From positions 8,928,001-8,992,000 of the forward strand of contig OY783216.1 of the NCBI GenBank assembly GCA_963678705.1: a stretch of DNA of 64,000 nucleotides. Direction: 5' to 3'. The notes under the pieces were generated by a model. The model searched no databases and had not been told where the DNA came from. It worked only from the letters and a program-made list of their open reading frames with translations. The translations under genes and the position numbers were made by a program. The first letter of the stretch is position 1; each line of letters opens with the position of its first letter. The stretch comes from Panorpa germanica. Lineage: Eukaryota; Arthropoda; Insecta; Mecoptera; Panorpidae. Of this stretch, positions 1 through 64,000 are shown piece by piece.

Positions 1-27
1 AATTAAGACATAGGACACAAGCCCACT
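1..27 (+). repeat. Right terminus of family A inverted-repeat element
   Basis: The first bases read AATTAAGACATAGGACACAA followed by GCCCA. They are the same right-hand end as the full copy ending at 1861. Only the terminus is in the window; the body lies to the left. The end sits in the intron just before the exon at 58. Confidence 0.8.
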
Positions 28-57
28 GAACTAATGAACAAATTTACTTGTAAATAG

Positions 58-444
58 GAAGTGCACGGCCTCTTGGATACGGTAGAAGCGTAGCCTGGAC
101 CCCATCTTCAATGAGTAGTACATCAGGACCAACTGTTCCAGATTGGGCAACAGCTACCACAAGAAAAACATGGCAAAGTAATTACTACTTTCAAATATTT
201 AATCATGAATACAGCAGTTGTTATTATATGTTAATAATTTGCAGATGAAGTTAGCGCTACTCAGCCATGGTACCCTCAATCCGGTGGTTACTATGGCAAC
301 AAAATTGACGAGCCGAATCAACAAGGTCTCTCCAATCCACAATACGATAACGCGGATAACGCTTCTCCAGAAAGATTTTATTCAAAAGATATTATTGTAT
401 TAATTTCGTGTTTGTTTGCGGGGGTTATGTTTTTGCATTTCTAA
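58..444 (+). CDS. C-terminal two exons of an unidentified protein with a hydrophobic tail
   Basis: I do not recognise this gene. Two exons can be read in one frame: 58-177 (acceptor AAATAG, donor A|GTAATT, leaving one base) and 245-444 (acceptor TTTGCAG, stop TAA at 442-444). Together they give about 105 residues. The first exon is Ser/Thr-rich (for example WTPSSMSSTSGPTVPDWA). The second is rich in Asn, Gln, Pro and Tyr and ends in a hydrophobic stretch, IIVLISCLFAGVMFLHF, directly before the stop. Such an end fits a tail-anchored membrane protein or a GPI-anchor signal; the sequence alone does not decide. Splice phase agreement (1 base + 2 bases) supports the joined reading. The upstream exons are outside the window. 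Confidence 0.55.
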
Positions 445-1222
445 ATTAGCAACAAAACCACTAGGAATAGAAACTTCGGTTTATGAAATAAATTTATTAA
501 CAATTTTATCGAAAAGTTTTTTACTTCCGAAATTTATAACCTACAAAAAACTTTTCACATATGAAAAGTCAAAAATTAGAAAGAACAAAATGTAGATCTT
601 ACAAAGATATAACAAATAGAATTATATTTAATAATATATTATAGTTAATAATAAATATAAAGTATACTATTAATAGAGCTATATATTATTTATTAGATGT
701 TTACAGTAAAATTTCTGTTTTATTAACATGAAAACAAATTATGCAAAATTTGTGTAACATTCTCTATTAGGTTATTTATATATATTTTTAGTTTATCTGT
801 AAAAGATTATGGTAATAACTAATAAATTTATATTTATTTCATTACATAATATATGTTTTATTTAATTTATTCATAACTTAAGCTTTTTAAACTTATATAC
901 TTGTTTCTAAATGAACTAAAGTTTTTATTGATATGACTATCTTTAGTGGTTATATATACAAAGGCACTAGCGCCCAGGCGGCCAAGCCATCAACTAAAAA
1001 TGATTCGATTTTTTTTAATTTATTGGTTACCTTTGCATTTAATGAATAAATTGTTTGAAGAGTTTCCCGCCATTAAGAATTTAGTGCATAAATCTGCTAC
1101 TAGATGCTATCCCGAGTAAAGTTTTGTAAGAGTCCTCGAGTTTTAAAACATGTTCTAATCTCTTTAGGTATGAAATAGTATTACTATCAAAAATGTTTGT
1201 AGAGCATATAGGCAATGACTTG
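445..1222. other. AT-rich intergenic DNA, no gene seen
   Basis: Probably holds the 3' UTR of the preceding gene, then AT-rich DNA. No coding signal, RNA gene or clear repeat was seen apart from the transposon copy that begins at 1223. Confidence 0.5.
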
Positions 1223-1861
1223 AATGGGCTTGTGTCCTCATTTTTTAGTGGTCGATTTTTCAATTGTTGATTGAAATTGATGTTAATAAATGTGTATTGG
1301 CGTGTCTATTTTATTAAATATCTAAATATTGACGGAGATATAGCAATTAAAAATTCGAATTGCAGTTTTAGCGCTAGAAATGGTCGGCCATATTTGTATG
1401 ACATGAACTGCATTTTAACGTCAGTTATTTGTTGAGTAGGTCAGTGTTGTGGTAATGTTTTGTAGCTGTTGGTACTCAAACAATCCAGTCAAGTCAAAGA
1501 ATAATAAGTTTTTACTTTATTTAACCCTGTTAAGGCAGACATAATATTGGAATTTTATTGTTCCTTGAAATAACTGTAAATAATATTTGATATTTTGATA
1601 TATAAATACATATAGCAGAGATTTATGATCTGTAAGGTTGGTAACCTTACACAAGGATTGTGATGTCACATGCATTTGGAGTTTGTACAACGTTGAATCC
1701 CTTTAATAATTAAAGAGACAAAATGACTTTTTTAATTGTTAATATCTCCTAACATATAAGGAGTTATTAAAAAATAATTGAACATTTGAGGTTCTAGTAA
1801 CCCACTTTATCAATATATAGTACACTTTTATAGAAATTAAGACATAGGACACAAGCCCATT
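1223..1861 (+). mobile_element. Family A terminal-inverted-repeat element, full copy (639 bp)
   Basis: Both ends carry the same sequence in inverted orientation: AATGGGCTTGTGTCCT at the left, and AGGACACAAGCCCATT at the right, about 16 bp. There is no open reading frame of note, so it looks non-autonomous (MITE-like). It is the reference copy for the partial and reversed copies at 5801, 39687, 43241, 46922, 62120 and 63109. A target duplication was not clear, so the superfamily is not assigned. Confidence 0.8.
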
Positions 1862-3179
1862 TCATCATATAGGATATATTACAAGTTTTCTAATTGATAT
1901 TTTAAAGGTTACTTGTCAAATAGATCCGTATACGTCCTTGTACCATGAACATACATATATCACCATATTTTATTAACGTAAATTCCCAATTATCTTAACG
2001 TTTCTTATTTCTTATTTTTTTACATACATACTATGATACTTAACCTTAAAATGATGAATTTACTTTCATCTCAGACACTGTTACGCATTAACCATTTATT
2101 TACATCAAATTAAAACAGTGTCCTTGAAATTTTAAAATGCTCTTATGTGTTGTGTGTAGAAGCCCCACTGATTTGGAGGATTTAAATACTTTGGAAATCG
2201 AACGCACAGCCGCAGTCAATTATAACAAGTCTGGCACGGAATACAAAATATTCAATCTGTCAAGTTGAAGTGCAAGGAATACATTTATATTTAAACAGCC
2301 ATTGAACTGTAAATTGAAATAGTAATCATTAGTGAAAAGTGTGTAATATATTTATAAAAAGTGCAATAAGTGATTTGTTAAAGTAAAGGACATGCTATTT
2401 AAAATCATTAGCTAATATATAAATCTGTATAAGATTCAAATCAATCAACACTATAATTAGTTCAAAAATATACCAACAGAGTTTGTTTTAGTTTGGCACT
2501 GGGAACGTTTATTTTATTTTGCTTTTGTTTAGGTTGTGTACCATTTTTTAATTTGATATTTAGAAAATTTATTATAACCTTATCTTACATTAATGTAATA
2601 TTTAATCTAAAAGGATCTTTTTTTTATTTTATAGTTATTTTAAAAGCCTCAAAAGCTTAAACAGTGTCTTAAGTGTCTTGTTTAAGAAGTTTCCATAAAG
2701 TATTTTTCAAAAAGTCGTAAAATTAATTACCACATAAAGTTTTGATATTATTAACGTTGTGGTCAAAGAAAAACAAAATCATTTTCTTATTAGTCTTTAG
2801 GCTAGTCTCATAATTGTTAAAAATTTAGCAGTAAAACAGAAATTTAGATATCTATATCTTCGTATCAATAATAATTTAATAAAATCTTTAATTGTATAAA
2901 AGATTCTTTTCCATTACTTTTACGAATTATAATTTTATCAAAATGTTGTCGACAACAAATCTTGTTTTTATTAAAACATTCTTCTGAACCAACCGATTAT
3001 TTATTAAGTAATCAAATCACCTTTAGTATTTTAGGAATTGAGAAAGTGTTTAATTTAAGATCTTGACCATTGCGCAAGATTATCAGCATGCTGCAATAAC
3101 AAGACAGATCACCAAATAATTTGGGTCAACACAATTTAAATATTATAAAATAATAAGTTGCATAAATTTAAAGAACAAG
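1862..3179. promoter_or_regulatory. Upstream region of the GMC oxidoreductase gene
   Basis: A 1.3 kb non-coding stretch. Near 2180 there is a TATA-like ATTTAAATAC, followed about 30 bp downstream by a CAGTCAAT initiator-like motif. This spacing is what a core promoter with a non-coding first exon would show, but it is an inference from short motifs. The rest is AT-rich with nothing recognisable. Confidence 0.25.
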
Positions 3180-6100
3180 ATGGATTCAACATATTTATGT
3201 TTAATAACTTTTCTAATATCATCTATATCTCCAACAATTGGACAATTATTTTCACCGGAAATGATAAATATGTTTGATAGTAATCTAAACCTGATTCCCC
3301 CAAATGAACGAGGTAGAGTTAAAGATACAAGTCGTTTCGAAAAAGAATACGATTTCGTTGTTATTGGGGCCGGTTCTGGCGGGTCTGTAATGGCCAACAG
3401 ACTATCGGAAGTCTCCAACTGGTCCGTGTTGCTTTTGGAAGCTGGCGACGAAGAAATTTCGTTGACTGATATCCCATTACTGGCAGCATTGACCCAATTA
3501 ACCAGTTACAACTGGGGATACAAAACTTCTCCTGTTCCTGGAGCATGTTTGGGCCTCGAAGGAGGAGTCTGTAACTGGCCAAGGGGAAGAGCTCTTGGCG
3601 GATCAAGTGTTATCAACTTCATGATATACACAAGAGGAAACAAAAAGGATTACGATCATTGGGAAGAACTAGGAAATCAAGGTTGGAGTTATAAAGATGT
3701 TTTGCCGTACTTCTTAAAATCAGAAAATGTTGAAATACCCGATTTGAAAAATTCTCCGTTCCACTCCACCGAAGGATATCTTACAGTAGATGACGTCCCG
3801 TACAAATCCCCATTAACGAAAGAGTTTCTCAACGCTGGCATTGAAATGGGGTATAACATCAGTGACCTAAATGGCGAAAACCAAATTGGATTTTCATTAA
3901 CACAAGCTAATATTCGTAACGGTAGAAGATGTAGTGCTTCCAAAGCATTTTTAAGACCAATTAGGTTTCGGAAGAATTTACACGTTTCCAAAAACTCTCG
4001 CGTGACGAAAATTCTCATAGATCCAAACACCAAACAAATATTCGGTGTAGAATTCATAAAGAACAAAGTGAAATATATCGTGAAAGCAAAGAAAGAAGTT
4101 ATTTTAAGCGCTGGCACTATAGGATCTGCACATTTACTTCTTCTTTCCGGTGTGGGACCAAAGGAGCACTTAAATAAATTCGGAATTCCTGTTATACAAG
4201 ATTTAAAAGTGGGTTATAATTTGCAAGATCATATATCCTTGTCAGGACTGGCGTTTCGAGTGAATGCATCCATCACCGTGGTTGAATCAAGAATGCAAAG
4301 CAATCCGGTTCCGTTATTAGACTACATCCTTCACGGAAGAGGGCCATACACAATCCCTGGTGGGGCAGAAGCCTTAGCATTCATCAAAACAAAGTACAAC
4401 CAACGTGGGGAAGATTACCCTGATATTGAGGTGGTTCTAGGAGCCGGTGCCTTGAGTGGTGACTCATCAGGAACCCTAAGAAAACTGTTAGGAATTACTG
4501 ATGAGTTTTATAAAAAAGTTTATGGAAGTATAATAGATACTGACGCATTTGCTATGGCTCCTATTTTGCTAAATCCAAAAAGTAGGGGTAGGATCTCGTT
4601 AAAAAGTCGGAATCCATTTCACTGGCCAATCATGGAGCCTAATTATTTTCAAGATGAGCAAGATTTAAAAACACTAAGGGAAGGTGCTAAACTGGTAAGT
4701 TTGGAATTACATTACTTATTTTATATTTACTGTTTATTAAGGTGCTCTATTCTATTTGACCAGAGGTGGAGCAAATGCGTGTTGTGTGTCTTAGATATAT
4801 TCCATTATTTTTATAAGACTACGTTACAAACACTATACCACTACTACAAAACTCTCTCAGAGATTTAAAATAGAGCAAATATTCCTCAGAATTACATTAA
4901 AAAACAACGATGAACTTATTTGGTTAACGTAAAACAAATTTTGTGAATTGCATACGTAATGCGCCTAGAAGGGTTGCAACCTAAGTTTCATCACTTCAAC
5001 TGTACACTTACTTCCATCGGAGCTACCTTTAAAGAACTTTCATTTCGTTCCTTGTGAACACAGTGAATAGTAATTTGTATGAAAAATAATATTTTGTACC
5101 TTACTCATTAATTTTCTACTAATGAACATTTTTAACATGAACGCATTGTGAACACGGCCTATGTTGAAGATAAGCATGTTTCAAGGCCTGCTTAGTAGGT
5201 GTCATTAGCATATAATTATTGAACGGCACATAATTATTGGAGCAAATAGACCTCTAACTCTTTAGAAACTCTTTACATAGGTTGTGTGTACGTGATACAG
5301 AACAACCGTAGCGCAAATATTGCACAATAAAACTGCACAGTTCCAAAGTAAGTAGCAAGTAAAAATTATTAGATCGAGGTTAATCACACAAATTGTAGGG
5401 TGCTGCCACCGCAGAGAAGTTGAAACTAATGATCCTTGACATTTCACGATTCGCACCGCGGGAAATTTGAAATTACATCGAGAGAAAATATTATATATTA
5501 CCTTGTAAGGCATGCATTCTTTAAGACATAAATACATTTTTAATTTACACTTCTGTGTTTTCAGACTGTTCAAATTGCCAGAACCAGCGGTTTCAAAAAA
5601 TACAATACAACGCTGCACAATGTACCATTTTTGGGTTGCGAACATTTGATTTTCGAGTCTGATGAATATTGGGAGTGCTGTATTAGACAAGTGGGTGGTA
5701 CCTTACATCATCAGGTAATAATTGTGATTTAAAACTAATTATTAAAATCATTCATTTATCTCGTTTATAGTAAATGCGAAGTAGGAAAACATTAGATCCC
5801 AATGGGCTTGTGTCCTCATCCTTTAGTGGTCGATTTTTCAATTGTTGATTGAAATTGATGTTAATAAATGTGTATTGGCGTGTCTATTTTATTAAATATC
5901 TAAATGTTGAAGGATAGCAATTAAAAATTCGAATTGTAGTTTTAACGCTAAAAATGGTCGGCCATTTGTATGACGTGCAATGCATTTTATACATCAGTTA
6001 TTTGTTGAGTAGGTCAGTGCTGTGTTAATGTTCTGTAGCTGTTGGTAGTCGAAATAATCAAGTCAAGTCAAAGAATGATAAGTTTTTATTTTATTTAACC

Positions 6101-6840
6101 CTGTTACGGCAGACATAATATTGAAATTTATATTTATAATGAAATATTTTTGTAGAACGAATCTTATGTATCATAATTTGGATTCGCGCGTCTGTGGACG
6201 TTTACCTTAAGACCCTGTATTATGGAGTACTTACATATAACAAGAGATTGTCTATTATTGTTTTAAAACAATTATACTTTAACACCTTATTGTTAATAAT
6301 GTTTAATTGATGACCTTAACATACTTTAAGAATACATTTAATTTGAGTAAATAAACAAAATTAATTACAAGTTCATCTGTTAAGATAATTGGAAAAGTCA
6401 AGGATGGTCATTGTTCTTAAGGACCAAATCTTGAGGCTCTTTTCAACTCATTTTAATTTAACAACCTCGGTGGTCCATTTGCTTTGTTTGCTGGTAAAAT
6501 GTTTCATTTAAAGATTACTCCCGTAAAATGTAATTATTTTCTCATTAATAAAAACTACAAAATGGCTGATATAATTCTTCTACGCATGTACCTAAATATT
6601 TAAGATATTACAAACAAATAATTAAATATTTCACAGGTTGGTACTTGTAAAATGGGTCCTTCTACCGATAAGGACGCTGTCGTAGACCCAGAACTCCTAG
6701 TGTATGGAATTCAAGGCTTGAGAGTTGTGGATGCCTCCATTATGCCTGTAATTCCTGCATCGCATACAAACGCTCCCATTTATATGATAGGTGAAAAAGC
6801 AGCTGACATGGTAAAACAAAAATGGAAAGGATTTGTATAA
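3180..6840 (+). CDS. GMC oxidoreductase (glucose dehydrogenase-like), FAD-dependent, secreted
   Basis: Three exons, all joined in phase 0: 3180-4694 (505 codons), 5565-5714 (50), 6637-6840 (67 plus stop), total 622 aa, the usual length for insect GMC enzymes. A signal peptide is visible at residues 1-21 (ATG at 3180). The FAD dinucleotide fold is [18 protein letters not shown] near residue 60, with [11 protein letters not shown] at about residue 138. A second family signature, [18 protein letters not shown], lies near 317. The last two exons bring the active-site His-His (GGTLHHQ, then VGTCKMGPS) and the Asn of ASHTNAP. These enzymes oxidise alcohols or sugars and pass electrons from FAD to a quinone or oxygen. 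The substrate cannot be read from the sequence; insects have many paralogues with roles in cuticle, immunity and detoxification. Intron 2 carries a truncated family A transposon. A polyadenylation signal AATAAA lies just past the stop, near 6858. Confidence 0.93.
5801..6132 (+). mobile_element. Family A element, truncated copy in a GMC intron
   Basis: It starts with the family terminus AATGGGCTTGTGTCCTCAT and follows the 1223-1861 copy, with scattered changes, for about 330 bp. Similarity stops after GACATAATATTGAAATT and the right half is missing. It lies in intron 2 of the GMC oxidoreductase, sense orientation. Confidence 0.8.
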
Positions 6841-7606
6841 AATACTTTCTAGACCATGAATAAAATGTGTATTCACTTAAAATATAATAAAAATACAGAT
6901 TTTGAAGTAAAAAATTGTGTAATGTAATTATATTTAGGACGTCCTTATTAATAACACCATAATAAAACACGCTGCCTGTTTGTAAACTAATTTAAATCTA
7001 ACATTCTATCCAATCCGATCTATCAGTAACTAGTATAACTATTATGAAAATATAATTTAATCGGAATATAATTGGTGTGTAGCTTAGGTAACTCCACGTC
7101 ATAAAACTTAGCGTTTTTCGTTCGGGGAAAATGTCAATTATCCGACACCTAGTTCGGCATACGTAAATTGTCAAGCCACATCCAATGTCATTCCTTAACC
7201 ATGCAAAATTCTACACGTCAGTTAATTTATAAATAAAAAAAATACATTGTCTTTAGTGTTTCTTATGAAAGTTTATATCTAAAACAAGTAAGTTGAAATT
7301 ATTATTTTAATTTATTACTTCCTTATGTATTTTCAATTGTTGTTTTACACAATAATTATGACATTTATATTTTTATTATGGTAATGCACTTGTGTAAACA
7401 ATTTTTATTTTAACAAGTTGAATTATTTATCAGTTCTTTGCTTAAATAAAAAGTATTTCAAGCACTAAAAGTCTAATGACGCTTATCTATTTTTATTTAA
7501 TGCTGTATTAAAGTTTCAATTACATTCAATTGCTTCGTGAAGTACGGTTCACTTGGCTATATTTAATAGTACAAGGTTACTAAATATTAAAATTGTTTTT
7601 GTAGTT
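6841..7606. promoter_or_regulatory. Intergenic and 5' region of nucleobindin
   Basis: It contains the GMC 3' UTR and then the nucleobindin promoter region. A possible non-coding exon ends at a donor-like AACAA|GTAAGTT near 7287. It would join an acceptor TTTTTGTAG just two bases before the ATG at 7607. No other feature seen. Confidence 0.35.
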
Positions 7607-10473
7607 ATGTTTAAGGCGTTGCTCTTATGCATTTTCGTGGCGTTGATTGGGGAAATAGTATGTCCACCAGTGACTACAAAAAAGCCCGGGGAGCATCCTC
7701 CTCCCCCAGACTCTGAAGTGGGTGATACTAAAATGTCTGACTACATAGCGTATCATCATTATCTAGAACAAGTTGTAAAAGCTCTAGAGAGCGATCCAGT
7801 ATTCAGGGAGAAATTGGAAAAAGCAGAAGAAGTGGACATAAGGGTGAGTAAATTACACTTGTTTCCTTATGTGCTCTAAGTTTATTTTATACATATAGTT
7901 ACATACATTGCTAATGCCACGTTTCCTTAATTAACTATTATTTAGACTGGCAAAATAGCTAACGAATTGGAATACGTAAATCATAACGTACGCACCAAAT
8001 TAGATGAACTTAAACGTACAGAATTAGAACGTTTGAAACACTTAGCAACAAAAACTTTTGAACTCCAAAACGATATTGATCCAGAACATTTAAAAATTGG
8101 GGAACATTTAGACGAGTTAAATAAACACACTTTTGAAATTGAAGATTTAAAGAAATTGATTTTAAAAACCACTCATGATCTCGCTGAAGCTGATAAGAAG
8201 AGAAGGGCAGAGTTTAAGGTCAGGTCATATCAGTTTTTAAATATTATATTATGCGTAATATGTTTGTATAATAGTATTTAATATTGTTTTCCTTTTCAGG
8301 AATATGAAATGCAAAAAGAGTTTGAAAAACAGGAAGTTCTTACTCATCTTGATGAGGAACATAAGAAGGAATATTTGAAAAAAGTTAAGGAACAAGAAGA
8401 AAAGCATAAGAAACATGATCCTGTATGAAATCTATTATAACTATTTCTTTATAAGTAATTTTATTTCGTCATAATTTCATAATATAAAACAAATACTGTT
8501 TTAGTTGCATCATCCAGGAAGTAAAAAACAATTAGAAGAGGTATGGGAAAAAGAAGATCACATGGAAAACCAAGATTTTGACCCAAAAACATTCTTCGCT
8601 TTACATGGTCCGTGACAATAGTTAACGACAGTAATCTATAATTATATTTTTTTAATATATTATTTTATTATTTAGATTTGGATGGAAACAAAGTATGGGA
8701 TCAAGATGAAGTTAAAGCTTTATTCCGTAAAGAATTAGATAAAATGTATCAAGCTGGAATTCCGGAAGATGACATGAGGGAACGTGCTGAAGAAATGGAA
8801 CGCATGAGAGAACACGTATTTTCTGAAGCTGATACCAATAGAGACGGCCTAATAAGGTAGTCAAATTTTCCTCTCCTTAGGTTGTTATAAAGGAGGAAAA
8901 ATTTACATTAATTTGTGTATTTACAGTTACGATGAATTTTACGCACAATCTCAAAAGGAAGAATTTAATCGTGACCCTGGTTGGGATGGTCTTGACACAC
9001 AACAAGTTTACTCACCAGAAGAGTACGCAGCTTATGAAAAACATCAGCGAGATGAAATTCAACGAATGATTTCACAGGGCCTTGTAAGTATTATAGAATC
9101 TATAACTAATAATTAATATTTTAGTTTCGTTTCATTTCATAGTTATTTACAATAAAAATATATGCATGTAGTATTAATGTAGGCACGTTTTTTTTAGTTA
9201 TTTTACGTTTTTGTCTTTAGTCTAGTATTTTTAGTCTTTATTTTACGTTTGTTTTGTTTAATTATATATTTGTTAAATTTTCGTTTTTTGAAGTTAAGTT
9301 TAATCAAACTATAATACAGATATAGTTTTATTTTAACACTCATCACTAGCACTAATTTAGCATGTTAGTTTCTTTTTTAATTTTGTATCTCTACACGTTT
9401 ATAACACTCCGTATTGTACTGTATTATTTGCCATTGCTTTTTTGGTAGCTACCACCAGACCCTAGAGTCCAATATGGATATGATGGCCATCAGCAAAATG
9501 GACAGGTAAGTCAACAAAAATCAATGCAAATGTGTGAGAAGTGAGAATGATGAGAAATGCGGTTTTGTGCGTTTAACTAACAGCGTAAAAATTAAACTGA
9601 GTATTTTACATTTTATATTACTTATTAATGAAATGTTTTTTATATGTTTAGTTCCCACCTCAAGGACATCCAGCGTATCAAAATATAGCGCAACAACAAG
9701 AGTTACATCCTGGACAAGTTCCTCAAGCTCAGTACCACCCACAACAACCTCCTCAAGCACAATATCACCCTCAACAACCTCCTCAAGGTCAATATCATGG
9801 TCAACAACCACCTCAAGGACAATACCAGGCTCATCAACCTCCTCAAGGTCAATATCATGGCCAGCAACCTCCTCAAGGTCAATATCATGCTCAACAACCA
9901 CCTCAAGGACAATACCAGGCTCAACAACCACCTCAAGGACAATACCAGGCTCAACAACCACCTCAAGGACAATACCAGGCTCAACAACCGCCTCAAGGGC
10001 AATACCAGGCTCAACAACCGCCTCAAGGGCAATACCAAGCTCAACAAGGGCAACACCAGGCTCAACAACCACCTCAAGGACAATACCAGGCTCAACAGCC
10101 TCCCTCAGGCCAAGTACCTCAAGGACAACAACCGCCGCACAACGTAAATCAGGTAAATAAAAAGTTAATAAGTAGTGAAATTGTTTCTTATCGTATTTAG
10201 TATAATTTATGGTTTTCAATATTTGCAGGGACAACCTCCAGCACAAGGAAAAAAGGAAATCGAAACTAATGAAATACAAAAACCTAAGCTGGCGGTAAAA
10301 CTTAGTCTTTAATATTTTAAAACTCTTAACTTTTTATTGGTATGAATACTAATTCAAATATTAATTTTCAGCCAGTTTTAAATCCAAGTAGTGCACATGG
10401 TCCACAACCAATTCCACCACTTAAAGAAGACGGTCAGCCTAAAAATGTGCCACCACAAGTTCAAGTTGTATAA
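7607..10473 (+). CDS. NUCB1: Nucleobindin (EF-hand Ca2+-binding secretory/Golgi protein)
   Basis: Nine coding exons, 599 aa: 7607-7843, 7946-8218, 8300-8422, 8505-8607, 8676-8856, 8927-9083, 9449-9505, 9652-10152, then 10229-10294 with the last at 10372-10473 (counting the last two separately gives ten segments). All phases agree. Start chosen at 7607 because the hydrophobic signal peptide MFKALLLCIFVALIGEIVC begins there. Residues 80-210 are a charged helical region. The family block HHPGSKKQLEEVWEKEDHM leads to EF-hand 1 (DLDGNKVWDQDE) and EF-hand 2 (DTNRDGLISYDE). EF-hand 1 has Lys where the invariant Gly normally stands. The C-terminus is an expanded Pro/Gln/Gly/Tyr repeat tail. Nucleobindins bind Ca2+ in the Golgi and secretory lumen and contact G-alpha subunits. 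AATAAA lies near 10507. Confidence 0.92.
9770..10095 (+). repeat. 30-bp coding tandem repeat (PPQGQYQAQQ) in nucleobindin
   Basis: About ten to eleven copies of a 30-bp unit, CCTCAAGGACAATACCAGGC plus TCAACAACCA, encode the decapeptide PPQGQYQAQQ with variants (YHGQQ, YHAQQ, YQAHQ). One unit is shortened to GQHQAQQ. The central units are almost identical in DNA, which suggests recent slippage or unequal exchange. The purine/pyrimidine bias also opens long reading frames on the other strand and frames, which are not genes. Confidence 0.9.
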
Positions 10474-10794
10474 AAAAATTAGGTATATTACGATTAAAGA
10501 CAAATAATAAAACTATTATGTTCAAAATTATATAGTTTTTATTTCTAACAATAACAAGTAGAACACATATTCCTTATTTAGATTTGTATTTATTTTTTTC
10601 GATATATTTATAAAAATAAAAAATTGGTTTATCTAACCAAAAATAAGTTTATCTTACAATACAAAAATAATAAAACTTCCAAATAAAGCTACATTTGTGG
10701 CATTTAATTTATTTAAATTATCTCCTAATAGTTAGAAGCGTAAAAAAAAAAAATAGTTAATAAGTAAAAACTAAAATTGATATTATTTTTTTAA
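10474..10794. other. Convergent 3' UTR spacer
   Basis: 320 bp of AT-rich DNA between the stops of two convergent genes (nucleobindin on plus, WDR77 on minus). It should hold both 3' UTRs. AATAAAACTATT near 10507 serves the plus gene. Nothing else seen. Confidence 0.6.
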
Positions 10795-12421
10795 TTATAA
10801 GGTAGAAACGGTATGTTTTAATATTTTATTATCGTATCCGCAGGTAATTAAATCTTGAGAATGCCATTTCCAAGCGATGCCTCTTACCATATCTTCATGG
10901 TGATCATTTTCGTAAATAAGTTTTAAATCTCCAGAGGACAGATCTAATACCTTTACTTCTGAAGTATCAGCACAACAACCAATTAATGATGAACTGTAAA
11001 AATAAAGTCATTTAATACATTTCCAATATTTTTTATATCTATAATTATTATGAAATATAATCTCAATATTTAAATAAGTCGTTTAAATTATGCGAACCTT
11101 GTTGGATTGAATTTAAGATTATGAAGAGGTGCTTCATATATATGAATATTTGAAACACATTTCTTAGGACTTCTTAAATCAACGCAGACAACATCACCGT
11201 TAATATTTCCAATAACTACAATAGAGGTTCCATATTGCCAATCAATAGCTGTTAGTCCATAGTCACTTTTAAACAGGCCTTTAATGAATGATATAATTAT
11301 ATAATTAACATGCACTATTTATTATAAGTATTAAAAACTATAAAGAAGTAATATGTTTCATTTATAATACCTGTAGCTGGAGTTGATTCCCTAACATCCC
11401 AAATCAATGCGCTCTTATCATTTGATGAAGATGCAAAGATATTAGATTCGGTAGGATTTGCCGCTAATCCACTAACGTAATCGGCATGAGCTGGTGCGTA
11501 ATTATGAATTGGAATAAACATGTTAGTCTTATAAGCAGTATCCCAAACCTAGTTCATTGAAATATAAGGAGAACTTAGTTAAATATCAGTAAGAGATGTA
11601 TGACGTTATTTTAAAACACTCACCTTAATTGCCAAATCTCCTTCTCCACCACCTGTGCAACATAGATTTGCATTGTATAATTTTGTTACACATAATACCA
11701 TATCATCGTGGCCCATAGTATGTCCAACAACATTCAGGCGGTTATTTTGTTGATCATAATTGTCTAGTGATAACAGTTTCACATTTCCAGTTTCTTCAGA
11801 TGCAAAAATCTATGTAGAAAAGGAAATATTATTATTTTTATCGCAAATATACCTAGTGCTTTCTTGATAATTGCAGAATTAAATACATACAACATTATTT
11901 TCAACAAATACTGCTGCACTAAGTACAACATTTGAATTAATTTCAGCTAATGATACATCTTTTAAGCAATCGTCTACATCTCTGTATAATTTCAGACAGC
12001 CATTCTGATATCTGCCAGTCAGATCATTCATACAAAGTATTGTTGTGTTGTCTACAAATAGTTTAAAAGTATGTAGGTAATTTATAAAGTAATATACATA
12101 AAATTTATAAATATTTAACATGTAAAAGCTATACAAAAAATTCTCTTCTTCAAGCAGTTGCTGGAAGGTATCCAAAAGACGTCATTATATGGAAGCACTT
12201 TCTAGATTATTATTGCACTACTATTATTCACGTTATTGATCAAAACTGTGGAAAACTCAACAAAATGGGATTATTTATAATTTGAATTAAAGAAGCATAC
12301 CTTCATATATTTCTAATATATCGAACTGTTTATGTGCTTTATCCTTGCAGTCTTGTTCCTTTTGGTTTAAGCGATATGCGTCAGCATTCAAATTGGCTTC
12401 GAAACGTATTAAATCCGACAT
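10795..12421 (-). CDS. WDR77: Methylosome protein 50 / WDR77 (PRMT5 cofactor), WD40 protein
   Basis: Six exons on the minus strand, joined in consistent phases: 12421-12301, 12051-11891, 11809-11624, 11548-11371, 11278-11098, 10993-10795, total 341 aa (human WDR77 is 342). WD-type blades can be read: LALIKVWDT-like ends after GGGEGDLAIK|VWDTAY, SSSNDKSALIWDVRES, and VICVDLRS-like strands. Diagnostic matches to the family are the early LTGRYQNGCLKLYRD and the end DMVRGIAWKWHSQDLITCGY followed by DNKILKH. WDR77 forms the hetero-octameric methylosome with PRMT5, which makes symmetric dimethylarginine on Sm proteins and histones; the Drosophila counterpart is valois, needed for germ plasm. I assign it by motif layout and length; another small WD40 protein is the alternative. 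It is divergent from Fbxw7, with about 600 bp between. Confidence 0.8.
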
Positions 12422-13015
12422 GTTAATAAATTGTATATATCCTTATGTTTTGAGATAGTTGTAAAACGCAGAAACAAGCTGAAACACAGGTAATTATTTT
12501 AAGGTAACGAATAAATAGATAACACCTTGATAACAATTTTGAAGATCGGCAAGCCTTCAGCACACATAAAAGTTTAAATAAACGATTCAAACATTTAGTA
12601 TCACAATTTTTAAAAACTCTTACTATTTATGTATGCAATTCAATTCCGAATACAATAATTCACAACTCTGCTGTGCACATACCTAATTTACTATACATGC
12701 TTCTGCCATATTTAAAAACCGATAAAAGTGTTAATAGCTTTCCAGTTACACTTACTACTCAGTATATCACTGAATCAGGATACTGTTCCAATAGTATAAT
12801 TTTTCTTATCTTCTAAAAGTATTAGAAATTTGACAATATTAAATTGAAAATATAACATAATATTTATTCAATTATTTAATATATATTTTTAGAAATTGAA
12901 GGTACTTTTTAAAATTTTGTATTAACAATAACAGGCACAGCAACCTTGTCTCGTCCTTGAATAATTTATCATGTGAACGGAGCTAATATTAGGTGATATA
13001 CAACAGTCAACAGCA
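12422..13015. promoter_or_regulatory. Shared upstream region of WDR77 (minus) and Fbxw7 (plus)
   Basis: A 0.6 kb stretch between two divergently oriented start regions, so it probably holds both promoters. No TATA box in good position was recognised. The last 70 bp before 13016 are less AT-rich than the surroundings and look like a short 5' UTR. Confidence 0.4.
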
Positions 13016-13021
13016 ATGTCT
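13016..13021 (+). other. Candidate first coding exon of Fbxw7 (ATG TCT)
   Basis: An ATG TCT at 13016 is followed at once by a strong donor, GTGAGTGT. Splicing to the acceptor TTGCAG at 15108 keeps the frame of the next exon and would give the N-terminus [13 protein letters not shown]. The alternative is that translation begins at the ATG at 15127 inside the next exon. This rests on splice consensus and phase only. Confidence 0.4.
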
Positions 13022-15108
13022 GTGAGTGTACTTGTATGGCTGTTCGTGATTATCCAAATATAGTTGGTTTATATTATTTGCTCATAATTTTGTTACAGTT
13101 ATTATTAATCTGAAATGTATAATTATTGATAAATTTAAACATTCAGATTAATTTATTTACAAAACAAAGTGTTTAATTTAATCATCTAAAGTATAAATAG
13201 GTATGAAATATCTGATTCGGGCTTGGTCAGTATGCAAATATTTTTTTTCATTTTGTATTTCTCAAGATTGTTTTTTGTTGTATTATTTAAACAATGTTTT
13301 GTACGTAGTATTATGAGTTTTATTTGCATCCCAAAATATTGATTTTGTTAAATGAAATTTAAAGATTTCATTGTGTAAAATTAGTTTCTACTTAGGGTTG
13401 ACATTAGTTAATTACCCTTGATGACGTCAATTTTTTTAGGGTTTGGAATTGTTATAAATAACTTTTAATTATCTAATTAGTACGGCTCATCCACAAAAAG
13501 TTACTTATAATTGATTAAGGTGATAAGCAGCATAGCAGGTCTTAACATGACAAAACATTACTGATCTTTGTTTTTCACGTGTACAGACGTTTCAATGAAT
13601 TTTAATGTCTGTTTATAATTGTTTTCTTATTAAGATATTAGTATGCAAATTATTAAATGCTATATAAGTCTTATTAATTTTATTTAATATATTTCTTGCT
13701 AAACGTTAACATGGTACTAACATCGCATATAACCTCTAAATATAAAATGTAGAATACATACAGCATGTATATAGTAAATGTGTTTTAATTAATTTAATTT
13801 TTCATTGCTCCCAAAGTGTTATTAAGCTAATAACTTTAGTTATTTACACAAGAGAAGGAATTTTTTATAAAAAAAAATAGAATAGTTTTAAAATTAGTAC
13901 ATTCAGGCAACATGAATTTACAAATACGTATATCTGATTTTCTAATGTATAAAACACAATTGATTACTTGTAAAACTAAAATGTGTTCAAATATGTTAGC
14001 ACAGTTTCGCAAACAATAAGGAATTTTTAAGATGTGATATTTAACTTTAAATCTCTTCCACCCTTATTATTTTCCCCTCATGTGTTACAAAGTTCCCACA
14101 GTCCCTTTATTTTCTGAAATTGTCTCATGACTCACAAATCATTTCTTTTTACAATAAGAGGGATGACGTAAAATATAGCTTCCGATGATGTAACATCCCT
14201 TATTAGAAAGAAAATATTACCTTGCTTACGAGTGAAAAATTACGTAATATAAGAAATAGAAACTTATTGTTTTCTTCCGATTACATTTAAGTTTTAATCA
14301 CGTAATTTATTACACTACTATTTCGTCTAAATCATTCCAAATTAAAAACTTTGCTTTGTGAAATATTTAACAATAGATAAAAGCATGCTATCTCTATCTC
14401 ATAATATCTTTCTGCAACAATACGTAACAATAGGTATTCAACAAATATATCTACCATATTCTTAACATCGAATCAACAGCTGCTGTTCTCAAGTCTTTCA
14501 GTGTGGAACAAGGATCTGCGGCTCAAATTTAGTACATTAAATTCTCTTGGTCATTGATGACTTCAAAAAGCAAACTGACAAACCCTTTAGCACATTTTTT
14601 TTCTATATATAGTTAGTAAGAAAGGTACATATAATAAATTATAACATAATTTACTGATATTAAAATGAGTGCACCAAACAAAACAAAAATTAAAAAAGAA
14701 ATGTAATTTTTATTTAGTTTTTTTCTAATTGCGTTAAAGTTATTTGACTTAACTATCTTTGTTTGAATTACCTTGGTGAGTGGCAAATATATATTAATAT
14801 TTGTTATTTATAATTACATACAAAATATGATCATACAATTATATGATATATTTGGCTGAACCTTTCGTAATAGCTTTATTGGAATTAACCAATTGATATA
14901 TTTCTGTGATTCATAAAATAATTAACGCACGTTCCTTTCTTCATGTTCCTTATTTAGTATATAAACCTTATTAATAACAGTTCAATAAACAAAACTTGAA
15001 TGTACCTCAAAATCTTTTAAGAAAAACAAACTTCACTTGTGTGAAATCATTAGTAAATTGTATTTTTTTATTATAAATGTAAATTGACCATGAGGCATTA
15101 TATTGCAG
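13022..15108 (+). other. Probable first intron of Fbxw7
   Basis: AT-rich, non-coding DNA of about 2.1 kb between the possible first exon and the acceptor at 15108. No repeat family, RNA gene or reading frame could be supported. A large 5' intron is common for this gene in other insects and may hold regulatory DNA, which is an inference. Confidence 0.4.
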
Positions 15109-15126
15109 GTAGTGTCACGTGTGAGA

Positions 15127-18100
15127 ATGGATCATGCATCATGTTCGTCAAACTTAAGAAAAGTTTCTTCAGAGGCCATAGAAACACCTCCTAATGAAGA
15201 AAGCCGAAATCAATCAGAGACATTTGAAGAAATAGAGGATACAATCATAAGTGAAAATATTTCAGCAGACTCAAGTCAAAATACTATTAGTCAAGATATT
15301 CAAGATCCATTGGATAGTGATATTACAGAGAGCCAAAATGAACTTGATCGTAGAAAAAACGCATCAAATATTATAAGGGATGTAGACTTAGAACGTTTAG
15401 AACGTGAAGATTTTTCTAAAGAAGACTCTTTAATTTATGTGAATCATTCTGCAATAGTAAATATAAAAGAACACTTAGGAAAAATAACGAATAACGATTC
15501 TAAGCCATCTACGTCTTCATCTTCAGAGGTAGTTGTAGAAACAGAAAGGCCATTAACTGCAACACCATCAGGTCGTTACAGTTGGAACAGTGCTCCGAGA
15601 TCAATAGAAAGATTATCAGTTGGTGCAAAATTAAATCTTTCAGCATCGTTAAATCGTGTTGCGAATGAAGCCGGTCCAAGTTGTGCAAGAACTAGTCATG
15701 ACGGTCCATCAGGATCTAAACAGGGTAATCGGTTAAATAAATCTGACTCCAGTTTAGACGTAGTTAATGAATCCAGAGCATTTCGCTATGGAAGTGGTGT
15801 TAGTCATATAGACGTTAATTTAAATGGAATTATAGCTATAGGAAATAAACCTAATCGTAATGTAGATGATGTAAAAAACAATTTTAGTTCAATATCCACA
15901 GGTCGTCATAATGATAATGATAATAAGTTAAATAATGTTAGTGACGTAAAGGGTAATGCAAGCGAACAAAGACTGACGGATCGTGATCCACCGGAAGTAG
16001 ATATTTTAGAAGCAAGGGAAGTGGAAATTGAATATGAAGATGAAACTTATGCCGATTGTGAAGAGGGGACGGATGAGGAGGAAGTTTGCACATGTGCGGA
16101 TTATATAGATTCGTCTGTAAGTAGTTCGCTTTAGAAATATTCTGATTATAATCATATATAGGAAATCTGAAATATGCAACTATATTCAGACTGAATAGTA
16201 AATAGATGTCTATTCGGAAACTATGTACCGGAAGCAGTGCAGGTGCAAATGTCCAATATCTTTAATTGCACACGTTTGGAATTGCTGTCTGTCTGAATAT
16301 TGTGGTAAATTTCTATGGATTATTTTTATAATATCAATAACGCAGAAACATTTGATTTTCTACTCTAGGCACTGAAGATTATATTTCTTATAAATATTTC
16401 GCCTTTCGTAAAACTCAACTTTTTAATGTGAAATAAATATGTTTAATATTAAAATATTAATAATATTTTTCTTAAGGTTAAATATTTGCAGGAAAATGAT
16501 GAAAATAGTGGAGAGGAAGAAGAACTTCCTGTTCTCGATGTTGATTCAACTACATTTATTGAGATGGAAACAATTACGCAAGAAGAATTATTACAAGAAA
16601 GTCACAATATGGCAATATCAGCAGAACCAAATGATTTAACTCGACCATGGCGTAAACGAAAATTGGATAAGAAGATCTCAGATGATAATGAAATTAAGAA
16701 ATTGGTTTTAGAATCGACACCAAAAGGCTCATTTTCATATTCAACTGTTTCTACCTGTTACCCTGCTAGCGTTAATAGAAGTGGTGGTTCATCCTCCAAA
16801 TTGAACACGAATCTTCCGAAAACACCAAGATCTATTATACCAACAAAAGATAATCCACCACCAGAGTTGACAAATTGGTTACTTCAGTTTCAGGTAACAA
16901 TTTAAATGTTGGCAACTTGCACTAAATTATTTCGAGATTTATTAAGAAAATATTTCTTTAGCGGTGGTCTCATGTAGAGAGGATTCTAGCGATTGATCGT
17001 TTAATTGAACGTTGTGAACCAACACAAATTCGTCATATGATGCAAGTTATTGAACCACAATTTCAAAGAGACTTTATTTCTTTATTACCAAAAGAAGTTG
17101 CTTTATCTGTTTTATCGTTTCTTGAACCAAAAGATTTGTTACGAGCTGCTCAAACTTGTAGAAGTTGGAGGTAAGACACTTTTATTTTATTAAATGATCA
17201 TATATTTTGAAACATCATAAGATTTTTACAATTTTCAGATTCTTGGCTGATGATAATTTATTATGGAAGAAAAAATGTAATGCCGCTGGAATTTTTGAAC
17301 TTAGGGATAATAAGAAAGTTGTTTTTAGTAAACTGCCATATACATCATCACCATGGAAGGTAAGAAGAATATCCGTGTGTGTTTAGCTAAATGTTTTAAT
17401 TTCCAATGATTTTTAAGTAAAAGGTATGAAGAACTTGTAGAGCCTTTTGAATTAATTTTTTTTTATTGGTTCCAAGTGGTTCCGAGTTCCAAAGATTGCA
17501 AATGTTTATGAGGATAAATAAATGTTTATAATTGTTTTATTTTGTGAAGATTAAATTGGATACAAAATAGCTATGTTTCTGTTAGGCAGCATACATGCGA
17601 CAACATATAATTGAAATGAACTGGAGAATACAACCAATTCGTGTACCGAAGGTTTTGAAAGGCCACGATGACCATGTCATAACATGTTTGCAGTTCTCAG
17701 GAAATAGGATTGTTAGTGGATCTGATGATAATACTCTCAAAGTTTGGTCTGCGGTATCAGGAAAGGTACGATTGAATAAAAATATTTTAAAGTATATTTA
17801 AATAGTAGATTAATAAAATGGCTTCAATGTTACAGTGCTTGCGAACCCTTGTTGGTCACACAGGGGGAGTCTGGTCTTCGCAAATGGCTGGAAATGTTGT
17901 TATCAGCGGAAGCACTGACAGGACGTTAAAAGTTTGGGATGTAGACACTGGAGATTGTACGCATACCCTTTATGGGCATACATCAACTGTAAGATGTATG
18001 CATTTACACGAGGATAAGTAAGAAAATGCAATACTCGCAAGTATATAGTATTTCACCACATACCAATATTTAATTTTTATAATCTTCATATAGGGTTGTT

Positions 18101-18965
18101 AGTGGATCCCGCGATGCAACTTTAAGAGTATGGGACATTACTATGGGAACGTGCCTTCATGTCTTAGTAGGACACTTAGCTGCCGTCCGATGTGTTCAAT
18201 ACGATGGTCGACTTGTTGTATCTGGTGCTTATGACTATATGGTAAAAGTGTGGAATCCAGAAAGAGAAGAATGTTTGCATACACTTCAAGGTCACACCAA
18301 CCGAGTCTATTCTCTACAGGTTAGCGAAGTTTAATTTTTAAACGATTGTTAAATAAGAATACTACGCACTATCCTTCAATTTTTATTTTATTTTTATAGT
18401 TTGATGGAATTCATGTTGTAAGCGGTTCTTTGGACACGTCCATTAGAGTGTGGGACGTAGAGACAGGATCATGTAGGCACACACTGATGGGTCATCAAAG
18501 TCTGACGTCAGGGATGGAGTTAAGGGACAACATTCTTGTATCTGGAAATGCGGATTCCACAGTTAAAGTTTGGGATATAGTTACAGGCCAATGTTTACAG
18601 ACATTATCGGGTAACTATTATAGTTTTCTATTTATAGAGAATAAAGACTTGAAACAATGATTTTTACTTTCGTATTTCCAGGTCCAAACAAACATCAATC
18701 AGCAGTCACTTGTTTACAATTTAATTCACGTTTTGTAATAACATCAAGTGACGATGGAACTGTTAAATTGTGGGATGTGAAAACTGGAGATTTTATACGT
18801 AATTTAGTGGCATTAGCTAGTGGTGGGTCAGGGGGTGTTGTGTGGCGAATACGAGCTAATGAAACAAAATTAATTTGTGCCGTAGGAAGTCGTAATGGAA
18901 CAGAAGAAACAAAATTGATGGTGCTAGACTTTGATGTAGAAGGTGCTTGTGTTAAGTGCTCCTAG
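15127..18965 (+). CDS. ago: F-box/WD repeat protein 7 (archipelago), SCF ubiquitin-ligase receptor
   Basis: Nine exons: 15109-16116 (ATG 15127), 16492-16893, 16962-17170, 17239-17359, 17586-17765, 17836-18017, 18094-18319, 18400-18610, 18682-18965; 934 aa from 15127, phases agree throughout. Residues 1-460 are an acidic, Ser/Asn-rich disordered N-terminus with a polyacidic patch (EEGTDEEEV). The dimerisation region ([14 protein letters not shown]) starts near 466. The F-box ([19 protein letters not shown]) is near 505-523. Eight WD40 blades run from about 585. The three phosphodegron-binding arginines are all present, in [20 protein letters not shown] and HTNRVYSLQ. The C-terminus ([18 protein letters not shown]) is nearly identical to the human protein. 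It recruits phosphorylated cyclin E, Myc and Notch for degradation. Identification is secure; the exact start is not. Confidence 0.96.
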
Positions 18966-21900
18966 CATATAATTATCAAAATTTGTTTATAGGAATTTAT
19001 TTTCGATATTTAATAATGAAAGTTAATACAAAACAATTAAAAAGTGATGCCGCCAGATAAAGAAGATAATAATTAGTAATATTTAAATACATATATATAA
19101 TAATTAAAAAAACAAAACTCATAATTGTTTTAAACAATTTAAAAACTTGTGTGGCATTAAATGTTAAAACAATCAAGAACATGAACAGCAAATGTATAGC
19201 TTATACTTCTGTTATTTATTTTTTCATCGTTATGCACTATTTGTTACATTGCTATATTTTCAGTTAAGTTTTTCAATATGAATGCATCGGGAATTTTATT
19301 GCAATATCTCTAAATGTGCAGAGAATCTTCGGAATGCTTATATCATATTACTAAAATTATGTTAATTAAATTATTAATTAAACTCTCTAAAATCAGACTA
19401 ACATTAATCTATAAATTAAATAAGCCGAATTAAAAAAAGGATTTGATTGTAAATATATTTACGTTTAATATATAATTGATAATTTATGTAAATTAATAAG
19501 CATTAATCAACTTTAAAAGCAACTTTAAAGCATTAATTCACACAAGTTTTACAATTGTAAAATAAAAACGCCAAATCACATCATGAATGTATAGCCAGAA
19601 AGAAAGAAACACTAATTTAAAGTTGCTTTTTTTATGAAAGTACATTCTGTTCAAAATATTATTAAGTGTTTAAAATATGTTTATATTATAACTAAATATG
19701 TGTTAGTTTTTTTTTAATGAAATATTTGTGTTATTAATGACTTACACCTCCATGAAAGTATTAATAACTTATCTTGCCTTTTAATATATAAAAAATCTCA
19801 TGACATAGGCTGTTATAGAAAGTAAAAATATTTATTATTTTATCTAGTTTATTTATAATATAAACAAAATAATTAAACCATCTTAAAATATAAAAACTAC
19901 ATAGACTGACTATCATTCATTTTCTATTAATTATCATATTTTATATGCCCATTATTAGATTTTAATTAATAAGGTTCCCATTAAGTTTAGATATATTTTT
20001 AATTAGACATATTGTCTTTAAAAATTCTGCTTTAAGTTTTTATATATTTTTTAATTATTATTACGTCATATGTTTTATTTAATTGAAGACGTAGACACTG
20101 TTGTTAATGATAAAATTTCGAAATCTCTACTACTGATCAAGTATTACTTTATCAAACAGCAAATTGGGATGTGTACTTAGTATTAAATTCTATGAAATTT
20201 TCCACCAGGACATCAGATTATTATTTTTTAATTGTTTGCAATATTATAGAACATAATAGCAATTAACACAAACACTATGTTATTCTTGCAAAAGTACTGT
20301 AAAAGTCTACTGTAAATAGAAGCATGTGTTTGCATCAAATGAATCGATAACAAATTGTAACACATGCTGAAATGACGCATGACGACGTTTTGTCGCGTAA
20401 GGAGAAATTCAAATTGTAAATAGCTTTTAATTTTTCAAATTACAAAACATTGTATATAATAAAACTTGTATAAAGTTACAAAATATTCAATGAAAACCGA
20501 AACTGGTCACAGCCCAAACATGCATATAACCGAAAGTATTTCAATCAGACAACTTATATTTTTGTATGTAATTTTGTCAGCATATCTAAGCCAATAGTTT
20601 CAAGAGGGTGAAAACTTTGCATCTAATGTATTTGGTAATCAAATTCTACTTTCGTGTTTCCTAAGAACTCATTTGTTTCGTTTTTAGGATGATAACTAAT
20701 GTTACATGTTACAAAATTTTATACTTGTAAATATTGTGAAATTCAAATAAATTATTTGTCAATTTCTTTGTATCTTAAAATTATTATATTATTTTTAATG
20801 TATAGTTCATTAAATGATCTAAGAATTTTATACATAAGCAAAAATCTACTGACTCAACTATTATTTCGTCTATACTTTATACTATTTGTTTATTAAATTA
20901 TTGCTTTAAAATTTATACACATATATTTTTATTTTTTGAATGTTATAAAATAAATTCAATAACAATAAAATTGTCAATATATAAAATTATAAGATTGTTT
21001 TATTTATTCAATTTTTAATAAGATTTTATCTAGGTTCTTGGTGTTATTTAATCAATTCTTTGATTTTAATTTTTCATCTTCCATCTGCTATGGTCTGAGA
21101 TTTAAACTTCGGAACTATTTTACAAAATAACAAAAAGAAAATTAATGCGTTATTTAGTAGAAACCGTTGTATAATACTCGTATATGTATACGTTAACCTG
21201 CTTTTTTATAAATAACTGATTCATTCAATTAAATATTAATTTCTTACAAAGTAGAATTAAGTAATTAAGTAATTAATTAAGTAATTAAGTAAGTAAAATA
21301 GTAATTAAGTAATAATTAAATAAGTACGATGCAATTGAGCTATTAGTAAATTAATAATTATTGATTTTTTACAAAAACCAGCACTTTAGATTTTACTGGT
21401 TAATGAAGAACTATCACATTTATATTAAAACTGTTTTTGAAAATCAATAAATTAGTTTTGTTTTCAATTAAAAATATTAGAAGAAATTAAATACACACTA
21501 TGCTTAGTTCGGGTTTGTTTCCTAACTCAGTCTTGTATTTATTGAGTTAGGGATATATGAAAATAGAGACAAATATAATATTGGAAATATAACATATTTC
21601 GTATACCAGATAAAAGATAGAAGTAATTAAGTAAAATGAGTGACACTAAATAAAATTAAAAAGGAAACAGATGATTAGTATACTATCATATAATAATTTC
21701 AAATGTGTTTAACCATTTCTCGTTATTGCGAGTGAGTTTTTCGAAAAAGAGTTTGTGGTAAGTGAAATATTGTAATAGATTAGTACCTTTTTAACAATTT
21801 TTATAAAACCGCGTAAAATATGTAATATAGGTCGTGTAGAACTTACGTATAAGCTACAAATATATTACATGATCGTGTAGTGGACTGCTGTCTGCAAAAT

Positions 21901-22248
21901 TTTGGTTTAAATATTTTTCTTCAGACCTAGCTTTAGAGTAGCACAGACACATGAGATACAGGGTAATACCATTCTTAATCATTCCGGTTTTCACAATCAC
22001 GTCCGTTTTTGTAACTTACTTTTAAAACTTATTATTAACTTTGACATTCGCGTTATTTAAAAAAAAATATTAACTGCAATTTTATAAATTGTAAGAGTAA
22101 TGTACAAGTACACGCTGTAACAAGTTAGCTACAAATATAATGAAAGTAAAATAATATTTTCGCTAGAGACCCCTCGCTGGTTTAATGCGGCACTGGTTAG
22201 CACACTTTATTATTAAACTTTTTGTTTTGCAGCGCCTAACAAAAAGAA
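18966..22248. other. AT-rich intergenic DNA between Fbxw7 and gustatory receptor 1
   Basis: It probably contains the Fbxw7 3' UTR. A low-complexity run of GTAATTAA/GTAAGTAA units lies at about 21247-21330. An acceptor-like TTTTGCAG at 22225-22232 suggests that the receptor has an upstream non-coding exon somewhere here. No gene, RNA gene or transposon recognised. Confidence 0.5.
21247..21330. repeat. Low-complexity (GTAATTAA)n-like run
   Basis: Short irregular iterations of GTAATTAA and AATTAAGT over about 80 bp. A simple repeat without further meaning that I can see. Confidence 0.6.
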
Positions 22249-23924
22249 ATGGCAACTAATCCATCACAATCAGCTCTAGCAGCGCTACACTTATTTCGCT
22301 GGATCTGCGGAGTGGCACCGTTAGACGAAAGCTCATACTGGACCGGATGTTTCAAAAGCTGTGTTTATGTCTTATTCTATCTGATCATTATGTACTTTGT
22401 ACTTATCGGAGAGGATTTTACAATTGATTCAGGGAACAATATCAACCGATACACATCAATAATTGCAGAATATGGGCTAATTATTGTTACTGTAACTATA
22501 GTAGTTAACGAATATATCAACCGAAGTAAAATTCGAAATACTTTCGAGAAAATTAAAGAAGTTGATGATACTTTTGTTAATAATGATACATTATTAAATG
22601 TATCTGTCAACTATACAGGGTTGAAACACCATTTACTGATTATAATAACTGCACTTTGTGCCGCTAACATTTCGTACATAATGTTGTCTTGTTATTATTT
22701 GAGTGCATTTAGATCGTTGCCTTCAATTCTCATTGTACTGGTCTTGGTGTCTTATCCGAATTTCATGATCTCAGTTATGGTAACTCAAGTCTCCATAATG
22801 CTCTATATACTCAGAGAGAGATTTATTTGGATGAACAGACAACTTAGGAAATTATCAAAAGCTGGACATTTCAGCAGCACTTTCGTAAGTACATGCTCAG
22901 TAAGCACAAACGTAACATTTACGTAACGTAATTAAACATTTTTATTTTAAATAATCACAACAAATTAATGTTTCAGTTGCCAACTGATTCTGATATTACA
23001 ATTCAACTGAAGGCAATTCATGTGTTTCGAAATATTTACTCCAAGCAAATGGAAGTTTTCGCTAAAATAAATGGATTATACAACATCTCGGTGAGAGATT
23101 TTTTTATTGTTCGTCTTGTTAAATATAAATGGACTAGACTTTACAAAAAACTATAAACTTATAAACAAATAAACTTGCACTTGGAACATTATAACATAGG
23201 ATCTACATCTATCAAAATTAAACAGTTTTTTATCTTTATCAATTTTCCTATTCTAAAAGATATGTAAAAATTCTTTAATATAGTTTCAAACACTTTCTTA
23301 AACAAAATGTACCTTTGTTTTCTAGGTTTTGCTCTTTGTAGCTATGTCTTTCATAGTCGCAGTGACCCAGTGCTACGAAATAGCTATTTTCTTCACAGAA
23401 TTAACTTTATTTGATATTATATACATAGCAAAAGCTGTTATGTCTTTTTACTGGATGTTAATTTTTATCATTCACATGATGTTCCTCGTACTAGGATGTC
23501 ATCGAACAGCCACTGAGGCACAAAAAACTGGCGCTTTGCTCCACAGAATGCAAAACAGACATCATTTCTACATCAGAGAATCTGTAAGTTATAATTTTAA
23601 AGTAAGCCCAAGCCCAAGAATAAAACGAAAAGTAAAAGTGTGACTGCAGGAATCTCAATCAATTTGTAATATTTAGATTAAACAATGGTCGCTAGAGTTA
23701 CTGCATGGAGATGTCGCGTTTACTGCAGGAGGACTATTTTCCGTTAATATGACCTTACTATTCGCTGTAAGTTTTATAAATATTTTTTTGTTAATATATC
23801 TATAGCTATTAAAATTATAAATTTATTATTTCAGATGATTGGATCTGTTACAACTTATCTTGTGATATTAATTCAGTTTAATTTACTGTCAAAATCTGGA
23901 AATAATAAATACAACTCTACTTAA
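22249..23924 (+). CDS. Gustatory receptor 1 (insect 7TM chemoreceptor)
   Basis: Five exons, all introns phase 0: 22249-22884 (212 codons), 22977-23090 (38), 23326-23583 (86), 23677-23766 (30), 23835-23924 (29 plus stop); 395 aa, typical for the family. Several hydrophobic segments are visible: CVYVLFYLIIMYFVLI near residue 37, LIIVTVTIVV, LLIIITALCAANISYIML, then VLLFVAMSFIVAVTQ in exon 3. The last exon has the gustatory-receptor signature TTYLVILIQFN near the C-terminus (TYhhhhhQF). Such receptors are ligand-gated cation channels in taste and some other neurons; ligand unknown. The small C-terminal exons match the second receptor at 30255 one for one, so the two are tandem duplicates. The start ATG at 22249 follows a splice acceptor at 22232. 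AATAAAATG near 23979 is a likely polyadenylation signal. Confidence 0.9.
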
Positions 23925-24024
23925 TATAATGTCATTACAGTTAGAACTAAGGGAATGTAAAGAAAATTGTAATTGAAATTAATAAAATGATTTTTAAAGG
24001 AAAATATTCCAACAGTGTTATTTA

Positions 24025-26991
24025 TGTTATCTTAATTATTTTGGATTTTATAAGGGGTTCTAAAAATTCATGGACTTTTTTTTTTAAAATAAAAATTATT
24101 GATTTCTTAATATTTTTTGATGCAGTTATATTCATTTATATTTAAGAAGACGAACTGCGTTAAAGAATTTGAAATATATTAATTATTTTGGATTTTATAA
24201 GGGGTTCTAAAAATTCATGGACTTTTTTCTTTAAAATAAAAATGATTGATTTCTTAATATTTTTTGATGCAGTTATATTCATTTATATTTAAGAAGACGA
24301 ACTGCGTTAAAGAATTTAAAATATCTTAATTATTTTAGATTTTATAAGGGGTTTTAAAAATTCATGGACTTTTTTTTTTAAATAAAATTATTGATTTCTT
24401 AATATTTTTTGATGCAGTTATATTCATTTATATTTAAGAAGACGAACTGCGTTAAAGAATTTGAAATATATTAATTATTTTGGATTTTATAAGGGGTTCT
24501 AAAAATTCATGGACTTTTTTCTTTAAAATAAAAATGATTGATTTCTTAATATTTTTTGATGCAGTTATATTCATTTATATTTAAGAAGACGAACTGCGTT
24601 AAAGAATTTAAAATATCTTAATTATTTTAGATTTTATAAGGGGTTTTAAAAATTCATGGACTTTTTTTTTTAAATAAAATTATTGATTTCTTAATATTTT
24701 TTGATGCAGTTATATTCATTTATATTTAAGAAGACGAACTGCGTTAAAAAATTTAAAATATTTTAATTATTTTGGATTTTATAAGGGGTTCTAAAAATTC
24801 ATGGACTTTTTTTTTTAAATAAAATTATTGATTTCTTAATATTTTTTGATGCAGTTATATTCATTTATATTTAAGAAGACGAACTGCGTTAAAAAATTTA
24901 AAATATTTTAATTATTTTGGATTTTATAAGGGGTTCTAAAAATTCATGGACTTTTTTTTTTTAAATAAAAATTATTGATTTCTTAATATTTTTTGATGCA
25001 GTTATATTCATTTATATTTAAGAAGACGAACTGCGTTAAAGAATTTGAAATATATTAATTATTTTGGATTTTATAAGGGGTTCTAAAAATTCATGGACTT
25101 TTTTTTCTAAAATAAAAATGATTGATTTCTTAATATTTTTTGATGCAGTTATATTCATTTATATTTAAGAAGACGAACTGCGTTAAAGAATTTGAAATAT
25201 CTTAATTATTTTGGATTTTATAAGGGGTTCTAAAAATTCATGGACTTTTTTTTCAAAAGGAAAAATTATTGATTTCTTAATATTTTTTGATGCAGTTATA
25301 TTCATTTATATTTAAGAAGACGATCTGCGTTAAAGAATTTGAAATATCTTAATTATTTTGGATTTTATAAGGGGTTCTAAAATTTCATGGACTTTTTTTA
25401 AAATAAAAATTATTGATTTCTTAATATTTTTTGATGCAGTTATATCCATTTATATTTAAGAAGCCGAACTGCGTTAAAGAATTTGAAATATCTTAATTAT
25501 TTTGGATTTTATAAGGGGTTCTAAAAATTCATGGACTTTTTTTTTAAAAATAGAAATTATTGATTTCTTAATATTTTTTGATGCAGTTATATTCATTTAT
25601 ATTTAAGAAGACGAACTGCGTTAAAGAATTTGAAATATCTTAATTATTTTGGATTTTATAAGGGGTTCTAAAAATTCATGGACTTTTTTTTCAAAAGGAA
25701 AAATTATTGATTTCTTAATATTTTTTGATGCAGTTATATTCATTTATATTTAAGAAGACGAACTGCATTAAAGAAATTGAAATATCTTAATTATTTTGGA
25801 TTTTATAAGGGGTTCTAAAAATTCATGGACTTTTTTTTCAAAAATAAAAATTATTGATTTCTTAATATTTTTTGATGCAGTTATATTCATTTGTATTTAA
25901 GAAGACGAACTGCATTAAAATATTTGAAATATCTTAATTATTTTGGATTTTATAGGGGGTTCTAAAAATTCATGGACTTTTTTTTAAAAAATAAAAATTA
26001 ATGATTTCTTATTATTTTTTGATGCAGTTATATTCATTTATATTTAAGAAGACGAACTGCGTTAAAGAATTTGAAATATCTTAATTATTTTGGATTTTAT
26101 AAGGGGTTCTAAAAATTCATGGACTTTTTTTTAAAAAATAAAAATTATTGATTTCTTAATATTTTTTGATGCAGTTATATTCATTTATATTTAAGAAGAC
26201 GAACTGCGTTAAAGAATTTGAAATATCTTAATTATTTTGGATTTTATAAGGGGTTCTAAAAATTCATGGACTTTTTTTTCAAAAGGAAAAATTATTGATT
26301 TCCTAATATTTTTTGATGCAGTTATATTCATTTATATTTAAGAAGACGAACTGCTTTAAAGAAATTAAAATATCTTAATTATTTTGGATTTTATAAGGAG
26401 TTCTAAAAATTCGTGGACTTTTTTTTCAAAAAGAAAAATTATTGATTTCTTAATATTTTTTGATGCAGTTATATTCATTTATATTTAAGAAGACGAACTG
26501 CGTTAAAGAATTTGAAATATCTTAATTATTTTGGATTTTATAAGGGGTTCTAAAAATTCATGGACTTTTTTTTCAAAAGGAAAAATTATTGATTTCTTAA
26601 TATTTTTTGATGCAGTTATATTCATTTATATTTAAGAAGACGAACTGCATTAAAGAAATTGAAATATCTTAATTATTTTGGATTTTATAAGGGGTTCTAA
26701 AAATTCATGGACTTTTTTGTCAAAAATAAAAATTATTGATTTCTTAATATTTTTTGATGCAGTTATATTCATTTGTATTTAAGAAGACGAACTGCATTAA
26801 AATATTTGAAATATCTTAATTATTTTGGATTTTATAGGGGGTTCTAAAAATTCATGGACTTTTTTTTAAAAAATAAAAATTAATGATTTCTTATTATTTT
26901 TTGATGCAGTTATATTCATTTGTATTTAAGAAGACGAACTGCATTAAAATATTTGAAATATCTTAATTATTTTGGATTTTATAAGGGGTTC
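24025..26991 (+). repeat. Left arm of an inverted satellite: ~20 direct copies of a ~147-bp monomer
   Basis: About twenty head-to-tail monomers. The start TTGGATTTTATAAGGGGTTC recurs at 24041, 24188, 24335 and so on, a spacing of 147 bp. Each monomer holds GGGGTTCTAAAAATTCATGG, a poly-T/poly-A tract of variable length, and an internal inverted pair (TGCAGTT ... AACTGCG) that could fold into a hairpin. Copies are nearly identical. Groups of monomers are themselves repeated: a two-monomer unit near 24190 and 24480, and a six-monomer block whose start at 25681 recurs at 26563 (882 bp apart). No coding capacity. Confidence 0.95.
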
Positions 26992-26999
26992 CTTATCGT

Positions 27000-29685
27000 G
27001 TCCATGAATATTTAGAACCCCCTATAAAATTCAAAATAATTAAGATATTTCAAATTTTTTAATGCAGTTCGTCTTCTTAAATATAAATGGATATAACTGC
27101 ATCAAAAAATATTAAGAAATCAATAATTTTTATTTTTAAAAAAAAAGTCCATGAATTTTTAGAACCCCTTATAAAATCCAAAATAATTAAGATATTTCAA
27201 ATTTTTTAATGCAGTTCGTCTTCTTAAATATAAATGGATATAACTGCATCAAAAAATATTAAGAAATCAATAATTTTTCTATTTAAAAAAAAGTCCATGA
27301 ATTTTTAGAACCCCTTATAAAATCCAAAATAATTAAGATATTTCAAATTTTTTAATGCAGTTCGTCTTCTTAAATATAAATGGATATAACTGCATCAAAA
27401 AATATTAAGAAATCAATAATTTTTCTATTTAAAAAAAAGTCCATGAATTTTTAGAACCCCCTATAAAATCCAAAATAATTAAGATATTTCAAACTTTTTA
27501 ATGCAGTTCGTCTTCTTAAATACAAATGGATATAACTGCATCGAAAAATATTAAGAAATCAATAATTTTTATTTTTAAAAAATAGTCCATGAATTTTTAG
27601 AACCCCTTATAAAATCCAAAATAATTAAGATATTTCAAATTTTTTAATGCAGATCGTCTTCTTAAATATAAATGGATATAACTGCATCAAAAAATATTAA
27701 GAAATCAATAATTTTTATTTTTAAAAAAAGAGTCCATGAATTTTTAGAACCCCTTATAAAATCCAAAATAATTAAGATATTTCAAATTTTTTAATGCAGT
27801 TCGTCTTCTTAAATATAAATGGATATAACTGCATCAAAAAATATTAAGAAATCAATAATTTTTCTATTTAAAAAAAAGTCCATGAATTTTTAGAACCCCC
27901 TATAAAATCTAAAATAATTAAGATATTTCAAATTTTTTAATGCAGTTCGTCTTCTTAAATACAAATGAATTTAACTGCATCAAAAAATAATAAGAAATCA
28001 TTAATTTTTATTTTTAAAAAAGAAGTCCATGAATTTTTAGAACCCCTTATAAAATCCAAAATAATTAAGATATTTCAAATTTTTTAATGCAGTTCGTCTT
28101 CTTAAATATAAATGGATATAACTGCATCGAAAAATATTAAGAAATCAATAATTTTTATTTTTAAAAAAAAAGTCCATGAATTTTTAGAACCCCTTATAAA
28201 ATCCAAAATAATTAAGATATTTCAAATTTTTTAATGCAGTTCGTCTTCTTAAATATAAATGGATATAACTGCATCGAAAAATATTAAGAAATCAATAATT
28301 TTTATTTTTAAAAAAAAAGTCCATGAATTTTTAGAACCCCTTATAAAATCCAAAATAATTAAGATATTTCAAATTTTTTAATGCAGTTTGTCTTCTTAAA
28401 TATAAATGGATATAACTGCATCAAAAAATATTAAGAAATCAATAATTTTTCTATTTAAAAAAAAGTCCATGAATTTTTAGAACCCCCTATAAAATCCAAA
28501 ATAATTAAGATATTTCAAACTTTTTAATTCAGTTCGTCTTCTTAAATATAAATGAATATAACTGCATCAAAAAATATTAAGAAATCAATCATTTTCCTTT
28601 TTGAAAAAAAAGTCCATGAATTTTTAGAACCCCTTATAAAATCCAAAATAATTAAGATATTTTAAATTCTTTAACGCAGTTCGTCTTCTTAAATATAAAT
28701 GGATATAACTGCATCAAAAAATATTAAGAAATCAATAATTTTCCTTTTTGAAAAAAAAGTCCATGAATTTTTAGAACCCCTTATAAAATCCAAAATAATT
28801 AAGATATTTCAAATTTTTTAATGCAGTTCGTCTTCTTAAATATAAATGAATATAACTGCATCAAAAAATATTAAGAAATCAATATTTTTTCTATTTAAAA
28901 AAAAGTCCATGAATTTTTAGAACCCCTTATAAAATCCAAAATAATTAAGATATTTCAAATTTTTTAATGCAGTTCGTCTTCTTAAATATAAATGGATATA
29001 ACTGCATCGAAAAATATTAAGAAATCAATAATTTTTATTTTTAAAAAAAAAGTCCATGAATTTTTAGAACCCCTTATAAAATCCAAAATAATTAAGATAT
29101 TTCAAATTTTTTAATGCAGTTTGTCTTCTTAAATATAAATGGATATAACTGCATCAAAAAATATTAAGAAATCAATAATTTTTCTATTTAAAAAAAAGTC
29201 CATGAATTTTTAGAACCCCCTATAAAATCCAAAATAATTAAGATATTTCAAACTTTTTAATTCAGTTCGTCTTCTTAAATATAAATGAATATAACTGCAT
29301 CAAAAAATATTAAGAAATCAATAATTTTCCTTTTTGAAAAAAAAGTCCATGAATTTTTAGAACCCCTTATAAAATCTAAAATAATTAAGATATTTTAAAT
29401 TCTTTAACGCAGTTCGTCTTCTTAAATATAAATGGATATAACTGCATCAAAAAATATTAAGAAATCAATAATTTTCCTTTTTGAAAAAAAAGTCCATGAA
29501 TTTTTAGAACCCCTTATAAAATCCAAAATAATTAAGATATTTCAAATTTATTAACACAGTTTGTCTTCTTAAAGTTTAGTGGATATAACTGTAACAAAAG
29601 TGTTCAAAGATCTTAAATTTTCTCTATAAAAAAATGTCCATGAATTTAAAAAAGGTCGCATAGAAATCTAAAAAGCATTGATGTT
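27000..29685 (-). repeat. Right arm of the inverted satellite: ~17-18 monomers in reverse orientation
   Basis: The same ~147-bp monomer, now in reverse complement (GTCCATGAATTTTTAGAACC ...). The first unit begins at 27000, eight bases after the left arm stops. A variant with GCAGTTTGTCTTCTT recurs at 28383 and 29116, 733 bp apart, meaning a five-monomer duplication specific to this arm. The last unit (about 29545-29685) is strongly degenerate, as expected at an array edge. Together with the left arm it forms a 5.6 kb palindrome between two gustatory receptor genes. Confidence 0.95.
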
Positions 29686-30254
29686 TAAAGTGTAATAAAG
29701 CAAAAATTCTACATATTTTAAATTTTAATTTAACAGTTTATCAATTTAACGTGCAGCGGATATTACTCTATTGAGAACTAGACAAACAAGAAATAAGGAT
29801 TATCAATAGTTTCTCTTTGCTATAACAAAATTGTGATACACACCCATTGCCATGCAATGGGGCGAAGAGCTAATACTATAATAACTTTCAAGTCAACATT
29901 AATCAAATTAGGAAATTATTATTTATGTATTTAATTTATTTACTGAAATCAATTATGCATGATTAAAAGACATGCGTGAGCGTAAATAAAATGTCTTTTT
30001 AATTAAAAATATTATTTTTATTCCAATAAATGAAAAGAGTAGAAGAATTATATACGAGTATATTTTAAAATTAGTAAAACTTTACTAATGTTTCAAAAGT
30101 GTAAAAGTATTTATTTAAAAAGTGTACATGAAATTTAATTTCAATATTTCAAGTTGAATTAAATTAAAACTCCGTGTAAACGTATGCTTGCAATTCATTT
30201 ATATCCCGTGACTATTTATTTGTGTTTTATACGTACGTACAGTTTTCAGGTTCA
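29686..30254. other. Upstream region of gustatory receptor 2
   Basis: AT-rich DNA with no gene. A splice acceptor TTTTCAG ends at 30249, five bases before the ATG of the second receptor, so an upstream non-coding exon is likely but was not located. Confidence 0.4.
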
Positions 30255-31965
30255 ATGGCTACACATATGTTGGACCATACATTGAAACCAATTCTAACAT
30301 TCCGTAATATATTTGGAATTACTCCATTTGATAAACACCTGTCCATCCTATCTTATGTTAAAACTGCTGTATTTCTAATTATCTACGTGCCTACAATGTA
30401 CTATATCATTTACGATCAAATGTCACTAACCCTAGACAGACGGAATTATTTGATGCAGTACATCTCAATGATGATCAGGAATGCGTCTACTGTTATGACA
30501 ATAGTGACAGTCAGTATTGAATACCTCAGTCGAAAGAAAATTCTAAAAATGTTTGAGAAAATCAATGAAATCGATGAAATTATCACAAGAAATATTAATA
30601 TTTTAAATGCGTTTGTTGATTACAAATTTGTGAAAAGATTTGTGAATATGCTGTTGATTCAGTCATGCATTGTTATAGTTTCCAATTTGTTTTTATTATA
30701 TTATTTTTATTATAATTTAATATCGTTTGATCTCTTCATTGGACTTACTGTGTCTGCGTCGTTGCCAGGCGTTGTTAATACAGCGATGGTTACTGCGGTG
30801 TGCTCCTTTCTTTATTTAGTAAAAAGCAGATTTTTGTGGATCAATCAACAGCTTGTTTGCTTCAATAAAAATAATTACATTGGAGGTACAAATGTAAGTA
30901 TCGGAAATTGTATGAAAATATATTTGTATTCTAAAATTACTTAATTTTGATTTAAAAGAAACTTGTAACATGAATATCTAGAGTTTGTTGCGAAGGGTTT
31001 TGCTTGTTGCCATTATATCAGGCGGATCACATTGGAATACAATAAAAACACCCGGTATGCATTCTATACGAATTCGATTTGTTAATATTAATCAAGAAAC
31101 TGAAAATGCCTGAGAGTAACTGTCTAGTATTAATACCACCATTACGAAGAGAAACACTAACTAGAATTTACTAATTTATAATTCCACTTTAAATGTACAT
31201 TTAGAAAACAGCACCCATAGAAGCTAGTGTAAAGAAACAATTAATAGCTCTTCAAATATTGCGACAAATTTACTCTAAACATTTAGAAATCTACATGCTA
31301 CTAACAAAGTCCTACAGTACACTTGTAAGATTCATAATTTGTTTTACATTAATTAATTTACTAAATAATTGCAGTTATTTATAAAAATTTCTTCTCCAGC
31401 TTCTGCTATACGTGCTCATGACATTTCTGGTGGCAGTGACTCAGTTTTATCAAATGTCACTTTACTTTTTAAATGACAACCAAGCAGCAGATGCAGTGTT
31501 CAGTATTTTTTGGGTATTACACGATATTGCTGGATTGACGCTCATAGCTTTTTGTTGTCATATGGTTTCTACAGAAGCATCTAAAACAGGCGCATTTTTG
31601 CACGCTGTGCGATACATAGATGAATATTATATTAGAGATATTGCAAGTATCAATTCTAAATAATAACATTACATTTTGATTATTTTTATTAGCATTTTTT
31701 AATAACTTCTAGGTGAAGCAATGGTCTTTGCAAATTCTACATGAAGACGTGGTATTCAAGGCCCGCGGAATGTTTGCTGTTGACATGACATTGGTCTTTA
31801 CGGTAATCATTTTTGTTTTTTAATTACATAAAAAGAAAAAGCTTATTGTTTATTAATAACTACAATTTCCAGGTCTTGGGTTCTGTGACATCCTATCTAG
31901 TTATTCTAATTCAATTTAATTTGGCTTACGTTGTATCACAAAGTAACCAACAATGCCAGACATAA
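30255..31965 (+). CDS. Gustatory receptor 2 (insect 7TM chemoreceptor)
   Basis: Five exons, all phase 0: 30255-30893 (213 codons), 31205-31324 (40), 31400-31642 (81), 31713-31802 (30), 31873-31965 (30 plus stop); 394 aa. The C-terminal signature is SYLVILIQFN (Ser for the usual Thr). Blocks shared with receptor 1 include TEASKTGAFLH (TEAQKTGALLH there) and VKQWSLQILHEDV (IKQWSLELLHGDV there). Intron positions are identical, so these are tandem paralogues that have diverged widely in the first exon. Intron 3 appears to start with GC instead of GT (ATT|GCAAGTAT), the common non-canonical donor class. I chose the ATG at 30255 after the acceptor at 30249; no upstream in-frame ATG fits. Likely a ligand-gated cation channel; ligand unknown. 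Confidence 0.9.
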
Positions 31966-32535
31966 TCTTATTGGAACTTTGAATACTAATCTATTGCTAC
32001 TTTTCCGGTAAAATGTAAAATGTAAAAGAATCCGACCACCGGATATATGTTCCAAATTGAAATACATATACTGAAGTTACTGCGAAAATTACGTGTGTAC
32101 ATGTAGTAGAATGTGGATCAGGCGTTGTAAAATTAACTGCTTGTGTTATCTATGACACTAATATTTAACTAGGATTGTTTTCTCTACCATCCAAATATAA
32201 ATACCAGCTAAATATAAAATCAATTAGTAATATAAAAACTAATTAATATAGATACAGAGTCCTAATACCAAATTATTCAAAAGGTGTTGCATATTATCCA
32301 GGCATCTCTCAATTCCATTTTGTACAAAATTAAACTTGCTTCAATCTTCTTAAAATAGAATTATTGTTCTAAATTATCTGTTTCTTCAATGTTAATGCTA
32401 AATTTAAAGTATTTATTTAGATATTTAATAGTATTTATTATTTTCAAAATTAGGTATAAAATATATACATATAAACAAAATAAAAGATACTAAATATAAA
32501 CGTTACAATATAAAAATATATAAATTGTTATTATT
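31966..32535. other. Convergent spacer between gustatory receptor 2 and Codanin-1
   Basis: 570 bp holding the 3' UTRs of two convergent genes. AT-rich, no other feature recognised. Confidence 0.5.
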
Positions 32536-35500
32536 TTAAAAAATCATATCACTGCAAATATCAGAAATCCATTCTAACAGCAGCGTAATTTGACTACTTT
32601 CCACAGCCTTATGGCGATTCAGTTCCGTCATGGTTTCTGAAATACACATTGACAAATGTTTCAATGTTTCCTGAAATATATCAAATGAATATTAAAATAA
32701 AATGAATACAGTTTAATTGCATATGTAGTTTATATTAAAACTCACGTTAGTCCATTCCTTTCGTAATAGCTTTAAACATTGATCTGCCAGATTTTCCAAA
32801 TTTAAAAACTCTTCTTTTACAAGAGTACATAAAACGTGAGAGAGCACTACCCAAGATGTTTCTGACTTAGTTAACGATAACGCAATCATATTTCTTGGAC
32901 TCATAAGACGAGAAAATATAAATACAGAATCGTCCTTTATAGACTCTAATTGCTGTAAATCAGATTTCTCTTGGTCCAAATTTCTCTCTTGAATTTCCTC
33001 TTGAACTTTTTCAATATTAATGACTGTACTTTGGATTACAAAATCACTTAAAATATCCAATTTCCAAATTACTATAAATCGTTTTAAAACGTCCTTAATT
33101 AAATCTGGATAATAATAAACTGAAAATGAAATACAATATTAATTATTATCATAATTACAACTGATTAGTTAAATATTACGAATATAAAATTAGAAATTTA
33201 CCTATTGTTAAAACAAAATCAATAGATACGGTAGAAATACATTTTAAAATTGCTGGAACAATTCCTTGCCATTCTCTTAAACATAGTTCAGTTTTATATA
33301 AAATTGCTTCTATATGATTAAGTGGATCAACAAATTCTTTCTTTTCTTTACAATCGCAAATAAAGTCCTGAAAGGATAATTCGATTTAAATATATTACAT
33401 AATTAGAAAATGTGGCACAAAATGGGAAAGAAATAGCGATACCTTAATCATAATTAATACATCTGAAGGGGTTGGAGTATTTTTTTCATATTGCACCAAG
33501 TTACGACTATTGTCGTGATTATAATTTAATAAAGTGACACTGTCTTGTTCTGCGGTATTGTTAATTAAAGTTTTGTCAACATCACCATCAACATCTTTAC
33601 TAAATAAACCTAAAAAAGAAAATGTAAAATAAATAAATACTCAAGTGGAAAACATATTTTGCATATAAATATATATTATCATACCAATATCATGAAAATG
33701 TTCTTCTATCCATAATCTACATTTTACTTCAGTTTTTGTTATGCATAAACTTTCGCACATTTTTTGAACAGGTGGAAGTATATCACTGGGTAAAAGAGAT
33801 TCAAGAGCGGATCTAACTCTCTTTCTTATAACATGTTTAGCGGTCTCATGGCTCATTTTTAAAAGATCCTCTAATTGATTATTATATATTTGTAGTATTT
33901 CTCTTTCAATTATTTCCTGCAAAAATAACAACAAGAAAACTTATTTCACTTTCCATAATGTTAATATTAAATTACACATCATAGATTAAAATATACCTTG
34001 CTTGTACTTGTAACAAATTTAATACTTTTTATAACATTGCTTCTTGCTTCTTTTAAATTATTTCCAATTAAATATTTAATTGTTGCTGAATAAACCCTTT
34101 CTACTACAAATTCGATAGTTTTTCTTACAGATGGCGATTGACCATTTAAAAATTGTTCTTCTAGCTGAAACTGATTCAAAATTATAAGATAACATTTTAT
34201 ATATTTGATTTTATAAGAAAATTAAAACTTACCTTTATTTTTTGTGATTCATAATTCTTTTCAGATTGCAGACTTTTATTGCTCCCTGATTGTGTGAGTG
34301 GTGTAACATGTCGAACCCTACCCTTATTTTTTTCACTTATATTACTTTTCACAGAACCTAATGAGACCCTCAATGATAACAAACTTGGTACACTTTGATA
34401 TAAGATTTTTTCAAAGAACGGTGAGAATTTATTATTTGACAAAGTCCAGCTTTCAACTTCACTGTTAGCATCATAAGAAACATGATTATGATTAAGTAAT
34501 ACAGCATCTTCAATATATAAGGGTTCCTTGCCAATGTATCGAATGATATTGAATCTCCAGTTATAAAAATGATTTGAAAAATTTGACAAATCAAATAATG
34601 TGCCTAGTAATAATCTAACTAAATATTTTTCTCTGTATTCCAAATTGATTGGAAATTTGTAGGGTATCCGTGTCCTGCTTAGAGGCAAACATTGAATGTA
34701 AACATCGTAGAGAATTTCCATTAACTGTTTATAATATTTAAGCGATAGTGTTGATTGATTCAACATCGAAAGATATGTACTTAACCATTGAATAGTAATG
34801 ATTAAGTTATTTTTTTTTAATGATATTAAAAGTATCGATTTAAAATCCATAATGGGCTGCGTCTGAAATTATAATTTGTTATATTACAATCATACCGATT
34901 TTTTAAAAGTAATATATTATATTAAATGCTTACCTGTTCACGGAGAGTATTTTGTCCACTCATGATATTAAATATTTTCATACCATTATTATTAAAAGGT
35001 AAGTCTGTTACAAAACCTAAAAACTTTGCAAGAATTCGTAGTGAGTTCAATGCTTTTAAACTTGCAGCATTAAATTTAGATAATTCACACGACATATTGT
35101 GATTTGATTTATTGTTTGTAGCTTCTTCGGAATCACTTACAGACACATCTATATTTGTTTCGATGTGATCTTCAAAATGTAAATCGTTTAGTTCAACAAG
35201 TTCGTGTGTTAACATTATTTTTAAATGTTCCAAAAAAATATTATCATCAGAGTATATGATGAAATCTCTAAAAATGATAACAGTTGTATTAATTTATGTA
35301 GTTACGTAAAAAGGATATTATTATTCGACTTATAAACATACCTGAAAAACTCTTGACGACCCATAAATGTTTTTGTGTCATCAATACCGGTTGCATTTGT
35401 AACCAAACGATTACTTAATTTTGATAGAATACTGGGATCAACATGCGGTAAACTATTTAAAACATCTTGAGAACACGCCGTAGACTGCAATCATAGACAG

Positions 35501-38343
35501 ATCATCTTAGTTTTAAAGTTAAATACTATATACTAATACTGAAATAATGTGCCTCAGTACCTTATAGAAAAAGATATAAAACACATAAGGACAGCAAGGT
35601 TTAGATTGGGAAATGAGGAAAAAGGAAACAGATACTGGGAAAGTAGTGAGGAAAGAAAGTGTAGAGTGTGCGGAGCGGAGGACGAAACACTGGAGCACAT
35701 TAAGTTTGAGTGTAAGGAAAAAGTAGCGAGCGAAAGGAATATTGGCCCGCTATTAAAGGGAGGCAGTGAAGGAAAGAGGTGGATGGCGGAAATAGTAAAA
35801 AGGAAAGGAAAAACAGGACAATAAATAAGCTGGTGGCTGGGTTGCACAAGGAACAGGAAGAGAGAGGAAGTACTAAAAGAGGCAGTGAAGGGAAGCAGGA
35901 GAAAGAAAGAAGTAGCGAGGAAACAGTTAAACTTCAGTCCAGAAAAATAGACTAGGGAATAGACCAGTCCAGAAGGAAGACTAGGGAAAAATGAAGGAAG
36001 AGGGTCAAGAGAAGAAGAAGCAGAAAGTACTTTTGGAAATAAAAAGGTCTAGAATAGTTTAAATTTAATTGTAAGTTGAAGTATATGAAATGTATTAAGA
36101 ATGTAGATTGTAAAGCCGAAAGGCGAACAATAAACAACAATTAATAATTAATAATAATACTATATTATTTATAGTATGCTATAGCATTTAAAATAACTTA
36201 CCTCATTTTCACAAGATGCTAATAACTGCTTTACAAAGAGTCTGGCAAAATGAGCCATATTGCAAGCGCTGTTATATTCAATTGGATTAAATCTATATCC
36301 TGGTGTAGATTGATCTACAAATCCGGCGGAAATTGTTTTTTTAAGGGGTGTATAAAAGTTATTTGTTATATTTCTTGATACTTGCTTTCCAGCATGACTA
36401 GAAATTGGTTGAAATATATAATGAATTTTGCGCTCCAATGTCCCGAATGAAAAAGATGGTTGTAAATGAGTCGTTTCCCACGTTCTGTAAGATTAAAATT
36501 TGTTTTTAATATGAAATAAATAAAAAACTTATTTAAAACAAGTATTAAAAATTGAGACTTACCTTAATATATCATAAAATGTATCACGTTGTTTTCTAAA
36601 TATTCGAAATGTTTGATCAGATGTAAAGTTTTCAATATTATCGGTTTCAATTTGAAAACAAATATTGTTATTTGCTGTTGTTACGCTCTCGTCTACATTT
36701 ATTTTCATCAGAGAGTTCTTTTTCTCATATAAAGTTTTTAAATAATCTGTTAAAAGTGGCCTGAAATTTAATATTCTAATATTTTTTTCTAATGCTTTTA
36801 TAGTGTAATTATCTAGCAAACAAAGTATTTCTTTCTGCAAAAATAGTGTTTTCACTGCAAAATATGTGCAATTGTGAATTGATGTAATAACATTAATATG
36901 ATCATCAATATTTGTAGTTAATTGTTGCTTTTCGGTTTCAAAACATTGGTCAATGTTTAACAATGTAAATATAAATGATATTTCATTAAGTATATTTACA
37001 ACTAAATTATTGTTTAATATATTATTATATAAATATATTATTTTATCTAGTTCATTCTTTTTTGCAACTTTATTACGATCAGCTGTTATGATTGGAATAT
37101 CATTATCTACACTGATAGATGTTAGCGATACTACTCTGTTTATTTTAGAGTTATCAAATTGCTTTTGAATTAAATCCTTCTGGTTTTTTAAAAAGACTCT
37201 CTCGGTTTCAAAATTAGGACTGTTGTCTTCTTGTTGAATATTAAAGGCGCGATTCACTTCAACAGATTTATTTGGAGTACTAAATACGGATGTTGTACTA
37301 CTTGATCCCAGATTACTTTCCAATTTAGTCGGTTTAATTCGGCGACTGCGTTTTAACGGTGTTGATAAATTTGTGTTAGATTGGTTTAATGTTGGAAAAT
37401 TTGCCTCAAAGCTGGTTGTTTTTTTATTACATGGTGTAGACGCATCTAAATTTCCATTGCTTGAATCCGAAAATAAACTTCGATTAAGACCTGTTTCATT
37501 TAAACTCTTTTTCTTTTTATTAGAACTTGAATTTATTAAAAAATCGCCAAGATTTATAGCACCTTTCTCAAATGATCTGCTTTTTTCGACGGAATTGTTT
37601 TTACATTTTGAATATTTATGAACTGGTGTGCTATTTATAATATTTGTTTGTGTTCTTGATGGTGTGTAACAGCTATTGTTGCTATTATGAATGGGGCTTA
37701 ATATTCGTCCTCTATTGCACGAAGAATCAAATTCTTTATTGTTATCTAACTTTCGTGGAGTTAATAAGTTGCATGCGTCGTCATTTAAACTAACATGGTT
37801 ATTAATGCTTAGAACTGAAATATCTTTTGTTAATTCCTTATTTACTTTCGGGGACTCTTGTGGTTCAGCGTTTGAATTTAAAGAATCATTTTTTTGATTA
37901 ACATTTGTTAAGTTATACGGAGTATTTGCCGCATGTACAAATCTGTAACATATGAAAGTAAAAAATTGTACTAAATAGAAAGTACTCTATGACATGTGGA
38001 TAAATTGAAAGAAAGATTAATAGTTTTAACAAACATAACAAGGAAAACTTGTTATAAAAATATATATGTAGTATTGAATCTTACCTTGATGTCTGCTTTC
38101 TAAGGTAATCTAGGAAATACAAAATAAATTCTTCTTTTGAACACTCACACGAATGAATTTCAGATACAACGTACTCCTAAAAAATTGTTGTTTAAATTAA
38201 GTTTAAATTAAAGATATATAAAATTAAGGTTATGTTTTGAAATGTGAAAAACATTTACTAACCTCCACATTTACAAGCCACTTCGTTAAATCAATTGCTG
38301 TTAAGGAACCATTTAATAAATTTACTAATAAAGACTCAGCCAT
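32536..38343 (-). CDS. CDAN1: Codanin-1 (ASF1-binding protein; Drosophila discs lost homologue)
   Basis: Thirteen exons on the minus strand, 1396 aa: 38343-38263, 38176-38085, 37942-36563, 36484-36202, 35484-35342, 35267-34934, 34862-34233, 34170-33997, 33916-33685, 33609-33443, 33367-33202, 33119-32746, 32670-32536. All phases agree. Residues 60-310 are low-complexity; at about 253-262 lies RSRRIKPTKL, matching the ASF1-binding B-domain-like motif of human codanin-1 (SRRINPTPV). Further family blocks: NFTSDQTFRIFRKQRDTFYD, HFARLFVKQLLASC, LRILAKFLGFV, and SPSVRKTIEFVVERV near the Codanin C-terminal domain. Codanin-1 holds histone chaperone ASF1 in the cytoplasm and, in vertebrates, works with CDIN1 in erythropoiesis. 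Intron 4 carries a LINE fragment in opposite orientation. The acceptor of exon 8 could instead be six bases later (34164). Confidence 0.93.
35540..36160 (+). mobile_element. R1-like non-LTR (LINE) 3' end in Codanin-1 intron 4
   Basis: A 91-codon frame at 35549-35824 ends a LINE ORF2: it contains RFRLGNEEKGNRYWESSEER and the zinc-knuckle-like CRVCGAEDETLEHIKFEC (C-x2-C-x8-H-x4-C) found after the reverse transcriptase in R1/I-type LINEs. A purine-rich 3' UTR follows, then AACAATAAACAACAATTAAT and a (TAA)n tail near 36130-36160. It is a 5'-truncated copy, antisense to Codanin-1. The frame is still open, so the insertion is not very old. Confidence 0.8.
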
Positions 38344-39686
38344 TTTGCACTTGTTTTAAACTGATATATTTAATAAAAAGATTATATTTTATGAACATTT
38401 GTTGCTTTTCTTGCTTACTTTTAATTTGTTAATGATAACAGTTATCAACACTTTGACAACTCAAATGCAGAAGATGTACCAACTGCAGGACGAAGATAAT
38501 TCTGCAGAACACTGCAGGATATAACCAACTTCAGTCGATTCCAGAGAACAAAGAACTGCCATCATGCGATAATAGTAATAACTTAATAATTTAGAGCGGT
38601 GATTCAAATTAACATTAATACGTAAAAAACTTTTAAAATGAAGGATTTTATTCTACTTCGTATAGTCAGTGGTGCATCAAGCTGCTTGGAGGTTAACACT
38701 TAACAGTATCGTTTAGTTATTAATAAAGTTACCGCATCCAGCATCTGGCTCATGTATAATATGACGTAATTTGTTTCAAGCAGAGGGCAAATTATCCTTG
38801 ATATCGAGGAAAAATTACATTAGGTATAGGTAATACAAATTTACATATTTAACATAGAATCTGTAAGAAATGTACACTGGATAGAATGGAAGTAATCAAT
38901 GTTGGGGAAGTAAAAAATATGTAAATGATAGATAATAGTTCACAAACGTAAAAAAGAAATAAATAAAGAGGTTTCCGATTCATATATACATGCTGGACTG
39001 CCAGTTATTCTTCATTTGTTTAATTTTAATTTTGGGAAACAAAAACTGAACAGAATATTATACATCAAGGATGAGAACCACAGATTTGAAGTTGTTCTAG
39101 AGAACTTTATAATATAAGTAAGTTGAGTCAAAATATATATGTAGAACATTTATTGAGGAGAGTAATAAAGGTGTATGATTTATGCAATAAAGAATAAAGA
39201 TTTATGAGTCCACATTTTTAGACTAATGTCACATCTTCGAGCAGAACCAGGCAGAAGAACACTATAAATATATTTAATAGGAGCGACATCTTTGATAAAA
39301 TAGAAAAAGTCTGGATCTAAAATTATGTCTTCGATATATTTTCATGAAATTAATAACTATAGGCATTAAATTTATAAATTTAAATGAATTTAAATTTGTA
39401 TGATATTGCTCATGGTTCAGTCTTAATGTTATATGTTATTTAATACTGTACCATTTTGTTTTAATGCCTATTTTGGGTGGGGGTTACAATACAGTGTAGA
39501 GTGCGGCTTGGGACATTTAAAAGAACGAATCTATTTTGGATCCGGTCCGGCATTTCCCATATGAAAAGTCAGATTTCAACAGTAATAAGAAGAACTCGGA
39601 AAAATCAGTAATTTAGTTGGTGTAGAAAAATGTTATGTTATTCAATCAAAAGACATTTGGACATGAACTTTTATATGGTTAACTCG
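38344..39686. other. Upstream of Codanin-1 and intergenic DNA
   Basis: The Codanin-1 promoter should lie in the first few hundred bases. Near 38470-38530 three CTGCAG/CTGCAGGA-type words occur. No gene recognised in the rest. Confidence 0.35.
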
Positions 39687-40265
39687 AATGGGCTTGTGTC
39701 CTATGTATTAATTACTATAAAAGTGTACTATATATTGATAAAGTGGGTTACTAGAACCTCAAATGTTCAATTACTTTTTAATAACCCCTTATATGTTAAG
39801 AGATATTAACAATTAAAAAAGTCATTTAGTCTCTTTAATAATTAAAGGGATTCAACGTTGTACACATTCCAAGCGCATGTGACATCACAATCCTTGTGTA
39901 AGATTACCAACCTTACAGGTTATAAATATCTGCTATATGTATTTATATATCAAAATATCAAATATTATTTACAGCTATTTCAAGGAACACTCAAATTCCA
40001 ATATTATGTCTGCCTTAGTAGGGTTAAATAAAATAAAAACTTATTATTCTTTGATTTGACTTGATTATTTGACTACCAACAGCTACGTCAACAAATATGG
40101 CCGAACATTTCTAGCGCTAAAACTACAATTCAAATTTTTAATTGCTATATCTCCGTCAACATTTAGATATTTAATAAAATAGACACGCCAATACACATTT
40201 ATTAACATCAATTTCAATCAACAATAGAAAAATCGACCACTAAAAAATGAGGACACAAGCCCATT
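39687..40265 (-). mobile_element. Family A element, full copy in reverse orientation (579 bp)
   Basis: Runs from AATGGGCTTGTGTCCTATG to GAGGACACAAGCCCATT, that is, the 1223-1861 copy reversed. Both termini are present. It has a short internal deletion compared with that copy. No coding frame. Confidence 0.85.
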
Positions 40266-43156
40266 TATATAGGCAAGTCCTGTAATGCATAATAACATTT
40301 ACTTCCAAACGTTCGATAACATACCAGTATTTAAATCTATTTCCATGCTTATCTAAAACTGAACTGTTATCTACGAAAGAAAGCTCAAAAGCTCGATGTA
40401 TACCAACTAAACTGCTACGACGTAGCTCATTCTACGTAGCACGTAACTGTAGACGATTCAGATCCCGTCCGCAACCCCACCGAGTTCCACTATTGATTGG
40501 TACCGCCTCCTCTGTGCTGCACTCTAGCGGCGTTTTCCCGCAACACAGTGCCAGCTTTTCCTTTACTGTTATGTATATATGTATAGGTCTCATATCGAAG
40601 GTCCTGCGTCCTTTATTCTACATATATACGTATTCATTTTGATTGTAAATGTATTTGTAAATGTGTATATGTGTTGGTGTGTTCTTCCAACAAGCGGCAT
40701 TAAACTAGGCAGAGCAATAGCGGAATTGTGTTGTGCTTCAACTCGACCTGTATCAAGCGAAGTGAAAATTGGGGCGTCTCCTTAGTCAAATTTAATTGCA
40801 AAAAATATATTTATATATTTTATATTTATATATAATTATATATAAATATATATGTAAGATATTTTGTAAAAATTAATATGATTTATAAATTTATTAAAAA
40901 AACACAAACATTTTTACTTTATGTTTTAATTATGTGTGGTTAGTGGCAGTGATTTTATTTAAAAAAAAAAAAATTATTTTGCAAGTGTTTTATTTAATCT
41001 AATTTTATTTGGACTGATTTGTGTGCTCCGGAACTTGCTAAAAAAACGATTGTCTTATGGTAAGCCTGCTTCAAAAACCTCATTATTTATTTATAACTGT
41101 AACTACATATATTTGCTAATTCTTTAACCATGCCACATTTACGTACGCATATTTAATCAAAAATAAACCACAAATCTATTAAATTCAATTAATAATACAC
41201 AATATTATAGTTTCAACGTATTTGCAACGATTATGAAGCTTTTTCTGATGACCTTGAACGATTTTACATGCAAATACACGGTCTGTAGTGACTCTAAATA
41301 CATAACGGATTCAGAGTGACGTAGTTTGATGGAAATTGAGCTAGTTAGGTAAATCAAGAAGTATAAACGTTGGTGTTGTAACAGACTTCGGAAATTTTCA
41401 ATTTCCCCTATTAGTTGCAGATTTCCCTGCATGCTGACATTTGCAGAAACCTATTTAAAACCCGCCCAAACCTTTAATGACATACTTGGCTACTATTCTA
41501 TTTCTATTTTTGTAAATACTGATATAAATAACTATCTAAGTATAATATTTATTAATAATTACTCGCTAATAACAACTTCAACGAAATATTTATTTTCATA
41601 TATCGTAAAATGAATACCCCTGGTTTGATGCAACCAATTCTACACTTGTAATATTATTAGTTTAATATACATATCCAACTAATGCCATTACATATTGATC
41701 TGATCCTCTGTAAATTAGGCTAAGTATATGTACACTAAATATTATTATTTAGATTTATCGTAGCTTTTATGTAATATTAATGTAACATATACTTGAGTTA
41801 CATGGTAATTGGGTTAATATAATATAAAAAATATTGAATATTAAATATTGATAAATACATAGATGTTGATCTTAAAAATGATGATGGAAGTGGTCCAAAA
41901 CAAGGAATGTAGTGACGGTACAATTATTTTGAAGCTTTCTTTTTTTGAAATGAACTTAAAAGTTCATGAACTTAAAGTTTGATATTTTTTTGTAATAATT
42001 TTAAGGTTACCAATATTAATTGCAGTAATTTCATTATTAGTTAAAATATCAAAACCGATATCTTGAAACCCATGACATTTGGCATTGTATTTGTACTCTT
42101 ATTGTTGTTTATCGTTTAAAATGAATCTTGGAAATAACTTATAGCAAGTTTGCATGTTTAAGACTTGCATTTCGTAACAATTTCCTTTTCTTTTTCTTTC
42201 TTTACAGCTTGTAATAAGCCAGCAAGTTTAAATCTGTACTTTAATACAGTTTTAACTCAAAAATTGGGTGGTTTACCATTTCTTTAGTTAAACAATTAGA
42301 AATTTATTTGAAAGACTCATATTTCACAAATGTAATATTAAATAAATGACGAAACAATCTCTATCTGACGTCATTCTGATTTCATATAATCTTATCTCTG
42401 ATTGGTTGGAAAATTTAAACTGTGACGTCACCGTACTTTAAACATGTTGTGAAGCTTGTCTCTTTAATTTTCTTCTCCGTTTAAATGAAACTAATTATAA
42501 ACTAATTGCATAGTTGAGTTTCCCACGATATGTAGATATTTCCAGAATATTGCGTTTTCGGGTTGCAAATATATTTTATAATTTGTTTAAAAGGAAAAAA
42601 ATATATTTTTTTATATGGATGTATGTTTTCATGTTATAAAAAAATGATAGCTTCAACTTTATTACATTAAATAAAGGCAAATAGTTTCAACTGCTGAAGG
42701 CAATATACTACTGACGTTGAATTTTTAAATTGTTAGCAAATATAGCGCCCCCTAAACCCTCCTTTTTCCCACTTCTGACTGCGGTAACTACATCACGTAT
42801 AGCATTCGACCTGAACCTCGAAATTTCATTATTTGATTACCTTAAATAAAATTTTGTTTGTTTTGAAATTTAAAAGTTTTCAAGTGGAATATATTTACAA
42901 GATCTATTTATAACTTTTTCATTAAAAAGCAATTTTACGGAAATGAGTAAATGTAATGAGTCAAGAAGTAGCGTTTGTTTTTCGATTAAATTTATATAAG
43001 ACATCATATACCATTTTGTGTACCCGTATCTTTAAGATCCGCCCCTTGGTAAATTTATTTTCAATATTATTTTTACATAAAATGAAATTTAGTTTTATTA
43101 TATACTGATATTATAATCAGGTTTGGAAAGCATATACTTTCTATAAAAGTATTTTT

Positions 43157-43240
<84 letters not shown>
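40266..43240. other. Intergenic DNA with a GC-richer patch at 40390-40800
   Basis: Between 40390 and 40800 the base composition is clearly less AT-rich than around it, with several CpG-containing words (CTACGACGTAGC, CTAGCGGCGTTTTCCCG). It could be a promoter or first exon of a gene extending beyond the window, or old transposon DNA; no exon could be supported. The remaining 2.4 kb is AT-rich with nothing recognised. Confidence 0.3.
43159..43236. repeat. (AT)n microsatellite
   Basis: About 78 bp of uninterrupted AT dinucleotide. It replaces the left terminus of the adjoining family A copy. Confidence 0.97.
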
Positions 43241-43242
<2 letters not shown>

Positions 43243-44072
43243 GATTGTTATTAAAAGTGTATTGACGTGTCTATTTTATTAAATATCTAAATGTTGACGG
43301 AGATATAGCAATTAAAAGTTTGAATTGTAGTTTTAGCGCTAGAAATGGTCAGCCATATTTGTATGACGTGAAATGCATTTTAACGTCAGTTATTTGTTGA
43401 TTAGGTGTTGTGGTAATATTTTGTAGCCGTTGGTAGTCAAATAATCAAGTCAAGTCAAAGAATAATAAGTTTTTGTTTTATTTAACCCTGTTACGACAGA
43501 CATAATATTGGAATTTGATTGTTCCTTAAAATAGCTGTAAATAATATTTGATATTTTGATATATAAATACATATAGCAGAGATTTATGAGCTGTAAGGTT
43601 GACAGCGGTTGTGATGTCACATGCATTTGGAATGTCTCAGTAAACAATTTGATGAAGTGTCCTATTTAGTGACGTTTCTATCACTATTTCACTTCAATTA
43701 TAGTTCGCATCAACTTTATCTTTATTTGTATTCCGACAGGTGGAGTAATTTCGCCGTTTGTAGCCCATAAAGTAAACATTTTATATGAACGACTGTGAGA
43801 AACTGAACTATAAATAAACTCTTTCAAGACAAAAAAATCATGACGCATCTTCAATATGATGTCAAAGTGACTTCAAAATGTTTACTGGGGCGTACAACGT
43901 TGAATCTCTTTAATAATTAAAGAGACAAAATGACTTTTTTAATTGTTAATATCTCTTAACATATAAGGAGTTATTAATAGTAAAATAATTGAACATTTGA
44001 GGTTCTAGTAACCCACTTTATCAATATATAGTACACTTTTATAGAAATTAAGACATAGGACACAAGCACATT
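43241..44072 (+). mobile_element. Family A element interrupted by a family B element
   Basis: The left terminus is lost next to the (AT)n run; the body follows the family from GTGTATTGACGTGTCTATTT onward. The right end is present with one change (CACAAGCACATT). Between GGAATGT and GTACAACGTTG a foreign 256-bp piece is inserted (family B, next entry); other copies read GGAATGTGTACAACG without a gap. Confidence 0.85.
43636..43891 (+). mobile_element. Family B inverted-repeat element nested in family A
   Basis: Ends are CTCAGTAAACAATTTG at the left and CAAAATGTTTACTGGGG at the right, an imperfect inverted repeat of about 15 bp. The inside matches 54794-54994 (TAGTTCGCATCAACTTTATC, GAACGACTGTGAGAAACTGA). 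It carries about 55 bp more than that copy. No coding frame; it looks like a short non-autonomous DNA element. Confidence 0.8.
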
Positions 44073-46921
44073 GTAAAAATAGTTTATGCGTTCCTCGCAA
44101 CCACAAAAATTCTTTCAACTCTCTTTATCAGGACGAATTGTCAATTTATGCGGTTCAGTGGAAACTCTTTGCTACCATTAACAGGTGCCGGAATAGTTTC
44201 AAAGAAAAATATATCAAACTAACAAATATGTGCTTGTTCGGATGTGGGCGGCGGTGGTGAATCATAAAGTATAAATCCAAATGAACTGGGCTGGAACTAG
44301 ATTTGAGATCAAATATGTGATTGATTCTATACACTGTGTTATATCCCGTACGTTTATTTATTACGTCAAAACAGCAGTTTGACATATGTGTGGTCGTTTG
44401 AAGTTTTTATTGAACTTCATAGACGCCACTTGTCTAATAAAACGAAACTTGACAAATAACAAAATAATGTTTTTCTGTAAAACTAAACCTTCTGTCAAAA
44501 TAAGTTTTTAGTTTGTATCTCGAGTGAAGCTTACGTGTGCAAAAAGAATTCCAATTTTATTAAAGAGATATATATCAGAATGTAATATATGTTGACAGAG
44601 ATATAGCTATTTAAAATTTGAAGGGTATAATCTACCTGCAAAGCCTCATTTTGCCTACTTGTAAAGCCTCAACTGATAGATTTCAGGTACTCGTTAAGTA
44701 TTCATTTTCACATTTCTGTTTTAATTTAAGTTTAGTTAATTTAGTTGGTACGTATGCATCGTTAGTAATATCAATTTTGACAGTTCGACAAAATTGTATG
44801 TGAAACAATTAAAATAGCTATTTTTAATAACAATTAGAAATAGAAATTGTTTTCTCTTCTATATTTTGCAAAAACTGACATTAAACTTCTTTTAAAAGTA
44901 AATCCTACTGCATTTTGACAGATTGTCACATTTTGGAGGTTATAATAAAATATAGTTTTTCTTAATTTAATATTTTTAATTTAAGACATTGGACCTTGTA
45001 AGGTTCTAAAAAGACTAAGAAATCTTAAAAAATAAATTAAATTAAAAATGGTACTGTGAATAACTACGCGTACAAAATACAAAATTAAATTAAAACAGTG
45101 ACTGGGAATGATACTTGTCTACATATTAAGTTCGACACTTGCTTCTTCAAAGTTTTTACTGTAAAATTACTTTTCATAAATATATACATACATAACATTT
45201 CAGCTTGTTCGATTTTATTCTTACAAAGTTACTCAATGTTAACCTCCTCTCCCTCCTTCCCTCTCTCCACCCTCTCTGGTTAGTGAAGTTCGATCAATAG
45301 ACCTCTAAATGCACCTAATTAATTCAGAGAGCAATCCATATCTCATGCTATGACATTAAATTATTTTTAGAAATTGACCCATATGCCCTAACCGCATTCA
45401 CCGATTGCAGTTCAGTGTTCAGCCTTCATTCACTCAAACCACTGCACTCTACACATATATGTATTACATATTCTGGAACGTAAAACGTAATAGTTTTTGT
45501 AGCAAGAAATTCAATAACTTATGCAACAGTCACGAAACTGGAAAAACTAAATTTAAGCTTTGTAGAATTGAAATAAAAAAGAATTTGATAGAATATTGTA
45601 CAAGCGTTTATTTTAGTGTTGAGAACATATATTAAATAAACTATAACATTGTAATTTTGAAACTATAAAATATTTATATAACTATATTTATATATACAAA
45701 ACAATTTGAATTTTTAAATAAAATAGATTTTGGCGCGCAATCAAACATTGACTATGCTATCCTTAAGATGGCAACACTGGCTCTTTAGTAGTGGGCTTCA
45801 TATTTAATTTAAAAGTTGAAATGTCATCGTGCGGGAATTTCAAATTTACTTTTGTGTTAAAAGAAATGTTTTACAAAACGTAAAAAGTAGCTGTGTTTAT
45901 TAATAAGTATCTAAAGATTACATTTAAGTATACACTTCTTCTTAAAACGTGGTATTTTTAATTATAAAAGTGTATTTTACTGACGCCAAGTTACACTTTG
46001 CATATGCACCGCTGTAGCATCAAAGTTAATAATTCTACGGAGTAATTATTATGTCAAACCTTAAGTGTAACGATATTGTGATCTATAATTAAAGATTTAT
46101 TTTAAAATACATAATATTTTCCTTGAAAAGTTTTTATAAGACTAATATCATAACCTAAAAAGTGTTTGTGTTAGACAATTACACCATCTGTGGGATATAA
46201 AAAGAAGGTTAGAAATTTTGCTTATTATTTGTATGTAGATGACAGATTTCGAAACTTTAATACTTTTTGTGTTATGTAATGTTTTGTAAAATGTTTGATA
46301 TTGAATCAGTACGGATAATGCTTGATATCATAAATGCAGCGCATAAGCATAAACCTTATAAGGGTTTGTAAATAGTTCATAGATTAATTTCTATGTATAT
46401 ATGGCTACGTGTATTGTACTCTGGCTCACCTATGTACAGATGCGTGTATGATTTGTGTATGTGTGTGTGTGTGCAAACAACTAACTACAAACTGCAACGA
46501 TATGAACATATTTGGATAATCCATAGTATTATTAACATTGTACTCAATATACAGTCATGGGCGTCACAAGGTAGGACATTTGCTCCTATTCCTAAATTTT
46601 AAGTTTTACACTGTATAGAATGAAATCTTTGCAAACTTGGTACTAGAAATAATTGAATTTGAAGTTTTAAATAACACTGCTAATCTTTCTGGGGACGCTC
46701 ATGAGTGAATGTAAGTAGGAATATATAAATAAATAGGTCAAGTAGAGAATTAATGTGTGACTTTTGAGGAAATGAAATAGAAAGGCTAATTTATCAAACT
46801 TTATAAGTATGTATTATTATAGATGAAGTATGAAATTATAAAAGTATTTTTTATAATAGTGTTGCACCAATTTTTAAACATAGTTATGTTTATTTAACAT
46901 AAAATAGTTTACCTTTTACAT
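44073..46921. other. AT-rich intergenic DNA, no gene seen
   Basis: Nothing coding could be supported. One short block near 45768 (AAGATGGCAACACTGG) resembles a YY1/Pho-type site (GCCATCTT reversed), a weak observation. Confidence 0.4.
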
Positions 46922-47493
46922 AATGGGCTTGTGTCCTATGTCTTAATATCTATAAAAGTGTACTATATTGATAAAGTGGGTTACTAGAACTTCAAATGTT
47001 CAATTATTTTTTAATAACTCCTTATATGTTAAGAGGTATTAACAATTAAAAAAGCCATTTTGTCTCTTTAATTATTGAAGGGATTCAACGTTGTACACAT
47101 TCCAAATGCATGTGACATATCATATCAAATATTATTTATAGCTATTTCAAGGAACAATAAAATTCCAATATTATGTCTGCCGTAACAGGGTTAAATAAAA
47201 TAAAAACTTATTATTCTTTGACTTGACTTGATTATTTCGACTACCAACAGCTACAAAATATTACCACAGCACTGACCTACTCAACAAATAACTGACGTTA
47301 AAATGCATTTCACGTCATACAAATATGGCCGACCATTTCTAGCGCTAAAACTACAATTCAAATTTTTAATTGCTATATCTCCGTCAACATTTAGATATTT
47401 AATAAAATAGACACACCAATATACATTTATTAACATCAATTTCCATCAACAATTGAAAAATCGATCACTAAAAAATGAGTACACAAGCCCATT
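46922..47493 (-). mobile_element. Family A element, full copy in reverse orientation (572 bp)
   Basis: Both family termini are present (AATGGGCTTGTGTCCTATG; TACACAAGCCCATT). Internally it lacks the block with CACAATCCTTGTGTAAG seen in the 39687 copy. TA flanks ATGGGC...GCCCAT on both sides here, which could be a TA target duplication, but other copies do not show it. Confidence 0.85.
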
Positions 47494-48638
47494 AGACATA
47501 AATTTATGTTTTCCGACGTTAATAAAGTTTTTATGCAAGATTAAAAATAAAATTTTCGGTCTCGGTCAACTTTTGGATAATTAAAGAAATAAAAAAACCA
47601 ATAGATATGCTATGTGTCCGTTGTATCAGAGCCACAACATTGTAGTTCACAATCTCATTGCGTGAACTAATTGCTATTGTGCTAAACGTATTGGACATTT
47701 CCTTGCTCTTAGTACCAATATGTGGCTATAGAGGTCTTGTAGTACATGCTTCATCAACCACGACAGTCACACCCTGAGTCATCACCTCCTCGCTTACCCT
47801 CACCCCTGGAGAAGTGGTGGCACAGGTGATTTGAATTAGTGTGGATTGAGTATTGATAACTTGCATATTAGAGGTCAGGATTAAATTAGGTGTTCCGTAT
47901 CTCCAGTACATAGAATTAATCACTACTAAGCCGATGGTTATATACTATGTACATGTCATTGGAGTAGTGTTAGAAAGAGAAAGAAGATAGACGCAAATAA
48001 AACAAAATTAGTTTTAGGAAAACAACTTTTTGTGTGTGTCAGCTATATTTTCTAGTTCAGTGATCGAAGTAGATGCCACAGAAGTCTGGTGTTAAATATA
48101 AATGTGACGTCACATAATATTAATGTAGTTTTACTTCAAATCAATAGTTGCACTAATTATAATGAATTTAAAATGAATTATATTGCATTTTTAAACAGCA
48201 ATTAAAATTTAACTTTATAAAGTTGCCTGCAGTGTTTCATCATCAAATATTTCAAACAGTAATATGCAATACGGATATATAGTACGTTTATATAGTTGGT
48301 AGCACACATAGTCAACACAGGCCACGAGTGTCAGCTGGTCTATGGCATTTTAATTAAGCAACACGGGTAACACTGATCAAATAAAATTATTTTAATTTCT
48401 GTAAATATTTTTTACACGTTGTGACATGCTTTTCTCGATTAAATATTTCTGCATGAGTGTATTTAATATGTATTTAGTTATGCAGTTCAAAATTAATTTA
48501 CTTATTAGTACATAGTAAAATATTTTGAAATGTTGTAGTAGCATAGTTTAACTGTAGAATATTGTTTTACTACTATTTTGTGTTTGAGGTTAAAGTTTAC
48601 TGAATTCCTGTTAGACAATTGATATCATATGGTCCTAT

Positions 48639-48640
<2 letters not shown>

Positions 48641-48731
<91 letters not shown>
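48641..48731. repeat. (TA)n microsatellite
   Basis: About 90 bp of uninterrupted TA dinucleotide. Confidence 0.97.
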
Positions 48732-48733
<2 letters not shown>

Positions 48734-48814
48734 ACAGAGAATGCTGGACCTGAAAGTGTGTCCAAAATGTGTGCGAGAGAGAAAGGTATATGTTCCTATA
48801 TGTTCTCTATCTAT

Positions 48815-48860
48815 ATAAATCATTCGGATCAAACATTCGTTCCACCGTGTAGTAGGAAAC
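48815..48860 (+). repeat. 46-bp dispersed repeat, copy 1
   Basis: ATAAATCATTCGGATCAAAC followed by ATTCGTTCCACCGTGTAG matches 57873-57918 with a single difference. Family unknown; the shared part is too short to classify. Confidence 0.75.
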
Positions 48861-49637
48861 ATTTGAATCAAACGTTTGGTACCGGCTTAAGACTGATTAC
48901 GAGTAATTGATACATCTTAACAATAAACCATTGGTTTACGATGTACAGCAATAATACACTACAGTACACACCACATTGACAGAATATCGCTGGAACAATA
49001 ACAATGGGTACTCTTCATTGTTAGACCAGCTGAATTGTTAATTGCAATTAGTAGTTTTGTTGTTCGCTACAAACGGAAACGGATGGCTGTACTATACTGT
49101 TTCATGTTCCTGAAACGCACTCTGGGTATTGTCATTACACATATGTACATAGTACTTGAGAGTGTATTAGTATTGTGGCTTAGATCACTATTATTCTGGT
49201 AAAATGAAAAAGCGCTGTGTTTAGGTATATATAGGGTGTTTCGTAGCAAGGTGCAAAGCCTTAAGGGGATGATAGTTGACACTATTTAGAACATTTTGAG
49301 CCATACATGTCTTAGGCGAAGTCTGACTATTTATTTTTAACTGCTCTTTTTATGTTTCTTTTATAAAAACCCAATTTCTGACAGTGAAATGTCCACAGTG
49401 GCCCAATTTAAGTTGGTATGTTAATTGTTCTATTTTTTGGCGTTTGTCAGTTGTGTACCTACACTAATAAACCAAGTTCCAAGCATGTGTCTGAAAAACG
49501 CACATCTCTGCAACTGACTGTTTAAAAAAGACAGTATGAAACTAAATCATGAAAAGGAGGAAACAATTTCTTATACCATTTTTAAATTTTACAATTTTTT
49601 AACAAATTTAGGTAAATGAAAATAAAGATCGGTCTAT

Positions 49638-50094
49638 TAGTGTTAATAGACCGGGCGCTAGAGGTAAGTGAGTATGCAAAATGTGAGGACCAAATTCCAC
49701 CAATGGACCAGAGGTCAAAAATTAATAATGCGGATATTGCCGGTCAAATATTTGGTCCATTTTTTTTTTACCCCTCTACTCTTATTTGTAAAGGAAATAT
49801 ATTGAGTACAATCTATAAAATCATTTTAATGATTATTTCAGTAATAATTTATACTTTTTTCTAATGGTGAAAGTGAGGATGGATTGTTAAATAAAAAAAA
49901 TTAAATAAAAATAAAAGTAATAAAATCTTTTTTATTAATAAAAAGGAGAGGGGATGTGAAGGGAGCGGAAAGGGACCATCAGAGCTGGTGGCAAGATGCG
50001 TTTTGTTATTATTTGGGGTCTCTGGTATAAGAATCCGACCATAGTTGCCAGTCCTCACATTTTGCATACTCAACTACCTATAGCGCCTACACTA
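49638..50094. mobile_element. Inverted-repeat DNA element (family C, ~457 bp)
   Basis: The left end has TAGTGT, then GGCGCTAGAGGTAAGTGAGT and ATGCAAAATGTGAGGAC; the right end is its reverse complement, GTCCTCACATTTTGCATACT then CAACTACCTATAGCGCC and ACACTA. The arms pair over about 45 bp with small indels. The inside is not coding. A target duplication is not clear. It looks like a MITE or a deleted DNA transposon. Confidence 0.7.
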
Positions 50095-51165
50095 TAATAT
50101 ATCTATACAATAATATGCTACTTCTCTAAAAGGCTCAGAACTATTCAGTACGCGGTTATGTTATTATTTCACTGTTCTAAACACATCGGCAATGAACGCT
50201 AAATCAATAGTTACTAATATGTAATATGGAATTTGTTTGGTCGATATTGTAAGCAGTTGTACACAATAAATATTACGACACAAATTCAAAGTACATCGGA
50301 AAATGCAGCTGTTAAAGCTGGGAGCACACTTTACAAAACTTTCAAACCTTTCAACCTTTACAAATGATGTTTTAATCTTTCTAAGATGAACATATTTTAG
50401 TTTTAGTTTTAACTATATGTTTTAACCCCGGACTTGTATGTATTATTCAAGGATCATGGTCTATGGTCATGTTACGACGGAACGTTGTTGATGAAAAAAG
50501 TGATGTCCTTAGTGAAACACAAAACTATCTGTACTGGCATATGTTACGTTTTTCTTTCAGATAAAACTGAAATAGTAGGTGGGAATACTACTTTATTCCG
50601 ACTTTAAAATTAACTCAATTTGTAGAAAATCCGTTTTCCTTCATTTTTAATTACATTTGGTGAACCGAATAAAATGTTTCATAATTAAATAAATTTAAAA
50701 GCAATTATATTTCGCTTTATAATTATTACAGTCGTGGTGTAACTTTTTGATGCTTCATGCACCGATAATGTCAAGAAAAAATGAACTTTTCTCATTAAAT
50801 TGTCGACACGTTTAAGATAATTATGATATATTTTATAATTTTAATTTTTTGTTTGATGTACTTGTATTAAACTCCTTTAATTTATTAAAGTGATAACGTC
50901 ACTACGTTAAGTTCTACATTCACTCGTAGTCCATCACTCAATAAGTTTGTAGGATAACCTATAGATAATAGGCGAGACATTGTTTTGCTTGAAAGTTATT
51001 TTTTCCATTTAAAAGCAATGGCTTATCAACACACGACATTCAGATTTTCCATGGTTTTTTAAATTAAAAAAGTAGCGTCAGTAAAATCACTGTAACTCAT
51101 AAAGTAATGGCCGAAATGTCATGAAATTTTAACACATATCGTTTCAAGGTTGGTACTATCCAAAA

Positions 51166-51246
<81 letters not shown>

Positions 51247-52812
51247 ATTAATTTAATGTGTGTGTCGTTAGACTTTATATTCTTTCAATATTAAATCACG
51301 TAATTACATCTCATTTTATACTCTTGTTCCTATATTTTCTTGCTCCCTACTCCTCATTGTTTCTCTCCCTTTCTCAGCGCACGAGGAATATTTCTTCGAG
51401 CTAAAATAAGTTTTAATTATTTTGGCATAGAGATTAAGTTGATTTCTTGTAACTTCCTATGTATAAAGTCAGTATGTAATATCTTTTCTATATCTTTTAA
51501 TAAATTTTAAAACATCTAACACAAATAGAACAACACGTTCCAATTCGGCTCTGCTCAGTACTACTGTTCGCTTACAATTTACGTTTCCCATATTCCTTAC
51601 CTACTCTACATTTCTATATACTTGTACACTATATAGAAATGTATGATATCGTAGTATGGAGGTGGATATGATACTTCATTTCTGCAGGGAGTCGTAAATA
51701 TAACTGAAAATACCATAAAATATAAAAACATTGACTGTAATTTATATAGCTCTGATATTTGGAATACAGAAATATATGACAAGTAATATGGACTCCATAA
51801 AAAATCTAAACCGTGTTTTATTGATGTATCGGAATGGTAGTACATTATTACTGAGATAGATGGCATTAATTATCCAGAAAGAAGTGAAAGAATTATGCAA
51901 TATATTTAATATGTATACTACGTATTGGAATTGCTTGTTAATCAAAAACAAAAATGATTTGTGATTGTTGAGAAAATACTGTAAAAAGTGGGTGATAAAA
52001 TTTGGAGCACTCGATTCTATTTTATCCAGTGTTGATTCTTCAACTGATGTTCAATTTATATCCTAAAACTTTTTTCATAAAATCGATTATCCTTTTTTAT
52101 CTAATATTATTTATTTTGCTTAGCTCTTATGCAAACCATGACTTAATTTCTATAAAATTGTACAATATTTTTATACTTACCATAAATGAGTGAAAATTCA
52201 TTTTATATGGTTACGTTTTATGCACAATAAAATTAAAACTTAATGGCAATTGTATCATCAGTTTGTTTATTACCCTAACAATACGCAAATATATAATTCA
52301 GCCAGTCTGTGGACTGTAATTACCGTGTCATCAATCATGCAAGAATCTCCATCAGTCTTAACAGAGCTATTTAAAAAAAAAAATACCTAAAATAAATACT
52401 TTTCCCATGCCATGGTCTGCTGTTGGTGCTATTTATAAATTTATCACCATTTTCCATTCATGTCGGACTGGTCACCTGGCCGCCTGGTGGATACAACGTG
52501 TATTAATGTGTATTGGCAGAGACACTCCTTTTATCATTGTAACACATGTGTACTTTCCTTCTTTACGTGAAGCAACCCTTGTATTTCCACCATTTAAATG
52601 TGTTAAAAATAGAAATAATTGAAAAGTATTTATCTAATTATGAATTTATATTTATATTTATGTTTATTTGTTTAATGGTTAACAAATTATCTGCTTATTA
52701 TTCAGAATTTATTAAGACATTTACAGAACTGTAGATTTCTACATTACGTTAGGCCACCTGAGGGGGAGAGGTAGCTACGTTGTTAATAAACAACCCCTAA
52801 CCTTAGATTTTC
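50095..52812. other. AT-rich intergenic DNA
   Basis: Holds the (AT)n run at 51169. No gene, RNA or transposon recognised. Confidence 0.4.
51169..51238. repeat. (AT)n microsatellite
   Basis: About 70 bp of AT dinucleotide. Confidence 0.97.
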
Positions 52813-52949
52813 TACGAACAATTTTGTTAAGAATCGTATGATATTCGTACGAGTTGAAAAGAATCGTATAACAATCGTATAAGAATCATACAAGAATCGT
52901 ATAGGAATCGTATAAGATTCGTACTACACTTGTACCAAAATTGTTTGTA
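52813..52949. repeat. AATCGTATA minisatellite framed by an inverted repeat
   Basis: Six to seven iterations of an 11-bp-like unit (AGAATCGTATA and variants, including AATCATACA) fill the centre. The flanks TACGAACAATTTTGTTA (52813-52829) and TACCAAAATTGTTTGTA (52933-52949) are reverse complements at 15 of 17 positions. The whole 137 bp could fold as a hairpin or be a small foldback element. Confidence 0.75.
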
Positions 52950-54295
52950 TGGTTGTGGTAACAAAAGTGATTTTAATGTTTTAAGTATGAAAAGTGCTAT
53001 GTTTTAGTGCTTAGTTTATCTCTACAGTGTACAAAATAGACAGCTTCAGAGCTCTGGAAACAAATATCGCCTCCGGAGCGACTTCACACGAATGGAAACA
53101 GTGTTCCGCTCCTCCACACACTGCTCTTTCTAGTGCTATAACACAAACATTTCATTTTAGCACTATTTTAGTACTAATGGTTTCGTATTCAAATACGTTG
53201 AATACAAGTGACGTTAAATCAAGTGGTGATGGTAATAGTAGATGTAAAGTAGCCCTCAGCCAGCTGAATGCCCCATCCCGTTCCACTTGCTATTACACCA
53301 CCCCTTTTAACAGTATTACAACCCCCTCCCTTGCTTTAATGTTCGTCCTCCTTATAACACGTCTGCGTTATCGCAAAACTATTTACAAAGAGACGTTTCC
53401 AGGGCATGGAACCAGTGTCGGACTGGTCAAGGTATTAGCCAGACCCTGGGCTTCCAATTCACAAAACCCTAAGGATAAATATTCATGGATAACACATTTC
53501 ATTGGCATATTTGGAAATAGGGAATATTTCTTTATTAAGACAGACCACAAATAGTACCGTGTGATATATATAATCTGCACGCTATCTTTAAATAGTCCGG
53601 CAATAGGCACACTTACGGAATCTCTATCATAATAGAAAATAATTAGTATTGTCACTAGTATTTGTAACTTTCCTAAGACAAGGAAGAATTCTAATATACG
53701 AGCGTTCTAAAGCAGGTCACCTACGGATGTTCCAAACGTGTAATAGGCGGGGCTTCATTCCGTTCCATTTTTGGCACGATTTTGGAATTACGTCTCTCTG
53801 TTTGGAACGATGAAACTTGTAAGCGAGCAGTACTACACTTTTAAATAGAACGGAGTATTAAGATGTCATGCTTCTCTACCAGATGCTCTGGGCTTGGTCA
53901 CAACCATGGCACAATGGTTCCCTGGTACTGTAAGAGGTGTAGAAGCAGGTTGCGGAGAGAGGGGTGTTCTCTTGCACTAAATACACCTAATTAGAAATCC
54001 ATTAGCACTGCTCAGGTTACGCTCAGTAGTACTACAGTGTTTTATTATTGTCAAATGTTAGACTATAATAAACACAAAAGTTAAAAATGTTTATTATGAT
54101 TGCCATTTGCTGGAAAAAGGTACACTACGTCATTTATTTGGCCACGAAAAGTATCGGCAAGTTAAAAAGTGACTTAAAAATATATCATTGTAAAATATTA
54201 TAACGGAGCCTAGGTATGAACCTCTGCAAGGAGTGGAAAAGAACGTTTAAAATATGATACATAAAGTTGTAGATAAAAAGAAAAGAATGGATATA
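52950..54295. other. Intergenic DNA, one GC-richer stretch, no supported gene
   Basis: A 175-codon open frame at 53027-53554 shows no domain, no signal peptide and no resemblance I can name, and its composition follows local base content. I do not call it a gene. Nothing else recognised. Confidence 0.35.
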
Positions 54296-54474
54296 TTAGG
54301 AGAAGAAAAACAGAGAAAGGGGGCACGGTAGGGGCCGAGGGAAAGTAGGAAAAAGATAAAGAGGAGAAATAGTAGGAAAGTAAAGGAACGAAAAGGGAGA
54401 GACTACAAAGGAGCCGATAGCAAGAAGAAGAAAGAAAATATTCGGAGGAGGATAAAGAGAAAGCAGAGATAGAG
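54296..54474 (+). repeat. Polypurine tract
   Basis: About 180 bp that is almost only A and G on the plus strand (for example GGAGAAGAAAAACAGAGAAA), with few pyrimidines. It directly abuts the poly-A end of the retroelement tail at 54475 and could be part of a transposon or its insertion site. Confidence 0.7.
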
Positions 54475-54600
54475 ATTTTTTTTTCTTTATTGACAGACTT
54501 TTACAATATATCCCTAGGATATTTAGTAAGTGATATAGCATAATAAAATCATGAAAGGAATGTACCCAATGATACATCCTTATAGGTTATCATTTCTTCC
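54475..54600 (-). mobile_element. Possible retroelement 3' tail, minus orientation
   Basis: On the minus strand the stretch ends GTCAATAAAGAAAAAAAAA, a polyadenylation signal followed by an A-run, as at the 3' end of a LINE or a processed copy. No protein domain was seen upstream of it, so the family is unknown. Confidence 0.4.
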
Positions 54601-54649
54601 ACGTGCACATGAGAATGTAGACGTCAATATTTAGGACTGATGAGCACTT

Positions 54650-55141
54650 AGTAGCTTACGCCCTCTTCTCACTTTCATCAGGATCACCGTAAATTGCAAG
54701 TTGCTCCTCATAAGATTTACACCAATTGTTCTAAGCGAAAAACTGATACCAGACCACCAGTCTGGTTTTCGGCAAAACCACGTAACGATAGATCCAGTAA
54801 ACAATTTGGTGAATTGTCCTGTTTTGTGACCCTTCTATCACTATTGCGCTCTAATTATAGTTCGCATCAACTTTATCTTCATTTGTATTCCGACATTCAT
54901 ATGAACGACTGTGAGAAACTGAACTTTTTCATGCCAAAAAAGTCATGGGCATCTTCAATATGATGGAAAAGTGATTCCAAAATGTTTACTGGGGCGCACG
55001 TTCATCGAATTGCGAATATAATCGACGGTTGTCTTGAGAAAAAAGAGTTTTGCTTGGTAGCGTTCCTTGACATAATGCAGGCTTTTGACAAAGTTTGACA
55101 TACTGGGCTTCTTTACAAAATCAAAAGGCACCTACCGAAAT
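54650..55141 (+). mobile_element. Jockey-like LINE reverse transcriptase fragment, split by family B
   Basis: Before 54794 the frame reads KLIPDHQSGFRQNHVTID; after 54994 it continues VHRIANIIDGCLEKKEF, CLVAFLDIMQAFDKV and HTGLLYKIKRHLP. These are consecutive blocks of the jockey-type reverse transcriptase (the H-S-T-x-x-Q-V-H-R-I and FLD-x-x-x-AFDKVWH regions). The intervening 201 bp is a family B element. One in-frame stop (TGA for the expected Trp of KVWH) and the loss of everything beyond show a dead, truncated copy. Confidence 0.8.
54794..54994 (+). mobile_element. Family B element nested in a jockey-like LINE
   Basis: CCAGTAAACAATTTGG at the left and CCAAAATGTTTACTGG at the right form the terminal inverted repeat. 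The interior matches 43636-43891 over about 200 bp. It interrupts a reverse-transcriptase frame, so it moved after the LINE fragment was in place. Confidence 0.85.
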
Positions 55142-58100
55142 AGAGAAGAGATATGTAAATAAAAGAAGAGCACCATTAGGATATTACTTAATTTTATTTG
55201 AATAAATATCCTTAGAAGAGTTAATATCGTTGTCTATTTAACAAAAATAGACAACGACATTATCTATTCGACATTATCTATTTGACAAAAAATGTGCCAC
55301 CGTGAAAAGTAGTAAAAAGGGGCCTCATTTTCAAGAAAGTATAAAAAGGCATTGAGTTATTATTCGTATATGTTCATAATGAATAATTACTGTGACATAC
55401 ATGGTAATTATTGATTGCCTATTCACAAATCAATCAATATCTAATAATCATGTGTACTAGCTAAGCATTGGATAAATTCCTCGAGGCAGCGGTAATTCCA
55501 GCATTATTAGCTCTTTTGTGTGTTCCCCCATAATGCAATCCTGCGTGATTGTTTCGCAGTCTTGCACAAGAATTCGATTTGAAGACCACCTCTAGAACAA
55601 TGGTGCATTCTGTGTAATAAATTGCAGTGACCCGACAAATGCTTTACTAATTAATGCTTGGTGCTTGTTTGGTTGCCGCACTTTAATAAGTAGGCGTTCA
55701 TCTACATGCAATACGATTTTAGTTATGTAGTATTTTAGAAATGCACATACAGTGTAACTTTAAAAGTATTCTACACAATTATAATGAAATGTAAATGGGT
55801 GTGGCCTAGACTTATACTCTATAAAGTGTAAAATATTTTCTAAATTTGAAATATGATTTTAAAATTAATAAACGAGTATATAATTTGTCTTTAAAATAGG
55901 ATTTGTAAATTTTAATACTATTTTTAATGTGTGATATTGCCCGAGAAATTATTTTGGCGTTATACTCGCGTCTACAGTATTTGTTTTACCTGACATAGGA
56001 GCGGAATCTTCCGATACAATTGTTTTTACTATTCCAAATTCATGACTTGATCACAAATGAGTCTGCAATGCGACATGGACTTATTATTTTATTGCTTCAC
56101 CTAGCTAGTGCAGGAGCCCACTAACGTTCACGAACACCTGTACATTAGGGGCGGGCTAAGCGTATGTGTACATATGTATTTCAACATACCTATGAATGTA
56201 TGCACAGAGGCATGTACGAGTATATAGCCTATATCATAACTAATGCTATTAAGATTCATTTGAGAAATAATACATAATGATTAGGTGGAATGTTATAGCT
56301 TTCAAAAGTTTTTAGCTTTGAAAACAATATATACATTTATAAACATTTACAATACATAATTTACAACTTATAAAATAAAGAGATTCAATTAGTTTTATTG
56401 ATGAAGTCAATAAGGGTTTTCAGACTGCTTTCTGCTTTCAAATATCTGCCTATATTCTTCAGGCATATTACAGCCTTGTCTGTGCGACGAGTACCTTGAG
56501 TATCGGAGAATAATAGCTTGTTCATTTTTGCACAATTATTAAAGATATCATTAGCTAACTATGCTAAAAATTTGAAGACGATTGCTTGTTTCGTACTGGT
56601 GATAAATTACTTTTTAAGTACTAATAATTTTTGAAATTTGATGCACTCAAATAGGTATTAAAATAAAAGGTTCGAATCATTTGCATGAATAAAAACTGAC
56701 TTCCGTATACAGTGAAACTGAAAAACATCTAGATAGTAACAGAAAATAGTAACCTCTAGCTAAATCTAAGATTCAAACCCGTTATTTACCTGTGATTTAA
56801 TTTTAACTGTTCAACTTCATGTTATACGCCATATACACAAATAATATATTAACCTAAACCAAAATCCATGAATCTCCATGTTATGCCGTAGTGGGTCATA
56901 TCTCAGCGACCGCGGCTTAACTCGTATGCACCCATAGAGCAAAGATTCTCAAACTAAGTAAACCCAAGCTCATATACATTTTTAGTACAAAAGCTATAGA
57001 TTAAACAAATTATCAAGAAAGTGATATAACGCGTCTATGTAAGTCCTATCTCGCAGTGTATGTGATCAAATATTTTGTTACTTGTTCTAATCCAGGTAAA
57101 CATGACCAAAAAGAGGTGTATAATATCCACGTTTGTTGCAATTAGTGTATTAAGTCTATGTAATAACTTATTGAATGATTTGGTGTTAATAAATTAGGTA
57201 ATATCTATCTTAAATATAAACGAAAATGTATGGAAATAGGTTTCACAATATTGCGCAATCAAACCATACGTTGGATTCATGTAAAAGGTAACTTAAACGA
57301 AATCTAGAAACTTCTTTCCTGTAATCGATAGTTTGTAATCCTTTAATCCTGGAGAAGGTCGTGTTAAGAAATTTTATGATTCTATTAATTCGAAAAAATT
57401 TGATTTAGTTTTCAAAAAACCAATACAATAATTTTTTTTAATGTTATATGAACCTTAAATACTCTAAACACAAAAGGCACATTTTAGATTTTAGAAAGTA
57501 ATAATTATGGTTAATTAATCAGTGAAAATAGTGATGCTATTGTAGTGTATTTTTCATCTGTAGAATAATTAAGATTTTTCACAAGTATATCATAACTAGC
57601 ATAATTTTTATATGCTTATTGCTGCACTCCTTGAACGCTTGATGATTTGACGCTTCGTGTGGTCGATGCTGGAACTAGGTGTGTTCAACGTTCACGTTGG
57701 AAGAAGTTTGGGCTGTTGGGCTACCCCCATCACACACTTGATCCACAAGTCATGCACTGCTGCACGAATCGTCCAACAAAGGAAGATTTTATACTTGAAA
57801 GTTTATTTATTTACTTGAAAGTTTTTGTTAAACAGTGTCAGTGTCAATAATATCAACAAATTAATAAAATAAATAAATCATTCGGATCAAACATTCGTTC
57901 CACCGTGTAGCAGGAAACTTGCCATGTCAATCTTCCAATATTTGTTTTGTGCTTTTTAACTTGAGAACGCCTGGTAGGGGTGGCAATGTGGTATACACTC
58001 ATAGTGTTTCCAAATCATATACAACTCTATGCATTATACATGCAGATTTAAATGCTCCATCATGGCTTGTACACATTTATGATATCCATTAAACAGACAT

Positions 58101-58679
58101 ATAAAATGCATCTCTAGTGAGGGTGTACCATGGAGTGTGGGAAAGGGGATGAAACTGGGTATCAGAGAGCGAGGGAAGCGCTACTAACAGTAGACTAGCT
58201 TCGAATATACGGGTCCAGAGAAGTAAAAAAAAAGCGATTTCAGTTTGATGTATTTAATTACATTGGATTTTAATTCATTATGTAAATGAAGTTTAAATAT
58301 TAAAGTTGTAATGTTAATTACTTTCATTTTTATTTCTTTCTTTTTTTTTTTATTCATAAAATATTCTGGAATTAATAAAGTTTGATTATGAGAAGTAATG
58401 AAGAAGTTTGAAGATATTTGAATTTTAATTATGTCTTAATATGTTTTGAAGTATTATACTCGTATACGAGATTGTGCCATCTGCTGATTTCTTTTTGAAG
58501 TTGATATTAAAACTGTACCGTTGACTATTTTTAAATGATTGTTACTTTATTAAAGAGGGTAAACCTTCCGATTATTTATGGAGTCCATCCGACAAACTCA
58601 ATCCGAAGTACAACGTTGTCTTGTTTGGTTCTACTAGACAAATAGCTCAAATGATGTTCTTCTATTCATTCAAATTTAA
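55142..58679. other. AT-rich intergenic DNA with a few repeat traces
   Basis: Mostly featureless. The minus strand of 56390-56510 has a short open run (RRTDKAVICLKNIGRYLKAE, then a stop and AT-rich DNA) that could be the C-terminus of an unknown transposon protein; too short to assign. A 46-bp dispersed repeat lies at 57873. Confidence 0.35.
57873..57918 (+). repeat. 46-bp dispersed repeat, copy 2
   Basis: Same block as 48815-48860, here directly after a short AATA-rich run. Confidence 0.75.
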
Positions 58680-58960
58680 ATAAGAAAAGATGTTTTAGAA
58701 ATGAGTCATCATTGTAAAACTCCAGCTCACCTGTACAAAATTAATATTAAATCCGACGATAGATGTCAATGTGGTGAAGAAGGAACTTTGGATCATATTA
58801 TATTTGAAAGCATAAGTTATAGTTAAGAAAGATCAAAATTCAATAGTGAAATATTAGATGTGATTAAAACTTTTCCTGTTAATACTAAATTTTTGTTAAG
58901 TGATTCAAAATTTATTAGTGAATTAAAATATTTACAAATTTGTAAAATAGAATTATAAAA
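58680..58960 (+). mobile_element. LINE ORF2 C-terminal fragment
   Basis: The frame reads HLYKINIKSDDRCQCGEEGT followed by LDHIIFES. This is the Cys/His cluster (C-x-C-G-x5-LxHIxF) near the end of jockey/I-type LINE proteins. The final Cys is Ser, and a stop follows shortly. About 150 bp of AT-rich 3' DNA remains. Confidence 0.65.
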
Positions 58961-59195
58961 TGTTAAATATGTAAAAGTGATTCGTAAAATGTTGCACTCA
59001 TATAAATCAGATCTGTTCGATCACGACCATTGCTCACAAGACTCAGGAATAGAGCCCCATGCCAGAATTCTTCTCCTCTCTAAATTTAACCTTTTCCCGA
59101 TAACTTATCAAAAAACCCAGATAATGAGGTATTTTCATGAAAAAACCAGATCTGGGTGGAAAAACTCAGGAGTGAGAGTTCTGCTCTATCATGTA

Positions 59196-60434
59196 CACGG
59201 TGTCCAGAAAGGGTATCGGGTATTTGTTTTCGCGCCATATTCGAAACGGGGCGTCTAAAGGGTGCGGGGAGGGGTTCGTGGCGTCCGCCATTCTGTGGAG
59301 TTTTAGTCACGATGGAACAGTACTCGGGGATGCATCGCGCATTTTGCGTACGAGCGAATTATCGTAATGGTGATTCAATAGTGACTGCTCAACGTCTCTA
59401 TCGTGCGGAATATCGTACACGCCACGCGCCAAGTGACGATAGCATTAGGAAATGGATCAGGATGTTCGAGAATACAGGTGCGTCAGTTAAAATTCAAAAC
59501 TCTGGTCGTCCTCGTTCAGTTCGCGATGAAAAAACAATTGAAGAAGTTGAGGCGTCGGTTCGTCAAAATCCGTCTGTATCCATCCGAAAGCGAAGCCAAG
59601 CGTTGAACATCAAAAAATCGTCATTACATTACATTTTAAAGAAAGACTTACATCTAAAAGCCTATAAAATTCAATTGGTTCAAGAATTGAAGGATGCGGA
59701 CTATGCTAATCGACTGAATTTTGCGAACGAAGTGCTGCAGCGATTTGACAACTTTAACAACATACTGTTCAGTGACGAAGCAAATTTTCACCTGAATGGT
59801 CATGTTAATAAGCAGAATTGTCGGTACTGGGCAGTGGAGAATCCGAGACGAAAGCATGAACGACCCCTGCATAGCCCGAAGGTCGTTGTTTGGGCCGCTA
59901 TGTCTGCTAAAGGCATTGCGATATGTTGCGAAATTTTTTGGTCCCAGAGTTGCAGGAGTTTGCAGGTTTCAACTCAAGAACGTGGTTCCAGCAAGATGGG
60001 GCCACTTGCCATACCTCAAATAACTCAATGGAAGTTGTTAACGAGTTATTCCCTAATAAAGTCATTTCGCGAAGGGGTAACATCAACTGGCCTCCCAGAA
60101 GCCCCGACCTTAGCCCGCTTGACTATTTTGCATGGGGATACCTTAAAAGTAAGGTTTATCAAAACAATCCGACGAATCTAACCCAGTTAAAGCAAAACAT
60201 CAGGTCAGAAATGGCAGCAATATCGATAGCTATGTGTCAACGTGTTATCGCCAATCTTCGTTTCCGTTTAGAAGAGTGCCAGCAACGTAACGGTCATCAT
60301 TTGGATAACGTCATCTTTTCCAAATAATTCTCCAATTCATATGCTAATAATAAACAATAAACTTTTTTATTGCATACAAATAATTTTTGTTTCATTGAAC
60401 TTACAAATACCCGATACCCTTTCTGGACACCGTG
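59196..60434 (+). mobile_element. Mariner-group DNA transposon, near-intact, 1239 bp with 32-bp perfect TIRs
   Basis: Left end CACGGTGTCCAGAAAGGGTA then TCGGGTATTTGT; the right end is its exact reverse complement over 32 bp. Both ends are flanked by TA (59194-59195 and 60435-60436), the duplication typical of Tc1/mariner elements. It encodes one transposase (next entry). Perfect terminal repeats and a single coding break point to recent activity. It lies in gene-free DNA. Confidence 0.95.
59312..60327 (+). pseudogene. Tc1/mariner-type transposase with one frameshift
   Basis: The ATG at 59312 (MEQYSGMHRAF) starts the frame. Residues 1-110 form helix-turn-helix DNA-binding domains (DSIRKWIRMFENTG, then GRPRSVRDEKTIEEV). 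The DDE/D domain shows the first Asp in ILFSDEANFHLNG and, in another frame, the second in TWFQQDGATCHT and the third in SPDLSPLDYFAWGYLKS. Second and third Asp are separated by 41 residues, as in DD41D (rosa-like) mariner relatives. The frame changes between about 59905 and 59950, near the run GAAATTTTTTGG, where a few residues expected after AAMSAKGI are also missing. The stop is at 60325. The copy can therefore not make a normal transposase. Family placement rests on the spacing and should be checked by a tree. Confidence 0.88.
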
Positions 60435-61035
60435 TATATAATAATAATAAGTTATCCAGTTTAAATAGCGGTTCACTTTAAAAAATCTGCAAGAAACGTA
60501 TGATATATAATTTTACGTTTCTTATATTTTAAACATTGGTACAAAAATATATTTACGTAATGGATTAGAGAAGCCAGTGATGATGAACCTATAGCCCCTG
60601 TGCCAAAGTTTAAAGAAGTTATTTCAATAAAGTCAATAAAGATTACCATGGCAGCAATTTCATAAAAATATTATTTGTATATTTTTGGCATGTTCATCAT
60701 CCCTGAGCTAATGGAATATTGAAATAAACCCCCATTACGTTAATGGTTTTTACACTCTTTAAGATACAAATGAATAACTGCACTCTTCGTTGATAACACC
60801 AGGGCATGACGTCAACAAAGGAACACAAACCTCCACAATTTCAAGCCAACAACAACAATGGCTGTTGTTACCTTCTGGAGACTGAGAACTTGTGTTTCTT
60901 CTTCTATGAAAGGGAGGAGCGAGTTGATGCTAGAGCTGGTGGCTTGGCCGTGCAAAACACAAACATAATTTTGTCTGAAATGACAAAACAACATCATAAC
61001 TCAAAGTAACAAGCAGCGTCCGTGTGTAGTTCAGT

Positions 61036-61095
61036 TCGTAGCTCGTAGCTCTTCCATCGTAGCCCGTAGCTTGCGTAGCTCGTAGCCCGTAGCCC
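61036..61095 (+). repeat. CGTAGC-rich minisatellite
   Basis: Seven copies of CGTAGC within 60 bp, in units of seven to ten bases (TCGTAGC, CCGTAGC, TTGCGTAGC). Confidence 0.8.
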
Positions 61096-61508
61096 CATAG
61101 CACTCCTAGCAAAGTACAAACAAAAACGCGTGCATCATTTTAATGAAAAAGCAGTTATTCATTTTAATATAAGGTGGTTTATTTTTAATACTTTTTATGT
61201 AAAACATTTGTTTACATAAATATATGTAAAAAATGTATAAAGAAAACAACGCCTAATGAAAAACTTCTTGATAGATTTATATGTTGTGAATATGAAAATA
61301 TTTTCAAAAAAAAAAATTTAATATTAAATTATTTTTTGTTTTAGGTGTGACCTATCTATTGAACACGGTTGTTGGCACCAGGTATGTCATTCTAATTTCA
61401 CATGTTTAGTTTTAAAGTCTAGAGTAATAAGAAATCCATTTTATTTATAGTTTTTTACCACCTTTATAATATCAGAGCTTATGTGTATTTGCTGTTTGCA
61501 TCGTACGC

Positions 61509-61937
61509 GTCGAAATTTTGACCCTATTGTCGACCCCGTTTCTGGGTTCAGTTATCAGACAAATTACGATGTTGAGGCTCAAATGAGGATGATATTCAAA
61601 ACCTCATATAAGCTTATTCAGCACTAGTCACGCACTACTCATTATTGCATCTATCTATCTCTCTCTAACTCATTATTTCATATTCATCCCATAACAATAT
61701 AATACAGGTATAAATACATTCCTTAATATTCCTTTTGTCCATCTCAGGTTTAAATGAGGTACAGACTGTAATAATATAGCTCAGACCTAAAATAAGAGGA
61801 GAATCATGATTTCATTTAGGATCAAGCGATGGTCATATAATAATGTTTAGTATGAGACGAGGTTCACTTTACTGCTTTCAGAATGAAAAGAGGGGCAAAG
61901 ATTCATTTTAGGATCAGGATAGGTCTAAAATTTCGAC
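61509..61937. mobile_element. Possible inverted-repeat element
   Basis: GTCGAAATTTTGACCCT at 61509 is the near reverse complement of AGGTCTAAAATTTCGAC ending at 61937 (about 15 of 17). The 429-bp span could be a degraded MITE. No target duplication was found and no second copy lies in the window. Confidence 0.4.
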
Positions 61938-62119
61938 TCGACATGTTTCCGTTCGGCTACAAAATGTTATAAAAGACAAAATTATAAAATCAAATATTTC
62001 ACAGATGTTTGTTTACCAGATTTTATATTTCGTAATTGTATAACCACAGCCTTTTGTGGTCTCGGTACCGTCTCAATAGTTTTCAGAAAAGTCTCGTGCT
62101 CGTGTGAAGCCCTACCTAT

Positions 62120-62217
62120 TAATTAATTGCAAATAATTGAACATATCCGGTTCTGATAGCCAACTTTATCAATATGTATTCCAGTTTTACGGAATTTGAA
62201 GACATGGTTCACAAGGT
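62120..62217 (+). repeat. Strongly diverged family A right end
   Basis: AATAATTGAACATATCCGGT, then CCAACTTTATCAATATGTAT and GACATGGTTCACAAGG follow the right end of the family with many changes. It is an older copy than the others in the window. Confidence 0.6.
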
Positions 62218-63108
62218 TTATTTGTGTTGGTTAATAAACATACGAGTAAGACCCTTGGACCGCTAAGTCGCTCAAGAGTAACCCTATTCTAATACTGAAT
62301 AACATGTATATGGTAATTCCACAAGATACCACGGTCTTCGGGTATTCACAATCTATGGATTCCTTAGGAGCTTGTTGAATTCTACGCCCTTTCACCTTTA
62401 AAAATACACTTAAATCAACAAGCCGAAACCTTTAGATACGCGTACCTCAAAACAACAACTGCTTCTATTAATAATCAGTTTCAAACCCTGTGTTTTCGTG
62501 AACCAACCCAGCTTATTGTCCCAGTGCTGGCCGCCAACTTGGGGTCAAACTAACCCTGGTCGTCCACAACATGTACTCAATTATAATTGGATTAACAAAG
62601 AGATAATAATACGTGAAAATATAACACAAATTTAACAATTTGTTATTAATTGGTACGCTTGTTGATAATAGAGGTCAATCAGAAATGGAATTATGAAAAC
62701 AGATTGTAGGTGGGGGAGGGAAGAACTGAGAAGGCGTGGTCTTAAGGGGTATTATAATTATTTATACATTCAAAAGCTCTTCATGTTTAAGATGTGACCC
62801 ATATCAAACTTATGTACCCTAGACGAATTTACGAATACATCAGGGGATCGACATACACTGTTACATTTATTTAACGTTGAATCTTACGCAAACTTTTTTA
62901 AATGTTAAACGGACATTGATTTTATGCAACATTGAAATTATCTTAGATTAATTATTCACACTTGCGTGTTCAATTATTTGGCTGTTTGCCAATTATTTAA
63001 GGTCAAGTAGACAAGCGCGATTATTTGCCGAACTACCTTTCCACACTTATTTCTAAAATATGACGAATATTCAAATCCCAACAATTCATCCAAACTTTCG
63101 TTTGTTTG

Positions 63109-63252
63109 ACAAAATGACTTTTTTAATTGTTAATATCTCTTAACATATGAGGAGTTATTAAAAAATAATTGAACATTTGAGGTTCTAGTAGCCCACTTTA
63201 TCAATATATAGTACACTTTTATAGAAATTAAGACATAGGACACAAGCCCATT
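63109..63252 (+). mobile_element. Family A element, right-end fragment
   Basis: Matches the last 144 bp of the 1223-1861 copy, ending GGACACAAGCCCATT, with few differences. The left part is absent. Confidence 0.85.
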
Positions 63253-64000
63253 ATTAGCAACTAGAGACGACGATATCTCGAAAAAATTTGCACCATATCT
63301 TCTTTAAAGTATTATCTAGGGAGGAACATGGTATGCAGGTCATGAATTATTCCGGCACTGCCTCTACGGGACGGTGTACTCTGCATTCCCCCAATTTCGT
63401 CATAAATTATCTCTATTTAGTCACTCGAAACATATTTTCTTGTAGAAGCAAATTTTAAATCCGATACAATTGTTACAAGACCGGCGAATACTATTTCTCT
63501 TGTAAACGTAAATTACAAGTAGATGTATTCGTTATATGTACATATATACCCTGTAAGCAATCCATAGACTAGTGTATTGACTGTATACGCCCTCGTATTA
63601 GGCAGAGGGCAGTGGGCAAACCTAACGTTTCTGTTTGTATTTGCATAGTATAGTCTACCAGTACTGTAGCGCCTGTAGTGTTGTCTACTATTATAACATT
63701 GTTATCCAGGAAACATATTGTTTCATATGCACATGGCATATAGTGAAGTTTGCAATTCAAATGTAAACGTAATATATACATGTATTATTTGTATATATAT
63801 ACCATCCATCTCTATTCATGGCTTAATATAGAATTATCTATTTATGACGTAGAGGATGAACCGACGAACCAGTCACTACGGTCACTGCTACAACATTTAA
63901 TAGAGAAGATTATTCAGAAACTGGGTTTACTAAAATTTAAACATAACTTAAAGTGATGCACAAAAATTAGTGGATGGAGTACCTAAATGCTGAAATGCTG
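63253..64000. other. Terminal stretch, no gene seen
   Basis: No coding signal or repeat family recognised up to the window end. Confidence 0.4.

Follow-up and report, generated by a model that had tools for sequence, protein, structure and literature searches.

How did a palindrome of satellite repeats come to lie between two genes, and to what kind of mobile DNA does it belong? The window considered here, a stretch of 64,000 nucleotides from Panorpa germanica (contig OY783216.1), contains such a palindrome. We read it, with a probability of roughly 0.75, as a non-autonomous Helitron formed by inverted duplication of its 3′ half, with an 8-bp spacer at the junction, and which RepHel enzymes would mobilise. 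In addition, the presence of the 3′ end on either side of some copies makes one ask how a Helitron could move when it has no ordinary 5′ end. The features are as follows.

22240..22926, + strand: upstream gustatory/chemosensory receptor, main exon ORF (PF08395)
24030..29873, + strand: complete element, from the left arm through the centre, right arm and 3′ module to the 3′ end, with A (24029) before it and T (29874) after it
24030..26991, + strand: left arm, about 20 tandem 147-bp monomers, beginning with TC after A, mid-monomer
26985..27021, no strand: centre, GGGGTTC, 23-nt loop, GAACCCC; recurrent across the family
26992-26999: 8-bp spacer CTTATCGT, the first 8 bases of the 23-nt loop
27000..29500, − strand: right arm, 17 canonical monomers
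29503..29644, − strand: divergent monomer, outermost in the right arm, 78-83% identity to the other monomers
29645..29842, + strand: 3′ module, non-repeated, common to other copies
29843..29861, + strand: Helitron-type 19-nt hairpin, CCCATTGC-CAT-GCAATGGG
29862..29873, + strand: final 12 nt of the element, GCGAAGAGCTAA; a CTAG end in most relatives
30180..30944, + strand: downstream gustatory/chemosensory receptor, main exon ORF (PF08395)

An earlier note on this DNA had placed the palindrome between two gustatory receptor genes, and both neighbours indeed match PF08395 (E values of 7.6e-09 and 1.4e-06). By eye, the stop codon of the last exon of the upstream receptor falls at 23922-23924, about 100 bp ahead of the element.

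Architecture of the palindrome

Tandem Repeats Finder resolved a left arm of period 147 at 24028-26991 (20.2 copies) and a right arm of the same period at 27000-29647 (18.1 copies), and a monomer profile run on the array gave 21 plus matches followed by 18 minus matches. The palindrome of 147-bp repeats with a single switch of orientation is therefore real, and the 8-base spacer at 26992-26999 lies where the earlier note had put it. Around this spacer is a dyad in which GGGGTTC (26985-26991) is followed by the loop and by GAACCCC, starting at 27015. The originally proposed bounds, 24025..29685, proved too short, as the element extends past the repeat array, from about 24030 to 29873; its left boundary can be placed only to within a few bases, since TATC is also the monomer sequence at that point. 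A small hairpin had also been ascribed to every monomer. What underlies this idea is an inverted word pair (TGCAGTT 20 times in the left arm and 17 in the right, GAACTGC 19 and 12 times); the fold of the consensus monomer is unremarkable (z of -1.4 against 200 mononucleotide shuffles, DNA parameters).

Monomers are on average 94.9% identical to one another in the left arm, 94.0% in the right arm and 93.2% when the two arms are compared; in another copy, L043, the two arms are 80% identical to each other. A mirror-register test, which asks whether each arm is a monomer-for-monomer copy of the other, gave no general signal (mean rank fraction 0.415), with L009, L012 and L027 alone ranking near the top. 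Arm lengths gave a Spearman correlation of 0.29 (p = 0.23).

The 3′ module and terminus

Beyond the right arm, the non-repeated module leads into the 19-nt hairpin, 12 further nucleotides and the terminus CTAA|T, which in most copies reads CTAG|T. The window thus has the 3′ end expected of a Helitron, namely CTRR preceded by a palindrome of 16-20 nt about 11 nt upstream, in the form CTAA here and CTAG in most relatives. A T directly follows the terminus in 23 of the 25 termini read, the remaining two being broken tails. The window copy forms a subfamily with L009, L010, L025 and L026; these all have a shorter 3′ module than L023 and L037.

A dispersed family

The earlier note had proposed a genome search with the monomer and the array edges for other copies and empty sites. 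A pattern covering both halves of the centre matched 74 places and a right-half pattern 61, with no match to either in controls, and the union of searches lists the centre at 87 places. Of the 61 right-half centres, 52 match both halves, seven more read as two-armed and two are single-armed or nearly so. The terminus pattern, allowing up to three mismatches, was found at 169 places, again with none in the control. Likewise, a 301-bp query spanning the terminus yielded 40 scored places, 28 of which end within 1-2 bases of CTAG and 10 of which extend 6-12 bases beyond it; of the other two, one stops 9 bases short and one is the query itself. The palindrome is thus a dispersed element, its centre being listed at 87 places and its outer terminus at 169. 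Its copies share common edges and are non-coding, and the family is therefore held to be mobile and dependent on the enzymes of another element, as had been anticipated from the lack of coding sequence.

Orientation is consistent throughout. Plus monomers precede minus monomers in all 20 fetched relatives and likewise in L037, L039, L040, L042 and L043, and all 29 listed termini lying less than 10 kb from a centre face outward. Among pairs of termini less than 15 kb apart, six are outward-facing, none inward-facing and none in the same direction. Centres are enriched near contig ends, with 41 of 74 falling within the outer 10% at either end (14.8 expected). Separately, L018 and L060 are segmental copies with a common flank on C5, and L037 and L055 are related in the same way.

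Copy types, flanks and target sites

Three copies, L018 (7840 bp), L042 (958 bp) and L043 (6945 bp), have two intact outward CTAG|T ends. All three are flanked by A on the left and T on the right, as is the window copy, and none has a target-site duplication of 2-19 bp. Most copies read retain one intact 3′ end or none, and their other side stops inside the array. Among 21 loci (the window and L009-L028), the 3′ module stands on both sides in two, on one side in 14 (five of them with no intact tail) and on neither side in five (two of them clipped by the fetched stretch).

Where the array itself forms the edge, it ends at many monomer phases, and A|TC is clear in only a few copies (the window, L025, L039 and L040). 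This TC-type 5′ end was not seen at other array ends, and the two-ended copies do without it; in the single-armed L050, the base before TC is T, not A. The scatter of array ends and the small number of loci with the 3′ module on both sides count against the Helitron reading. Of 30 array ends, five fall at phases 66-70 and 11 at phases 9-28, a hint only, as the clusters were noticed post hoc in bins picked by eye and some of the ends run into the 3′ module and not into host DNA.

The search for empty sites, run with eight of the 12 joined flanks that were built, found no match reaching more than 8 bases past a flank junction at these eight loci, among the 40 of 2246 candidates scored. A repeat on C5 beside L018 was considered as an empty site and set aside as not clean, because its uninterrupted copy, L061, continues differently from the right flank of L018.

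Comparison with known systems and alternative explanations

Several features are shared with the non-autonomous Helitrons HINE and DINE-1, which, in the available text of their descriptions (Cg_HINE of oyster, DINE-1; PMC7492417, PMC4067079), are likewise non-coding and dispersed, with a tandem satellite-like core, a hairpin near the 3′ end, no target-site duplication and probable mobilisation by RepHel. Those elements are described as having one left and one right module and a single repeat orientation, whereas the present arrays are inverted around a fixed centre and some copies bear the same 3′ end on both sides. The same sources give Helentron/HINE elements subterminal inverted repeats and insertion at TT; here, the target looks like A^T, with A on the left and T on the right of the two-ended copies and the window copy. 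Canonical Helitrons such as Helraiser/Helibat, as far as the consulted portion of PMC4778049 describes them, share the CTAG (CTRR) 3′ end with a 19-nt hairpin 11-12 nt before it, the absence of a duplication and, apparently, the A^T flanks. In contrast to these, the present family is non-coding, has no proven 5′ terminal sequence and carries an inverted duplicate of the 3′ end. Helitrons have also dispersed satellite families in C. elegans (PMC4595182); the units there measure 11-40 bases, and the text consulted places palindromes only within individual units and mentions no inverted arrays. The left terminal sequence is reported to be essential in Helraiser (PMC4778049, in part), and, in the definitions available to us, Helitrons have no terminal inverted repeats and require an intact 5′ end. 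An element with two 3′ ends appears to lack the left terminal sequence that Helraiser needs, which counts against the Helitron reading.

The strongest rival, though improbable, holds that the Helitron end is incidental and that a palindromic satellite spreads by itself, through extrachromosomal circles, ectopic recombination or segmental duplication, with Helitron ends hitch-hiking. The many phases at which arrays end, the excess of centres near contig ends and the segmental copies on C5 and at L037/L055 would all fit such a process. It accounts poorly, however, for the near-constant T after the terminus, for listed termini near centres that always face outward and for the position of small two-ended copies, L042 among them, in flanks where no other copy is listed.

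The earlier note had instead assigned the palindrome to the foldback elements (FB/Galileo). The shape stands: long inverted repeats containing tandem repeats surround a minimal middle, as in FB, Galileo and Tetris, and the inverted repeats of Tetris hold tandem repeats of about 220 bp, according to the part of PMC4079207 at hand. Membership fails because the ends are of Helitron type (a hairpin and CTAG|T), the flanks are A and T and there is no target-site duplication. The elements in that account belong to cut-and-paste superfamilies, and Tetris makes duplications of 8-10 bp, against none of 2-19 bp in the three two-ended copies here. Moreover, cut-and-paste does not explain the many copies with one end only. 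We thus consider it quite unlikely that the element is a genuine foldback (TIR) transposon, belonging to the MULE or P superfamily and mobilised by a DDE transposase.

That the locus is kept mainly as a source of hairpin RNA (siRNA/piRNA) is less probable still. A read-through transcript is predicted to form a hairpin with about 2.5 kb in each arm, but transposition alone accounts for the behaviour of the family; judged from sequence, such a role would be compatible with the Helitron reading and is no alternative to it. Finally, an assembly artefact, in which a simple tandem array was misjoined into an inverted chimera, has only the general risk at palindromes in its favour and is the least credible reading, because the arms are only 93% alike and the layout recurs in 20 of 20 fetched relatives, with unequal monomer numbers in the two arms and the same centre within dozens of unrelated flanks.

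Candidate machinery and proposed mechanism

The genome contains potential sources of the required enzymes. The Helitron Rep domain, PF14214, gave 150 scored matches here and none in 14 control genomes, and three autonomous Helitrons that were read end in GCTAG|T. These three share no further sequence with the terminus of the element, and the hairpin rule calls no hairpin in them. When 100 listed termini were compared with 100 distinct Rep-domain places (drawn from the 150 listed), no terminus proved to be within 15 kb of such a place, and neither this comparison nor the three autonomous Helitrons yielded an autonomous partner with a matching end.

On the Helitron reading, the 3′ half, comprising the 147-bp satellite array, 3′ module, hairpin and CTAG end, would have been inverted and joined to itself at the spacer, probably in a single event in which a replicating strand folded back at the array edge. 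RepHel enzymes supplied by other Helitrons of this genome may then mobilise the palindrome by rolling-circle copying. One-ended copies would start in one arm at a monomer TC, for which the site TCCATTTATATT is the best-supported candidate, and run as far as the 3′ end of the other arm; two-ended copies would result from cuts at both 3′ ends, each read on its own strand. Subsequently, the arrays could lengthen and shorten within each arm.

A bolder extension, to which we give clearly less than even odds and which is offered tentatively, is a symmetrical Helitron lineage with the 3′ (termination) end on both sides and the conventional 5′ end lost. Such elements might be cut at two 3′ ends, one on each strand, or any monomer in an array of start-like sites might serve as their starting point; they would move by rolling circle, converge on foldback transposons and spread palindromic satellite DNA. 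If the 3′ end indeed stands on both sides throughout a dispersed family, that family would test which end starts transposition, and the 958-bp two-ended copy offers a short natural substrate for an assay. The family would also provide a route for palindromic satellite arrays into gene-rich DNA, here between two taste-receptor genes, and cautions that transposon class is not identifiable from a foldback shape alone.

One further set of Helitron-like 3′ ends at the left edge, family B, was first read as part of the element and is provisionally regarded as separate, because two of the B bodies compared, L057 and L058, show no relation to the others. In favour of the Helitron reading, there are 16 places at which the monomer site directly adjoins a different Helitron-like 3′ end (CTAG), 13 of them with the junction CTAG|TCCATTT or similar.

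A copied palindrome

The array in the window and its 3' end comprise four features:

24028-26991, plus strand: left array, 147-bp unit, 20.2 copies (tandem-repeat search)
27000-29647, minus strand: right array, 147-bp unit, 18.1 copies (tandem-repeat search)
12 nt before the end at 29873, plus strand: 19-nt terminal hairpin, CCCATTGC-CAT-GCAATGGG (window sequence)
29873, plus strand: 3' end of the element, CTAA followed by T (window sequence)

The arms are separated by 8 bp and orientation switches once, in agreement with the earlier note's description of about 20 monomers running one way and about 17 the other. The consensus monomer has a G+C content of 20%, and the right arm is closed by a divergent monomer with 78-83% identity to the others. 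Because mean monomer identity is higher within arms (94.9% left, 94.0% right) than between them (93.2%), and several exact monomer repeats are each confined to one arm, the two arms have separate local duplication histories. A chimeric read or assembly fold-back was rejected, as near-identical arms would be expected from it and those of the window are 93.2% alike.

The window (C13:8928001-8992000) belongs to a 464-Mb genome of 249 contigs, in which a 376-bp array query gave 467 matches. A plus-then-minus arrangement with a short centre was found in 20 of 20 fetched 10-kb places, picked by eye from the best matches, a choice that favours long arrays. Short copies located via the terminus were read as a counterweight: L037, L039 and L040 are plus-then-minus, and L038 and L041 show the minus arm only, as the fetched stretch begins inside it. 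The plus-then-minus order was also read in L042 and L043. A 151-bp centre query returned at least 40 full-length scored places; patterns for the right half and for both halves of the centre occurred at 61 and 74 places, respectively (controls, 0). Both halves fit in 52 of the 61 right-half places, and seven of the remaining nine proved two-armed on reading; L050 and L052 lack a left arm by profile, although L052 perhaps keeps about 10 bases of it. The further copies with shared edges that the earlier note proposed to look for were recovered, with the centre at 87 places (union of patterns and 151-bp query) and the terminus pattern at 169. Recurrence of centre and arm order across the genome shows that the palindrome has been inherited and copied as a whole, rather than arising by local accident again and again. 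The short, single-armed L050 (C5:24282100-24282700) begins at the centre's TCGTGTCC, with a terminus about 440 bp further, and is possibly an ancestral form or a deletion derivative.

A Helitron-type terminus on one or both sides

Outside the divergent monomer, several copies have in common a stretch (the 3' module) ending in ACACCC(A/G)TTGCCNNGCAATGGGGCGAAGAGCTAG. With up to 3 mismatches, this terminus pattern matched 87 places on one strand and 82 on the other, and its reversed control none. When a 301-bp query across the terminus was used, 28 of 40 scored places ended within query bases 103-105, where 103 is the last base of CTAG; 10 extended to 110-116, one ended at 95 and one was the query itself. 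A T directly follows 23 of 25 termini of fetched loci, which are partly non-independent (L060 and L018 have a common flank, as do L037 and L055); the exceptions, L020 and the left side of L026, have both lost their last bases.

Positional analyses drew on 100 listed of the 169 places. All 29 listed termini lying less than 10 kb from a centre point away from it, and listed pairs less than 15 kb apart are outward in six cases, inward or same-direction in none. Among the centres, 11 have a listed terminus on the left only, 14 on the right only, 2 on both sides and 60 on neither. By eye, one-sided termini split 14 to 11 between the sides of the asymmetric centre; neither arm is therefore preferred. 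Of the six outward pairs, the three read (L018, 7840 bp; L042, 958 bp; L043, 6945 bp) carry CTAG|T at both ends, flanked by A on the left and T on the right. Another pair, C5:23735579-23750112, is not simple, having a further terminus inside (L060). Among the window and L009-L028, the 3' module lies on both sides in 2, on one side in 14 (without an intact tail in L019, L020, L021, L022 and L024) and on neither in 5, two of them (L015, L016) extending beyond the sequence that was fetched. The palindrome is thus copied with a precise, outward-facing 3' end, present on both sides in some copies.

Relation to known elements

Canonical Helitrons begin with 5'-TC and finish in CTRR-3', carry a palindrome of 16-20 nt some 11 nt short of the 3' end, and insert at A^T without duplication, according to PMC4067079 and PMC4778049. 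The CTRR end, hairpin and lack of duplication are common to the element, and judged by its 3' end it is a Helitron, the 5' end being putative. The FB/Galileo-type membership proposed in the earlier note holds for shape, in that plus-then-minus arms are present, but not for target-site duplication: none of 2-19 bp was found in L018, L042 or L043. Helentrons and HINEs, as described in the accessible text of PMC7492417 and PMC4067079, were rejected, since their flanks are TT, whereas those here are A and T. The accessible open-access literature describes satellite-bearing Helitrons and Helentrons as well as tandem-repeat foldbacks; a palindromic Helitron with two 3' ends was not found there, which is no proof of absence.

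Possible transposition and 5' ends

RepHel-driven rolling-circle transposition would move the element. PF14214 gave 150 scored matches in the genome, several of which sit in long open frames, and no match in 14 control genomes. On C2 and C5, Helitron Rep domains in long frames are numerous and include 1119-aa frames that recur with equal score, which suggests recent activity. Reading downstream of the open frames of three autonomous Helitrons reached GCTAG|T. There, the hairpin rule that finds several palindrome-copy hairpins called none; short inverted words before the end were seen by eye. None of the three shares the element's terminus sequence, and none of 100 distinct Rep places lies within 15 kb of a listed terminus.

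According to PMC4778049, the Helraiser transposase makes precise single-strand cuts at the right end, and does so on either strand; an element that bears two right ends might therefore move by having each cut on its own strand. Helraiser also requires its left end but not its right (PMC4778049), and the need for a left end argues against this route.

The window left end, ...TTTATGTTA|TCTTAATT..., is compatible with A|TC, the boundary being uncertain because the monomer itself reads TATC there. At other loci, array ends spread over many monomer phases. We infer that the 5' end may lie inside the repeat unit, the array thus giving many starts. One monomer site, TCCATTTATATTTAAGAAGAC at phase 66, is distinct: L025 and L040 start there, preceded by A, and of 794 monomers (21 loci), 241 have A|TC at this position and 314 have A|TT. 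Another Helitron-like 3' end, GGGGTAAACTCTAG ("family B"), adjoins this site at 16 places (control, 0), with TC next in 13 of 16 junctions. The junction with the monomer-site TC is exact in L021, L027, L037 and L055-L059 and at the 16 pattern places. Six of eight aligned family B flanks are mutually related, L057 and L058 being unrelated, and family B bodies vary from place to place. Family B may reflect an insertion preference or a composite element.

Distribution and age

Palindromes cluster strongly towards contig ends: on contigs of known length, the first and last 10% together hold 41 of 74 centres (expected 14.8; 14 contigs) and 32 of the 77 termini listed there (expected 15.4). Because terminal modules (last 150 alignment columns) have a mean identity of 87.6%, rising to 93.4% in the window-copy subfamily (window, L009, L010, L025, L026), the family is neither brand-new nor ancient. 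Four of the five subfamily members lie within 1.4 Mb on C13 (8.95-10.26 Mb), as if by local spread or duplication; the fifth, L026, is on C6 (0.86 Mb), and all share a shorter 3' module. Outer flanks are near-identical or identical between L018 and L060 (C5 23.7-23.93 Mb) and between L037 and L055 (C5 21.75/23.98 Mb); these pairs are segmental duplications in which the element is contained.

Other features of the window

A coding-like 30-bp tandem repeat (CAAGGACAATACCAGGCTCAA...) at 9720-10103 lies in open frames on both strands; a Pfam search with its 216-aa plus-strand ORF gave no match. Two further ORFs carry recognizable domains:

3120-4868: 582-aa ORF, GMC oxidoreductase domains (PF00732, E 2.7e-49)
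59141-60181: 346-aa ORF, DUF4817, a helix-turn-helix domain (E 3.1e-14)
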